Source of the DNA: Sycon ciliatum | Taxonomy: Eukaryota > Porifera > Calcarea > Leucosolenida > Sycettidae | Reading direction: 5' to 3' | DNA length: 64,000 nucleotides | Assembly: GCF_964019385.1 (NCBI RefSeq) | Contig: NC_088643.1 | Span: 4,068,829-4,132,828 of the forward strand | Shown here: one piece after another, positions 1-64,000 of the stretch | Layout: the number at the start of each line of letters is the position of its first letter | Numbering within the stretch: position 1 is the first letter of the stretch | Notes under the pieces: generated by a model | Told to the model about the DNA's origin: nothing | What the model saw: the letters and a program-made list of their open reading frames with translations, nothing else | The model's database searches: none | Program-made: the position numbers and the translations under genes

Positions 1-284
1 CATATTCCAGACATACCAGTCTGCCTGATACAAGACTCAAGAGGAAAGTCGTTATATTCTACACTTTTTTTCAGGTCTTCGGGCACCCAAAAAGTGTCAG
101 TAAATTCGATATGTCGCTATTTTCGAGGTCGTTATACCCGATCTATAATGTACAGGAAGGACTTGCTAAACGACTTGGGCAACAGACTCTTGTCGCTAAA
201 CTCGATTTGTCGTTATATCCAATCTCCACTGTACAACGAGAGAGAGGGAGAGAGGGGGGCGGGGTAGAAAGAGCAAGATAATGT
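1..284. other. No gene seen; two degenerate copies of a ~70-bp motif
   Basis: No coding region is supported here. Two diverged copies of a motif containing cgttataccc.gatct and cgttatatccaatct, each followed by tgtac, lie at about 105-235. They are probably part of an old dispersed repeat. A purine-rich GA stretch leads into the LINE fragment that follows. Confidence 0.4.
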
Positions 285-975
285 GTGTGTGTGCGTGCCA
301 TACACCGCGATGGTTTGTCCTCCCATGACGTCCAGGCCCGCATTGGCAAGGCATCCAAAGCCTTTGGTAGTTTGAAGCAAGCCGTGTTCGAGAACACTGA
401 GTCTGCAGTGTCGTCGTCGCGTGTATGTTGCCGTAGTGCTCTCTACCCTCCTGTACGGCGCGGAGACCTGGACAACGAAGACTCCGGACCTATGGCACCT
501 CAACCTCTTCCACCATCAATGTGTCAGATCTATCGTTGGAGTGTCGCGACGGCAGCAACAATGGGAGACCCACGCAACGTCCTCAGCAATTGCTAAGACC
601 CTTGGAGTGCCTGAGGACATTGGTCACATCGTACGGGAACGGCGTTTGCGCTGGCTTGGACACGTGGCACGGATGGAAGATCACCGGTTGCCCAAGTGTG
701 TTCTCTTCGGTGAACTGCCTGCCCCGCGCCCCTCGCATGGTCCACGCAAGAGGTGGAGGGACGTCGTTATGGATGACTTTGCGTCGGTTGAGCCACCGAT
801 ACCAACATGTGGATGGTACGATGCAGCCCAGAACCGTCCGGAGTGGCGTGCCATTGCCCGTCGACCACCCAAGGCACCCTCTGCTGCTGGCTACGGTTGC
901 GCCTGCGGCCGCATGTTCCGTCGAAGCGGCGACCTGAAACGCCATCAGTCATTCTGTCGTGGACTGGAGAAATAA
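285..975 (+). pseudogene. Non-LTR retrotransposon reverse transcriptase, C-terminal fragment
   Basis: The translation from 421 has the hallmarks of the region after the RT domain in LINE ORF2 proteins: LSTLLYGAETW, then RLRWLGHVARMEDHRLPK, GPRKRWRDVV and W..AAQNRPEWR. It ends in a CxC...H...C zinc-finger-like tail (CACGRMFRRSGDLKRHQSFC) and a TAA at 973-975. The upstream part of the same protein (HDVQARIGKASKAFGSLKQ) is in a different frame at about 318-390, so the copy is frameshifted. It is also truncated 5' of about 300. It is a dead copy lying beyond the last visible exon of the minus-strand EGF gene. The clade (RTE-like or another) is not resolved. Confidence 0.8.
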
Positions 976-1023
976 CAATGCGCCATCATTGCTACGCAAT
1001 GGGCAAGGTCAAGGTCAAGGTCA

Positions 1024-1025
<2 letters not shown>

Positions 1026-1075
<50 letters not shown>
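1026..1075. repeat. (GT)n microsatellite
   Basis: About 25 perfect GT units follow three copies of aaggtc. The run separates the RT fragment from the zinc-finger ORF and translates as a VCVC ladder that is not a real protein. Confidence 0.98.
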
Positions 1076-1077
<2 letters not shown>

Positions 1078-1536
1078 AACCGTCATCTTAGTGCGTCTGG
1101 GTACAAGCGGCATAAGTGCAGTGCGGCCCGTCAACTTCCTGTCAGCCAACAGCCTGGTGCAAAGTCGTGTCAACGTTGTGGTAGATGGTTCAAGAGTGCT
1201 GGTGGGCTGAAGGCACATAAGTGCCCTCTCACAGGTTCCTCCCAACAGCCTTCGGACTCTGTCGATCCTGCACCTCGCCTAGTGCTTCAACACCAACATT
1301 GTTGCCCATTCCACTGCCCGTCATGTAACCGGTGCTTTCGATCTGCTGCTGGATTTAAACGGCACAATTGCGCGCGTGGCAAGCGAGGGAGCGTCTTGAG
1401 TTCAAATTCTGCTGTGCGTGCGGCGAGAGATATCGCAGACAGCAGGATCTGCAGCGGCATGAGGCCAGATGTTCTGCCGCGACGCCGTGATGCTACCCCT
1501 TTGTTCCCTCCTCATGAGGGCAGCTTAGCCGTTTAA
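1076..1536 (+). pseudogene. Zinc-finger (CxxC...H...C) 3' ORF of a LINE family
   Basis: After the GT run an open frame encodes repeated knuckles of the form C..CGRWF.SAGGLKAHKC, C..CNRCFRSAAGFKRHNC and SGYKRHKC. This is a nucleic-acid-binding array typical of LINE C-termini or gag-like ORFs. The frame ends with a TAA at 1534-1536. Relatives occur on the minus strand at 22685-23060 and 12782-13012, so this is a mobile repeat rather than a host transcription factor. An RT-stop-(GT)n-fingers order also occurs at 22.4-23.9 kb. Confidence 0.65.
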
Positions 1537-1563
1537 CGGCAGCTGTTTGTCAAGGTCAAGGTG

Positions 1564-1582
1564 TATGTGTGTGTGTGAGTGA

Positions 1583-1630
<48 letters not shown>

Positions 1631-1662
1631 ATACGCATATGTGTGTGTGGGGGGGGGGGGGG
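1564..1662. repeat. (GT)n plus G-homopolymer microsatellite
   Basis: A GT run with a few interruptions ends in about 14 consecutive G. It lies just downstream, in the minus-strand sense, of the EGF exon 1682-1810, so it is intronic to that gene. Confidence 0.95.
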
Positions 1663-1681
1663 AGACGGTATACAAACTTAC

Positions 1682-1810
1682 TCTTCTCACACGCAGCTCC
1701 AAAGGTACCTGGTCGACACTGGCAGACCGAGGTACCGGGAGTACACTCCGCACCATTCTTGCACGAGCAGTGTACGAAACAGCCTGGTCCGGAGTAGCCA
1801 AATGCACATG
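1682..1810 (-). CDS. EGF-like domain exon of a multiple-EGF secreted or surface protein
   Basis: The minus strand reads ...gacag|CATGTGC and ends AAGA|gtaagt, so both splice sites are good. The exon is 129 nt and phase 1 at both ends. The encoded segment (CAFGYSGPGC, then CSCKNGAECTPG, CQCRPGTFGAAC) has the eight-cysteine spacing of laminin/MEGF-type EGF repeats. With the signal-peptide exon 8407-8536 and EGF exon 6079-6171, all ending in phase 1, it forms one spliceable gene running right to left and leaving the window. A member of the MEGF/SREC-like class is likely, but orthology cannot be assigned from two repeats. Confidence 0.8.
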
Positions 1811-1834
1811 CTGTCATACAGGAACACAGAAAAG

Positions 1835-2526
1835 AGGAGAGTATTGAAAAAAGATGAGAACACGATAGAATGCACTCAAGTTCTGTACGGCGCCACTGCT
1901 TGGCATTCCCTGCTTAGTAAATCTGCTGTACAGACACTAGAAATACATCATAAACGTGTGTTGAAAATTATTTTTCGTAAACCCACTCTTTTCCCCTCTA
2001 CTGATCTATATAGTTTGGCCTCCACCAGCCCCATCTCTATCCTGTCGCAGAGACAGTCATGCGTTCTGGTCCATCGTATTAAACTGAACATTGTCCCTGA
2101 ACATATCACCAAGTATAATTGGTTTACTTTCGCACGGGACACTCGCAATGGCATAGTACTTCCCAGAGCTTTGTCAACTATGTTTACCAAATCTCCTATC
2201 TTCTCTGCATACTCGTATTGGCTCAAGCTGCCCATGGAAATGAAGACAATATCCAATATTAGACAGTTCATAGACCATGTTAAATGTCATGCCACGTTGT
2301 AGGCTCGCTCGCCTCTTTTGCTAGCTTATCTCGCCGCTCTCCACCATGGTCAACATAGTGATACATTTCACCCCGCTGATGCATTATTTTCTTCCGATTA
2401 TCATCTTCTTTCCTTCATTCTTTTTTTTTTTCTTCTTCTTCTCTTGCCATGGCTGGCTAACGCCCCCTCCTTTGCATTGGCTTCTGCCATTGGACGGTGA
2501 AATAATAATAATAATAATAATAATAA
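1835..2526 (+). pseudogene. Non-LTR retrotransposon 3' fragment ending in (TAA)n
   Basis: The frame reads VLYGATAWHSLL, LEIHHKRVLKIIFRK and QSCVLVHRIKLN, typical of the region after the RT fingers in CR1/Jockey/I-type ORF2. It stops at 2300-2302. A ~200-bp 3' UTR with a T-rich run follows, and the insertion ends in a (TAA)n tail at 2501-2526, a known 3' end of I/Jockey-like LINEs. A related but inverted copy is at 38300-38860. The copy is strongly 5'-truncated and sits in an intron of the EGF gene. Confidence 0.75.
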
Positions 2527-3130
2527 GTAGGGTGCTCCAATTCTCAAAGAGTGCTCAATACCTGTATTTAACTGCTAAGCATATGTATACGGCACTGAGA
2601 ACTTTCCACACAGTAGAGAGAGGTGTTTGTGTGTGTGTTTGTGTGTGTGGGGGGGGGGGGGGCTGTATTTCCATTGTGCATGTGGTTCCTCAGTGATAGC
2701 AAACAATCAAGAACGCAATGAGTGTAAATGAAGTCAATGGACCGTATGCGTGTTGTCTCCACTGGAGACCGGGGGTTTTGTGTTCGTTCCCAGCAACATA
2801 ATAGTAACCACAATTACAGTGCCACGGCCTGCTGGTTTACTATCTCTGGTACACTCTGAACGGCACATTTCTGCTCCTCTTCTTTGGGTAGACGGGGAGA
2901 GATGTTGATGCTTGCATTGCTTGCGCGCCCACCGGCAATGCTTCGCAAAGCCCTCAGTCGCGTCAACGACTGGGCGCTATGTCGTGTTAAAAAAAACTCA
3001 ACATTCTTGTTGCTTAGTTAGACTGTGTGTTTTTCCCCGCATCCATAGGAATACCGCCACCCTCAAGGATCAATGCATCACACGCAAAGTGACACGAAAA
3101 CTACGCGACAGCTAGCCGTAATAAGTTGAT
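2527..3130. other. Intronic sequence without recognised genes
   Basis: It holds a short GT/G-run microsatellite at 2625-2662 and otherwise unique-looking sequence. No exon with convincing splice sites was found. The Harbinger insertion follows directly. Confidence 0.5.
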
Positions 3131-3503
3131 ACTAGACACCCTTAGCAAACAACGGTAACGGTATTTTCTACGGTACTCGTACCTGGATCCCAAATATAGC
3201 GTTGAAGCTGCAGCGTAAAACCGTTATGGGTGCTGTTTTATCGTTGCGACCAACGATAATGTTTTTTTGCCAAGTATTGCGTAGTGCGTACACACTTCGC
3301 CATATATCGCGTAAATGGCTGTTCCGCGCGAAACTTGGCATGTGGCGCAGACCAGGAATCGTGACAAATATGTATCGAATCAAAAATCCATGCAGCTCAG
3401 TGGACTACCATTGAAATTGCCGACGAGGCCAGCTTCTAGTTTCATTTCTTCCGTGCCTCCTGTCACGTTCCTTGTCGTTCTTGAGCCTTGAGCTTACTCA
3501 GCC

Positions 3504-4197
3504 ATGTCGTCGACAGCCCAGTCATCAGCATCTGCGTCGCGGAGCAGGTTTGTTGCCGAAGACGAGCTAAAGCTACTCCGCGAGGCCCTGGCACAGGACT
3601 CACCTTTCACAAGGGGGTGCAAGGGGTGGGACTCTGTGGCGGCGAACTTGAAGGCCAGCACGGGCAAGTGTTTCACGGCAAGGCTGTGCATAGAAAAACA
3701 CTTGCCCTTGTCAAGGATTTCAGGGTTCGCGACAATCGCCTGAAAGTGAAGTAAGCACCTGAAGTCTTGACCGTTTTCTGTCAACAGTATGTACCTGAAG
3801 TGTTATGTTTCTGTATTACTGTGTTGCATTTGGAACCCTTCGTTCTAATAAGCTGCGTGACCTTTGTTTGTTCATTGTTTTTTATACTTCAGGATTGGCA
3901 CACTGGTTGTAGGTAGAAGCCTGATTGTTGCTCTGTGTTTTACATGTACATGTTTATCACAGGACCGGTATTGAGGAGGCGTACGATGAGCGAGCTCACA
4001 TCCTGCAAGAGCTTCTTGAGCTGCAGGATGTGGAGCTCGCCAGAAAGGAGCAGAGTGCGGAGGAGAAGAAGAAAGATGAAGAGGATGTGTTGCTTGCTAA
4101 AGCCCAGCGTGACGCTGCTATGCAGACCCTGGGCCAAACGCAAGCAGCTGCAGCGCAAGCCAAAAAGAGTAAGTTGTATAATCATTTGTTCATGTAA
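3504..4197 (+). pseudogene. Harbinger Myb/SANT-like DNA-binding protein, two exons
   Basis: Exon 1 (3504-3750) encodes a Myb/SANT-like domain: FVAEDELKLLREAL, GWDSVAANLKA, GKCFTARLC. A run of five A at about 3696 shifts the frame, and the domain continues as LALVKDFRVRDNRLKVK. The donor at 3751 (AA|gtaagc) joins the acceptor at 3962 (cag|GACC), giving KVK-TGIEEAYDERAHILQELLELQ, the standard coiled second half of these proteins. A further donor (AAGA|gtaagt at 4169) suggests a lost third exon, consistent with the internal deletion. Known family role: binding transposon ends and helping nuclear import of the transposase. The frameshift makes this copy non-functional. Confidence 0.8.
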
Positions 4198-4301
4198 ATA
4201 CAGCACAGTCACTGCATCTCAGTTCAATTCCCAAGACGATTTCATAGCTAGCTTTATACTAATCAAATAAGCTCAAACTGAATGAAATAAGTACCAGTAC
4301 A

Positions 4302-4740
4302 TCAATATTTTAATACCAGTCTCCATCTATTTACTAGGACGGTGAGCATTTGACTGAAGATGATACTGATGCCAGCTTCACCTCGGCCAAAGTACTCACG
4401 CAGCTCCAAATGACGCTGGGGATGGGCCATGCGATGAAGCAGAATACAAGCCCTCGAGTCCACTCCATTTGGTCCTATTCGGAGCTGAAAACTCCCTGTC
4501 GATGCGAATGCCAAGAGCTTCGCATAAAACGGGCAAATCGGCTTTCATGAAACGGAAAGATTCATGGAAGTTTAATTCCGGGAGGCTATCGAATGAGGAC
4601 ATTCTCATCCGACGAGCAGCCGCAGCATCGGCCAAATCCTGCTCTATTTCCATATACTTGAGAAGCAGAACGTCCTCGATGTCTTCATCGTCAGGATCTA
4701 ACAAAAACAGCTCCTCCAGATCACGCAAGTCGTAATCCAT
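4302..4740 (-). pseudogene. HARBI1-type Harbinger transposase, N-terminal half only
   Basis: From the Met at 4740 the frame has an acidic start (DLEELFLLDPDDEDIED), then FDSLPELNFHESFRF and NRTKWSGLEG. After that one extra G near 4455 shifts it. In the next frame it continues as ACILLHRMAHPQRHLELREYFGR and a MLTVLVNRW segment. These are the helix-turn-helix regions that precede the DDE domain in Harbinger transposases. The DDE residues are absent, because coding sequence stops at the deletion junction near 4300. No function is expected. Confidence 0.85.
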
Positions 4741-5376
4741 CTGCAGACAGCTTGAAAGACGTGTTGAAAAACACGGGACTTCCAACAAGCTAGGGAGAGG
4801 GAAGACGTGTTGAAAAACACGGGACTTCCAACAAGCTGACAAGAATGGACGTAAACAAAACCTGTTGCTGTCTTTGCACTATTTGCTATGTTCTTGAAAA
4901 CAAGAAAACATGTTTTCACATATTCGCGCTCCACTTCCAGCATGCAGGGCGTTTTACCGTATTGCACTACACCCTACTCGCGTCCCTAGTACTGTACTAC
5001 ACCCATGACAACAGTGTACTAAAATACCGTGCATCTTGCTAAAGGTCTAAATCAAATCACGGTACTTTTTCCTTTACGGTAATACCGTTACAAAATAACG
5101 TTGTTTGCTAAGGGTGTCTACTAGTAACCCAGACTTCCCCGCACGCACACTAGCACACGCATGCGTGTACCTACATACACCCATCTCCACACACATCTCT
5201 ATCCGGCTGTCCACTTTCATTTCTCTCGGCGTATTTTTCTTCTCCTTTTTTCACGTGGACAATCAACCATCACATGTACCAGAGCTCAATAGAGACAGAA
5301 GGGGAAAGGTTAGCACTACATTGCTGCCCTGTACGCGAACTGTTCTATTATTATTATTACGGTAAAACACTTAAGT

Positions 5377-5421
5377 CTGTGGACAGCAACTGTTTCGCTC
5401 TGTTAGAGCTCATCAGCACAG
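5377..5421 (-). ncRNA. Hammerhead ribozyme, variant 2 (isolated copy)
   Basis: On the minus strand: stem I CTGTG/CACAG, core CTGATGA, stem II GCTC/GAGC with loop TAACA, core GAAA, stem III ACAG/CTGT with loop TTG, and cleavage triplet GTC. All invariant hammerhead positions are present. The ~110-bp neighbourhood (5373-5483) is nearly identical to that around 28880-28924, so this is a fragment of the same mobile repeat. It is cut off by the mariner-type MITE at 5489. Confidence 0.9.
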
Positions 5422-5488
5422 CTCAGAGGACCGAAGCGCAGCTCTTCGCAATGAAATACGTTTCCGTAAAGCAAAGCATTTTTTATTA

Positions 5489-5696
5489 CTGTAAAACATG
5501 TAATTTTCGGCGTAACTTTAATTTCGGTGATTTCGGTAGAGAAACCAGGCACCTAAATTAAAATTACACCTAAAAGGCACTAGGGTATGCACTGTATGTG
5601 GAGGGAACGCTGGTCACCTAATTCTAGATTACACCTGAAACCTGGCAGGTCCCTGGCACCGAAATTTTAATGCACCTAAAATTACATGTTTTACAG
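5489..5696. mobile_element. Tc1/mariner-type MITE, 208 bp
   Basis: Inverted ends CTGTAAAACATGTAATTTT lie directly inside a TA dinucleotide on both sides (5487-5488, 5697-5698), the target duplication of Tc1/mariner elements. It has no coding capacity. Internally a cctaaaattacac motif repeats in both orientations. Confidence 0.8.
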
Positions 5697-5699
5697 TAT

Positions 5700-6070
5700 T
5701 AAATTTATCAGTAGTAGCAGTAACCCAAAACAATCCAGCTTGTGGCTGACTTGGCCACTTGAAACCTGACCGGAAACAAGGAGCTGAAAAACTTCATTCC
5801 AACTTCAACTCCAACACCTACGCTTACACACAACTATAAACAAAAGTACTGGAAAGGCGATGAATTTTCGGGACAAGCAAATTTTGCGGTTTCAAGAACT
5901 GCACTGGTTCACGATAAGAAACATTCGTGATTTGATCTCTTTATATATCTTGTACTATCTACAATCACTGCACAGAGCAGCTCGCGGTGAATTATATTCA
6001 CGAATGTGTGATGGTTGCGAAAATAGCGAAATTAAATCTTTGCAGTAAAAACTTGCACAGGTGAAAACTA
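5700..6070. other. Intronic sequence, nothing recognised
   Basis: AT-rich sequence between the MITE and the EGF exon. No exon-like open frame with splice sites and no repeat signature were found. Confidence 0.5.
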
Positions 6071-6078
6071 CTGCTCAC

Positions 6079-6171
6079 CTTCACATTTCGCCCCGGCAAA
6101 GTTGTTCAAGCAGGAACAGTAACCCGAACGAGGATCGCAAACTCCATTATTGAGACATGCGCACGGATTTG
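6079..6171 (-). CDS. EGF-like domain exon (phase 1-1)
   Basis: The minus strand reads ttatttgtgtag|CAAATCC and ends GTGAAG|gtgagc, both good splice sites. The 93-nt exon encodes NPCACLNNGVCDPRSG, then YCSCLNNFAGAKC, a compact six-cysteine EGF repeat. The phase is 1 at both ends, so it joins in frame to the signal exon 8407-8536 upstream and EGF exon 1682-1810 downstream. Phase 1-1 EGF exons are a signature of metazoan shuffled extracellular proteins. Confidence 0.82.
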
Positions 6172-6191
6172 CTACACAAATAACACAAGAC

Positions 6192-6220
6192 AAGGCACAG
6201 ACACAGACACACACACAGAA

Positions 6221-6260
<40 letters not shown>

Positions 6261-6330
6261 GCAAGCACACACACAAGCACACACAAGCACACACATACAC
6301 GCAAGCACACACACACACACATATACACGA
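6192..6330. repeat. (CA)n microsatellite, interrupted
   Basis: CA units with gcaag interruptions lie directly upstream, in the minus-strand sense, of the EGF exon. Long translated H/T or V/C ladders here are artefacts. Confidence 0.97.
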
Positions 6331-6534
6331 ATAATCGTCGAATATACAACCATATAACGACCCGCGCTGCTAAAAGAGAATGAGAAACAATTGTACATGT
6401 ATTACTGAATGAAAGCAGGAATATCTGCTCCCTTATGCCAACATGCACTTCGTCCAAACTCTCTGGAGACACTTCTGCAGCCCAAAGGGTGCCGATAACC
6501 GGCACTCTACTGTACTGAACTGTAGGCCGTCCCC

Positions 6535-7096
6535 ACGTGATAGTGACCAGGTGACACTAGTCACCTGGTCACCGTGCCCACAGGGTACAACTTACAGCCT
6601 GTTTGGGTGCATTCCTGTCACTCGAGTTGAACTCGAGTTGAACCTTGGTGTGAAAATTGTCGCCTGCTGGCGCGGTGACCAGGTGACTGGTGAATGCAGG
6701 AGCACGTAACCGCTTGTTCAACCATGTTCGATTGGGAATAAGGCCCGAACGCTGCATCACAGCCTTTTCGGACCAAAACCAGTCGACTCAGCGTCCAAAA
6801 GACTACAACATACGGGCCAATCGCGATCATCCGTGCTTTTATAAGAGCGAAATGACGCTTTCGGTGACATTTTGCATACAAATCCCCATCTAGTAGGGCG
6901 CAGTCACCCAGTTTCGGTGGAAGTGCGCGAGTTCGATTGGGAATAAAGGAGGAACGGAGTGTCTCAGCTTCCTCGGACCAAGACCATTCGCCTCAGCACC
7001 CCGAAGACTACAACTGGTGAAAATTTGATCTTAGGCTTAACTTCTCCTTTTTAAAAACGTTAGACTTTGTGACTCGTTAGACTTTCCGGTTTTACA
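6535..7096. repeat. Dispersed repeat, second copy at 42.8-43.25 kb
   Basis: Blocks such as gtgaccaggtgactggtg, catgttcgattgggaata and cagcgtccaaaagact recur in the same order and orientation at about 42790-43250 with perhaps 10% divergence. Inside the repeat the gttcgattgggaata block itself occurs twice (about 6727 and 6932). A palindrome of gtgaccaggtgac sits at 6541-6573. The right end (7045-7096) matches the inverted end of the MITE at 45103-45318. Non-coding; the class is unresolved. Confidence 0.7.
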
Positions 7097-7099
7097 GTA

Positions 7100-7968
7100 T
7101 CCTGATTCACCGTCGTCTAGTACAAATAAATAGCAGGGACGGTGGAAGCCGGTCCGGTTGGTCAGACCATGCCCGGATCAACTCTTTGGCCACCGGAACG
7201 GGTGTTAACTGCTGGAGGCCATGTGCAGCCATCATATCATACGCAAAAAAGATAATATGCATGGCTGTGGCGTGGCCGGCCCAGGGAGTCGTACTCAAAC
7301 TAGGGAGGTGACAAGGCACAGAAATCCGTGTCACAGGGGTTGACTCGCACCCGTAACCCCTCGTTGTTATTGAAGTAGATATGATACTTGGCACGTATGG
7401 AGGTAGAAGGATAGGATTCGCGTTTGACCTTTCAGACTTACGGACTGGACTGAACTATTCCAAAAATAATAAAAAATAACCTAGTTTGAGTACAACTCCC
7501 TGGGCCGGACCAATCAAATAGTTCTTCTGCCGGTCCTGAATTATAACAGGATCCTACAAATTTCACACGGAACATATCATACCACTCCGTATCAAACTGT
7601 GCCGCTCCCGACACGGCAGCAGATCAGTTAACGTCATCTTCTGCTGGCCTCCAACTTATTATTATTATTTAAATTTTGAATAGGGCAATCCCCACAGGCC
7701 GAAGGCTTTTTACAGGGTACCCTATGTGATCACGTACAGATTTGCGGAATAGTGAACACAAGGAGCAAGAGCGAATGTCAGCTGGGAGAGAACTCCAGCG
7801 GTCAGAAGCCAGAAAGCTCAAAGCAAATAAGCCATAACGATTGCGTGCTTATGATTTGTATTCACTGTTACAACAAATTAGCCCTTGCTTTCCTTTGTGC
7901 ACATACCCGTATTGTGTACTATTGGGTGTATGTTGAATTCGTGATACCCGCACTTGCATGAAATGTTC
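7100..7968. other. No gene recognised
   Basis: A 96-codon open frame on the minus strand (7107-7394) has no recognisable motif. A direct sequence echo (ggccggcccagggag...gtactcaaactag near 7275 and its inverse near 7485) suggests the remains of an inverted-repeat element. Otherwise unremarkable. Confidence 0.4.
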
Positions 7969-7975
7969 CTATTAC

Positions 7976-8277
7976 CAAGAGTAGATAAACAAGAGTGTGC
8001 AACTCCGGATCTCTCCTGCACAATCTGCAGATACCCCCGCCCATGGCGGAATTTTTTGTTGACGTCACTTTTTTCAGAAGAACGCGGATTTTGCCGCAGA
8101 GCAGTGTGAGAGCACGTGCTGGGCACCGACCTTCTAGTGTAAAGCCGGCCAAGAGCACGAGGGAAAACTTTCCGAAAGACTCGCAGCGCGTGCGTCGTCG
8201 AAAAGATTACGTCAACAAAAAATTCCGCCGTGGGCCTACCCATCCTCGAGTTGCACACTCTTGTTTATCTACTCTTG
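7976..8277. mobile_element. MITE with 30-bp TIR and 7-bp target duplication (copy 1)
   Basis: The ends are perfect inverted repeats starting CAAGAGTAGATAAACAAGAG and extending 30 bp. They are flanked by identical 7-mers CTATTAC (7969-7975, 8278-8284). Subterminal regions stay complementary out to a TTGACGTCA block, so almost the whole element can fold back. No ORF. A relative with the same architecture and another 7-bp duplication is at 9438-9758. Confidence 0.85.
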
Positions 8278-8406
8278 CTATTACTAAACAGGCGAGTGTG
8301 GACATAATCGTGTTTTTTAGGGTTAAATACGTACTCGTAAACTGATCAGAGAGGATACTGAAGGGAATATATTTGAAGAAGTCATGTGAAAACCGTTTCT
8401 GCTCAC

Positions 8407-8536
8407 CTTTCGGACTGACCTGCTGTCCATCACCAGCGCTGTTGGCACTGACGACGTCGACGGCACAAGACAGCAACGACAGAGAACACGCCGACAGTAC
8501 TGCAAGCAGCTGAGCTCGTGCCTTCGCCAAAGCCAT
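8407..8536 (-). CDS. Signal-peptide first exon of the multiple-EGF gene
   Basis: From the ATG at 8536 the frame gives a basic start (MALAKARA), a hydrophobic core rich in L/V/S/C of about 18 residues (LLAVLSACSLSLLSC), and a polar stretch with AVDVVSA as a likely cleavage region. It ends after 43 codons plus one base at AAAG|gtgagc. The phase 1 donor matches both EGF exons at lower coordinates. A slightly longer start at 8575 is in frame, but the 8536 Met gives the better signal peptide. The exon places the protein in the secretory pathway. No promoter element was identified upstream. Confidence 0.72.
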
Positions 8537-8544
8537 GTCCAAAC

Positions 8545-9237
8545 AAGGCACGGTCCCGCGGGGTCCAGAGGTCAAACCGAGTGTATCTCAAAGCTTGTGC
8601 ATATGGGGTAAATATGGCATCCGTACTCCGCCAAACTTGTCAAAATACTCTCCGAAAAGGCTCCCAAAAGACTGCTTGCTGAATGGACCCTACAAACTGT
8701 TCACCAACTACACAGCTCACTACAAGCTTTTCGCTCTACAGTGTCGTTCTACAACTAATTCAAGCTCGCCACCTTGGAATTACACGGCCTGTTGGATTGT
8801 TCCCGTACCATGGTCCATCAGATACTTCATTGCTTGTAAAAATAAGCATGCCTGTCACTCCCAACGGCAACGCGAGCACACACTGGAACGACAAAAGAAC
8901 TGTGCGGCTCTTGGAGCTTCATGCAGTCCAGCAAAGCAAGAAATTACTTTGAAAAAAGTTGGTGGTTGGTATGGCATATCATATGCCTAGGCTATGGGTC
9001 ATGGGTCATGTAGATCTACGCTCGTACAGTACGAGAACTGGATCGCGACGTGTGCATGTGTGCAGCCTCCAGTATAGAGATCAACAATAGAGATCAACTC
9101 GTAGGGTGCAGGGTTCACCAACCCATGTCATGTCCCGAGCTGACCCACGGGCCCCCGCGGGGCATGCAGCCTGCAGGGTCAGAGTTCATAAACAGTTTTT
9201 TATGGACCGATATGCGATGGGCGAAATATTGGCAAAG
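8545..9237. other. Intergenic or 5' flank, nothing recognised
   Basis: Upstream flank of the EGF gene. No supported ORF and no clear TATA or CpG cluster. A duplicated atgggtcatgggtcatg sits near 8995. Confidence 0.4.
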
Positions 9238-9240
9238 TAA

Positions 9241-10094
9241 GGCTGCGTTTACACGGAGACGAAACGAAACGAAACGGAACGAAAACGGGCTGGCGCCTGG
9301 CCTCGAATCGTTTTCAAACCGTTTACACGAGTACGGCAAATCGTTTTGAACCGTTTACACGAAAACGGAAAACGGGCGATCAGGCTGGAGTTAGCAAGTG
9401 CTGGCTTGGCGCAAGGGCGGGAAGTAACAGGTAACACCAAGAGTACATAACCCCCCAAGAGTGTGCAACTCCCACATACCCTGCTGTCCCGACAGAATTT
9501 CAAGTTGACGTCATTATTTATGACGCAATGCTCCTTGCACCAGTGATTTACAACATGTGTACGGGTGTCAACGCATCACACGTTTTTCTTTGCAGTAATT
9601 TGTACAGGATCGATCGGCTTCGGTCAACCACAGGTTCCGGATTCGTCTGATAATCCGTGTACAGAGCGCATTGCATCATCAAAATGACGTCAACTTGAAA
9701 TTCTGTCGGGACAGCACCCATAGTGGAGTTGCACACTCTGGGGGGTTATGTACTCTTGGTAACACGTTAGAGTTGGTAGACCCTACGTGCTGGTGCTGGT
9801 GGTCGCAAAGGTCGGGTACCGGGTATTTCCCGCGAAATAGTCCCGCGCGTTTCCGTGACCGCGCTCCGTTTCCATTCTTTTTTACTGTTTTCACCGTTTA
9901 CACGAGAACGAAAACGTTTTGAAAACGTTTCAAAACACTTTGAAGTGCGTTTCCATTTCGTTCCGTTTAGGTATTGTTTTCGGGCGTTGTCGTGTAACGA
10001 TAGTAGTTAACGCAACGATTTCGTTCCGTTTAGGTCCTACTTCGTTGTCGTGTAAACGCAAATCGTTTTCAATCGTTGTCGTGTAAACGCAGCC
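9241..10094. mobile_element. Harbinger-type MITE/foldback element with TAA duplication
   Basis: Inverted ends GGCTGCGTTTACACG face each other, flanked by TAA on both sides (9238-9240, 10095-10097), as expected for a Harbinger-type MITE. Subterminal sequence is built of many copies of gtttacacga and cgttttcaa in both orientations. The 321-bp MITE 9438-9758 is nested inside. A second family member is at 40483-40913. Confidence 0.8.
9438..9758. mobile_element. MITE with 7-bp target duplication (copy 2), nested
   Basis: Inverted ends starting CAAGAGTACATAACCCCCC are flanked by identical 7-mers GTAACAC (9431-9437, 9759-9765). Complementarity continues through gtcccgacagaatttcaag and TTGACGTCA, so arms of about 75 bp surround a ~170-bp loop. 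It shares its end motif (CAAGAGTA.ATAA, GTGTGCAACTC) with 7976-8277. No coding sequence. Confidence 0.88.
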
Positions 10095-10310
10095 TAAGTT
10101 ATCTATTTGGTGCAGCTAGCTGAGAGCCTGTTGCCGGAATGGCGGTAGCCTGTAGGGTATTTTCAAGTGCAAGAAATACGCTGCAATGGAGTTTGGAAAT
10201 TCTGAAGAAATACTTATTTTTTATTTATTTTATTTTTTATTGAAAAACCAAAAACCTTCAGACATGTGAATGTGCACATGATATACACTATACAGTGTAG
10301 ATCTACATTT

Positions 10311-10711
10311 GGCCCAGACAGATTCTGCTCCGCGCGATATTTTGCCGCAAAATGTTGCTGCGAAATCTTTGATATTTTGCCGAGCCTGGCACAAGAAACT
10401 CGATATTTTGCTCCGAAAAAAACGTGTAATTAATTATTTATCCACTTCCCGTACAATCCCGCACAACATTTCATAAAAATCGCAGGATCGGTTTCTCAAC
10501 ACGGGTTTCCACGCACGTGTCCCTGAGTTCTTCCAAAATCATTTCGATCCACACACAGTGTCGCTGAATGGGTGAGAAACAAGGAAATCCAAGTATCAGG
10601 CATCGATTTTACCCAACATCTCAATATTTACTCCGATTTTGCCGGCAATTTCCGGTCTTTCAATTCTTCGATATTTTGCCTAAAGAATTGCCGGCAGGAT
10701 CTGTCTGGGCC
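10311..10711. mobile_element. MITE with GGCCCAGACAGAT inverted ends
   Basis: The left end GGCCCAGACAGATTCTGC and the inverted right end GGCCCAGACAGATCCTGC match with one difference. The interior has repeated cgatattttgcc motifs in both orientations. The target duplication is not clear, so the superfamily is not assigned. Confidence 0.65.
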
Positions 10712-11004
10712 TAGTGTACATACGTATGTATCGAGAAGGCAGCACAGAAACGGCAGTGGTGGTGAGGCCTAGGCCTGGGCGGATAATGCTAGTTATTTTG
10801 CGGGATAATGCTTATGGCAATGCCAGAAAAACTGTATCATAATGCTACTTATAATGCTGCTGTTCCTCTGTAATGCCAGCAATTCACCAGTAGTAAGTAT
10901 GGAAAATGGCTTGGTTTGGGCAGTATTGTGCACGTTTTGTAGTTCTACGTAGACGACATGGAAAATGCTAGAAAATCATGATCATAATGCTAATTTTATT
11001 CAAT

Positions 11005-11048
11005 CTGCGGACAGAACTGTTTCGTCCTTTGTGGACTCGTCAGCGCAG
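11005..11048 (-). ncRNA. Hammerhead ribozyme, variant 1
   Basis: Stem I CTGCG/CGCAG, CTGACGA core, stem II GTCC/GGAC with loop ACAAA, GAAA, stem III ACAG/CTGT with loop TT, cleavage after GTC. This is a type I hammerhead with a very short stem III, as in retrozymes and Penelope-like elements. Confidence 0.93.
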
Positions 11049-11230
11049 CACAGAGGAAATGAGGCCGAACCTGATAGCAATGGAAATAAAAATTTCCAAT
11101 CAGGTCCGAACGTACCTTGCCAGAGTGCTCAAACTGACAAGTCAGTGAGCTCTGCATAACGCAAACAGCAAAGGCACTACCCCATGCAAGAGTGCTCAAC
11201 TGCTACAAGAGCAGGAGCGAAATACTCAAT

Positions 11231-11274
11231 CTGCGGACAGAACTGTTTCGTCCTTTGTGGACTCGTCAGCGCAG
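11231..11274 (-). ncRNA. Hammerhead ribozyme, variant 1 (second monomer)
   Basis: Identical to the motif 226 bp to the left; all core residues and stems are retained. Confidence 0.93.
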
Positions 11275-11456
11275 CACAGAGGAAATGAGGCCGAACCTGA
11301 TAGCAATGGAAATGAAAATTTCCAATCAGGTCCGAACGTACCTTGCCAGAGTGCTCAAACTGACAAGTCAGTGAGCTCTGCATAACGCAAACAGCAAAGG
11401 CACTACCCCACGCAAGAGTGCTCAACTGCTACAAGAGCAGGAGCGAAATACTCAAT

Positions 11457-11500
11457 CTGCGGACAGAACTGTTTCGTCCTTTGTGGACTCGTCAGCGCAG
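11457..11500 (-). ncRNA. Hammerhead ribozyme, variant 1 (third monomer)
   Basis: Exactly 226 bp from the previous copy. The downstream part of this monomer is truncated at the insertion end (11575). Confidence 0.93.
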
Positions 11501-12383
11501 CACAGAGGAAATGAGGCCGAACCTGATAGCAATGGAAATAAAAATTTCCAATCAGTTCCAATTTCCAAATTTCCAATAATGCTAATTTTATGCTGCTCTT
11601 GCTCCATACAATCCCTTGCAGCTAGCTGTCCAGCGAGGAAAGTCTCGAGTGGAGGCCTCTTGATCTGCTCGCTCATTCGCCTGGCATTCAGTAGCACTTC
11701 ATCGCCAAGGACTTCAATTCAAAACAGTTTTCACACTGCGCTTCAAACCTTTTCCCTCGTGAACTTGCTGCAAACGTATGAGCTCTGCTGCGCGTGTTCC
11801 CTTTGTGCGAGGCCCAGAAACAGCTAGTATCTCCGTACTTCGATTGGCTGGATCGATGTCGTCCAGGTCTTCTTCGCTATCGCCATCACGACTCTAACTG
11901 GAGACGATTTCTTCACCATTTTCCGCAAGTAGCAGCTAGCGCAGAAACTTCGACATCCCTGAGTGTAGGAGATGGAATCCATTCGATCAGCCCCAAAACT
12001 CTTCGTTGTGACTAGAGAGTAGAGTAGAGGAGTAGCAGGGAATATTCTACCGGAAGCCCACTGACTTCCCTGACTGCTGAAACCCTTCCTGCGCGCTACT
12101 TCTTCAAACAAGCGAGATTCTCTTGACTTAGACTTTAGTTTGGTTCCACTTCACTGCCCACGAGCGTCCATGCGACCACAACCTTTTTACAAAACATCAT
12201 TTTTCTCAAAAAATGATTTTCACCCAAAGCCTGGTTTTCGCAGAAGTATTAGTTGGGCCATTTGAGTATAATGCCACTTTTGTGGAAATGTAGTGTTATA
12301 ATGCTAGCATAATGGCTAAAATGCTCGTTGCAAATCACACACTATAATGCTACTTATAATGCTAGCATTATCCGCCCAGGCCT

Positions 12384-12781
12384 AGTGTAGTAGTGAGGCC
12401 TGGGCAGCTCATCCGACCGTGGGTCTCGGAGTCAACACTAGGCAGACGCACCAGGAGGGGGGGGGGGGGGGTGGTAGCTTAGGAGATAAGGGATGGAGCC
12501 AGCGTGATCATAGTATGTAATGCATATGCAGAAGTAATATGTAAATCTTAAAAACAATAGTGTGGTGGACCTGCGCAGAGGAAAGGCATCATGGACATGA
12601 TCTACGTGTATAACTTATAAGTGAGCTAGGGCACATCGTACACACACATTATTTTGCGCATGTTCAAATAGGAGATCAACCTGATAGGCGTTCACCGGCG
12701 TTGGGTAATCCTGAAATAAAGATATTAATATTATTTAAGAAATTATTATCATACGCTCACATAAACACCACATACCAACCA
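12384..12781. other. No gene; G-homopolymer and unique sequence
   Basis: A run of about 14 G lies at 12458-12471. The rest is AT-rich without ORFs or repeat ends that I could recognise. Confidence 0.5.
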
Positions 12782-13012
12782 TGTACACATTGGTCCTTGG
12801 TAACACTGCCATCCAAATTAATGGTCACGTGTCCCCTGTGCAGGGGTCGACAGCACTGAGTTCAGCATTGGATCCAGAAAGGCCGCTCTATTTCCTGGAC
12901 AGGAAATTAGTACAGCTATGCAGGTCGAAACCACGGGATGACTTGCAGCAGCGACCGCAGCCGAGACCGCAGGGCAGGGCAACCCGCTGTTTCCGGACCA
13001 AGTCTGCCGATT
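12782..13012 (-). pseudogene. LINE zinc-finger 3' ORF fragment
   Basis: On the minus strand it encodes LVRKQRVALP and GCGRCCKSSRGFDLHSC, then NFLSRK and a stop. It is almost identical to the C-terminal part of 22685-23060, with an internal deletion of a few codons. Fragment of the same repeat family, non-functional. Confidence 0.7.
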
Positions 13013-13695
13013 CAGTAGCACTTCATCGCCAAGGACTTCAATTCAAAACAGTTTTCACACTGCGCTTCAAGCCTTTTCCCTCGTGAACTTGCTGCAAACG
13101 TATGAGCTCTGCTGCGCGTGTTCCTTTTGTGCGAGGCCCAGAAACAGCTAGTATCTCCGTACTTCGATTGGCTGGATCGATGTCGTCCAGGTCTTCTTCG
13201 CTATCGCCATCACGACTCTAACTGGAGACGATTTCTTCACCATTTTCCGCAAGTAGCAGCTAGCGCAGAAACTTCGACATCCCTGAGTGTAGGAGATGGA
13301 ATCCATTCGATCAGCCCAAAAACTCTTCGTTGTGACTAGAGAGTAGAGTAGAGGAGTAGCAGGGAATATTCTACCGGAAGCCCACTGACTTCCCTGACTG
13401 CTGAAACCCTTCCTGCCATGACTGCTACTTCTTCAAACAAGCGAGATTCTCTTTACTTTGGTTCCACTTCACTGCCCTCGAGCGTCCACGCGACGCAACC
13501 TTTTTACAAAACATCATTTTTCTTAAAAAAATGATTATCACCCTAAGCCTGGTTTTCGCAGAAGTATTAGTTGGGCCATTTGAGTATAATGCCACTTTTG
13601 TCGAAATGTAGTGTTATAATGCTAGCACAATGTGCTCGTTGCAAATCACACAATAATGCTAATTATAATGCTAGCATTATCCGCCCAGGCCTAGC
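13013..13695. repeat. Direct duplicate of 11685-12383
   Basis: Apart from scattered differences, the sequence from the cattcagtagcacttcatcg block to the terminal ATTATCCGCCCAGGCCT repeats that of 11685-12383. It is a 5'-truncated second copy of the TIR element. It abuts the Penelope fragment directly. Confidence 0.85.
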
Positions 13696-14312
13696 CGCAA
13701 CGTGCAAACCAATGTGGCTGCGACCTTCCTGAAGCTGATTGATCGCCATTTCAAGAACACCCCGCTCGCAAAACTGTTCAACCGCAACAATGTAAAAGTC
13801 AGCTATTGCTGCATGCCAAACGTCGCAGCCTCTATCAGCAGTCACAAAAGGCGCCTCCTGACCAAGGCTACACCTAAAAAGCCATGTAACTGCAGAAAAA
13901 AGGACGAATGCCCACTGGAAGGCCGCTGCCTGGCATCACACATTATACGAGGCACATGTCACCAGCCAGGATGAGCGAAGATTATACATTGGCTGCGCAG
14001 AAACGGAGTTCAAAGCCAGATACAACAACCACACCACGTCGTTCCGACATGAGAGATACCGTACTAGCACCGAGCTGTCGAAACACCTCTGGGAGAAGAA
14101 ACAAAACCACCAGGACTACCAGCTCAGATGGCAGATAAAGGAAAAGGCCAACTCCTACAGCACCGTCCACAAAAAGATGTAACCTGTGCACAGCTGAGAA
14201 AACATGGATTCTCCTTGGCGACGAGACCATGCTCAACAAGAGAAGCGAAGTCATTGCAAAATGCCGCCACGCTAACAAGTATCGCCTAGCCAACTTCACC
14301 GGGGTTACATAA
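13695..14312 (+). pseudogene. Penelope-like element ORF, C-terminal GIY-YIG fragment
   Basis: It reads NVQTNVAATFLKLIDRHFKN, then a CxC...CP..G.C knuckle (CNCRKKDECPLEGRC). A frameshift near 13944 follows, then RLYIGCAETEFKARYNNH with the YIG and conserved Arg of GIY-YIG nucleases. After a second frameshift near 14180 it ends ILLGDETMLNKRSE...RLANFTGVT and stop. It parallels the C-terminus of the PLE at 29280-31372 and retains the nuclease segment deleted there. The RT part is missing. Confidence 0.88.
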
Positions 14313-14436
14313 CATAACAAGTGAGGAAAGGCACGCTGCACTCCGGCCAAGGGACGTGACAACCCACCTCACTTGCAACGGACACTTCCATCAAAATTGC
14401 GCGAATACGATTGTCACTTTGTACAATTTTGAACTG

Positions 14437-14622
14437 CTATCCTACAGTATCCCCCATTATTTATACAACCAGACCCGCATTCAGGTCTATCGCGAAGGAT
14501 GTTTCACCAACTCTGAAGAATGCTGCAATTTTGAACTGCTATCCTACAGTATCCCCCATTGTAATTTATACAACCAGACCCGCATTCAGGTCTATCGCGA
14601 AGGATGTTTCACCAACTCTTGA
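14437..14622. repeat. Two tandem copies of a ~92-bp unit after the PLE fragment
   Basis: The block attttgaactgctatcctac to tttcaccaactct occurs twice in a row with one 3-bp difference. It lies between the PLE fragment and the first hammerhead unit, probably in a PLE 3' region. Confidence 0.85.
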
Positions 14623-14727
14623 AAATTCATTGCATTCCCAACTCATCACAACCACGAGCTCTTCAGCCGAACCATACAGACACCAGCAAGGACACTTCCG
14701 TTGAGAGATAATGATTATTGCTCCACG

Positions 14728-14773
14728 CCTCTAGACAGCTGTTTCGCTCCCTGTCGGAGCTCATCAGTAGAGG
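14728..14773 (-). ncRNA. Hammerhead ribozyme, variant 3
   Basis: Minus strand: stem I CCTCTA/TAGAGG (6 bp), CTGATGA, stem II GCTCC/GGAGC with loop GACAG, GAAA, a tiny stem III ACA/TGT closed by GC, cleavage after GTC. It belongs to the ~856-bp unit interrupted five bases later by the gypsy element. The next copy is at 19926. Confidence 0.9.
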
Positions 14774-14778
14774 ATGAT

Positions 14779-14977
14779 TGTTATGTCGGGTTCAGCAAAG
14801 CACAATCACAGGGTCGGAGAAAACTACCATTACAAGTACATCTGGAAGAACAGTCCGAAAGCAAGCAAGGGGCGGGAAAAGAACACAGCTCCACTAGAAG
14901 TTATGCAGATTCAGAGACCGCGCATGCGGACTGGTGTACACACAATAATGATGTCATGCAACTACACATACACTACA
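14779..14977 (-). repeat. 3' LTR of the Ty3/gypsy element
   Basis: 199 bp, in the minus orientation of the element; by eye the same as 18918-19116. Element coding ends about 120 bp to its right. Confidence 0.95.
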
Positions 14978-15098
14978 ATCTCCCCCTTCAAAAACACAAG
15001 GGAGAGCCTAACAGAGGGAAGGACAGTGTGCGAAGAGTGAGCATTATGAGAAGGCGGCTGAACATGAACAAGAGAACAGAGCGGTGCTCTAGAATAGT

Positions 15099-18000
15099 TC
15101 AGTCCCTGTAGCGCTGTGGCTTCAGTGCGTGACGCCTTGATGGCGTCCGAGCATCACGTTGCTGAACTACCTTCTCAGGATCAGAGGGAAGCTCAGGAGT
15201 CGTTGCAGGATCACGAACACGCAGCTGGTCCACATGTCTACGCACAATGACACCATTGGCCAGCTTAACTTCGAAAGACTTGGTGCCTTTCCGCTGCAAT
15301 ACGGTGCCAGCTGACCACTTCTGAGGCTGGTTGAACATCCGCGCATAGACGGCGCTGCCTTCGTCCAACCCTTTTGCTGGCGGCTGGTGGCAGGCAGCGG
15401 TGGTGGTATTCTTGGCTTGCGGCTGTACCAGGTGCAGTCTGGTCTTGAGCTCCCGTTGAAGGAACAATGCCGATGGAGTTTCTCCTGTTGTCGCGTGAGG
15501 AGTCGAGCGATACCGTTCCAAGAACGTCTGCAGTGCCTCGGTCCAGGACAGTAGACCACGCTTCTCACTCAGCAAGGCAGCTTTGAATGTTTGGACACAG
15601 CGTTCTGCAGCTCCGTTGGTTGCGGGGAAGTATGGTGCACTGCGCAGGTGGATGATACTTCTCTCAGCCATGAAGTTGCTCCACTCCACGGACGTGAACT
15701 GCGGGCCGTTGTCCGTCACGATTGCATCAGGAGAACCATACGCCGCAAACAGCTTCCGGAACTCTGCGATAGTCGTCTTGCTGGTGGTGGAGGACATAGG
15801 AATCACTTCCAACCACTTGGAGAATGCATCAGTCACGATCAAATACATTCGTCCTTCCATTGGTCCAGCAAAATCGGCGTGAATGCGACTCCAGGGTGCT
15901 GCTGGATTGGGCCAACGTGTCACCTCCACTGGTTGATCACGATTCCTGTTCACTTGGCATGCATGGCAGCTTCGGACGGCTCGCTCCACGTCGCTGTCAA
16001 GACCTGGCCACCATACATGGTTCCTTGCCAAAGCCTTCATGCGCACCATACCAGGGTGTGCAATGTGTAACTCTTGAAGGAGCCGGGGCTGAAGCGTGCT
16101 AGGCACCACCGTGCGAAATCCTCGCTGAAGGCAGCCCTGGACTACTGTGAGCTCCTCTGCGATGCGGTGGAAGGGCTTCAGCTCTGAGGGGACAGTCTCG
16201 GGCCAACCATTGGCGACATGCTGCAGTACCTGCTTGAGCACGATGTCCTTGGCCGTCTCTGCACTGATGTCTGCTGCGAGGACTGGCAGCTGATCCTGGT
16301 GAGTCGTCAGAATCTCAGACACCTCACACACATCAACGCTATGCGAATCAAGCGACATGCGTGACAGGTAATCAGCGTTGGCGTTGGCTTCAGTCGTCTT
16401 TACCATCACATCGTATTGATACGCTGATAGTGTTACAGCCCAACGCTGCAACCGCATGGCTGCGATTGAGGGGATGCCTCTCTTTGGACCGAAGATTACG
16501 GCAAGAGGGCGGTTGTCGGTCACCAGGTTGAAGTGCCGTCCATAGAGGTACAAGTGGAACTTGGTGACACCGAACACGATAGCAAGCGCTTCTCGTTCCA
16601 GTTGGCTATAATTGCGCTCGCTGGTTGTCAAAGAGCGGCTGGCGTATGCGATTGGTTGCTCCTGCCCTTCCGGCATCACATGGGACAAGACAGCACCAAT
16701 TCCTGTGCCTGATGCATCGCAGGTCAGACGTAGCGGTAGCGAAGGGCTATAATGAACTAGAACTGGTGGTGCACTCAGAGCTGACTTCAAAGCTCTGAAG
16801 GCTTGCTGCTGTGGCGCTTGCCATTTCCAGACGGTGTTACGCTTCTGGAGATCGTAGAGAGGCTGTGCGAGCGAAGCCAGGTTCTCAATGAACTGGCCAT
16901 AATAATTCACCAGACCCAAGAATGACTTGAGCTCCGTGACATTCGTCGGTGCACGTGCGTTCTGAACCGCTTGCACTTTCTCATCGGTGGCGTGTAGACC
17001 CGACGCGTCAATTTTGAAGCCGAGGTACTGGACTGAGTCGGAGAAGAACATGCATTTCGATTTCTTTAGCTTCAGACCAGCTTGCAACAGAATCGACAAC
17101 ACCGTGTTCAGACGTTCCAGCAGTAGTCTGCGAGTGGGTGCAGCGATCAGGATGTCGTCCAGGTACTTGGACACGCCTTCCAAGCCAACCAGGAGCTTGT
17201 CCATGATTCCTTGGAACACCGCTGGAGCCGATGCAACACCGTAGGGCAGACGATTGAACTGGTACAGGCCCTTGTGCGTGTTGATGGTAGTCATCTTCTG
17301 GGACGCCTCATCCAACGGCACTTGCAGATACGCCTGCGACAAATCCAGCTTCGCAAAATATTTGCAGCCATTCAGGGAGCTGAAGATGTCCTGCGCTGTC
17401 GGCAGTGGGTGCTGGTCCACTCGTAGTTGGGGATTCACAGTGACCTTGTAGTCACCGCAGAGACGAACTGAGCCATCGGGCTTTGGAACAGCCACTACTG
17501 GTGTTGCCCACTCGCTGTGCTTGACAGGCTCTATAATGTGCTGCTGCTCCATCTTCCTGAGCTGCTCCTCAACCAAGGGCTTGACAGCGTACGGCACTGA
17601 ATAGGGACGCCTGAACACCGGTCGTGCGTCCTCTTTCAGATGCAAGGTAGATGCGCCTGTTCGCAGCTCACCAACGTGGCCGTCAAACAAGGTCGCGTTG
17701 TCCGCAACTATCCGCTCCAAATCGGGTCCATCCGTAGGTTCGTCAACCCCAAACACGGATGACCAATCGAGTCGGACGTGTGGCAACCAATTCCTTCCGA
17801 GCAGTGTAGCACCCTCGCCTTCAACAATGAGCAGTGGCAATGGCGTTGTACGGCCATCATAGCATACCTCCACTGTGGCTTGACCCAACACATTGATTTC
17901 ATCACCTGTGTACGAGCGCAGCTTGATGTTCGCCGGTTCGAGTTGTTTGTCACTGGTACGATCCCACGTCTCACGTGACATAAGGCTCACTGCAGCTCCG

Positions 18001-18896
18001 GTGTCGAGCACCATTGTCGTTTCCACCCCGTCTAACATCACATTCACAGTTAGCTTGGGACGGGACTCTACGGAGTACACATCACCAACTTCATGCTCCT
18101 CACATACAAAATTGGTTTGGTGTTGGTCGCCCTTTTTCGTACGACACACCTTCTCGAGGTGCCCACGCTTGTGGCAGTAGTGGCACTCGGAAGCCTTGAA
18201 GCGACACTGTGAAGGAGCATGGTCCTTATTGCCACAGCGATAACAAGGCGCAGCCCCGTCAGTAGTGCTGCTAGCGCTGGCTCCGGACTTGCCTCGCTGT
18301 CTAGGTGCAGGTGGCTGTCTCTTGTGCCAAACGGCATGGACATCGCTGGATTCGGAGGTAGATCTACCCGCGGCCATCAAGCGCGCAGCCTCGCGATCGA
18401 CCACCTCCTGAGCTGCAGCCGTTTTCAGAGCAGTCTCCAAAGTGAGGGCATCGATGGTCAGCAATTTTTTACAAACGACAGCGTCTCGTATGCCACAGAC
18501 GAACCTGTCGCGGATGGCATCTTCCAGACCATTGCCGAAGTCACAGGTCTTTGCCAAACGTCGTAGCTCAGCGGCATAGTCATGATAACTCTCACTTGCC
18601 TGCTGGCTGCGGCTCCAAAATTTGTAGCGTTCCGCAATTGTCAGACGCTTAGGGGAGAAGTGTGCAGTCAGAGTCTGTCGCAGCTCTGAGAGGGACTTGT
18701 CATCCAGTGTTGCTGGTGCGATCAGCGTCACTAGCAACCTGAAAACACTTTCTCCTACAACTGTCAAGAATACAGATTTCTTCCGCCCGTCCTCAATTTT
18801 ATTCGCTTTGTAGAATTGATCCAGCCTGGCCAGATAAGACTCCCAGTCATCAGCATCAGTAGATGTGAAGGGGCCCAGGTTTCCGAGCAGCGCCAT
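15099..18896 (-). CDS. gag-pol: Ty3/gypsy Gag-Pol polyprotein, intact
   Basis: A single frame of about 1,265 codons. The ATG at 18896 is preferred because earlier in-frame codons lie in the LTR. Order by approximate residue: gag capsid region (1-200); two CCHC knuckles, CYRCGNKDHAPSQC and CHYCHKRGHLEKVC (220-250); aspartic protease VLDTGAAVSL (~295); RT with YLDDILIA (~575); RNase H CDASGTGIGAVL (~720); integrase zinc domain ending CHACQ (~935-975); integrase catalytic HADFAGP, VTDNGPQF and NGAAERCVQ (~995, 1050, 1085). All catalytic motifs are present and there is no frameshift between gag and pol. There is no chromodomain or envelope. It is a candidate for current activity. Confidence 0.95.
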   Translation of the reverse strand: MALLGNLGPFTSTDADDWESYLARLDQFYKANKIEDGRKKSVFLTVVGESVFRLLVTLIAPATLDDKSLSELRQTLTAHFSPKRLTIAERYKFWSRSQQASESYHDYAAELRRLAKTCDFGNGLEDAIRDRFVCGIRDAVVCKKLLTIDALTLETALKTAAAQEVVDREAARLMAAGRSTSESSDVHAVWHKRQPPAPRQRGKSGASASSTTDGAAPCYRCGNKDHAPSQCRFKASECHYCHKRGHLEKVCRTKKGDQHQTNFVCEEHEVGDVYSVESRPKLTVNVMLDGVETTMVLDTGAAVSLMSRETWDRTSDKQLEPANIKLRSYTGDEINVLGQATVEVCYDGRTTPLPLLIVEGEGATLLGRNWLPHVRLDWSSVFGVDEPTDGPDLERIVADNATLFDGHVGELRTGASTLHLKEDARPVFRRPYSVPYAVKPLVEEQLRKMEQQHIIEPVKHSEWATPVVAVPKPDGSVRLCGDYKVTVNPQLRVDQHPLPTAQDIFSSLNGCKYFAKLDLSQAYLQVPLDEASQKMTTINTHKGLYQFNRLPYGVASAPAVFQGIMDKLLVGLEGVSKYLDDILIAAPTRRLLLERLNTVLSILLQAGLKLKKSKCMFFSDSVQYLGFKIDASGLHATDEKVQAVQNARAPTNVTELKSFLGLVNYYGQFIENLASLAQPLYDLQKRNTVWKWQAPQQQAFRALKSALSAPPVLVHYSPSLPLRLTCDASGTGIGAVLSHVMPEGQEQPIAYASRSLTTSERNYSQLEREALAIVFGVTKFHLYLYGRHFNLVTDNRPLAVIFGPKRGIPSIAAMRLQRWAVTLSAYQYDVMVKTTEANANADYLSRMSLDSHSVDVCEVSEILTTHQDQLPVLAADISAETAKDIVLKQVLQHVANGWPETVPSELKPFHRIAEELTVVQGCLQRGFRTVVPSTLQPRLLQELHIAHPGMVRMKALARNHVWWPGLDSDVERAVRSCHACQVNRNRDQPVEVTRWPNPAAPWSRIHADFAGPMEGRMYLIVTDAFSKWLEVIPMSSTTSKTTIAEFRKLFAAYGSPDAIVTDNGPQFTSVEWSNFMAERSIIHLRSAPYFPATNGAAERCVQTFKAALLSEKRGLLSWTEALQTFLERYRSTPHATTGETPSALFLQRELKTRLHLVQPQAKNTTTAACHQPPAKGLDEGSAVYARMFNQPQKWSAGTVLQRKGTKSFEVKLANGVIVRRHVDQLRVRDPATTPELPSDPEKVVQQRDARTPSRRHALKPQRYRD

Positions 18897-18917
18897 GATC
18901 CGATCTTCGTCGCCACT

Positions 18918-19116
18918 TGTTATGTCGGGTTCAGCAAAGCACAATCACAGGGTCGGAGAAAACTACCATTACAAGTACATCTGGAAGAACAGTCCGAAAG
19001 CAAGCAAGGGGCGGGAAAAGAACACAGCTCCACTAGAAGTTATGCAGATTCAGAGACCGCGCATGCGGACTGGTGTACACACAATAATGATGTCATGCAA
19101 CTACACATACACTACA
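18918..19116 (-). repeat. 5' LTR of the Ty3/gypsy element
   Basis: Promoter-side LTR in the minus orientation. Immediately inside it the minus strand reads agtggcgacgaagatcgga, the position of a primer-binding site; the matching tRNA was not determined. Confidence 0.93.
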
Positions 19117-19121
19117 ATGAT

Positions 19122-20391
19122 AATGATGATAATGGAGGAATGATCATTCTTATACACCAGAAATGGCGCAAGTGCGCGCTTTCCACATAATTATATCAAT
19201 GGCATATGCAAGCTGCTAAAATGGTAAAGTGTGAGAACAGCGATAAATAATCATAGTAAGCGCTCATTGGTGGAGAAACACACCACACAGGCGACGAAAA
19301 TCTTACGCGGAATACTAATGCCAAAGGAAAGTACATGTATGTTGTTTATTATTATGATGTTGCAATGTCCATGTATGCAGGCCAGGCGAGACTCACCGCC
19401 GAGATCCCCCAACGCGACAGGTTCGGTTGCCGTTCAGGATTCACACCGACCTGTCCGCCCGTCAACAGGATCGACAGCGGGAGGCCCCACTGATGCCGAT
19501 GTCGATGTACACCAGGAAACTGGTAGTCGTGAGTGTGATACTAACAGGTCCATCGGCAACCACTGACAAACGAGAGGCCAGCTGGGGCATTCACTCCAGT
19601 CAGGGATGCTTGGTCGACGCTTCGTATCAGCAGCTCAGCTCATTTTGATCAAACAAAGATGTTGCAGATGTGTCTTGCTTTTCTCCTTCCTTCTTCACCG
19701 ACTCGTCTTGTCATCTCTCCTTCTTTCTTCACCGACTCTTCGTGTCCACTCTGCTCTGCCACTAACGGCGCATTAAAACTTCAGAACTAAATATTGCGAC
19801 AGAGCTTTCGGCCATATTTTCAATTCATTGCATTCCCAACTCATCACAACCACGCGCTCTTCAGCTGAACCATACAGACACCAGCAAGGACACTTCCGTT
19901 GAGAGATAATGATTATTGCTCCACGCCTCTAGACAGCTGTTTCGCTCCCTGTCGGAGCTCATCAGTAGAGGATGATAATGATGATAATGGAGGAATGATC
20001 ATTCTTATACACCAGAAATGGCGCAAGTGCGCGCTTTCCACATATATCAATGGCATATGCAAGCTGCTAAAATGGTAAAGTGTGAGAACAGCGATAAATA
20101 ATCATAGTACGCGCTCATTGGTGGAGAAACACACCACACAGGCGACGAAAATCTTACGCGGAATACTGATGCCAAAGGAAAGTACATGTATGTTGTTTAT
20201 TATTATGATGTTGCAATGTCCATGTATGCAGGCCAGGCGAGACTCACCGCCGAGATCCCCCAACGCGACAGGTTCGGTTGCCGTTCAGGATTCACACCGA
20301 CCTGTCCGCCCGTCAACAGGATCGACAGCGGGAGGCCCCATTGATGCCGATGTCGATGCACACCAGGAAACTTGTAGTCGTGAGTGATGAG
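19122..20391 (-). repeat. ~856-bp hammerhead unit, direct copies (1.5)
   Basis: The first unit runs from the aatgatgataatgg block at 19122 to about 19977; the second starts there and stops at about 20391. Each full unit carries one minus-strand hammerhead. Counting out the gypsy insertion, the hammerhead at 14728 is ~855 bp from that at 19926, so the left flank of the gypsy element is a third unit. The longest ORFs inside (about 110 codons) show no known domain. Confidence 0.85.
19926..19971 (-). ncRNA. Hammerhead ribozyme, variant 3 (second unit)
   Basis: Same stems and core as 14728-14773; no difference seen across the catalytic motif. Confidence 0.9.
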
Positions 20392-21693
20392 TTGGGAATG
20401 CAATGAATTGAAAATATGGCCGAAAGCTCTGTCGCAATATTTAGTTCTGAAGTTTTAATGCGCCGTTAGTGGCAGAGCAGAGTGGACACGAAGAGTCGGT
20501 GAAGAAAGAAGGAGAGATGACAAGACGAGTCGGTGAAGAAGGAAGGAGAAAAGCAAGACACATCTGCAACATCTTTGTTTGATCAAAATGAGCTGAGCTG
20601 CTGATACGAAGCGTCGACCAAGCATCCCTGACTGGAGTGAATGCCCCAGCTGGCCTCTCGTTTGTCAGTGGTTGCCGATGGACCTGTTAGTATCACACTC
20701 ACGACTACAAGTTTCCTGGTGTGCATCGACATCGGCATCAGTGGGGCCTCCCGCTGTCGATCCTGTTGACGGGCGGACAGGTCGGTGTGAATCCTGAACG
20801 GCAACCGAACCTGTCGCGTTGGGGGATCTCGGTGGTGAGTCTCGCCTGGCCTGCATACATGGACATTGCAACATCATAATAATAAACAACATACATGTAC
20901 TTTCCTTTGGCATCAGTATTCCGCGTAAGATTTTCGCCGCCTGTGTGGTGTGTTTCTCCACCAATGAGCGCGTACTATGATTATTTATCGCTGTTCTCAC
21001 ACTTTACCATTTTAGCAGCTTGCATATGCCATTGATATAATTATGTGGAAAGCGCGCACTTGCGCCATTTCTGGTGTATAAGAATGATCATTCCTCCATT
21101 ATCATCATTATCATCCTCTACTGATGAGCTCCGACAGGGAGCGAAACAGCTGTCTAGAGGCGTGGAGCAATAATCATTATCTCTCAACGGAAGTGTCCTT
21201 GCTGGTGTCTGTATGGTTCGGCTGAAGAGCGCGTGGTTGTGATGAGTTGGGAATGCAATGAATTGAAAATATGGCCGAAAGCTCTGTCGCAATATTTAGT
21301 TCTGAAGTTTTAATGCGCCGTTAGTGGCAGAGCAGAGTGGACACGAAGAGTCGGTGAAGAAAGAAGGAGAGATGACAAGACGAGTCGGTGAAGAAGGAAG
21401 GAGAAAAGCAAGACACATCTGCAACATCTTTGTTTGATCAAAATGAGCTGAGCTGCTGATACGAAGCGTCGACCAAGCATCCCTGACTGGAGTGAATGCC
21501 CCAGCTGGCCTCTCGTTTGTCAGTGGTTGCCGATGGACCTGTTAGTATCACACTCACGACTACAAGTTTCCTGGTGTGCATCGACATCGGCATCAGTGGG
21601 GCCTCCCGCTGTCGATCCTGTTGACGGGCGGACAGGTCGGTGTGAATCCTGAACGGCAACCGAACCTGTCGCGTTGGGGGATCTCGGCGGTGA
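20385..21693 (+). repeat. ~856-bp hammerhead unit, inverted copies (1.5)
   Basis: From the gatgagttgggaatgcaatg block at 20390 the sequence is the reverse complement of the left array. The same block recurs at 21241, giving a period near 856 bp. The array ends at about 21693 where Penelope C-terminal coding begins. Together with 19122-20391 it forms a ~2.6-kb imperfect palindrome with its axis near 20390. Confidence 0.85.
21115..21160 (+). ncRNA. Hammerhead ribozyme, variant 3 (inverted unit)
   Basis: Plus strand: CCTCTA, CTGATGA, GCTCC/GGAGC, GAAA, ACA/TGT, GTC, TAGAGG. Identical to the left-array copies but in the opposite orientation. Confidence 0.9.
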
Positions 21694-21699
21694 GTCTCA

Positions 21700-21940
21700 C
21701 AAGAAGCCGCCTGACAAACGTGTGGCAACAAGTGATAGCGCCATCACAAAGCATTTGCAGGCGCAACCTGAATGCATCCCGCAGGAACGCAACAGCAGCT
21801 TCAGTGTCATCACACCAGCCCGGAACAGCGCGCTCCGATTCACACTGGAGGCGCTGTACATTCGCAGTTTGAGGCCAGAACTGTGTCGACAAAAGAAGCA
21901 CATCAAGGTGCTACGGCTGTTCAAGCTGCGACCGGACTGA
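21700..21940 (+). pseudogene. Penelope-like/GIY-YIG ORF C-terminal fragment
   Basis: The frame encodes SDSAITKHLQ...FSVITPARNS, then LEALYIRSLRPELC and QKKHIKVLRL, then a stop. The LEALYI..LRP.LC.QK pattern is typical of the C-terminal end of GIY-YIG-containing Penelope-like proteins. A near-identical fragment is at 28436-28621, and both are followed by the same 3' UTR. Only ~80 codons are present. Confidence 0.65.
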
Positions 21941-22020
21941 CAACTTTATCACGTGTTTGTTCTGGTACTGCATTCCCCTCATGTGTTGTTTCCCGCATTT
22001 TTCCACTGGTTGGTTGGTTG

Positions 22021-22440
22021 TGTTTATTTGAATTCGCAAACCGAACGGACTGAACATGTCCAATGACAAGGAAGCGAATGAAGTCCAAGTAACCCAGGAA
22101 TGGGGACACAGATGAAAAGAAAATATGGGAACAGAAGGCTCTCAGCAAAGGAAGAAGAGAAAGGAAGGAAAGAAAAAGAATAATGGAGAAGAAGAAGAAA
22201 AATCGTGGCCACGGCGAGAAGAAGCTTTTAGCAAAGGGAGAAAGGAAAGGATGAAGGAGAAAATGGGGAGACACATCGTGGTCACGGCCAAAGCCGGAGT
22301 AGCGGCAGGACACAGTAGACATAACAACACCAGGAACAAGCACGCATGAAGCATGGGCCATGCCGGCCCAGAAGCGGGAGACACCGACAGGAAGAGAGAA
22401 GAGAAGAGAAGAGAGAGAAATCGTAGCATTGCACATCTAC
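22021..22440. other. Non-coding, purine-rich stretch
   Basis: Part of the insertion described above. The plus strand is A/G-rich (aaggaaggaaagaaaaag type). No domain is visible in the short ORFs here. Confidence 0.5.
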
Positions 22441-22445
22441 ATGTA

Positions 22446-22580
22446 CGCCCACACATCCACACATCCACACACACACACACACACACACACATACATACCC
22501 ACACCTACACACCAATACACACAGACACATACCCCCCACACACACGCACATGCGCGTGCACACACACACACACACACACA
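22446..22580. repeat. (CA)n microsatellite, interrupted
   Basis: CA units with cacaccta and gcacatgcgc interruptions; Thr/His ladders in translation are artefacts. Confidence 0.97.
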
Positions 22581-22684
22581 AACACCTTGGTCCTTGGTAA
22601 CACTGCCAACAAATGGTCACGTGTCCCCTGTGCAGGGGTCGACAGCACTGAGTTCAGCATTGGACCCAGAAACGCCGCTCTACT

Positions 22685-23060
22685 TCCTGGACAGGAAATT
22701 AGCACAGCTATGCAGGTCGAAACCACGGGATGACTTGCAGCAGCGACCGCAGCCGAGACAATGCGCTCTGCAGCAGGGCAGGGCAACCCGCTGTTTCCGG
22801 ACCGAGTCTGCCGATGCCACAGCCGAGACCGACGCCACTTCAGCAGCCGAGTTGGAGAGACACTTATGCGAAGCTAGCCCGCCAGCACTCAAGAACCATC
22901 TCCCGCACGCATTACATAGTCGGCTGCCGGACTGCTCAGATATGGGCTTCCTCCTCTCGGCCAGGCACTTGTGGCGATTCTTGTATTTCTGGTGGGCGAA
23001 AGTACGCTGGCAAACATCGCAGAGCACAGAAGTGTCACGCTGAGCCGATCGCGGTACTGG
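22685..23060 (-). pseudogene. LINE zinc-finger 3' ORF
   Basis: The minus strand reads LCDVCQRTFAHQKYKNRHKC, then LCNACGRWFLSAGGLASHKC and CLGCGRCCKSSRGFDLHSC, then FLSRK and stop: three C2H2-like fingers. It is the same family as 1076-1536 and 12782-13012. Probable nucleic-acid-binding part of a LINE-encoded protein; not a host gene. Confidence 0.7.
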
Positions 23061-23136
23061 TTGAGACACAAACACACACACACACACACATGTACATTGA
23101 CAGCCACACATACAATTTCTTTGCAATGTTCTCAGT

Positions 23137-23879
23137 TCATAGAAGAAACGGGACTGCGGCAGCACGGAACTGACGAGGAACAGAGATGGAGCGAATACTG
23201 CTAGGCAGGTTGTTCCAGCATAGCGCACCCTGGAAGGCGAATGTCCCCTTTCCAGAGTTGCTGCGGGCGGGTGGCAGGCAGAGACCCATGCTGGATTCAA
23301 GGCGCGTGGACCGGCCACAAGCTGGCAGCAAGAGAACCTGAAGCTCAGGACTTGCTTGGCCGTAATGGCAGCGCCATGCAAGGAATGCCAGCTTCTGCTT
23401 GTACACTTCGGTTACCCGATACAGTGAGAGGCGCTCCAGTAGGTCATGTGCGGATGTCCATGGCGGGCGTCCGAACACTACACGGGCAACCACGGTTTTG
23501 CAGAACCTGTAGTCGATGACAGTGCCTGGCTGCCAGAGATGTCGAAAATGCATTTGATCCATATAGAAGATCGGGCATTATGATGGACTGGAAATAAGTT
23601 ATCCGACCCTGTGTGCTGAGGCAACGCCGCATCCTCCACAGGACTCCGATCTTTCGTGATACACGGTTTGCACAGCGGGTTACGTGGTCATCCCAAGACA
23701 TGTTGCTATCAAATGTTACGCCAAGGTACCTGGCAGACTCCACAAGAGGCAGCAGGGTCCCGTTACAGTTCACGGAGAGTGGAGTATGCTTCTCAGGTAG
23801 GTTCCCAGAAATGGAGATCACCTGGCTTTTGGAAGCATTCAGGATCAAGCCACGGTCGTTTAGCCAGTTACCATGGTTA
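23137..23879 (-). pseudogene. Non-LTR retrotransposon reverse transcriptase, C-terminal fragment
   Basis: The minus strand starts NASKSQVISISG, then ESARYLGVTFDSNMSWDDH, RRCLSTQGRITYFQSII and LLYGSNAF, the segment after the RT palm in Jockey/CR1/R1-type elements. A frameshift near 23450 moves to the next frame (LYRVTEVYKQKLAFLAWRC, CWNNLPSSIR), which stops at 23137-23139. The YADD box is absent (5' truncation). Confidence 0.8.
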
Positions 23880-23880
23880 C

Positions 23881-24110
23881 CACTGCTCCATACATTCTTA
23901 TGGTAGTGTAGTGTAAACTTGAGGCACGTAAGAATATTCTTGCTGATTCTCTACCCCCAGTATAAATTCTGGCTTCGTTTTCGTTCTTGCTCATTCCCAT
24001 GTAACCACTGATGAAAATGGGTGAAAAGCTTTTGGTATTATGAAACTGACAACCTTGTTGTTGTGTGTATATAAATTTTGTTCGCCTACCTCTCTATTTA
24101 AATATATATA
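23881..24110 (+). repeat. PLE 3' UTR/tail, plus orientation
   Basis: Continues the tail broken at 22008: ctgctccatacattcttatg to gttcgcctacctc, ending in TA-rich sequence. It matches 28686-28875 and, inverted and interrupted, 24842-28432. It leads directly into the hammerhead array. Confidence 0.8.
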
Positions 24111-24246
24111 TATGATCGTGCAGTGTATGATCGTGCAGTGTATATATATATATATATACAGTTTGAGCACTCTGGCAAGGTACGTTCGGGCCTGATTGGA
24201 AATTTTTATTTCCATTGCTATCAGGTTCGGCCTCATTTCCTCTGTG

Positions 24247-24290
24247 CTGCGCTGACGAGTCCACAAAGGACGAAACAGTTCTGTCCGCAG
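24247..24290 (+). ncRNA. Hammerhead ribozyme, variant 1
   Basis: CTGCG/CGCAG stem I, CTGACGA, GTCC-ACAAA-GGAC, GAAA, ACAG-TT-CTGT, GTC. All conserved positions present. Confidence 0.93.
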
Positions 24291-24472
24291 ATTGAGTATT
24301 TCGCTCCTGCTCTTGTAGCAGTTGAGCACTCTTGCGTGGGGTAGTGCCTTTGCTGTTTGCGTTATGCAGAGCTCACTGACTTGTCAGTTTGAGCACTCTG
24401 GCAAGGTACGTTCGGGCCTGATTGGAAATTTTTATTTCCATTGCTATCAGGTTCGGCCTCATTTCCTCTGTG

Positions 24473-24516
24473 CTGCGCTGACGAGTCCACAAAGGACGAA
24501 ACAGTTCTGTCCGCAG
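24473..24516 (+). ncRNA. Hammerhead ribozyme, variant 1
   Basis: Second monomer of the array, identical core and stems. Confidence 0.93.
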
Positions 24517-24698
24517 ATTGAGTATTTCGCTCCTGCTCTTGTAGCAGTTGAGCACTCTTGCGTGGGGTAGTGCCTTTGCTGTTTGCGTTATGCAGAGCTC
24601 ACTGACTTGTCAGTTTGAGCACTCTGGCAAGGTACGTTCGGGCCTGATTGGAAATTTTTATTTCCATTGCTATCAGGTTCGGCCTCATTTCCTCTGTG

Positions 24699-24742
24699 CT
24701 GCGCTGACGAGTCCACAAAGGACGAAACAGTTCTGTCCGCAG
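24699..24742 (+). ncRNA. Hammerhead ribozyme, variant 1
   Basis: Third monomer of the array. The strand after stem I (attgag) runs into the TA-repeat junction. Confidence 0.93.
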
Positions 24743-24770
24743 ATTGAGTATATATATATATATACTCAAT

Positions 24771-24816
24771 CTGCGGACAGCATGCTGTTTCGTTCTTTTT
24801 GAACTCATCAGCGCAG
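24771..24816 (-). ncRNA. Hammerhead ribozyme, variant 4, head-to-head with the array
   Basis: Minus strand: CTGCG, CTGATGA, stem II GTTC/GAAC with loop AAAAA, GAAA, stem III ACAGC-AT-GCTGT, GTC, CGCAG. Substitutions in stem II are compensated on both sides, which points to selection for folding. It is followed on the minus strand's 5' side by PLE tail sequence (24842-24867). Confidence 0.92.
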
Positions 24817-25199
24817 CACAGAGGAAATGAGGCCGAACCTGATAGAGAGGTAGGCGAACAAAATTTATATATGTTGGACTCAGTAGAGCGTCCAGCCCCT
24901 ATATGATGTCCAAGCCCTATATAGAGTCCATTGGTCCAAAATCCACTGTACAGAGTCCAAACTTGGAATCAACTGTGAGCTCAAAGTTTCGATGGACATC
25001 ACTCCCTGTATAGAGTCCAGCCAATTGGCTTCACCCCTATATAGAGTCCATTGGTCCAAAATCAACTGTACGGAGTCCAAACTTTGAAATCAACTATAAA
25101 GAGTCTTTATGTGGACAACACCCCCTGTATAAAGTCCAGCCAATTAGGCATCCCCTATCGAGTTCGAAAATAGACATAGGATCTGCTGTAAGCAGTGAA

Positions 25200-25510
25200 T
25201 ATTAACCAGAAAACGGCCTCTCCCTTTAATCCTTTACATCATTCACTTCTCAAGATAAAAAATATGTATTGAGGCGCCACTGCAGCCACTTCATTACATG
25301 AAAAACCCTACAAACACCATCCTCAAATCAAGTGGTCTCTTCGCAGACGCTGCAAATTACAATATCTCAATCATGTAGTGTTGCCAAATTATTGTGCACG
25401 CACACACACATGCACACACCCACACAACGCCAAGAAAATACCTAGAAAAAACCAAGAATCGAAAGAGAATAATGGAGAGCCCAGGATTAATTATTTGTTT
25501 TCAAATTATT

Positions 25511-25547
<37 letters not shown>

Positions 25548-26800
25548 AACTTATACAACGCCAAGAAAACACCAAGAAAAGAGTAGAGACACAATACACA
25601 CGCAACTCCAACAGCCATGCAAACGTCCACCCATTTACATGTAAAGTCAAGAGGGATAACAAATAATTATACGAAACGAATGCGTACGGGGACGGGTACA
25701 CGCACGTTTACATACACGTAGTAGTGTAAGAGAGTAACATAGTGCAGTGGTCAACATAATACTAGCACATGCTGAGAGTGCAATAGCAAGCTTCACCATC
25801 GCTCATGGCCATGCAAATGTTCAGCAGCACTCGGTTCCGCAAGCTTCTGAAGATCAGCACACCTGCAACAAATAGATAGCACAAGGATACGCTTATTACC
25901 GTAATGTTGTTGTTGTTGTAGAAGTTTATTTAACGTCGCACCACAAACAGGCGATTTCGCCTCCTTTGATACATGTGGACGACAGAAGGAATGATGCATG
26001 GGAGCACACAACTACCAAGTTCTCAACGAATGTGATGCTCAATGAAAATCAACCCACTCAAAGACCTGTGAACAGGTGATGGTGGGGACAATAGTCTATT
26101 AGTAATACGAGGAATAAGATCGTTTGTGCACACTCAAGACGCACAGACACACCAACATACATGTAGTGTACACAGTGTTTCACTTCACTGCAACTAAATT
26201 GAAATGAAGATGATTTGAACAATCTGTACAGCGTTGCTGTCAGTCAGTCTTCCCCAAGATGGAAATGCAATGATTTGTTGTGACGAGGCAGTTTCACTGA
26301 CACAATGTCATGTTCGTGACATCAAAACGGTTACTTCAGGGAATACGAGTATTAGCTTGAGAAGCTTTTTCTTGTCATTGGCACACAAGCAATCCTCCTA
26401 GTCCTACTACTACTAGTACACTGGCACTGCGTTTGTGGATCCCATTGTATTTGACATCATACTACAGGAAGAGTGTCGTGGAGTTCACATAATTATCACA
26501 GGGATAAAAATACATTTCTCATGAAATAAAATAATAATTGATGATAGCTAGACGATCATATACGATCGATGCAAAGTCCTTGCAGTCCTTGAGGACTATT
26601 ACGAAGTGGTTGATTACTTTTAGGGCATTCATTCAAGCAACATCAAACAAACGCGATACGCTCCTTGAAAATGGAAAAAAATTCAAGCATAACGACAGAA
26701 CAGCAGACCAATCGAAACGAGTAAAAGCTTCCTTACCTCAGTCATCGTCCTGCCATGTAGTTGGACAGCCTTTTGACACGGTGGTATAGGCAGCTCTTGT
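25200..26800. other. Interior of the foldback element, no gene recognised
   Basis: Contains two CA microsatellites (25400-25430, 25517-25547) and a poly-GTT stretch near 25908-25920. A motif tttatttaacgtcgcaccac near 25925 resembles the 3' part of a SINE-like repeat. No ORF with a known domain. Confidence 0.45.
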
Positions 26801-26814
26801 CCAGTCAAACAGGG

Positions 26815-27095
26815 GTATCCTTGTGGCGTCGAACGAAAGAGAGCGTCAGTGTATCTGACTCGTCAGATTGCAACTGTGCTGAACTTTTCTCTTTCTCCGC
26901 TTTCTGCTTTCATCCCTCGCTCTGATGAAACCGTTCAAACGTCCTACTGGCAGCAATGGCCACCCAAACAGGGGATCCTTGTGGCGTCGAACGAAAGAGA
27001 GCGTCAGTGTACCTGACTCGTCAGATTTGAACTGTGCTGAACTTTTCTCGTTCTGCAATTTCTGCTTTCATCCCGCGCACTGATGAAACGTCTTC
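26815..27095. repeat. Tandem duplication, ~150-bp period
   Basis: The block ccttgtggcgtcgaacgaaa to tcatcc..gctctgatgaaac is present at 26820-26938 and again at 26970-27088 with small differences. Non-coding. Confidence 0.85.
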
Positions 27096-27527
27096 AGAGA
27101 ACCACAAGACGCTTTCCAGATTTGATTTTGAACGTCTCCTTATCCTCCTTGGTTAGCTCGAGACAGATTACTGTCAGCAACTGCACAGCAGAATTGGCAG
27201 CCATGGCTGAAGTGAAGAAAGGAATGCGCTGCCACGAGGCAAGCAAAACTGAAAATGTGTTCTTTCGGGCACAACACACAGGACGGCGTGACTGGATAAA
27301 CTGGACTCCTGGTCCTGGACCGTGAATAGGGGACTTGTAGAAAAAGTGTACTCCTTATAGGGGATTGCGCGGCAGGATGAAGCTGATCAAAACTGAGTGG
27401 ACTCCTGGACTCTGTATAGTGGATTTTGGACCAATGGACTCTATATAGGGTGCTGGACATCATATAGTGCATGGACTCTATACTGAGTCCTACATATACA
27501 CACAACACCAAGGTTGTCAGTTTCATA

Positions 27528-28405
27528 TTACGGAGCATCAGCAAATCGAATATTCGAATGAAATTCGAGAATCGTCACGAAAAGCACTCAATCAGTCGAA
27601 ACTAGGGCTTTGTTCGACTGAAAAATGCCCGCAAACAGAAAATACTTTTCGAATACTTTTCGAATGCTCCGCGCGTGCTCTAGTACACGGCGCACTACGA
27701 GTACTCATTCTTGCGCATGTAGCTACTACTGTACTAGTTCTTACTATTAAAAGTACTAGTCCGGACTTCTTGTCAATCTTGACGCTTTCCTCTCTCTCGA
27801 ACTGTGAAAAGTTTTATCAAGTGTGCATTTTGTTTCATTTCAAGTATCCTGGAATCATGGCTTTGTCACCAACTACCAGCCCCGGTATGCCTCCTGCTCC
27901 CAGTACTGCAGTAGCCCTGCTGGCGTTGTCTCGGCATCTGCGTCTATGGTGAGTTCCCCGCAGGGAGAGGGCAACTCAAAGTGTGCCAAATATTTGAGGG
28001 TCGACCTTACCATGGATCTCATTCTGCTGAGGCAGTGTAGGGCCCACCCTCACCTATTCGTCCGCGGGTCTCCTGATATGCAAGGGATAGCGGAGGAGCT
28101 CGGCCGAGATCCGCCTTTTCAAGGGGTCTCCAAGAGAGATCCTATCGCCAATAGCCTGAATCGGATGAAGCATCCGCCGCTTCGCGTCATCCCCAAAGGC
28201 AATGAGAAACAACAGCAACTCCGTTCATTGCACATCTCAAAATCCCAGTCCTCAACTGCTCAAGCTAAAAAAACTCGATTCGAAAATACTGGACTGCGCT
28301 ACATGCTGAACCTCTTTTTCATTCGAATTTTCTCTCTGATTTTCTTTTTGCCATTCGAATAATCAAATCGAAAATTCGATTTGCTGATGCTCGAGCGCTC
28401 CGTAA
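27528..28405. mobile_element. TIR element carrying a SANT-like ORF
   Basis: Inverted ends TTACGGAGC...CATCAGCAAATCGAA and their complement (ttcgatttgctgatg...gctccgtaa) bound an 878-bp element inserted in PLE tail sequence. Subterminal attcgaa motifs repeat. The exact target duplication (TA or none) is unclear. A Myb/SANT-like frame inside suggests a deletion derivative of a Harbinger-like or related transposon. Confidence 0.7.
27945..28362 (+). CDS. Myb/SANT-like DNA-binding ORF in a TIR element
   Basis: The frame from the Met at 27945 reads YLRVDLTMDLILLRQCRAH, then DMQGIAEELGRDPPFQGVSKRD and NSLNRM. This matches the D-L-LLR...IA..L...F..VS.R..R pattern of Myb/SANT-like domains carried by transposons. 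A second open frame starting at 27857 overlaps its start, so the true N-terminus may involve a frameshift. The C-terminal ~25 residues are low-complexity sequence from the TIR. No catalytic domain accompanies it. Confidence 0.5.
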
Positions 28406-28435
28406 TACCAAAAGCTTTTCACCCATTTTCATCAT

Positions 28436-28621
28436 TTGCAGGCGCAGCCTGAATGCATCCCACAGGAACGCAACAGCAGCTTCAGTGTGATCACACCAGC
28501 CCGAAACAGCGCGCACCGATTCACACTGGAGGCGCTGTACATTCGCAGTTTGAGGCCAGAACTGTGTCGACAAAAGAAGCACATCAAGGTGCTACGGCTG
28601 TTCAAGCTGCAACCGGACTGA
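28436..28621 (+). pseudogene. Penelope-like/GIY-YIG ORF C-terminal fragment, second copy
   Basis: Nearly identical in translation to 21700-21940 (FSVITPARNSAHRFTLEAL, YIRSLRPELC, QKKHIKVL) but shorter at its 5' end. It joins inverted tail sequence directly at about 28432, making a head-to-head PLE junction. Its 3' UTR is uninterrupted to 28875, and this shows where the other copy was interrupted. Confidence 0.65.
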
Positions 28622-28879
28622 CAACTTTATCACGTGTTTGTTCTGGTACTGCATTCCCCTCATGTGTTGTTTCCCGCATTTTTCCACTGCTCCATACATT
28701 CTTATGGTAGTGTAGTGTGAACTTGAGGCGCGTAAGAATATTCTTGCTGATTCTCTACCCCCAGTATAAATTCTGGCTTCGTTTTCGTTCTTGCTCATTC
28801 CCATGTAACCACTGATGAAAATGGGTGAAAAGCTTTTGGTATTATGAAACTGACAACCTTGGTGTTGTGTGTATCAAGT

Positions 28880-28924
28880 CTGTGGACAGCAACTGTTTCG
28901 CTCTGTTAGAGCTCATCAGCACAG
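28880..28924 (-). ncRNA. Hammerhead ribozyme, variant 2, between two PLE copies
   Basis: Minus strand: CTGTG/CACAG stem I, CTGATGA, GCTC-TAACA-GAGC, GAAA, ACAG-TTG-CTGT, GTC. It lies five bases after the upstream PLE tail and about 360 bp before the ATG of the next PLE ORF, so it is in the inter-copy (pseudo-LTR) position. Its strand is opposite to the neighbouring ORFs. Confidence 0.92.
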
Positions 28925-29022
28925 CTCAGAGGACCGAAGCGCAGCTCTTCGCAATGAAATATGTTTCCGTAAAGCAAAGCATTTTTATAAAGAGCTGCAA
29001 ATCCCGCCAAGATATAGATATA

Positions 29023-29226
29023 GGGGGAAGTGGTCCCGTCCACCGCAAAGAGGGCTCAACAGCGCTGGGGTGCACTGGAGCTAGTACACAATGGAAGCGG
29101 TCCTCACCAAGAAAACACAATCCGTTGCTACTCCGAGTACTCGTGAGGACCCTTCCATTGTGTACTAGCTCCAGTGCACCCCAGCGCTGTTGAGCCCTCT
29201 TTGCGGCGGACGGGACCACTTCCCCC
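29023..29226. repeat. ~200-bp palindrome upstream of the PLE ORF
   Basis: Arms of about 73 bp (29023-29095 and 29154-29226) are complementary with very few mismatches. The central 58 bp can pair further (ggtcctcac with gtgaggacc). Part of the loop (ccaagaa.acacaatccgttg) recurs near 36850 in inverted form. Confidence 0.92.
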
Positions 29227-29279
29227 TGTGTGAAGGCTCTCTTTTATAGATTGAGCACTCTTTCTCAGATACCGCAGCT

Positions 29280-31372
29280 ATGGACCCACCAAGACGGACG
29301 GACCTCGGCTATTCCCTCGGGAATATACCCATCCCATCAGCAGACTCCTACCGAAAGTGTCTGGTGGAGAAAGTGGAGAGTGTAATACGCCGGATGAGGT
29401 GGAAGGCGTTCTTCTTTCTCAACGGCGAGACCAGAGCGCAGGAGACCGAGACATATGGTTTCCCAAGCCAGAAGACGCCACCGCTAGTGCCGCAGCTAAA
29501 GGCATTCGAAGACGAACTTTTGAACCTGGTAGCAGACCTGGAATTCAGAAATGTGTCGGATCCATTCCAGCGGCAATTGAAGGAGGACGTCAAAGCGCTA
29601 ACAGACACGGACGACATCATAGTGAAAGCCGACAAAACAAAAAACCTATACAAAGTAAGCAAGCGTCAATACGAGAAACTGCTGAGAGACAACGTCACGG
29701 CCAATTATAGACAAGCACCGGATACAACATACACCGACATTAATCAAGAAGCACAGCAGTTGGCGGAGCGCCTGAATATCAGCGACCGGGTCGACGCAAT
29801 GGCAAAGTCAGAGGCATTTGTGAGTTTCAAGGACCACAAGGATCGCTTCACCAACAACCTCCCGTGCAGGCTTATCAACCCCGCAAAGTCTGAACTTGGA
29901 GTCGTGAGTAAATCCATACTGGACAGAATTGTGAGAGCCGTCAATTTGGCAACGGACGTCAACCTTTGGAGGAGCACGGCATCAGTCATCGAGTGGTACG
30001 AAAACAACCAGGACAAGCAACAGCACACATTCATATGCTTTGACGTTGTAGAGTATTATCCCTCCATCACAGAAGCACTCCTCGCGAAGGCCCTGGATTT
30101 TGCGTCCACGTACACTAACATCGAGGACGGGGAAAGGGAGATTGTCATGCACACACGAAAATCAGTGTTGTTCAAAGACGGCCAACCTTGGGTGAAGAAG
30201 AACAACGCCAGCACGTTCGATGTCACCATGGGCTCGTTCGATGGCGCGGAAGTGTGTGAGCTGGTTGGCGTATATATGCTCCACGAACTAACAGCCCACG
30301 TCGGCAGAGCGCAGATCGGCCTGTACAGGGACGACGGCTTGGCTGTGCTGAGAAACACCACCGGCAGCGCGGCAAAGCGCATACGGAAGAGTTTGACGGC
30401 GGTGTTTGCAGGGCATGGACTAAAGGTAACGATTGACACCAAACTAAAAGTCGTAAATTTCCTCGACGTGACGTTCAACCTGTCAACCGGAGGATACATG
30501 CCACACCGAAAGCCAGGCGACACACCGCCGTACATCAACACTCACTCAAACCACCCACCGTCCATAATAAAGCAACTGCCAGCAGGAATAAGCCGACGTG
30601 TGTCAACCAACTCATCAAGTGAGGAAGCATTTAACGAAGCTGCGCCTATGTACAACAACGCATTATTGGCCAGTGGATACGCGGAAGGTATTGAGTACAT
30701 GGGGCAACCAGCACAGAAAAACAGAAAGCGAAACCGAAAAAGAAAAATAACATAGTTCAACCCTCCTTTCAGCCGTAGCGTGAGAACAAACGTTGCTGCT
30801 GCCTTCCTCACAATGATCGACCGGCATTTCAAAAACACCCCCCTGAAAAAGATCTTCAACCGACATAACGTGAAGGTTAGCTATTCATGTATGCCCAACA
30901 TCGCAGCGATTATTAGTGGGCACAACAAGCGGCAACTGATACAAGAACCTCCTGAAAGGCCTTGCAATTGTAGGAAAAAGCAGGAATGCCCCATGGAAGG
31001 ACGTTGCCAGGCCTCTCACGTCGTCTATGAAGCACACGTCACCAGCCAGGATGAGCTCAGGACATACATAGGCTCAGATACAGCAACCACACGATGTCCT
31101 TCCGCCACGAAAAATACCGCACTAACACGGAGCTCTCCAAACACCTCTGGAAAAAGAAAAACGACAACAAAGAGTATCACCTGTCCTGGAGGATCAAGGA
31201 CAAGGCCAGCTCCTACAACCCCGCAACGAAGAGATGTTGCCTTTGCACCACGGAGAAGGTGCGTATACTCACTGCTGACAAGACCAAAATACTCAACAAG
31301 CGAAGTGAAATCATCGCCAAATGTCGTCATGCAAACAAATACCGGCTCGCTAAGTATAACGGAATCACGTAA
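29280..31372 (+). pseudogene. Penelope-like element, RT plus GIY-YIG endonuclease ORF
   Basis: From the ATG at 29280 the ORF has the PLE N-terminal region, then the RT: FKDHKDRFTNNLPCRLI, SKSILDRIV, CFDVVEYYPSI and the catalytic box LYRDDGLAV. A TAG at 30753-30755 interrupts it where the frame otherwise runs straight on (VRTNVAAAFLTMIDRHF). A CxC...CP..GRC knuckle follows (near 30963), then the nuclease start YIG (near 31066). There a 22-bp deletion relative to 13695-14312 removes the conserved Arg segment and shifts the frame. The remaining C-terminus ends RLAKYNGIT at 31370. RT and telomere-like end-priming are known PLE functions. This copy has one nonsense codon and a broken nuclease but is otherwise near full length. 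Confidence 0.93.
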
Positions 31373-31464
31373 AACCGGACATGGACAGAGCAACCTGATG
31401 CCCAAGGGAACCAGACACACTGCACCATTATTGTTATGATTAACGCCAAATATAGCACCGTAAT

Positions 31465-31623
31465 TGTAACAGTATAGACTTGATTGATTGGAGAATTCCC
31501 CGAATGATGTTCAAACCAGAGGTTATAAAGCAAAAGAAAGGCGAGAACCGCAGGAGTGAGAATAGTAGGAACACAAGGTGTTACCATAAGACAAGCAAGA
31601 AGTGTCAAGGTAAAACTATTACC
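31465..31623 (-). repeat. 3' LTR of the chromovirus
   Basis: 159 bp; its last base pair is mutated (ends TTACC rather than TTACA). Compare 36418-36575. Confidence 0.9.
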
Positions 31624-31856
31624 TCTCCCGGCCCCATAGGAAGCCCAATGTTCTATTAGATAACACAATCCAGTTAGGAGATGCAATTGTGGAAAGGGAA
31701 ATATTAAATAATCACTCATGCACATGCATAACCACATTGAAGTGTAATCCAACTCAACTTCATCACTCTCACAAGGAGATGACGCAAAACTATATCAGTC
31801 TATAACATATTATTAACTATCTCAGTAAGAGATGCATATGGCTCAGCCCAGTTAGA

Positions 31857-34800
31857 TCAAGGCTGCTGTCGTTGTGAGGCTAGATAGTTCTGCAGCGGTT
31901 TAATATTCCGACCAGACTCATCACATAGGTTGCCAGCGGGCTCCCACGTAGCTTCGCTGCTGGGGTAACCCTTCCAATGCACCAGGAAGTGTTGCTCACC
32001 ACTGCGGTGTCGGTGATTCAAAACGGCTTCGACAACATAGCGTGTGTGTCCATCTAGATCTGTGAAGGGCGGAGGCGGGGGTTGGTGTCTTCCAGGAATC
32101 GTGTTCTCTTCGTAGCGTTTAAGAGCCGTGACATTAAACACGGGATGGCAGCGAAGTTCACGGGGTAGTTCCAAGCGAAAAGCATTCGCTCCAATCTTAG
32201 CCTGGATACGATACGGACCAAACCACTTGGGTTGCAACTTCCGAGAGGGCTGGCCACGAGCTTCCGGGGTCAGTAGAAAGTCTCTGTAGACAAGAACGCT
32301 ATCACCAACCTTCAAATCACTGGGCGTTCTCGTCTGGTCTGCGTATAGAGCTTGCCTTGCCTAGGCGTCGAGCATTGCATCTCGAGCTATCCTTAGTGCG
32401 GCTTCCTGCTCATGAAGCCAATCGACCGAATCACTCCTTTCCCCTCCCGTAAGAATGAATTCGGGCGGGGACTTAGGGTCAAACCCATAGTTCAGATAGA
32501 ACGGTGTATTAGCTACAGATGACTGTTGTGAACTATTTATTGCAAACTCGCAGAGTGGTAGAAGCGAATCCCAATTGTCCTGTCTCAAGTTCGCAAATGC
32601 TCTTAGAACATCTCCCACTTGCCGGTTAACTCTCTCTGTCAAACCATCCGTTTGAGGGTGGTTAGCAGTGCTGAATGCCAATTTAGTTCCTAGCTGAGAG
32701 AATACTTCTTTGAAAAAAGCTGCAGTGAATCGTGGATCGCGATCGGAAACAATGGTCGAGCTCAGCCCGTGCAGACGAAACACGTTTTGAATGTACAGTT
32801 GAGCGCTGCCCTTAGCATCAATCTTCGAGTTTGTTGGAACAAGATGTACGCATTTCGTAAGTCGGTCCACAAAGGTGTAAATTGCGTCGAAGCCACGAGA
32901 AGTAAGGGGCAATCCAACAATAAAATTCATTGAGATATCCTGCCAAGGACTATTAGGTATTGGAAGTGACTGGAGAAGCCCTGTTCGTGGCTGACCTCCC
33001 TTCGTTCGCTGGCAGAGATCACAGGTTTTGACAAATCTCTTGATATCGAGACCCATTCGGGGCCAGTAGAAAAAACGTGCTAGGCGGAAGTACGTTCGAT
33101 CACGACCCGGGTGGCCAGCCGTTGCACACTCATGGTGTTCTTGAATGAGCTTTAACCGGACACCGCACTGTGGTATGCACAACCGGTTATTGGGGGATGC
33201 CTTGAGGTACAAGCGATCAGTGGATTCGTCCCAATAATAGCGATCATGCAAATTATCTCGGAGAGAATGCTTCAATCTTTCTATGATGGGAGTTAGCTCT
33301 TTGTCTCTCTGGTAGGCATCTGATATTGTATTGGACACGTCATCATTCATTGCTAAAGCATACTCAATAGCATTCAAACGTGGTACTGCATTCTCCACGA
33401 GGTTACTCTCATGGAGATCTGGGCGACGCGAAAGGGGATCTGCAGGGTTCTCTCTGCCGGGTCTGTGACGGACTGTGTAGTCATAGTCAGCTAGGAATTC
33501 AACCCATCGCGCCTCTCTCTTTGTAATGCTTGGTTTTGTTTTCAGATAAACTACCGCCATGTTGTCTGTAATGACCTCAAAGTGTTGAAAGAGGTAGATG
33601 CGCCAGGTCTTTAGCGCAAACACTACGGCCAATGTTTCTCTTTCTGTAGCCGTATAATTCTGTTCAGCAGCAGACAATTTTCGGCTAGCATAAGCCACTG
33701 GATGCCAGGCATCTTCCTCTAGTTCTTGGAGAAGAACACATCCCAAGGCGAAATCGCTTGCATCTGTTACCACTCTGAATGGTCGGTTCACATCATCCAG
33801 CCGCAATAGGGGCGCATTCAACAAGGCATGCTTTAGCGATTCAAAGGCATGTTGCCGAGAGCTGTTCCACTCGAATCGTGCATGTTTTCCCGTTATCTCC
33901 TCTAAGTTCTTAGAGAGCGATGAGTATTGATCTATGAATCGCCTAAAATAATTCGTAAATCCAAGAAATTGCCTCACCTCTGTGACGGAAGTCGGAGCGG
34001 GCCAGACCTTTACTGCGGCAATCTTGTCTGGGTCAGGGGCGATGTGCAGTTCATCGATGCAATGTCCCAGGAACCGCACACTCTCCACGCCAAATTCACA
34101 TTTTGACCGTTTGCAAAATAACTGGTTGTCCCGGAGCACACTCAATACCGACCGGACATGCTGCATATGCTCCGACCACGTTTTGCTGAAGATGAGTATG
34201 TCATCTAGGAACACGACTACGAACTCCCTCAGATATGGTTGAAGAATCGTATTCATCATGGATTGAAATGTTGCCGGTGCATTGGTGAGACCAAATCCCA
34301 TGACCCTAAATTGGTAATGCCCAAAGGGAGTGTTAATCGCGGTTTTGGGCACGTCCTCAGCTTGAATGCGAATCTGATTATACCCTGATCGGAGGTCTAG
34401 TTTCGTGAAGTACCTAGCGCCCTGTACGGTATCGAATAAATCATCCACATTGGGCAAGCACGCCTTGTTCTTAACAGTTATCTTGTTTAGCTCCCTCCAA
34501 TCGCAGACCATGCGTAACGAACCATCAGCTTTCTTGACAAAAAACACCGGTGCACCAAAGGGGGACTTACTTGGTTCTACGAAACCCTTTTTCAAGAGTT
34601 CTGTGAGCTGTTTCTTCAATTCCTCCATTTCTGGCCTGGGCAGGCGATAGGCAGGTCGCGATGGGGGTGATGAGCCTTCCTCCAGGCGGATTTCGTGGTC
34701 TACAGACCTCTCTGGTGGGAGTCTAGCTGGCAGATCATCCGGGAAAAGATCGTCATAGTCACGGAACATGGCCTTGAGATCTGGGTGCTCGTTCTGAGTG

Positions 34801-35618
34801 GATTTGGCGGGAGGTTCCTTGCCAATGCCGTCTTCTACGCTGACCCACGCCAGAACACCTTCGTCTCCACTCCTAAGAGCATGCCTAGCCTGACGACCAG
34901 ATATGAACATCGCCTCCACAGGAGCGGTCGGTTCGCTTTGACTGGGCGACGCACAAGGCAAACCGTTCGAGTTCAACCTGACTTCATTCGTCCGGAAGTT
35001 TATGTCTGGATTGTTACGCGTTAACCAAGGTTTCCCCAATATAGCGTCATAGCGATGAAGGGGGAACACCGTGAAGGTTTGGTTATCGCTGAAGTCGCCT
35101 ACGATAACCTTCAATTCATGGGTCGTCTCCATGGGAAACGAGCTTGATGCTCCATCAGCCAGCGTGACATTCAGGTTTTCCGAGCCAATTTCGGTTGGCA
35201 GGTTAACTCTCCTGGCAAACTGTTCGGCAATGAAATCATGGGTCGAGCCCGAATCTATTAACATAAGCGCGCGACGACCGTTGATTTTGCCTTCTACACG
35301 CAGGAGCTCATGTTCCGTTTCCACATTGACGCTGGTAACCTGGGCCTCAATAGTTGGTGTAACATCTCGCTTGAAATTGGCTTCGGAGCATTCAGCATCA
35401 TCGTCAACATCCTCCACAGCGAGGCTACTGAATCGGTTACGGGTAGAGACGGAGCACACACTACACGCAGGTGATGCCTTTTCTTGATGCGTCAGTAATC
35501 GCATCGGCCTTACTGACGTCCACCGTTTGGGTGATCTCGATGCTGCGGGCAATTCCGGGCCATATGGCCTGGTCGACGGCATGCGAAGCAGCCCCCCCCT
35601 GGGCTCGTAATGTCTCAC
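31857..35618 (-). pseudogene. pol: Chromovirus Pol with C-terminal chromodomain
   Basis: In order: protease (MLIDSGSTHDFIAEQ), RT (FLDDILIFSKTW), RNase H (VVTDASDFALGCVL), integrase zinc domain (HHECATAGH...CDLCQRTKG), catalytic residues in DISMNFIVGLP, VSDRDPRFT and TDGLTERVN, then a GPYRIQ-type region and a chromodomain (HFLVHWKGYPSSEATWEP). A TAG at 32361-32363 stops the frame after the integrase core. The downstream frame to 31857 is the same frame, so this is a single nonsense codon. Chromodomains direct integration to modified histones in this clade. Confidence 0.93.
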
Positions 35619-36284
35619 GTTCCTCGGGGCTTAGTTTTGTTAGCTTTCTGCTACCTGATGGTGGTGCGAATCCCGGCGCGGTCGCCAGTGGTGGTCTGCG
35701 CTGAAATCGGCTGTCTGAGGCGACTGCTAGCGCTGACTGAACGGCGGCTGACAGTGTAGTGGGGTGTTCCTTCACTACCAAGGTCCGCATGTTACCGTGC
35801 AGGCCGTTGACAAATAGCAAGGCTCTGGAGAGTTCGTCAAGTTCCGGCACCTGTAAACTTAGCCGAGAAAACTCCGTTACGTACGATTCAAATTGACCCA
35901 CGCTGTTGGATAGAGAACATATCCAACCGCACTCTTTCCCCGTCATAGTGCGGGCCATACACTCGCGCTAGGGCGCTTTTCAAAGAATGCCAATCCGAAA
36001 ATTGCTCACCTGCTTCCATGGAAGAAATTAGCCAAAGACGCGCATTCCCAGCGAGGTAGCTAGCCGCAAAGTTAACTTGGCTCTCCGGGTCACCTTGAGG
36101 TGAGCACTTCAAGGCTAACTCGACCGTAAATACCCACTCTTTGAACTCGGAAGGGTTGCCATGGAAAACATTCGGTTCTCTGGTAACGCGTTTGACGCTC
36201 GGGCTTGTCTGGGAGAGAGAACGCGATCGACACGGGGCTAGATCCGGAGGACTTGAGCTTGATGTAGCAGGTAATTGATGTCAT
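35461..36284 (-). pseudogene. gag: Chromovirus Gag, frameshifted
   Basis: Capsid-like frame pieces: NFAASYLAGNARLWLISSME and ALARVYGPHYDGERVRLDMF (36112-35888), then SYVTEFSRLSLQVPELDEL and ALLFVNGLHGNMRTLV (35958-35700). A CCHC knuckle CFACRRPGHMARNC is readable only in a third frame just after a run of seven C/G bases near 35600. Indels, probably at homopolymers, break what would be one gag reading frame. Confidence 0.8.
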
Positions 36285-36417
36285 CCAACTGTAGCAGCCA
36301 CGTTGTCCCGAGCGCGGCGGATCTCACGGAAAGTGGCGTATAGCAGAGCAGTAGCGGCCAGGAGCACAAGGCACGTCAAAGGGCAAACGATGATCTCAAC
36401 CATCCTCAAGCTACCAG

Positions 36418-36575
36418 TGTAACAGCATAGACTTGATTGATTGGAGAATTCCCCGAATGATGTTCAAACCAGAGGTTATAAAGCAAAAGAAAGGCGAGAA
36501 ACGCAGGAGTGAGAATAGTAGGAACACAAGGTGTTACCAGAAGACAAGCAAGAAGTGTCAAGGTAAAACTATTAC
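36418..36575 (-). repeat. 5' LTR of the chromovirus
   Basis: 158 bp starting TGTAACAGCATAG and ending TATTACA. The flanking sequence inside (minus strand ctggtagcttgaggatgg) is where the primer-binding site should be. Confidence 0.9.
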
Positions 36576-36581
36576 AGTAAT

Positions 36582-36950
36582 GGCCTTACTTATACCCCCC
36601 TGACGCCAGGCATGCGCTAGTGAACTCCAGATTTACGTGCTCCATTCAGCGCTTGTTACAGTAATGGACAATTGATATCAATATTTTACACTGCCTGCAC
36701 CTAGCAGTAACTCTTCACTCTTCACACTTCACGCTTTCTTTTTGTGCGCCTTGCTGTGTGGTTGTGTATTTCTTTAGTGGACCTGACAGCCCTGCTTTAG
36801 TTAGAAAAGTTGCCTGACGATTGAAACTCAAGAAACTCGGAGTAGCAACGGATTGTGTATTCTTGGTGAGGACCGCTTCCATTGTATATACTTCGAAGTA
36901 TATATATATATATAAATAAAAAAAGGAAATGAATTGTGGGCCATGGGGAG
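36582..36950. other. No gene recognised
   Basis: Contains an inverted match to part of the palindrome loop at 29.1 kb (near 36845-36885) and a short TA run at 36898-36915. Otherwise unassigned. Confidence 0.4.
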
Positions 36951-36954
36951 AGCG

Positions 36955-37083
36955 GTAAAGGTCGAACGCACCTTCTTTGAAGACTTTGATGTCCGGGTTT
37001 TCAACCCGTTTGCGGACCAGCCCTCCTCCATTTCTGCCACCTACGTTCGCCATGAGACGGGAGATCGAGCACGCTTCCTTTGA
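36955..37083 (+). pseudogene. Fragment of a retroelement-type ORF C-terminus
   Basis: The frame reads VERTFFEDFDVRVFNPFADQ and YVRHETGDRAR, resembling the DVRVFNP...Y..HE..K region found near the C-terminus of RT-containing ORFs in many invertebrate genomes. The following part of the same domain type appears at 44330-44676 on the other strand. Short and isolated. Confidence 0.45.
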
Positions 37084-37289
37084 ATAGTTGGTGCTCAGTT
37101 TTCTACCACCAGTGGCATGGGCGAGCGATCTGTCTCGCCATGCAAGCGTATTGCGTCGCTAAATGCTGAGAAAACCAGTAAACCGTATTAGGTTGTGATC
37201 CGCTCCTGTCTTGGCTTCGCTTTGCTCAGGGCCAGTGGCATGTGCTTGTTTGGTAGCCGCTCTGTTTTTGCTGTCTGTCTCTCGCGTGG

Positions 37290-38296
37290 CCACATCGACT
37301 TGCCTTTCTAGAGCCAAAGAACGTCACCTCCAGAGAAAAAGTAATAAACTGCTCTCGGGGAACATCCAGAACAAGGAGTGGTGGTCCGTGGTTAAGCGCA
37401 CAGGTGGAAGTGGTCGGGACAGCACTATGCCTGTTCTTATTGACTCTGATGGACAGGAGCACACAGAGAACCGTGACAAAGCTGAGATCATGGGAAGCTA
37501 TGTCGCTGAAAAAGGCAGCCTAGAGACTGACTTCAGCGATATTGCTACAGCCTTTCCCGATGTCAAACAGCGTTCACTACACAGAATAACAACAGTGCAC
37601 TTTCGCCAATCTACTGTGAGGCGTGTGCTTAAAGCCATCAACCCGTCAAAGCATCTGGCCCTGACTCTCTCTCTGTTTCCGACAAGGCCACCAGCCATCT
37701 GCTTGGAAGGTGGCAAACGTCGTCCCGGTTACAAGAAGGGCTCAAGGTCCTGTGTGAAGGGCTCAAGATCCTGTGTGAAGAACTACGGTTCTATATCCCC
37801 TCTCACCATTATCTCCAAATGTATGGAAACCATAATCAACCGGAGTATTACGAACTTTCTCGATAGCAACTCCATTCTCTCTGCTCGCCAATATGGCTTC
37901 CGCTCTGGACTTGGCGCAACTGACCTCCTCCTAGCTCTTCAACACGAATGGAGCGGAGTTTCAACAGTGGAGGACTTCATCTCTCTTGCGGGCGTCCTCG
38001 CCGTGGATATTACTGGGGCGTTCGACAAAGTGTCGCACCCTGGTGTCCTGTACAAAGCTGAGCGGTATGGGCTCCAGGGACATCTTCTTGCCTGGCTCAA
38101 AAGCTACCTCACCAACCACAAGCTCCAGGCTGTAGGGAGCGGACAGTTCTCCTCTGCTTACCCCATCATGTCAGGCGTCCCCCAGGGTGGCATCTTGGGC
38201 CCGACTCTATTCCTTCTTTACACGAATGATGCTGAGGGTCACCACCTACCTGCTGGGGCCCAGCTTGCTGTATATGCTGATGACACCACCTTATAA
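37290..38296 (+). pseudogene. Non-LTR retrotransposon reverse transcriptase, 5' part
   Basis: RT motifs appear in order: NYGSISPLTIISKCME (fingers), QYGFRSGLGATDLL, VDITGAFDKVSHPGVL (motif A), MSGVPQGGILGPTLFLLY (motif B) and VYADDTTL (motif C). An internal deletion removes the start of the RT (after KAINPSKHLAL), and a duplicated gggctcaag.tcctgtgtgaag lies at 37738-37771. Coding is broken at 38296 by unrelated sequence and resumes near 38930. Jockey/R1/CR1-like group. Confidence 0.88.
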
Positions 38297-38299
38297 TTA

Positions 38300-38860
38300 T
38301 TATTTTTTACTGTCGGCACTTCATGGCACATAATGAAAATAGCCAATCCTGTACAAGGAAGTGAGCGTGAAACCAACCACGGACTGAGCTGAGGGCAAGA
38401 AGTCAAATTAAAAAAAATTAAAGAGGAGCGTTACTTACGAAGCCTGAGTCTTGTTGAAAGCGGAAAGTGTCTCAGCACGTCGAAGACTATAGAAAGGGAG
38501 AGCCAAAATCGATATGCCATAAACACAGGTGAGTTAGAAACAAAGATAAACGAGGAGCAGGCAATCATCGATACTTGACTTCCAGTAGGTCTGTCACGCT
38601 GGAACCAGTCATACTTTTCCAAGTCGGTTGGGGAATTCGTTTAAGATAAATTCTATGAGCAAGGGTGCATAAGTGGGCTTGGCGGCGCTCACAGAGCGGA
38701 GATGAGGCGGTCCGAGAATATAATTGGGCACTGCTGAATAACTGAGGCAGTCCAAATAACCGTTTGATAATCTTTTTATGATGCGTTTCAAGTTTTGTAT
38801 ACAAGTGCATATCGACCCATACTGCCGTGCCCTAAGATATTTTGCCATACTCCAGCTTGC
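38300..38860 (-). pseudogene. LINE 3' fragment inserted into the RT above
   Basis: The minus strand reads LETHHKKIIKRLFGLPQLF, QLYSRTASSPLCERRQAH and LCTLAHRIYLKRIPQ. It is related to 1835-2526 and ends near 38283 in an A/T-rich taataat tail. It separates the two halves of the plus-strand LINE and so inserted later. Confidence 0.65.
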
Positions 38861-38929
38861 TGTAAATGCGCTGGCGGACTGAGGAATGGCCTGGCACATT
38901 AGGTTTGAACCTACACAGTCTCAGTCCTC

Positions 38930-39645
38930 CTGATTTCCCACCATCGCAACAGTCGTCGTCCCACCGATTGTATTCCATGGCACAGTTGTTCCAGAAGTCG
39001 ACCACCTGAAACTGCTGGGTGCTGTCTGACCAACACCTGTCCTTCACTGCTCATATCAGGCAATTGGCTATTCGAGGCTCGCAGCGTCTCGGCCGCAAGT
39101 TCCTCCGGAAAGCCTCACGAGTCCTGGACTCCAGGTGCCGTGGTGTGATCTACAAGGGCTTTGTCCGCCCGGTCCTGGAGTACGGCATGTTCGTGTGGAT
39201 GAGCGCTGCACCCACCAATCTGGCTCGCCTGACTATCATCTAACGCCGTGGCCTTTGCCAAGTCGGTGATGGAGCCTACCTCCCTAGCTTGGACATCCAC
39301 AGAATGGTCGGAGCACTCTGCCACAAACTCCACTTTTCAACTGGCCCAGACATGCTCCTCAGCCTTCTTCCACCCCGAGCGACCAACACGGCACGCCATC
39401 GTCGACGCACACAACAGCAACCCTCACACCAGCGGCTCACCTCCACTCTTCCGCTCAGAGCCGCGGAATGATGTCCTTCGGTCCTTCCCTGACGCTGTTG
39501 TGGAGGTCTGGAACCAGCTCCCGCAGTGCGTTCTGCTGAACCAGCCAACAAGGAAAGGGCTGCAGACGTTCAAAGAGAAGCCTCTTCTGAAGGTCTACGC
39601 CCACCTGCGCCTTTCCCGCTGGAAGTGGGCAACGGACAGGCTATG
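38930..39645 (+). pseudogene. Non-LTR retrotransposon ORF2, C-terminal part
   Basis: Resumes as PEVDHLKLLG, then DQHLSFTAHIRQLAIRG, GVIYKGFVRPVLEYGMFVW and, after a frameshift near 39243, HRMVGALCHKL...FRSEPRNDVLRSFPDAV and VWNQLPQCVL. The order and content fit the continuation of 37290-38296. At least two frameshifts; dead. Confidence 0.85.
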
Positions 39646-39649
39646 AACC

Positions 39650-40480
39650 AAAGAAAATACCGTACTGGCAATATATGTTGCCGCAGTGAGGCCATGAAGC
39701 GTTACATTGGCACATGTTTGCCGCACGCAGGGCGTTACATGCAAAGTCGCACAGGAGCCGTTACACAGGTTTCTATATTGCCGCAGTCCTTTTTTTTGCT
39801 ATTGCAGGACTTCCTGCTGCGTCCAGTTTTGAACTTTTCACCACGCGGTACACGTGCTTTCACAGTTTTCAGCCTTTTTTGCAATGAAAAGATCGCCGCA
39901 CCCCGCCGGACGCGCGTTACGAACTCAACGAAAATTTGTCGCACTAGCCTGGTCGCGCGTTACGCCGCACCCCCCTGCGTTACGCGTAGCCTCCATTCAC
40001 TTCTTTGATTCTTTCGTCTTTGATATTGCATACTTTCCCCCGTAATCCCCAGTTATCCCCCCCCCCCCCCTGCGTATTTTCTGTAATCTTTGTTTTTGTC
40101 GAGCGCTTGGGTTGCCGCGATCTATGAGATCGAGATCCTATGCCTATGGTCGGTCAAGCTGCCCTTGCCTACCCTCCCCCCCCCCCCCCCCCACACACAC
40201 ACTCCTGCCATTCCATATGTCTCATCGCTGCGTAGTTGCTTGCGGTTTTTCCTTGGTATCAAGAGTTTATGGACTCTTGTTGGTATGTTGTTGCTGTTTC
40301 TCGATGATGATAATTATCGTGATTTTGTCATGACAGGCGTCACATTTGAAGTTGACCCCAGGGCCACAGCCTTGGGTCTTTGGCCTTTTGGGTAGTGAAT
40401 AAAAATCGAGACTCGCGTATATGGTACGCGATACACCATGCATGGTACACACGATTTTGGTACACACGATAAAGGCAAGT
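39650..40480. other. No gene recognised
   Basis: Holds C-homopolymers (40059-40069, 40175-40190) and GC-rich sequence with repeated cgttac motifs near 39700-39980. Short ORFs here lack domains. Confidence 0.45.
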
Positions 40481-40482
40481 GA

Positions 40483-40913
40483 GGCTGTGTTTACATGAGG
40501 CGTTTCAACCCGGGTTGAGTTTGACCCGGGTCAGATTTCAACCCCCCATGTGCACAAAGTGAATGGCGCGTTTACATGACGCATTGCGCTTGACCCGGGT
40601 TGAAATTTCGCCCCGGGTTGATTTCAACCCTCCCCCCAAGGGGAGGGTTGAAACCAACCCGGGTCAAGAAAATCGTACAAACGTACTTCTGTGCGTATCT
40701 CGCGCCAGGTTTGAACAGCACTGCACATGCAAATTTCGCGCGAACGGATTCACGTGACCATAGAGGACTGTAGAAGTGGACTTTTGGCGGCATATCAGTA
40801 TTTGACCCGGGTCAACTGTCTTCATGTAAACGCTCACCTCTTTTGTCTATCGTACAGACTTTCAACCCGGGCTGAACTCGACCCGGGTTGAAATTTCTCA
40901 TGTAAACACAGCC
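40483..40913. mobile_element. Harbinger-type MITE, CCCGGGTTGA-rich
   Basis: Inverted ends GGCTGTGTTTACATGA are flanked by TGA (40480-40482) and TAA (40914-40916), which is a TAA duplication with one change. The interior is built of ttcaacccgggttga motifs in both orientations. Same end family as 9241-10094. Confidence 0.78.
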
Positions 40914-40916
40914 TAA

Positions 40917-41690
40917 CTAGTTGCCCGTTCGCGTTTCGTACTCAATTTTTTTCGTACTCAAATTGCCACTAAAAAGGCATTGCCCGATTGTACTACCTGT
41001 CATATTTGGTTAACACTTCCTCTGTACCTGTGTGACATGAAGCATTGAAGGTGATGCCGGAGTTGAGATGGAGAAGAGTTTGACCTTCCTACGTTGTCCA
41101 AGTGCTAGTAGCAAACTCGTATTGTCGTACTTCCAGTTCCAAGGCGTCACGCGAAGCTAGCTGTCAAGCCGGAAGCCTGCCAGAAAAGCGGAAAAAATAC
41201 CAACCTCGCCTGGATTCGAACCTGCATGCACGTGTGTGTCCTTGCCATCATGTGTGGCACGTGTTATCTGTGTAAAACATGGAAAATGTTACCGGTACGC
41301 GGGGGACTATACCACAGCTACTGCACTTGTTTTGAGCTGTCCGAGGAGTGAAAAAATTGTCAGCACCGTTCTTGTAGTTGTAGCGGGCCGCGGGGCCATG
41401 AGATGGTTTGATTACAATCATATTTTAATAATAAAACGTCCGCCTGAGTTCTGTTTCAACAACCAGCAGCAGCCTTTTCCAAGTTGTTTTTGTCACTGTA
41501 GAAGATTATTTCTCTCTCCTTCCACTTGAGCTATTACTGCTGGTATCGTCTCTACTCTAAACAGTCCAGTCTATCTGCTAGTATTGTAGTAAAGTGTCGT
41601 GGATGTTCTCCAGTTTGTAGTGACTGTAGGCCTGCCAACCTTTGCCACACTCCTTCGCCGCAAAGCCACACAACCCTCCACCACGTGGAC
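40917..41690. other. 5' flank of the sushi/Ig gene
   Basis: No repeat ends recognised. A tRNA B-box-like ggttcgaatcc on the minus strand near 41215 suggests an old SINE. The promoter of the downstream gene should lie here, but no element stands out. Confidence 0.4.
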
Positions 41691-41691
41691 T

Positions 41692-41819
41692 ATGCCTATT
41701 ATCATGATTATGGCGGGGAGGCGCAGGTGGCGACTGGCGATAGCTGACACTATATTTGGTGCGTGTATGATATTGCAACTGCTGCTGGCATGTTCAAATC
41801 AAGCTCAAGGCCAGACAAG
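41692..41819 (+). CDS. Sushi/Ig gene exon 1: signal peptide
   Basis: Met codons at 41692, 41704 and 41710 share the frame. The 41710 start gives a basic n-region (MAGRRRWRLAIAD), a hydrophobic core (TIFGACMILQLLLAC) and a polar end (SNQAQGQT). The exon stops at ACAAG|gtaaaa in phase 2, which fits exon 2 exactly. This puts the product in the secretory pathway. Confidence 0.7.
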
Positions 41820-41821
41820 GT

Positions 41822-42785
41822 AAAATCCAACTGCAACACACAATAATATTGAAGTCGTTAGTGATTACATAGCAGGAGAAACTATTAGTTCTAGATCATT
41901 TCCTTTCCACACACATGATCACTGTATAGTGTGTATGAACAGTGATAACTGATAGGAGTAGTTTCCTACAAGTCCATTCAGAAAAAGATGAGTGCCGGCT
42001 CTGGCGAGCTCCCATATTTGGTGATTTTTCGTGATTTTGTGGTACATGTACACGGTGCAGAGCCACGAGATTTGAAACGTGAAAACAGGTCCAAAGAAGG
42101 TACCTCAACTGGGGTTCGAACTGCACAATATACTGTTATGCAAGTGGATTTTCATGATTTTTCAACCCCCAATTTAGTCCTTTGGGGGCAAAGCCTGGCC
42201 GATATCCTATTCTTGTTATGGCTTGCTTTTTGGAGAAATTGACTTCAGAATCATAATGGGAAGAGGATTCCATGGGGGATTGCCGAAGAAATTGTGAAAA
42301 AACTCGAAATGTGACCGACCGATTTATGGCCCAAAGCTAGGATATCATCTTTTTATGAACGGACTGTAGGAAGTAGTCACAGGTTTGGCAAAGGTAAAAC
42401 TACGGAATATCTCTCACCAGATTGGTTATCACGGTGCATGTAACATAAAAAATAACATAAGGAGGGGAAGGTAAGCGCAACCAAGATAAGCACGAGCTGA
42501 AAGTCTCAGCTGTGAAGGACGTTGGCGGATGTTAATGCATGTCGATGACGATACTGGCAAGACCATTGGACAATACGGTCAAACCACGATTCAAGAACGC
42601 AAAGCAACATTCCACACAATTTGTGTGGCTCAAAAGATGCGAAGATCAATATAAGGGGAAGCTATGCGAACAAGAGTCGTAAACCGAACGCCTCAGTAAA
42701 ACAGCACTGTACTTCGACTATGACAAATTAGATGGACACTAAGCAGCGGTAACAAGCAGCAGTTTCACACGACATCAACTTTCAC
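41822..42785. other. Intron 1 sequence, no gene recognised
   Basis: No repeats with clear ends. A B-box-like ggttcgaact lies at 42112-42121. No supported exon. Confidence 0.45.
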
Positions 42786-42789
42786 ACCA

Positions 42790-43255
42790 AGGTTCAACTC
42801 AAAGGTTCAAAGGTTCAACTCGAGTGACAGAAACTCGCTCAAACATGCTGCAGCGCTGTAAGTTGTAGCCTGCAGGCACGGTGACCAGGTGACTGGTGTA
42901 CACACGAGCACGTGACCGCTTGTTCAGCCATGTTCGATTGGGAATAGGGGCCGAACGCTGCATCGCAGCCTTTTCGGACCAAAACCAGTTGACTCAGTGT
43001 CCAAAAGACTTCAACATATGGGCCTATCGCGGTCATCCGTGCTTTCGTAAGAACGAAATGCCGCTTTTAGTGACATTTTGCATACAAATCCCCATCTAGT
43101 AGGGCGCAGTCACCCAGTTTTGGTGGAAGTGCGCGAGTTCGATTGGGATTAAAGTAGGAAGGGAGCGTCTCAGCTTTCTCGGACCAAGACCATTCGACTC
43201 GGCACCCCGAAGACTACAACTGGTGAAATTTTGATTTTAGCCTTAACTTCCCCTT
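42790..43255. repeat. Dispersed repeat, copy of 6535-7096
   Basis: Same order of blocks (ggtgaccaggtgactggtg, gttcgattgggaata twice, tagggcgcagtcacccagtt) and same orientation as the copy in the EGF gene's intron. Non-coding; inside intron 1. Confidence 0.75.
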
Positions 43256-43256
43256 T

Positions 43257-44165
43257 GCTAATCCTTGCTTAACCTTGCTGAACCTGGCTGAACCCTGCTT
43301 AGCCTTCCTGATACTTGCTGATACTTGCTAAGCCTTGCTGATCCCTGCAAAGGCAGATATAGGGGTGGTGTAACCCGCTGAAAAAAGTTGATCACTGAGC
43401 CTTTTGAGGATACAGTTGAACATCGATTATCCAACCATCTGGGCAGCAGGCCCTGGGAAGGTGTTCGGGTAATGAAAATGTTCCGGATATTAGGAAGATC
43501 TCACCACAGGCCGATACCTGTGTTCGGTAAGTCACAGTACCCGTGACAACAGTCGTTTTCATGTTAGTTTTTGTAAGCTTTTGACTGTGCAGTCTGTACA
43601 CAGTGGTACAGGCAGCGAGTGCACGCCGCAGCAACTAACTTTTTAGTGCAAGCCTTATATGCTCCCGTACGAAAATGCGTAGCCTGGGCCATGAGCAGGT
43701 CGGACACTCGATGTTCAACTGTAGCAGTCAACAGGACCAACTGAATCGACATTTCATAACGACTTTATTGTACGAGTACAAGTACATGTATGAGGGAAGA
43801 GCGTAATATAATGTGATGTTATATTAAAATAAACAAAGAGGAGAATGTAACTGCTATAAGGCAGAAATTGGTAGACGATAAAGATGAAAAGCACTTCGAA
43901 CTAGCTTTCGTACAACTCTTGCTGAACCTTGTTGATCCTTCCTGATCCCTGGTGAGCCTTGCTGGACCTTGCTGAGCCTTGCAGAACCTTGCAGAGGCAG
44001 ATAATTATGCAAGTGGGGTGGTGCAGCCCCCTAAAAAAACGTTGATAAAAATGTCAAAAAAATATCAAAAAATGTTGACCATGTTGATAATGTTGTACGG
44101 TATTGTTTGAAGAAAGGGGAGAGAGGGGGGGGGGGGAGAGAGGGTGAGAGAGGGGGGGGGGGGCA
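43257..44165. repeat. Degenerate ~10-bp CCTTGCTGA repeats and G-runs
   Basis: Two clusters of ccttgctgaac-like decamers (43257-43352 and 43915-43995). Each is followed by a related block (gcagata..., ggtggtg, aaaaa.gttgat), so the whole ~110-bp module is duplicated. G-rich runs lie at 44125-44163. Confidence 0.75.
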
Positions 44166-44329
44166 GACAAACAGCCTAACATGCTACAGAAACTAACTGA
44201 AAGCACTTTGCAGCAGCAAGGACAACAGGAGCATCAGAGCCAATGGCAAGTGTGAGCATCAAGTGACCGTGGCCTGAGGTGACCTCGGAGGCCGGCATGG
44301 GAGGCACGAACAAGTGAAAAGGGTTCCCT

Positions 44330-44676
44330 TCACCTTACAAAGGCAAGAAATGAAGAGGGAGGGCTCCTTTCTCTTGTCGGCAAGCATGGAGGCAATCTGC
44401 TTGTAGAAAGCAGAACCAGACTTGCCATAGGCACCCGGCTCACTGAACGCAATGGGGGAAAAGGAAACGTATTCAACGCCAGTTCACGGCCGCCGTCTTC
44501 GTAGACACGCCTCTTCTCTGCTTCATGCTTTCTAACGTCGAGGTTAACGGCTGGGTGGAGTCCCCGGTCTGAGCGATGCCTCCTGGGGTGGCTCTCCTGG
44601 AGGATGCTTTGAGATAAGGTCCTCTCGGACTCTGCATCGGCTGGTTTGCTGGAGAGGCACATTGAAGCCGGAACAT
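44330..44676 (-). pseudogene. Retroelement-type ORF C-terminal fragment
   Basis: The minus strand gives NLDVRKHEAEKRRVYEDGGR, then after a frameshift PIAFSEPGAYGKSGSAFYKQ and IASMLADKRKEPS. This is the HE.EKRR.Y...FTPL.FS..GG.G.A...Y..LA..LA.KR pattern seen near the end of RT-containing ORFs in invertebrate genomes. It is isolated, frameshifted, and within intron 1 of the sushi/Ig gene. Confidence 0.6.
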
Positions 44677-44679
44677 CTA

Positions 44680-45100
44680 CAGAAAGCTACAGATGAAATC
44701 ACATCAATGAAGGACCGTTTGTGTGTAGCGGGTTGGAGGTTAAATGCAAGAATGACAGCTTCCGAATTCTCAGAAAACAACAGACCACAATAAAATTATA
44801 CGGCCCCCACCTAAATACCTTGCATACACTACAACACACTACAACACACTACAACACACTACAGTATACACCAGAGCGTACAAGTAGTGGTATTTTTACT
44901 ACTCCGTCTACACTACCAATGGTAGATGTGCATGCTCTCAGGTGGCGGCACGCCTGGTAGATCTACATGTGGACGGCGGGCCGAACCTCTCAGAGACCAT
45001 GTGCATGGACCATGTTTTCATTGTAGGATTTGATTATTTCCTCAAGTTTTGCCTCATTGTCCTTCTTGGGAGTACACATTGGTACAATGGTGCTAGCTCT
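44680..45100. other. Intron 1 sequence with short actacaacac repeats
   Basis: Four copies of ctacaacaca lie at 44828-44863. Nothing else recognised. Confidence 0.5.
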
Positions 45101-45102
45101 TA

Positions 45103-45318
45103 CTGTAAAACCGGAAAGTCTAACGAGTCACAAAGTCTAACGTTTTAACGACCAATTTTTGTTCCTTATTTGAAGAAACGTTATCGCGAGATATCTGTGT
45201 AAAGATGTGCATACAGATGGGCGGCCAGGTAGCCATCGTTAAACTTTCTGCACGGTATCATACCAAAATTACCCCAAAACGTTAAACCTTTTGGCCGTTA
45301 AACTTTCTGGTTTTACAG
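45103..45318. mobile_element. Mariner-type MITE, CTGTAAAACCGGAAAGT ends
   Basis: Inverted ends CTGTAAAACC(G/A)GAAAGT face each other over 216 bp, with TA on the left and TT on the right (probably a mutated TA). The right-end sequence of a second copy lies at 7045-7096. Non-coding. Confidence 0.72.
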
Positions 45319-45423
45319 TTTAAGTTGAGCACGTAGCGTGACACCAGGTTTAGCTCTGAAGCATGAGGATTGAAATACTGTCGCGACTACCAGGGTTGGG
45401 TGCGGCACTGATGTGATTCTTTT

Positions 45424-45782
45424 GTGCTGTGTAGGTTCTCCATGTGCTGTGTAGGTTCTCCATGTGCTGTGTAGGTTCTCCATGTACTGTGTAGGTTCTC
45501 CATGTGCTGTGTAGGTTCTCCATGTACTGTGTAGGTTCTCCATGTACTGTGTAGGTTCTCCATGTACTGTGTAGGTTCTCCATGTGCTGTGTAGGTTCTC
45601 CATGTACTGTGTAGGTTCTCCATGTGCTGTGTAGGTTCTCCATGTACTGTGTAGGTTCTCCATGTGCTGTGTAGGTTCTCCATGTACTGTGTAGGTTCTC
45701 CATGTACTGTGTAGGTTCTCCATGTACTGTGTAGGTTCTCCATGTACTGTGTAGGTTCTCCATGTACTGTGTAGGTTCTCCA
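45424..45782. repeat. 20-bp minisatellite, ~18 copies
   Basis: The unit ctgtgtaggttctccatgt(g/a) repeats in perfect 20-bp register. Only the tgctgt/tactgt position varies between units. Because 20 is not a multiple of 3 and no frame has a stop, all three minus-strand frames are open, giving spurious ORFs. It lies ~90 bp before exon 2. Confidence 0.97.
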
Positions 45783-45871
45783 ATCTCCATGTACTGACTG
45801 CATGTGTGTTAGTCACCTGATTCTTCATCTTGTTCTTGCTCTTGCTCTTGCTCTTTTGTCCCTGGACACAG

Positions 45872-46062
45872 TTCATCATGTGACTCGGAATGTCCACCGC
45901 TCAGGGTGCCTGCCAATGCTGTTTTGCATCAAAACGGTACCAATGTTGGCAATACCACCGTCATCAAGTGTGTGTCCAATAGTCGTCAAGTCGGTGGTGA
46001 CACTTCACGTACATGCCTACCCAACGGTCGCTGGACAGGCTATGACATCACTTGCTACACTT
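45872..46062 (+). CDS. Sushi/Ig gene exon 2: sushi (CCP) domain
   Basis: The acceptor ggacacag|T continues exon 1 in frame (phase 2). The exon encodes SSCDSECPPLRVPANAVL, a TTVIKCVSNSRQVG stretch, then TCLPNGRWTG and ITC. The C...C...RTC..NG.W.G....C pattern is that of a sushi domain. The donor ACTT|gtaagt is in phase 1. Sushi domains mediate extracellular protein binding. The module sits directly after the signal peptide. Confidence 0.82.
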
Positions 46063-46629
46063 GTAAGTTGTGCTTACAGTTCCGTCGTGCAAACAACTGG
46101 CATCCTAACGTGTTCCTGTCTGACATGTGTAGTGTTAGGTTTGGTGATGAAAACAACTGACATGTGTAGTGTTAGGTTTGGTGGTGAAAACAACTGTACA
46201 TCCCGCATGCAATATGTGTGACAAGTGTAAGTCTTCCTTGCTATGTTTGAGGCTAGGAAAGTACCGGCAAGGGCAGGGAGTTAGAAATAGGTTTTACAAA
46301 ATTCGGTCTTGTATACCATGTCAAATGTATGTGAAAGCAGGTCCGAAACCCAGATTTTTCGAATTTTGGTGAGTTTCAGCCCAAATTCGGCCCAAATCGG
46401 GCTATCACAAGCCAGCGTTATCATTCTGTCAGAATGGAGTGTAGGTGAGCCAGGCTTCCGTGTCCACATTCTCTGCTTGCTTGTGAGAAGAAAGAAAGGT
46501 GTCACTTGAGCTGAGCCATCTTCTTCTCTTATTGCATTCACCGCGGCTGTCTGCAACTTCACACGTGCAGTTTCCATGTCTACATTGCTACTGTAGTTGC
46601 TGGCATTGCCTGACAGAGTGGCCGAGAGT

Positions 46630-46920
46630 GGCTGAGATGTTCTGGGCTATATGGCCGAGATGTTCTGGGCTATATGGCCGAGATGTTCTGGGCTATGCGG
46701 CCGAGATGTTCTGAGCTATGTGGCCGAGATGTTCTGGGCTATGTGGCCGAGATGTTCCGACTAGGGTATGTGGCCGAGATGTTCCGGGCTATGTGGCTGA
46801 GATGTTCTGGGCTATGTGGCCGAGATGTTCTGGGCTATGTGGCCGAGATGTTCTGGGCTATGTGGCTGAGGTGTTCTGGGCTATGGGGCCGAGATGTTCT
46901 TTGCTATGTGGTTGAGATGC
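46630..46920. repeat. 23-bp minisatellite, ~12 copies
   Basis: The unit ggctatgtggccgagatgttct(g) repeats with point changes (ggctga, atgcgg). It lies in intron 2, ending ~45 bp before exon 3. Confidence 0.95.
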
Positions 46921-46963
46921 GTTCTGCTATGTGCTGTCGATTTCTGTGACTTTTCTATTGCAG

Positions 46964-47056
46964 ATGCGTCTCTTCTGAGCTGCTCATTCGCATACAGCTC
47001 TGAGTATTGTGGATTGAACCTGCCACGCAATGCATCGATAACACGAGTGAACGGCC
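46964..47056 (+). CDS. Sushi/Ig gene exon 3: start of a second Cys-rich module
   Basis: The acceptor ttctattgcag|AT joins exon 2 in phase 1. It encodes SLLSCSFAYSSEYCGLNLPR and NASITRVNG, ending GGCC|gtaagc in phase 1. The C...LPRNAS start resembles the first half of a sushi domain, and the open frame continues LQIGTHV.V.YC beyond the donor, so a longer exon is possible. Confidence 0.65.
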
Positions 47057-47477
47057 GTAAGCTACAAATTGGAACTCATGTTTGTGTGTGGTATTGTGCA
47101 CACGTGTGCGAGAGTGCTTGTTTGTGCATGCATGTAGGTTTGTGTGTGTTTAAATGATTTTTTTGCGAGTGCGCAACAATTAGTTAACACAGTAGGCGCA
47201 CGCTCCTCACCGGACACTTCACAGTTTGTTTCCTGCTCAGAGTTGCATGTACATGTAGCTGAATGGTGACTCTCTTTGGGGAAAGAACATTTTTGAAACA
47301 GCTGGTGAGCTCAACTCTAAATGGGCTTTAAAGCAATTGTTCAGAATGCAAGCGGATGTTCAGTGTATTGTGTATGTGCAAATTTCGAACAGGGGGACGG
47401 GTTGGAGGGTATGGCGCAAAGAGGTTTTGTTGGTTAGAGGGAAAGACGCAAACGGGAAAAGTCTGAAGAAAAAATTG

Positions 47478-47557
47478 ACTGTCACCACCAGGACTTTAAC
47501 CAGGGACCTTTGTTTGAGGCCAGCGATGCTCTGACCACTGAGCTAAGGTGTAGCCGT
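47478..47557 (-). pseudogene. tRNA-derived sequence (pseudo-tRNA or SINE head)
   Basis: The minus strand contains an intact A-box-like TTAGCTCAGTGGTcAGAGC and a degenerate B-box GGTTAAAGTCC at tRNA-like spacing. The anticodon stem does not pair well, so it is not a functional tRNA gene. Confidence 0.5.
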
Positions 47558-47559
47558 CA

Positions 47560-48370
47560 TCCCAGCAGAGACCGTTCAACATTTTCTTCAGACTTAGAAC
47601 CTCACGCAGGTTTAGTCTAGTATAAATATGCATGAAGATAAAGGAAAAATCACTGAGTGTGCAGTACATTGTACATAGGAGAGGTGGCAAATTACTTGGA
47701 TGTGCATTTTGAGTTGCTGCAGATTGCTTGGATATATTGACTGTGCCTTTGAGTACACACAGCCATGGACAATTCTGCAAAATGACAGCATTACATGTAC
47801 TTGTCAGTGGTACAGGAAGTGGATAGTGCTCGGCAACACTATCGGAGTGCCGTAACTCCCGTACAGTGCTGCATAAAGCAGTGTCTGCGACGGCTCACCG
47901 AAATCTAGAACCAAAGCTACTACTCCCCGGGGAAGGTTGGTCAGACCTGGATCTGGATTTATTGAAACAAACGTGCGCCCGTTTTGGATTGATGTCAATC
48001 CAGATCTGACCGATCAAACATGTGATTGCACAGCGCTGCGAATAGACCGCTCGGTGTTAGCAGAAGTTTTACTCCACTTTGAAAGTAGTCAACGCAATAG
48101 GGGTGAGGCATCCTGCAGCTTCATGACTGAAAGAGAAAAAGTGAGCACGCATGCTCTTTCCTTGGACACCGGAAATTCACAACTCTGTTCACTGTATCGT
48201 TATCGACGTTTCGGCAAATCATGGCACTGTGAGGTGAGTTGTGAATTTGCAGCCTGAGTGTCCAGGGAAAGAGCATGTGTACTTACCATTCCTCTCTTTG
48301 AAAGTATTTAAACTATATATCACACATGCTGTTTCACGTCCATGCCTCTTCTCCCATTCTCTCATATGTT
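47560..48370. other. Intron with no resolved exon
   Basis: At least one exon of the sushi/Ig gene may be missed between 47056 and 49026. The 107-codon frame at 47937-48257 shows no known domain. A near-inverted gatctgga..tttattga pair lies near 47950-48005. Confidence 0.35.
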
Positions 48371-48373
48371 CAG

Positions 48374-48416
48374 ATCGTGTTCTCAGGCTGGATGGAACCG
48401 ATGGCCTCAACAGTAG
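48374..48416 (+). CDS. Sushi/Ig gene exon 4 (candidate): sushi second half
   Basis: Acceptor catatgttcag|AT, phase 1 in. It encodes RVLRLDGTDGLNSR and ends AGTAG|gtgctg. The R..L.DG..G....C pattern resembles the RTC..NG.W.G...C end of exon 2. The out phase (2) does not fit the phase 1 entry of the exon at 49026, so a boundary is wrong or a small exon is missing. Confidence 0.4.
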
Positions 48417-48589
48417 GTGCTGACCGTCTTTGGCTTTTGCACTGGGCACTATACTGGTCATTGGGGCTGTGACTGTTTGGTCAGATCTAAAACTGAATAC
48501 AGTTCCAGATTGCAGATCCACTGCCGGGACCCCTCATAACCATTTTTTGGTCTTCTTCATTCTGCAGTGTGCGGTCCGGCTATCTATTG

Positions 48590-48870
48590 TCTGTCTGTCT
48601 GTTTGCTTATCTGTCCTGTCGAAAGATATCTGTCTACGTCTGTTTTTTCCATATCTATCTTTCTACGTCTGTCTGTCTACGTCTGTCTATCAACATTGAT
48701 CTGTTTACGTCTCGCTGTCCATGTATATGTGCCCACGGCTATGTGTCTGCATATGTCTGCCCACGTCGGTCTCTCCACATCTATTCGTCTACGTCTATCT
48801 GTCCACACCTCTCTTTCTGAGTCTGTCTGTCCACATCAGTCTGTCCATGGCTGTCTGTTCTTGCACCTCT
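48590..48870. repeat. Degenerate (TCTGTCTACG)n simple repeat
   Basis: Imperfect copies of tctgtctacgtctgtctgtc; long Leu/Ser/Cys frames here are artefacts. Confidence 0.85.
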
Positions 48871-49025
48871 GCCTCGTGTATCTCTGATTCTCAGCTGCAC
48901 CTTCAGCTTGCTGCTGCTGCCTGGCTCTCGTAGTTGTGTGTTGTTGTACGCCTGCAGTGCGGTGCTCCAGTTTGAACTAGCCCAGTAAAACATGATGGGT
49001 GTGCCTGTGTTTGCCGTCCTTGTAG

Positions 49026-49092
49026 GTACGCTCAGCACATTCAATTCACTGCTGGCCAAAAATAACTGCACACTCACAGTCATCACAAGAAG
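49026..49092 (+). CDS. Sushi/Ig gene exon 5
   Basis: Acceptor ccgtccttgtag|GT, donor AGAAG|gttaga; enters phase 1, leaves phase 2. It encodes TLSTFNSLLAKNNCTLTVIT, a beta-strand-like segment with one Cys and an N-glycosylation sequon (NNCT). It joins exon 6 in frame. Confidence 0.6.
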
Positions 49093-49134
49093 GTTAGACT
49101 TTTCTTTACTGTGCCGTGTCTGTGTCAGTTCATA

Positions 49135-49448
49135 CCCGTATTATCTCTAAAATAAGCACGGTCCTTTATTTTTTCAATGTACCTCCGCCCCGTGCTATTA
49201 ATGGAGACGTTCCTTTATTGGAGACTGTTCCATTATTATTTCAACCTCATTTCAGAGGCATGTTGCCATGCCAAATTTATATGTCAGACACACACATTTC
49301 AGGGTTTTTCGCCGGTACAGATAATGAATTTACACAGTGTGCTTATAATGGAGACTGAGCACTTTATTTTTTGAATGCCGCCCCAAGGTGTTCTATTATT
49401 GGAGACTTGCTTTTATTGGAGACTGTGCTTATATTAGAGATAATACGG
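49135..49448. mobile_element. Mariner-type MITE with TTATTGGAGAC repeats
   Basis: Inverted ends CCGTATTATCTCTAA(A/T)ATAAGCAC are flanked by TA on both sides (49133-49134, 49449-49450). Internal ttattggagac motifs repeat. A related degenerate block follows at 49495-49735 (cgtctccaatactagtac in the opposite sense). Confidence 0.78.
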
Positions 49449-49449
49449 T

Positions 49450-50370
49450 ATCTCTTCTACTCTTTGTCATTTAGCCACTCAGGATGCATGTAGTTTTCCC
49501 CGTTAAACGAACACGTCTCCAATGCTAGTACGTCTCCGATAGTAGTACATGTTGAACGTGGATCGAAAATATAAAAGGACACATCTCTAATAGTAGTACA
49601 TGCCAGAATGATGTGATGGGCATTATCGGGGTACATGTACCTGGATCCACCTAGCTTAGTTTCTTGCCCATTTATCACAAGAAACAATAAAGGAACCGTT
49701 TCCAATACTAGTACAGTCTCCTTTAGTAGTACAGGGCTGGCTGTAGCGGTGGCTGTAGCGGTGGCTACTTACTATAGAGTAGTTTCGCCTGAATCTTTAT
49801 TGCATAAGGGGGAACATTATCGGACACGGAAAAGCACAACTAACTACAAGGAGAGCAGAAATGAAGAGTGATTCCAATCGGGAATCACTGTGTAGAGAAG
49901 ACAGAGAGCGGAATAGACTACGGTGCTGCGTGCACACAACAGCGACCGGAAGCAGCGTGCCCAGTGCGGGATGCCATGTATAGATGGAGCCCGAGGGCAG
50001 TGCACTCAGACATGCGTACGCACGCGCACCCGAGTACTGCATTCAGTGCGGGGACTGTGCCATAGAAGGGGAAGCGTTAGTGATGCGCAGCCAGCAAGTG
50101 TAGCGGTACATGAATGCATGCGTCAATGGTACAGCAGGCAGGGTGCGGTTCTTACACAAGTACACACGTTAGATCAATGCGAGTGAGTGTAGGGAGTAGG
50201 AAGGAGAAACCAGGAGACAGACAATGCTATGCCTAGGGATAGAGTTCTGTCATGATGCTACTCATTACACTACACTGGCCACCTTTGAAAATAGAAAATT
50301 ACTGTACATTTATTGGGGATACTGTAATAATAATTATGGTATGTTCATTGTATGTTCAATGCCTTTTCCC
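49450..50370. other. Intron 5, no gene recognised
   Basis: Apart from the degenerate inverted MITE remnants to 49735 and a duplicated gtggctgtagcg near 49743, nothing is identified. Confidence 0.45.
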
Positions 50371-50373
50371 CAG

Positions 50374-50457
50374 CAGCACATCAGCCCGCAGTGCGGCTCA
50401 AATTAAAATGAAAGTCCTGGTTGGCACAACATCGCTTCCGGATCCCAAAATTGAACT
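50374..50457 (+). CDS. Sushi/Ig gene exon 6
   Basis: Acceptor ccttttccccag|C, donor GAACT|gtaagt, both strong; enters and leaves in phase 2. It encodes STSARSAAQIKMKVLVGTTS and LPDPKIE. It joins exons 5 and 7 without a stop. No domain recognised, but alternating hydrophobics fit an Ig-like beta fold. Confidence 0.65.
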
Positions 50458-50783
50458 GTAAGTTAAAGCAATAGATAGTATCTTGACATTCGGTGTACTT
50501 GTGCCATGACGTGTGGTGGACAGGTTTGCCTATCTACTTTTGCATGTCAAAACAGAGAGGTTCCAGCTTCTTTTGCATGTCTGTCTGTCGGCCTGTCCTT
50601 TATCTCTCTTTTCCCTCTTTCCCTCTCTCTCCCTCCCTCTTCTCTCTTCCATGATGTGGCGTTCTGTCATGTCCGACCTCTCAGACGGGAAGTTCCACAC
50701 GTTCCGGGCTCTGCACTCTTTGCCACAGCAGTCGCTATAGTTGCCTGTGTGTGCTGTCATTCTTTGTTTCTCCTGCTGACCAG

Positions 50784-50929
50784 AACTCAGCTCAACAGGC
50801 ACTATATGTTCACCTACCCTCTGTCGTCCTACGCAGGATCTGTTTCCATCAGGCCCGTATCAAATTGTTTACATTTTTCCGAAGTACGCTTCACAGGCGA
50901 ATGCCTTGTACAGATCACGAATGATTCAG
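50784..50929 (+). CDS. Sushi/Ig gene exon 7
   Basis: Acceptor tcctgctgaccag|A, donor GATTCAG|gtatgt; enters phase 2, leaves phase 1. It encodes TQLNRHYMFTYPLSSYAGSV, RPVSNCLHFSEVRFTGEC and LVQITNDS. The two Cys and the strand pattern suggest an Ig- or Fn-like fold; the family is not assigned. The alternative acceptor at 50836 gives a frame with a stop, which supports the longer exon. Confidence 0.68.
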
Positions 50930-51204
50930 GTATGTACATGGTGTTGGCCTTGGAACAGCTGTAGATAGAGTGGGGTCCTGTGTTTGCTGCCAAGTGTGTA
51001 GATAGTGTACATGATGTGCACTCATGCAGACAGTGGAACCAACATGGCTGCTCTAGCATGTGACCCCATTGATACAGGGATTGAATGGAGTTATAACCAG
51101 CGTGGCTGACATCACATGATTAATTGATACAGGTAACAGGGTTGACTGGAATTGGAACCATGGCTGCTCTGTGGCTCCGTACTATCGTAACAGCCCGTAA
51201 TAAG

Positions 51205-51614
51205 TAGGGGTGAAACGGTTCCATGTTTTTCATGTTCGGGTACCCGAATGCCAGCATAGTTTCCCACGGTTCGGGTATCGGTTCCATGCACTCTTTTCTC
51301 CAGACCGACCAAATGTGTCGGTGACAATTATTTTCAAGTTAGAAAACATTTTTACGAGCAAGAACGAGACATCGGAGAGTCCATGTGCGAAGAAGGTACG
51401 CTCGTAGTGACCAGGATCGATAGGAGAACCCTTTGGAAGGGCGGTGATCGTAAGGTAAGACATTTTAAAATCTTGAGTAGACTTGGCGTGTACATGTATT
51501 TGTACGAGAACGAGATTTTTCGAGTTTCGGTTCGAAATTTGACGGAACGGGTACCCGATTCTTTTCAGCTGACGGTTCCAAAACCGGTTCCTTACCCGAA
51601 CCGTTTCACCCCTA
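51205..51614. mobile_element. hAT-type MITE, 410 bp
   Basis: Inverted ends TAGGGGTGAAACGGTTC are flanked by identical 8-mers GTAATAAG (51197-51204, 51615-51622), as in hAT elements. The interior has repeated gggtacccga and ggttcggg motifs. Intronic. Confidence 0.9.
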
Positions 51615-51795
51615 GTAATAAGGCCCTGGGCAGAACGTTAGTGAAGGTCCAGAACATGGGCGTCAATTTGCGCCTCGGTGCTAATGTGGGCTCAGGCGTT
51701 TTTTTCGGATAAGTGAAATCAGACTGATTTTCACATCATACCGTACTACTGCATGTGCAAATCAGGTAATAGCGCAGTGCACTGCACACTAAGTT

Positions 51796-52155
51796 ATACT
51801 ACAGCACCGTACATACATATGGAGCTGTGCATACACTGCACTGTGTAATGTACACTACACTGCAGTACCGTACATACATATGGACCTGTGCATACACTGC
51901 ACTGTGTAATGTACACTACACTGCAGTACTGTACATACATATGGAGCTGTGCATACACTGCACTGTGTAATGTACACTACACTGCAGTACCGTACATACA
52001 TATGGAGCTGTGCATACACTGCACTGTGTAATGTACACTACACTGCAGTACCGTACATACATATGGAGCTGTGCATACACTGCACTGTGTAATGTACACT
52101 ACACTGCAGTACCGTACATACATATGGAGCTGTGCATACACTGCACTGTGTAATG
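51796..52155. repeat. 61-bp satellite, 6 copies
   Basis: The unit containing ctgcagtaccgtacatac, atatggagctgtgcatac and actgcactgtgtaatg repeats every 61 bp with few changes. Intronic to the sushi/Ig gene. Confidence 0.95.
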
Positions 52156-52428
52156 GACCTGTGCTTTCGTCCATGGGCGTTTACACGGAGGTGGGCTAGA
52201 AAACGGGACACGAGTGTTGACATTGGGCCGCACCTGGGCGTGTAAACGGGTAGTGGGCGTCATACTTGGTGGGGCGTTTATACGGGCTTTTACGGTATCC
52301 TGTAATAGATGTACACCACCTTATTTCGTGTTGTCCTGGGAAAGAGCACGTGCACTCGCCATTTCTCTTTTGAGTATTTTATTTTTCACTTAAAAATTAA
52401 GTTAAAATGCTTCTCGTTGTCTCTCCAG

Positions 52429-52512
52429 CATGCAAAAATGAGTCAACAAACATCGCTTCACCCCAGCATCCACCGGCTCGATGCATATGCCCTGCTCATG
52501 GATGTTCAACAG
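52429..52512 (+). CDS. Sushi/Ig gene exon 8: small Cys-rich (EGF-like) module
   Basis: Acceptor gttgtctctccag|CA, donor ACAACAG|gttagt, phase 1 at both ends. It encodes CKNESTNIASP, then PARCICPAHGCST: four cysteines with a C.C spacing as in the second half of an EGF-like module. It joins exon 7 and exon 9 in frame. Confidence 0.65.
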
Positions 52513-52514
52513 GT

Positions 52515-53240
52515 TAGTTAAAATTTTCTTTGTGAGCATTACCATCAAGACATTGGTGCCGAGAAACAATAGTGTTCTGAGTGTTGAGTGTGCACCGCTA
52601 GAATTGTAGGATTAAAATAACCGTTAGAAGCGCTGACGGTGGGGTTTGCAATCAATTCCATACTTTACTCCGGAAAAAAAACTTTGTTCCCTGTCCAACA
52701 TTCATTACACAGTGTTATGTTAAAGGGATGCAACTTTGCAGATACTAGTGTATGAGCGGTTTCTCAGGGGAAGTGACTAGCAACGCCTACGTAGCTGTGG
52801 TAGGAATGAGAAGTGAGGATGGCTCCCTAGACTCTTTCAGAAGTCTGCAGGCCCTCCTTTTTGCATTTTTCTCTAAATTTGCAGACCTGTGAGTGGTTTC
52901 AAGTTGTCCCAAAGAAGGGTACAGTCAGACCTCGCTTATCCGGTCCTCTTTTAGCCGGATCCCTCGCCATCCGGAAGAAAATCGTTGGTTATTCACAGCA
53001 TATGTCATGTATAATTATAACATTATACAGTGTGCGTGTTCGATTATCCGGTTCCCTCGTCTATTCGATATTTTTTTGTGGAAAACGGATGTGTTAAAAT
53101 AGCTATCAGTCACTAGCCAATTTTTTCAAGACATAACCTAGGATTCGAACCCGCGCTATCGCCCTGCATGCATTCCCCCGATACACTTCGCATACATACC
53201 TATTCTTCCTAGTTTCTTCACGTTATGATCTTGCATTTGA
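52515..53240. other. Intron with a pogo/Tigger-like end
   Basis: From 52919 a TA followed by CAGTCAGACCTCGCTTATCC looks like the left end of a pogo/Tigger-type MITE. Its right end was not found. A tRNA B-box-like ggttcgaatcc lies near 53140 on the minus strand. Confidence 0.5.
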
Positions 53241-53243
53241 AAG

Positions 53244-54252
53244 CCCTATTTGAAGATTGTGGCCAGCTGTCTTTGATGGTACGGGACATGTACGGGATAG
53301 CGCCAGGCATGCCGACGGCACAAACACACAAACACGGAATTAAAGCTGTGTGGACCCTGGCTAGCGCCAGACGTTACCGAAGTAACGTCTTTTGCATAGC
53401 TACGGGAGTAAAGATAACCATGGAAACGGCTGACTACAAAATGTCAACTATTTACCTCCTGCCCACACCAGCCACACATTCTGCGCTGCAATGTTATCGC
53501 TTGAGCTGATTGTTCAGTAGCTGGTGTGGCTAGTGGACATTATAGCGTAACTTGTAGTTCCTTTGCACGTTTCTCTTTTCTATAGAGATCAATTAGAAGA
53601 CACTACTTGCATTACATAATGGCAGAACGAACAAGGACGACACACACATTCCAACAGCTGTTTTGTGAATTGGCGAGACAGACTATAATGTCGTACTCAC
53701 TTGATTAGAAGCCGGAGGCTTCTATTTTTTCAAAACCAATTTTGAGGAGGCTTCTATTCAAGAGGGGCTTCTATTCGAGAGGGGCCTGTATTGTTTCATT
53801 CCATACCAGTATTCCAATCGAATCTCTAAAACTTTCATATTCACAGCAACTCAGCCCCGAGTTAGTGGACACACTATGCTGACCAGGACATGTACCAACA
53901 CGAACATGCACGGGGTGTTTTTTGCGCACTTGACCTTCATACATGGCACTAACTGGTCACCCCATGCTTTGCGAATAGTAGTCCGGGCTTCTATTCGAGA
54001 GGGGCTTGTATTTTTTCAAACAGTCCTTGTAGGGGGGCTATTATTCGAGAGGGGCTTTTATTCGAGAGGGGCTTCTAATCAAGTGACTACGGTATTTGAA
54101 TATTGTGGCCAGCTGTCTTTGATGGTACGGTACGGGACAGATACGGGATAGCGCCAGGCATGCCGACGGCACAAACACGGAAATAAAGCTGTGTGGACCC
54201 TGGCTAGCGCCATACATGACTGAAGTAACGTCTTTTGCATAGCTACGGGATA
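53244..54252. repeat. ~165-bp direct duplication surrounding a MITE
   Basis: The block from gtggccagctgtctttgatgg to ttttgcatagctacggga is present at 53244-53408 and 54094-54252 with small indels. The second copy starts a few bases after the MITE 53696-54087. Confidence 0.85.
53696..54087. mobile_element. Mariner-type MITE, (C/G)TCACTTGATTAGAAGCC ends
   Basis: Inverted ends match over about 17 bp and are flanked by TA (53694-53695, 54088-54089). The interior contains several ttcgagaggggcttcta motifs. Confidence 0.75.
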
Positions 54253-54254
54253 AT

Positions 54255-54765
54255 ATGTATTTTACTCCAAGGCATAAGAATTATTGTGTTTTTCTGATCC
54301 CTGTGCCCATGCACAGATCTTGTTCATTGCAATATTTCAGTCAGGCCATGCAGGGGCTGGACTAACTTGCCAACCACAGCTGGTAATTCCTCTTTGCTTC
54401 ATGTATCACTCTGACTGCTATGAAGGACACACTCCTCAGTATAACGAGGAGACAGCTCCGTTCCTTTCTGTCAGTTCTGTTTTCATTGGCAGTATTTTCA
54501 TCCACTGTTTGTAGAGTGTGTCCACGACTGGCCTCTCTGGCCCATGCAATTACTAGTACCTGTCCTCTGAACTTCTTCCAGCTGTAGTACACATCATACT
54601 GTGTACGCATCATACTATGTAAACTGTAAAGGCAAGGGCTAGTAACCAGAAACCAGAAATGACTTACTTCTCAAATTACTAGCTACATGCATGTAGAGGG
54701 CACTGTCTGAGAAAGCAGGGTATTGTCCAGAAGGCATTCTCTCGTGGTTCACAGTTGCCTGGCCT
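54255..54765. other. Intron, nothing recognised
   Basis: No supported exon or repeat end. One short frame (54284-54514) has no known domain. Confidence 0.45.
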
Positions 54766-54769
54766 CCGG

Positions 54770-54772
<3 letters not shown>

Positions 54773-54818
<46 letters not shown>

Positions 54819-54876
54819 TGTGTGTGGATGTGGATGTGGATGTGTGTGTGTTCTCCTCTCTCTCTCTTTCCTCTTC

Positions 54877-54961
<85 letters not shown>

Positions 54962-55032
54962 CGCTCGCTCGCTCGCTTTCTCTCTCTTCTCTCTCTATCT
55001 CTATCTCTCTCTTTCTCTTTCTCTCTCTCTTT
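54773..55032. repeat. (GT)n followed by (CT)n microsatellite
   Basis: A GT run with ggatgt interruptions passes into a long CT tract with (CTCG)4 near 54958-54976. The CT tract leads into the acceptor of exon 9 and may act as an extended polypyrimidine tract. Confidence 0.97.
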
Positions 55033-55052
55033 TGCTGTCTTCGAATGTGTAG

Positions 55053-55134
55053 CTACCTTCCATTATCTTGGACCAATAATAAAGCCGCTGATCAATCAGG
55101 TGCAAGGTGGCATTGAACCAGTAATTGTCTTCAG
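55053..55134 (+). CDS. Sushi/Ig gene exon 9
   Basis: Acceptor cgaatgtgtag|CT, donor TTCAG|gtctga; enters phase 1, leaves phase 2. It encodes TFHYLGPIIKPLINQVQGG and IEPVIVF. It joins exon 10 in frame as Ig-like strand sequence. The donor is weaker than others in the gene. Confidence 0.55.
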
Positions 55135-55227
55135 GTCTGAGCATGCTCCAAATGGGTGTTTTCTAGGTTTTATTTTGATGTTGTTGTTTCAAATCTTTAT
55201 TCTCACGATAGCCAGTGGCCAATAAGA

Positions 55228-55240
55228 GATGTTGTTGTTG

Positions 55241-55325
<85 letters not shown>

Positions 55326-55360
55326 GGCATCGTTGGCATCGTTGGCATCGTTGGCATCGT
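55228..55360. repeat. (TTG)n microsatellite plus four GGCATCGTT units
   Basis: About 33 TTG triplets, then four 9-bp units. Poly-Val, poly-Leu or poly-Cys frames here are artefacts. Confidence 0.97.
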
Positions 55361-55616
55361 TACCGTCTTCCTGGGCGGCTTGATCTGTATTCTCAATGTT
55401 ATTGTTATTGTGGGTTTTGGCTTTTCACGACGGGTCTCTCGTTATCCCTCGTACGCCACCCACTCGTACACATGGAGCGCTTAGAAAGTGATATTGTCGT
55501 GATGCCTATTTCAGAGAGAAGAGGATGAATGAATGCCAACACAGGACACATCTCAAAACACTCGGCAACATGTACTGGTGTGTGTGTGTGTGTGTGTGTT
55601 TGTGTTTATCTGGCAG

Positions 55617-55706
55617 AACTACAGGGACACCTGGCAGCAATATAACTGTGGAAGTTAGATCGGCGTTGACCAGACAACCACTTAGGATGAAAACACTAAC
55701 TGCAGA
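55617..55706 (+). CDS. Sushi/Ig gene exon 10: Ig-like strands
   Basis: Acceptor tttatctggcag|A, donor GCAGA|gtaggt; phase 2 at both ends. It encodes TTGTPGSNITVEVRSALTRQ and PLRMKTLTA. The N-I-T-V sequon plus strand pattern and the next exon's D.TGVYTV fit an Ig-like domain. Confidence 0.65.
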
Positions 55707-56219
55707 GTAGGTTTTTTTCCTCCATATCTACATATCTCCTGTAACTGCCAATCGCTCGTTTGTGTGTGGACATTGTATCGCTCGTTTGTGTGTGGACATT
55801 GTACATTGAAGGTGACGCCGATAGAGAGTCACCGACTCAAGCTGCAGAACACGTTCCGGACACCTGTCTGCTAGCAGTGCATGGATGTTTAGCGAACCGT
55901 AGTGTCAGAGACGTACAGTGGTTTGGCGCGAACCACGGTGGTGTTGTGGGAGAGCGTTGCCATCGGATGACTGAGCATATTGATATTGGGAAGTGCAGCG
56001 TTGAAGAACAGTGGCGGCATTTTTCCATTGGTGTTTGTGCGTGCTCTATTATGTGTGGGGGGGGGGGGAGGGGGAGGGTGGGTAGGGGGGGGGGGGGAGG
56101 GGGGGGGGGTTGTTTAGTGTGTAGGGGGGCTGGTAGGTAGGTGAGTGTGTGAGAAGGTGTACATGTATGTGCATGTGCATCTCAACTGTGTTTGTTTCTG
56201 TGTGTTTGTTTTGGTTCAG
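55707..56219. other. Intron 10 with G-rich runs
   Basis: A 37-bp direct repeat with tcgctcgtttgtgtgtggac lies at 55751-55800. Long G-runs lie at 56056-56110. Confidence 0.7.
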
Positions 56220-56353
56220 TTCAACTGGTGTCTACACTGTGTCCTCTCTGGTGTCGCTTAACGACACTACACTCCAGACATCTGCATCCTATCTAAGCAT
56301 CCAAGGTTCGGGTAATCTAACATACTTGACCACTCGCCTGCCACATCTCTATG
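56220..56353 (+). CDS. Sushi/Ig gene exon 11: Ig-like domain C-terminal half
   Basis: Acceptor tttggttcag|T completes an Asp codon from exon 10, giving DSTGVYTVSSLVSLND, then TTLQTSASYLSIQGSG and LTYLTTRLPHLY. D.(T)GVYTV is the hallmark turn-and-F-strand motif (DxGxYxC-like) of Ig-like domains, here with V in place of Cys. Donor CTATG|gttagt, phase 1. Confidence 0.72.
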
Positions 56354-56464
56354 GTTAGTGGCTACTTAGTGCGTTCACCTGTTCCTGCAGCGACTTTCTT
56401 TTACGACTTGTCACCGGGGTGTCTCTTAAAACTACCCACTCTTGTACGGATGTCTGTCTCCCAG

Positions 56465-56529
56465 GCGATAATGACAGCAAACATGCCGTCACGCTGGGCT
56501 TCTGTTACCATGGCTACCAGGACTTGTGA
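56465..56529 (+). CDS. Sushi/Ig gene exon 12 (candidate last coding exon)
   Basis: Acceptor ctgtctcccag|GC joins exon 11 in phase 1 and gives DNDSKHAVTLGFCYHGYQDL followed by TGA at 56527-56529. If right, the protein ends without a transmembrane helix and is secreted. An alternative donor inside the exon could lead to further exons, which I could not identify. Confidence 0.45.
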
Positions 56530-56901
56530 TCAGTGCAGCATGTCACTGCCAGTCACATCTTTCACAAGGTAGTCATCAGCTTTAAGTTGACACTTAATCT
56601 GGAAATTCGTGAATTTTCAGAGGGGCTCAGCTTCACCTACAATGCAGGAAGTCCTACTGAAAAATTCCGGTCACAACAGGAGAAACTACTCCAAATTACA
56701 AGTAGTATGGTACGATGCCTGCAGCTATTGAAAACAGCATGCAATCATTGGCGATTTACAACCCAGGCCATAGTAGCTGGTTGTATACTAGACCAGACAA
56801 AGACAGTACAGATACAGAATGGAGAGCACATGCTGCAGTGTGTGTGTGTGTTCTCTGTAGTAACCTTTCTAGGCCACTGTCTTTCCATGCCTCTGCGCTC
56901 T

Positions 56902-57352
<451 letters not shown>

Positions 57353-57359
57353 GGTTGCG

Positions 57360-57830
57360 ACGTCAACAAAAACACTGGTCGGAAGATCCACTTTTCTGAG
57401 GTACTGTATGTGGGGCTCCGTTTATTGAGGTGCGTTGAAATTTATTCTCTTTATCTTATTATTTCTTTTCTATAATTTCCCCATATGAGTTCCTATCAGT
57501 TGCTGTGTGTTTCGGGGTAAACAAGTTAGTTGTTTACGATAGGATTATATTCTCACTTGGCCATTGTAGGCAAATCATAAGAACCCCGACATCTAAAGGA
57601 TCCTGCATGAAAGTAGGCAGCTGCAAGATGCGTATCTCGCGCATGCTCTTGCATGGCTACGTAATGCATTACGTGATATTAACGGCGTGTTCACAATATA
57701 GAACATAACATCCAACAATAGCTCTATGTACAAGGTAAAAATCATGAATGGCACACGACGGCATGCTAACAATACAGAGACATAGTATCCAACAATAGCT
57801 CTATGTACAATATAATAATGGCACCTCAGC
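57360..57830. other. No gene; short tandem duplication
   Basis: The block tccaacaatagctctatgtaca occurs at about 57711 and 57788, possibly the remnant of an LTR end next to the gypsy fragment. Otherwise unassigned. Confidence 0.45.
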
Positions 57831-57872
57831 TACTGTGACATAAGCGAACAGGTCCATGAGGCCTCTCTGGCC

Positions 57873-60715
57873 CTACACATCCAGGATTGACCTGGGTGCG
57901 ACTGCGCGGCCAGACCGTGTTCGATACAGCTGGGCGGCAGGTTCAGCAGGCTGGCTGACGTCACACGGTGACGACGGCTGAGACTGGCTAACGTCGCTCC
58001 ACGGCGACGGCACGTAACTCGGCGGCTGAGGCTCGCCAATGTCGCTGTGCGTCGACGGCTGAGGGCCTGCGGGACTGGCATCCGGCGGGAAGTGGACCCG
58101 CCTCTCTCTGAGGTGGGTACGGTTGCGCCGCACTTCTGTCCCATGGTCAGGCTGCACCATGTATGACCGTAGCCCGTTGGCAGACCGGGTTACGATACCA
58201 GGTTCCCACAGGTGCGTGGTCGGGCTGCGGATGCCGACGTGCTGACCAGGAACTAGGGGGCGGAGAGACTGCGCTCGCTGGTCATGGTGTACTTTCTGCT
58301 GGTCCTGCTGTTCCTCGAGCTTCTGTCGGATGGCCTCGTCCCGAGTGTCGCGCTGGTGTTTGCGAGGCAGGTTGTCCTGTACCTGACGACCGAACAGCAT
58401 CTCGGCCGGCGGCGGTAAGCCCTGGCACACTGGGGTGGCGCGAATGCACAGCAGTGCTAAGTGCGGGTCGGTCCCGCTCTCCCTTGCCTTTTCGAGAGCT
58501 CTCTTAGCGATCTTGACTTGTGATTCGATAAACCCGTTACTCTGCGGGTGATGTGGCGACGACGTACTGTGGCGGAATCCATATTCGGCAGCGAACTCCG
58601 CGAACAGATGGCTGCTGTATTGCGGCCCGTAGTCCGACTTCAGCACGGCTGGGATGCCGTGCTCACCGAAAATCTCCTTGAGGTGCTGGATGATGGCCCT
58701 GCTGGTCGCTTGTCCGGCAGGCAGCTTCCGGGTGATAAAGTACTTGGAGTAGTAGTCGGCGGCAATGAGGTATTCTGACCCGCCGAGGTAGAACAGGTCC
58801 GTGCCTAAGGTGTGCCATGCCCTTGCGGAATATCGGGCTGCACCAGTGGTTCCTTGGCTTGACTGCTCTGGTGGCGCTGGCACGTCGTGCAAGATGAGAC
58901 AGTTGCTTCGATATCCTTGTTGATGTCCTTCCAGAAGACGGACGTTCTGGCTCGCAGCTTGGTCTTCTCTATGCCTTGGTGGCTGGCGTGCAGCTTGCTG
59001 AGGATTTCCCCCCTCATTGGTGGGGGAATCAGGACGCGACTGCTCTTCAGGATGAGACCGTCCTCGGTGCTCACCTCGTCGCGGAAATTCCAGTACGGGA
59101 GCAGAATTGCCGGCACCGCGCTCCTCTCTGATGGCCAGCCACTGAAGATCATCTCCTTCAGTGCTGACATCTCGGCGTCTTTAGCCGACTCCTCGCGGAT
59201 CCTCGTCATCGCCGCATCGCTGAATTGCGGGAACACGGCGTGTACACTGACGTCGAGGTCCTCAATTGGCTCTGTTTCCTCTGGCGACAGTCGGGATAGC
59301 GCGTCTGCGAAACGGAATGTCCTTTCCGGGGCAGTACTTGATGGTCATGTCGTACGGCTGCAGCTTCAGCAGCATGCGCTGTAGACGCGACGGGGCTGCA
59401 CGGAGGTGCTTGAGCTTGATTGACTCCAGTGGCTTGTGGTCGGATTCTACTGTGAATGACTGACCGAATAGGTAGGTGTGGAATCTTTCACACCCGTATA
59501 CGACAGCTAAGAGCTCCCGCTCAATATTGGCGTAGCGAGACTCCGTCTCGGTAAGCTTCTTGCTGGCGAATGCAACAGGCTTGTCGTCCTGCAGCAGAGT
59601 GGCGCCGAGACCTTTCATGGAAGCGTCGACTTGTAGTGTCGTTGCCTTGCCTGGGTCAAAGTAACTGAGCATTACTTCTGTCGAAATGGCGGCCTTGACC
59701 TTGTCGAAGGTGCGCCGGTGGCTGTCTGTCCAGGCGAACGGTGTATCTGGCTTGGTCAGCTCACGCAGGTGCGCGGTCAGCGTACTGGCATTCGGTATGA
59801 ACGGGCTCATGTACGTGACTAGCCCGAGGAACGTCTGGAGCTCATCCTCATTCTCGGGGTGCTCCATCTGCTTCAGCGCTGAGACCTTCTTCGGGTCGGG
59901 CTGTATTCCGTCAGCGCTGCAGATGATACCGAAGAACTTGATCTTGTCCTCTTTGATGCGGCATTTGTCTGGGTTCAACTTGAGACCAGATTGTTCGCAG
60001 CGAACCATCATCTGGTGCATGTTGAGATCATGGTCCTCGTCTGACGTCCCGTATGTGACGATGTCGTCTGCGATGCCGGTGACGCCTGAGCACCCTTCGA
60101 ACGTCTGGTCGATCCTTGCTTGGAAGACATCTTGCGACATCTTGAGGCCGAATGGCATGCGAAGGAATCTGTAGCGCCCGAATGGTGTGTTGAAGGTGGT
60201 GAGGTAACTGGATTCGTCCTCGAGCTCCACATTCCAGTACCCACATTTGACGTCGACGATCGAGAACACTTTGGCACCTCTCAACTTCAGGGTGATCTCC
60301 TCAATGGTGGAGACCACGTGATGCTCTCGCAGGATGGCGTGATTGAGGTCCTTGGGGTCTAGGCACAGGCGTAGCTTGCCATTGTCTTTGAGGCGGAACA
60401 CGAGGCTGTTCACCCATGCTGTTGGTTCGCCTTCCTGGATCTTGGTGATGCCGTTCTGGATCATGTCCTCCAGCTCCGTCTTGATCTCGTCTCTCAGTGC
60501 GATGGCGTGGAGGTGGCGTGGAGGGTGTACAACTGGGACGACGTTGGGGTCCCCCGTGATGTGGTACTTGCCTGGTGAATTCCCAATGCCATCGAAGCAC
60601 TTCGGGTATTGCTTCATCAGGCCGTCCTTGTCTCGGATGCTCGCTGGCTTCTCCTGGACAGCGCAGTTCAGCGTGACTAAGGGGCCATCCGTAAATATCG
60701 ATAGTTTTTTCAATC
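57873..60715 (-). pseudogene. pol: Ty3/gypsy Pol, 5'-truncated and frameshifted
   Basis: Three frames in series. 60715-59262: RT (FSIVDVKCGYWNVELED, FGRYRFLRMPFGL, box GIADDIVTYG) and RNase H (LQVDASMKGLGATLL). 59310-58805: after one extra base near 59310, ADALSRL and an integrase zinc domain (HASHQGIEKTKLRAR, CTTCQRHQ). 58892-57873: after another shift, the integrase core (LGTDLFYLGG, KSDYGPQYSS, SNGFIESQ) and a basic C-terminus. Gag and protease are absent; homology begins at about GPLVTLNCAV (60690). No LTR pair found. K02A2.6-like Ty3/gypsy lineage. The RT box has A where Y/F/V is usual. Confidence 0.9.
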
Positions 60716-60719
60716 CGTG

Positions 60720-61215
60720 AATTTTACAAAGTAACCAGGACCCACCACCCACCCCCCTACTTTTTACGGAATAAAATATTGATGACACATGTACTGTACC
60801 TACATAAAATTAAATGTAGGTGGAGTCCATGGAGTCCATACACACGCAGGCATGCGCTCGCCGTGTCATTCATAACTAGAGTACAGCAATGTATTTTGGC
60901 AGACTTATGCCAGGAATGTTGTCCAAGAATCACTTGCTCTTCAGCTCATTCCTAATACATCATACCCTTTATGGGCAATCAATCCAGCAAGCACATGCAT
61001 AGCTGAATACATAAGAAACCATACAGAGTATGACTATAACCCAGCAAACATACTGTTGTTCCATTTAGAATATTAACGCACCCATATTGATGATGCAGGT
61101 GACTCAGGTGAATAAGTATTTTGTACAATATCAACAAAAGCTCTGAAAAGCAATGCTCCGGTGCAATGCGTACTATTAAGGCTTTCAAGAAGCCCAGTGA
61201 TCAGAGTTTGATTGC
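60720..61215. other. No gene recognised
   Basis: AT-rich sequence between the truncated gypsy element and the end of the DDE gene. It should contain that gene's 3' UTR; no clear AATAAA downstream of its stop on the minus strand was identified. Confidence 0.45.
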
Positions 61216-64000
61216 TCATTTTTTGGCTGCAGCTGGTCTACCCCGCTTCAATGCATGGCCTTCCTGCTTCTTGTGCAGTGTGAGCTGATGGTAGGAAGTG
61301 AAGGACATGCCACATCCACCAAACGTGCACTTGTGGCATGTCTTCTTCGCTCCAGTCGGCTGCTCGTCATCTCCAGTGCCTGTCTTCCTCTTCTGACGTT
61401 GCTTGGTTCGTAGCTCCGATGGGTGAACAAGGTGATGATGTCTGTCTTCGTCTCGTTTTGATAGGAATACGTACTTGCATCCGAACTCACACACAGACAA
61501 GGCCTTCTCAACACCAGCGCCCAGGCTTTCCAGCGGTTTCTCTACTTTCAGAGCCAGGCAGCACTCCAAAAAGGTCAGGTAGTGACCCTCCATGTATGGA
61601 CTGGGTGTTGGAGTGAATAACCTGCCACCAGCTTCGCGCAGAAGAGAAACTACTCCGGGGGCTGCAGTCTTGCGCTTACTGCAGTGTTGGCAGGAGTCAC
61701 TCTCACATCGCAGGAACATGCAGAGGTACGGAGACTTGGCAGTGTGGCGACATAGAAACTGGAGGAGCTGTTGCATCTCTTGCAGCTTCACATCCCCTGC
61801 AATGGTTCGGAATGATGCCTTGGAGAAGTCCTCAAACACCTGGTGGTCTGTATACTGCTGCTCCGGGTCTGACTGCACACTGATACTCTTGATTGGATGC
61901 CCGTCAAAGGCCTTGCCATTCCAGTAACCATTGAGGATGCCAATGGCCTCGTCGAACACCTTCGCCTCTTTGGCATGCAGCTCTTCCTCTCCAAGCCGCT
62001 GCTCACTTGGTGGGAGCTCATTCTCCAAGCGGTTGGGGAGAGTGACGCCAGTCAGGGATTGAGACAGCAGCGACCATGCATGCTCAATGCAGTTGTAGGC
62101 AGACTGTCCTGGTGCGTGCGTTGCGACGATAAGACAATCAAGCTCCTGATCTCTCCACAGACGGCCATAGGAAAGGAAGTTCGAGATATGTGCTGGGCTT
62201 TGGTCAGGGCCGCCATCAACAATCAATGACACCACAGGCTTTTGAGCAAGCGGAACTTCTTCGAATACTGCTGTCAGGTCGAATGCATGCGATAAGCTGG
62301 TTGACGAGTGGAACCTAGCAGCTCGGTTGAAGACCACCAATGGTCCAGTTCGGGGACAGACATGATGAAGACGCTGGTGTTTGTCAAGCTTCATGGTGTT
62401 GCTGCTGTGTCGCGTTGGTGACAAACTGCGATGTCGACGGCGTTGGTCTGGCTGTTGGCGTGGAGGTGGACTCAAGCTTCGACAGCGTCGCTGGAAACTA
62501 CCTGGTGTGCTGGACTTTCTGGCCAGGACCATTATACCCAGAGGGTATAATCTTCGAGTTCCTATATGGGAAGTCGTGATCGTGGTACTGAGGCTGATCA
62601 GCAGTAGGAAAGAACCTGCCAATCTGATGGTAACGGGAAACTGCTAGCGTGCCCACGCTCACTTTGTTCATATCATCACATGATATAACAGCGCACTCCT
62701 TCTCGAACATGGCAGACATCTCCATCACATAGGACACCTGTGAGAAGGCAAAGTGGCTGTCAGGATGCTGTTTACGCAAGTTGTTGTTCTTTCCAAGAAC
62801 GCGGGCCTTGACAAGACCATGGTACCGAGCTGCATTGATGGTGGATTGGCGCGGGGCCACTAGAAGCTGATGAATTGCCGTCCGAGATATTCCTTTCTCC
62901 CTGACCTCCGGCATACGCTTCATGACATGCTCACGGATATCAGTCAGCGATACGCCCATAGCATTGCCAACAGTTGACCGTCGCCGGCTCTGTGCAGAGA
63001 AGCTATGGTTTTGAATGTACTCGGTGACAACGCCGACCAACTCTGGGTGAGTTTCGAAGATAGGCTGGCGGCCAGGCTTTTGTTGCGGCTGGTGGTGGTA
63101 GACATCTGTATCCACATCAGTCACAGTGACAACACTTTGTTCAACGCCTTCATCTGCCTCGGGGATGTCTGCTTGACCCCCTTTGCCAGCAGCAGCAGGT
63201 GCCTCCGTAAATAGAGTGAACAGGTCAGTAAATGTGTCTCCACCAGCTGAGAACGTAAAGTCCATGATGTTGACGAGTACATATTTCCCCGTTGAACTCT
63301 GGAACACTCTCAATAGGGGGAAGTGGTCACAGAGTTGCAGGGATACCTTGGCCAGCATACCAGGGTCTTGCGCAAGCGTCGCCTGCATTCCAATGCTGCG
63401 CAGCAATGCCACCAACGGCAATGCATTCGTGTCCTTCAGCTGCAAAGCACACGCCAGTAACTGCTCTGACGTCAACGGCGAGCCAAGGGACCTGGACTCC
63501 TCCACAGCATCATGGACACGTGCTATGGCATCACTCCACGCCAGGTCTGCGTTGGAGCAGTCTGTCCGGATATCACTGCCAGTGCCAGCCCGCTGGTGCC
63601 TGGTCTTCATTTGGTTGTTCCTGGTCTGCAAACGTTGGATGACGTGTGCGAGGTTGCTGCCAAGAACTGTCAGCTGTGCAGTGATGTGGCTCAACAACTG
63701 CATCTTTTCTGCGATAGTCGCTGACATCGAGGGGCTGAGCAGCTGGGATGGTGCAATCTTAATTGCAGCCACCCTACGCAACAGATCCCCAAACTTCCTG
63801 CAGTCAGTGGACACTGCGGCGATCATATTGGACAGTTGGGAGTTCTTCCACTTGTACTGGGCTCCACATTCGTAAGAGCCCAGCTCAGAGCGGAAACTCA
63901 GCCACCGCTTCGAGACTGCCTCCATTTCTCTGAGGAGAGACTTCTGGCCCAAAATATCCTCCGTAAAGAATTCATCCAGCGGTACGGAGAGGTGGACAAA
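61216..64000 (-). CDS. DDE transposase-like protein with C-terminal C2H2 finger, partial
   Basis: The reading frame is open to the right edge, so the start is missing. Part 1 (to ~62540): a helical N-terminal region; an HTH-like segment (GVSLTDIREHVMKRMPE, GISRTAIHQLL); and the first catalytic-type motif AVISCDDMNKVSVG. Near 62530 the frame changes; part 2 continues through an Arg/Ser-rich linker, YPRTGP-like PRTGPLVVFNRAARFHS, the second motif SLIVDGGPDQSP, and HAPGQSAYNCIEHAWSLLS, which resembles the SPDLNPIE..W motif of IS630/Tc1 transposases. From that Asp to that Glu I count 44 residues. The protein ends with CHKCTFGGCGMSFTSYHQL.LH, a C2H2 finger, and a basic tail. It is either an old transposon ORF or a domesticated, multi-copy host gene. 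No TIRs were seen. Confidence 0.7.

Follow-up and report, generated by a model that had tools for sequence, protein, structure and literature searches.

The window, i.e. the whole 64 kb stretch of Sycon ciliatum DNA analysed here, contains a transposon-like host element (10769–12385) with terminal inverted repeats (10769–10792 and 12362–12385) that are perfect over 24 bp. A search with the joined flanks of the insert described below revealed many genomic copies; with 40 of 366 candidates scored, this query ran through the insertion site in 40 others. A second copy in the window (13010–13694) is 5′-truncated and 94% identical, ends at the terminal repeat, and abuts a coding fragment resembling that of Penelope-like elements (PLEs). 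Besides the window's own copy, the retrozyme loci fetched in the genome survey (see below) contain host-element sequence at one place (L026, L027, L048), in the form of a 91 bp stretch with a 70% match.

Within the host element lies a tandem array (11000–11559, minus strand), for which tandem-repeat analysis gave a period of 226 bp, 2.5 copies and 98% matches. A type I hammerhead was found in the 3′-end unit (11004–11049, predicted cut between 11009/11010), in the middle unit (11230–11275, predicted cut between 11235/11236) and in the truncated 5′ unit (11456–11501, predicted cut between 11461/11462), all on the minus strand, which is consequently taken as the RNA sense. Each of the three was aligned with the model end to end and scored 30.1 bits, i.e. 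below the Rfam gathering score of 34 (E = 2.6e-5 for 801 bases searched), and a default scan did not list them. An exact search of a viral collection with a 25-base hammerhead pattern gave no match. The unit has a GC content of 49.6%, a 150-codon stop-free frame (11375–11827) crosses the array end, and inspection of the array disclosed no LTR, PBS, PPT or 4 bp duplications. With a type I hammerhead in every tandem unit and dispersed copies with target duplication, the array is most likely a retrozyme, a type of retroelement that is non-autonomous and apparently non-coding; from its sequence, multimeric RNA of the array is predicted to self-cut by type I hammerheads. A second array of the same retrozyme (24159–24751, plus strand, 2.6 units) is bounded by (TA)n. 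On the far side of this (TA)n, part of a sister retrozyme (24766–24845, minus strand, 91% identical) lies in inverted orientation, so that the two are arranged tail-to-tail. Matches to microRNA families at this tail-to-tail junction were judged to be inverted-repeat artefacts.

Several further elements in the window carry hammerhead-like sequences. A solo element of ~114 bp (5354–5497) contains a minus-strand Hammerhead_HH9 motif (29.0 bits, below gathering) and is flanked by TTATTAC[G/T]GTAAAAC at 5354–5368 and 5483–5497, a second, monomeric target duplication; a sister of its hammerhead is found at 28868–28929. A Ty3/gypsy-like element (14778–19118, from a reading of the minus-strand frame 15099–18944) has 202 bp LTRs (14778–14979 and 18917–19118) that are 100% identical and therefore point to recent insertion. 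It adjoins a 155 bp repeat with a hammerhead-like motif (14728–14773, 19926–19971 and 21115–21160). The region 19117–21698 consists of inverted and direct duplications of up to ~1 kb with 98–100% identity, and two more copies of the 155 bp hammerhead repeat lie inside.

The retrozyme array in the host element is enclosed by two exact plus-strand copies of ATAATGCTAATTTTAT, at 10984–10999 on the RNA-sense 3′ side of the insert and at 11576–11591, and a pattern search of the 64 kb window located this 16-mer nowhere else in exact form. Allowing up to 3 mismatches gave 12 matches in the window compared to 0.42 expected, a consequence of the repeats of a ATAATGCTA motif in the host element. At the 3′ junction no bases intervene between the 16-mer and the insert, which ends at 11000, 10 nt beyond the predicted hammerhead cut. 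The 5′ end is ragged (~11556–11575): the periodic match continues to 11559 but is interrupted by a mismatch at 11556, and a 20 nt filler (11556–11575, minus strand), read by eye as array-like repeats similar to TTTCCAA, separates the array from the 16-mer. Both the placement of the array between two 16 bp copies and the likeness of the 16-mer to a motif of the host element were part of the original prediction and hold, the array proper being confined to 11000–11559 and the rest up to 11575 being filler.

The empty site that the original prediction proposed to seek in other host-element copies was found. A 198 nt query composed of both flanks joined by one 16-mer was searched in the S. ciliatum genome (538 Mb) and returned 41 matches from 40 of 366 candidates scored. 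All but one span the junction (192–202 bases, 93–99% identity), the remaining match covering query positions 4–95 only. In the ten best matches, which were read individually, the insert is absent and one 16-mer is present (3 exact, 7 with 1 substitution). The whole 2.5-mer was thus inserted as one piece, and 16 bp of target were duplicated in the process, as originally proposed. Recurrence of the ATAATGCTA motif in the host element could be taken to mean that two 16-mers were already in place and that the array arose between them without duplication. This reading is refuted, its probability being practically nil, as the ten empty copies have no second 16-mer and spans of 192–202 bases leave no room for one in a 198-base query.

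The family was surveyed genome-wide with the monomer as query (123 matches; 40 of 164 candidates scored), and 38 loci were fetched and combined with the two window arrays (W1, the insert described above, and W2). Six loci (L045, L050, L052, L059, L066 and L067; 10 of 64 blocks) were dropped as later segmental duplicates, a choice made by judgement on shared flanks and ends; some of the loci that were kept share repeat contexts as well. A common 3′ end was observed in 49 of the remaining 54 blocks of at least 21 nt, reading, in RNA sense, ...CTGTC^CGCAGATTG followed by AG (47 blocks) or AA (2 blocks, including the window's array). Three diverged pieces (81–87% identical), a 21 bp match and a block cut at the locus end account for the other five. 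In 45 of the 49 blocks TA comes next, and A+T makes up 89% of the initial 15 bases of the target as compared to 51% in the window. Because the monomer query began at the 3′-end permutation, arrays of 1–2 units were ascertained with bias; those of at least two units should be unaffected, and with duplicates dropped all 23 of them end at the common position, which lies 11 nt beyond the predicted cut (10 nt in the window insert). Their 5′ ends are scattered over unit positions 1 to 209. A common 3′ end thus lies just past the hammerhead, next to AT-rich target sequence, and may represent an internal start of reverse transcription.

Target duplications were evaluated at 18 loci, 26 of 44 having been excluded for a microsatellite score of at least 0.75 or for want of the common 3′ end; blocks shorter than ~81 nt were left out of this analysis as well as those of 5′-end clustering and left flanks. 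Exact duplications of at least 8 nt were detected at 13 of the 18 non-microsatellite loci and in 19 of 306 mismatched pairs of left and right flanks. Nine of these 13 duplications open with TA immediately behind GAG, and TA is hence part of the target and not only of the template. No exact duplication of this length was identified at the other five, of which L034 shows a 17 bp repeat with one mismatch (read by eye), and several 5′ junctions contain filler or microhomology. The original prediction had named two observations that would speak against it, and these diverge: an unoccupied copy with both 16-mers was not seen among the ten that were read, while arrays without an exact duplication of 8 nt or more do occur, at the five loci mentioned.

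Comparison of 42 left flanks with the low-complexity filter on gave two adjacent pairs that are alike up to the array, one by an (ATT)n match and one because both arrays, differing in their 5′ ends, occupy the same (TA)n target; with no other upstream sequence in common, 5′ transduction was not seen among these flanks. A blast comparison of 39 predicted empty sites (duplicates included) with the fetched loci yielded 53 spanning alignments, mostly between arrays within one and the same (TA)n repeat context, and no weight is placed on it. There also appears to be a hot target, in that several arrays with different 5′ ends reside in (TA)n beside the same repeat end ...GTTCGCCTAC.TC.CTATTTAAA... 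(window 24060–24160; L039, L042, L053 and L057). A common 3′ end, scattered 5′ ends and duplications of 8–16 bp are marks of target-primed reverse transcription, and on these sequence features the family has very probably been copied in this way.

Units of the same array resemble one another more closely than units of different arrays. The comparison drew on 80 full units from 36 arrays, 19 of which have at least two full units. The array mean was 1.80 differences compared to 3.32 after shuffling (0 of 5000 shuffles as low); pooled over pairs the gap is smaller, with 2.49 within arrays compared to 3.35 between them. In L031, L041, L053, W2 and others, a variant is shared by every unit that covers its position. 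Conversely, W1 (139C/T), L032 and L060 mix variants at position 139, located in a hairpin loop, and L047, L054 and others mix unit variants at other sites, so that a single monomeric circle would be insufficient unless error or mutation contributed. In the hairpin GGAAATTTTTATTTCC, variation was seen at positions 135, 136, 137, 138 and 139 (unit numbering) of the T-rich loop, which is perhaps a site of reverse-transcription error.

Some duplicated loci have identical boundaries but differ in unit number, namely L049 (5.68), L050 (4.68), L066 (5.65) and L067 (4.68), as well as L058 (6.24) and L059 (7.25). Arrays therefore also change in place by whole units after insertion. Such loci would be accounted for if each array had grown from a monomer by unequal exchange and only the monomer had ever moved. 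As the only process, this is rejected and considered very improbable: copy numbers are mostly fractional and the 5′ ends of the 23 arrays of at least two units are spread around the unit, as results from insertion of 5′-truncated multimers, and some arrays have array-specific variants in every unit. The original proposal that the satellite moves as RNA-derived multimers is consequently supported by the empty site, the common 3′ end, the scattered 5′ ends and the duplications. Its further statement that expansion does not occur only in place holds for multimer insertion, with the qualification that whole-unit change in place takes place too.

The form of the template was considered next to these data. 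The 5′ ends of seven of 37 arrays lie within 4 nt of the start point where 1.47 are expected (P = 0.0006), but this interval was set with the data in view; narrowing it to 3 nt leaves three of 37 (P = 0.11). In addition, one of the 37 (L051, at 10) is truncated where its locus begins, and the permutation of the query gives single-unit arrays an advantage. This clustering is no more than a hint of whole laps of copying. Insertion would proceed in the same manner if the template were a linear multimeric transcript that had escaped self-cleavage. The mixed variants in W1, L032, L060, L047 and L054 fit a heterogeneous multimer of this kind, and hammerhead mutants of an Anolis PLE are described as still inserting in vitro, with unprocessed RNA as the main substrate (PMC11167929). 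A linear template is nevertheless regarded as unlikely in view of the like units within L031, L053 and W2, the want of source-array 5′ transduction among the 42 left flanks, and the 5′ ends near the start point, subject to the query bias and interval width noted above. We infer, as the likely case, that the template was circular.

A candidate source of the copying enzyme is present in the window. Two adjacent plus-strand frames (29250–30755 and 30756–31439) form a PLE-like coding region (29250–31439) that is reverse transcriptase-like and has a GIY-YIG-like C-terminus. A search with the first frame scored 7,995 candidates, of which 2,627 were relatives at E = 1e-5. The structure model of its best homologue, P0001 (pLDDT 86.8), was compared by Foldseek, and its top match was telomerase TERT (E = 1.6e-8; TM only 0.34/0.41), closely followed by DRT9, R2, LINE-1 and viral polymerases. 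A top match to TERT is expected of PLEs, whose reverse transcriptase is described as telomerase-like (PMC11167929). On the basis of this model, and at low TM-scores, the PLE-like region appears to specify a reverse transcriptase of the telomerase-like type. The consensus sequence contains a C-terminal CNCR...YIGLTE...H..SF, read by eye as GIY-YIG-like; no GIY-YIG entry occurred among the 50 structure matches listed for P0001. No Pfam family was assigned to the PLE frames at E = 0.001, scans of the two frames and three homologues at E = 1 gave sub-cut-off matches or none, and a PDB sequence search gave matches at E > 0.2 only.

The 3′ end of a PLE lies at 36808–36884 (plus strand), where a minimal hammerhead-like motif, recognised by eye and not listed by Rfam, precedes a 40 nt tail, CCATTG and a TA-rich target. 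PLE 3′ ends were searched in the genome (40 of 139 candidates scored) and read in 10 loci from the search, in 15 further stretches (8 of them the same places), and in other loci where they occurred. Copies end in CCATTG followed by TA-rich sequence at 18 distinct terminal places, a count favoured by the presence of the boundary in the query, and at 7 internal places they run on into TGTACTAGC. A second retrozyme family, denoted B, behaves similarly: five terminal tails end in GCATTGGG/TA (the slash marking the junction), besides 2 internal junctions and 1 irregular one, and here too the count is favoured, as the search pattern contained the boundary.

Some PLEs and hammerhead elements meet at one site. 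Of the 18 PLE ends, five face a hammerhead element on the other side of their (TA)n, tail-to-tail in L039, L089 and L093 and tail-to-head in L074 and L094. Retrozymes themselves form 13 close pairs: 6 tail-to-tail, 5 head-to-head and 2 tandem. Head-to-head pairs are found at L043:1344–1512, L053:1–1231 and L068:672–1589, with a 2 nt junction overlap in L043 and L053. In L043 and L068 the microsatellites around the two outer tails resemble each other, an arrangement expected from twin priming.

LINE-like features, too, include a fixed 3′ end, truncation at the 5′ end and 8–16 bp duplications, and target-primed insertion could on these grounds have been performed by a LINE-type enzyme in place of one from a PLE. 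Inspection of the loci revealed no poly(A) or simple-repeat 3′ tail belonging to the retrozyme itself, the inverted neighbour pairs fit cleavage of two strands, and hammerhead, start rule and (TA)n sites are common to retrozymes and PLEs; a LINE-type enzyme is accordingly judged decidedly unlikely. A PLE enzyme is the likely candidate. Against it speaks that the PLE tail extends 40 nt past its cut and the retrozyme end only 10–12 nt, with the shared near-end ATTG being short. The UA common to retrozyme RNA and target, which contrasts with the Anolis start site (see below), also counts against it. Moreover, (TA)n targets are common, so that a target shared by PLEs and retrozymes need not mean a shared enzyme.

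The scheme we consider probable is that a circular retrozyme monomer is copied into an array by a PLE enzyme through target priming. The monomer RNA, released by putative ribozyme activity, would circularise and be bound by the PLE reverse transcriptase/endonuclease, which would open an AT-rich site directly before TA. The 3′ end of the target would prime reverse transcription at the internal GAG/UA, 10–12 nt past the ribozyme cut, as in sibling arrays. Reverse transcription would circle the template ~2.5 times and halt at an arbitrary point, and joining of the product to a staggered second cut via slipped filler would leave 16 bp duplicated. A more far-reaching version treats animal retrozymes as PLE parasites, copied in rolling-circle, target-primed fashion from a fixed ATTG(R)G/UA with stops that tend to whole laps. 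Both strands would be opened by the PLE enzyme, giving tail-to-tail and head-to-head pairs, some of them PLE–retrozyme pairs, at one (TA)n. We see the prospects of this broader version as evenly balanced.

Parts of this scheme have precedents. Animal retrozymes were named by Cervera & de la Pena in 2020, with the proposal that circles are copied into multimers, and PLEs were put forward as strong candidates for their mobilisation, target duplications being of larger size when present (PMC7229834). Movement as RNA-derived multimers had therefore already been proposed for animal retrozymes, and the role of PLEs is a published guess (PMC7229834). A 2020 review finds in animal retrozymes no conserved motif from which the mobilising element could be deduced (PMC7761336), and a 2024 review again mentions LINEs or PLEs as candidate movers (PMC11722881). 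For the Anolis PLE protein, an internal start of reverse transcription downstream of the hammerhead and a preference for AT-rich sites were described (Frangieh 2024, PMC11167929), and the protein cuts and extends both strands (PMC11167929). A partial survey of the literature gave no report of a fixed start point in retrozymes, of a corresponding feature in PLEs that share their genome, or of retrozyme ends adjoining PLE ends at a common (TA)n.

As compared to the metazoan non-LTR retrozymes described in PMC7229834, the S. ciliatum family is alike in its type I hammerhead, its apparently non-coding nature and a GC content below 50%. Tandem units are 150–450 bp there and 226 bp here, dimers to multimers occur in both, and target duplications, when present, exceed 4 bp, as they do here. 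What the present case, which deals with DNA only, adds is the precise position of the 3′ end, an empty site and a rule for targets. Poseidon, the Anolis PLE, likewise has a hammerhead upstream of a fixed internal start, AT-rich targets and tail ends (PMC11167929). Unlike Poseidon, the retrozyme appears to be non-coding, and it starts 10–12 nt past the cut as compared to ~85–92 nt in Anolis (PMC11167929); the S. ciliatum PLE ends 40 nt past its hammerhead-like motif. Furthermore, the Anolis start site is described as having no homology to the cut DNA (PMC11167929), whereas retrozyme RNA and target share UA in S. ciliatum. Plant LTR retrozymes are similar in that hammerhead circles are thought to be retrotransposed into multimers (PMC4918200, PMC7761336), but they carry type III hammerheads, LTRs, a PBS and 4 bp duplications (PMC7761336), none of which were seen in the S. 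ciliatum array. Type I hammerheads are found, finally, in the satellite-like W-elements of Schistosoma, for which an example of a presumed target duplication was given (PMC8490949); no fixed end or empty site was found in the text consulted on those elements.

Taken together, the insertion in the host element demonstrates one way in which a single event can create a "satellite" array. The junction rule turns the published suspicion of PLE involvement into a testable claim, and the common 3′ end in two hammerhead families, together with its counterpart in PLEs, provides a mark for the mobilising element that can be tested in vitro.
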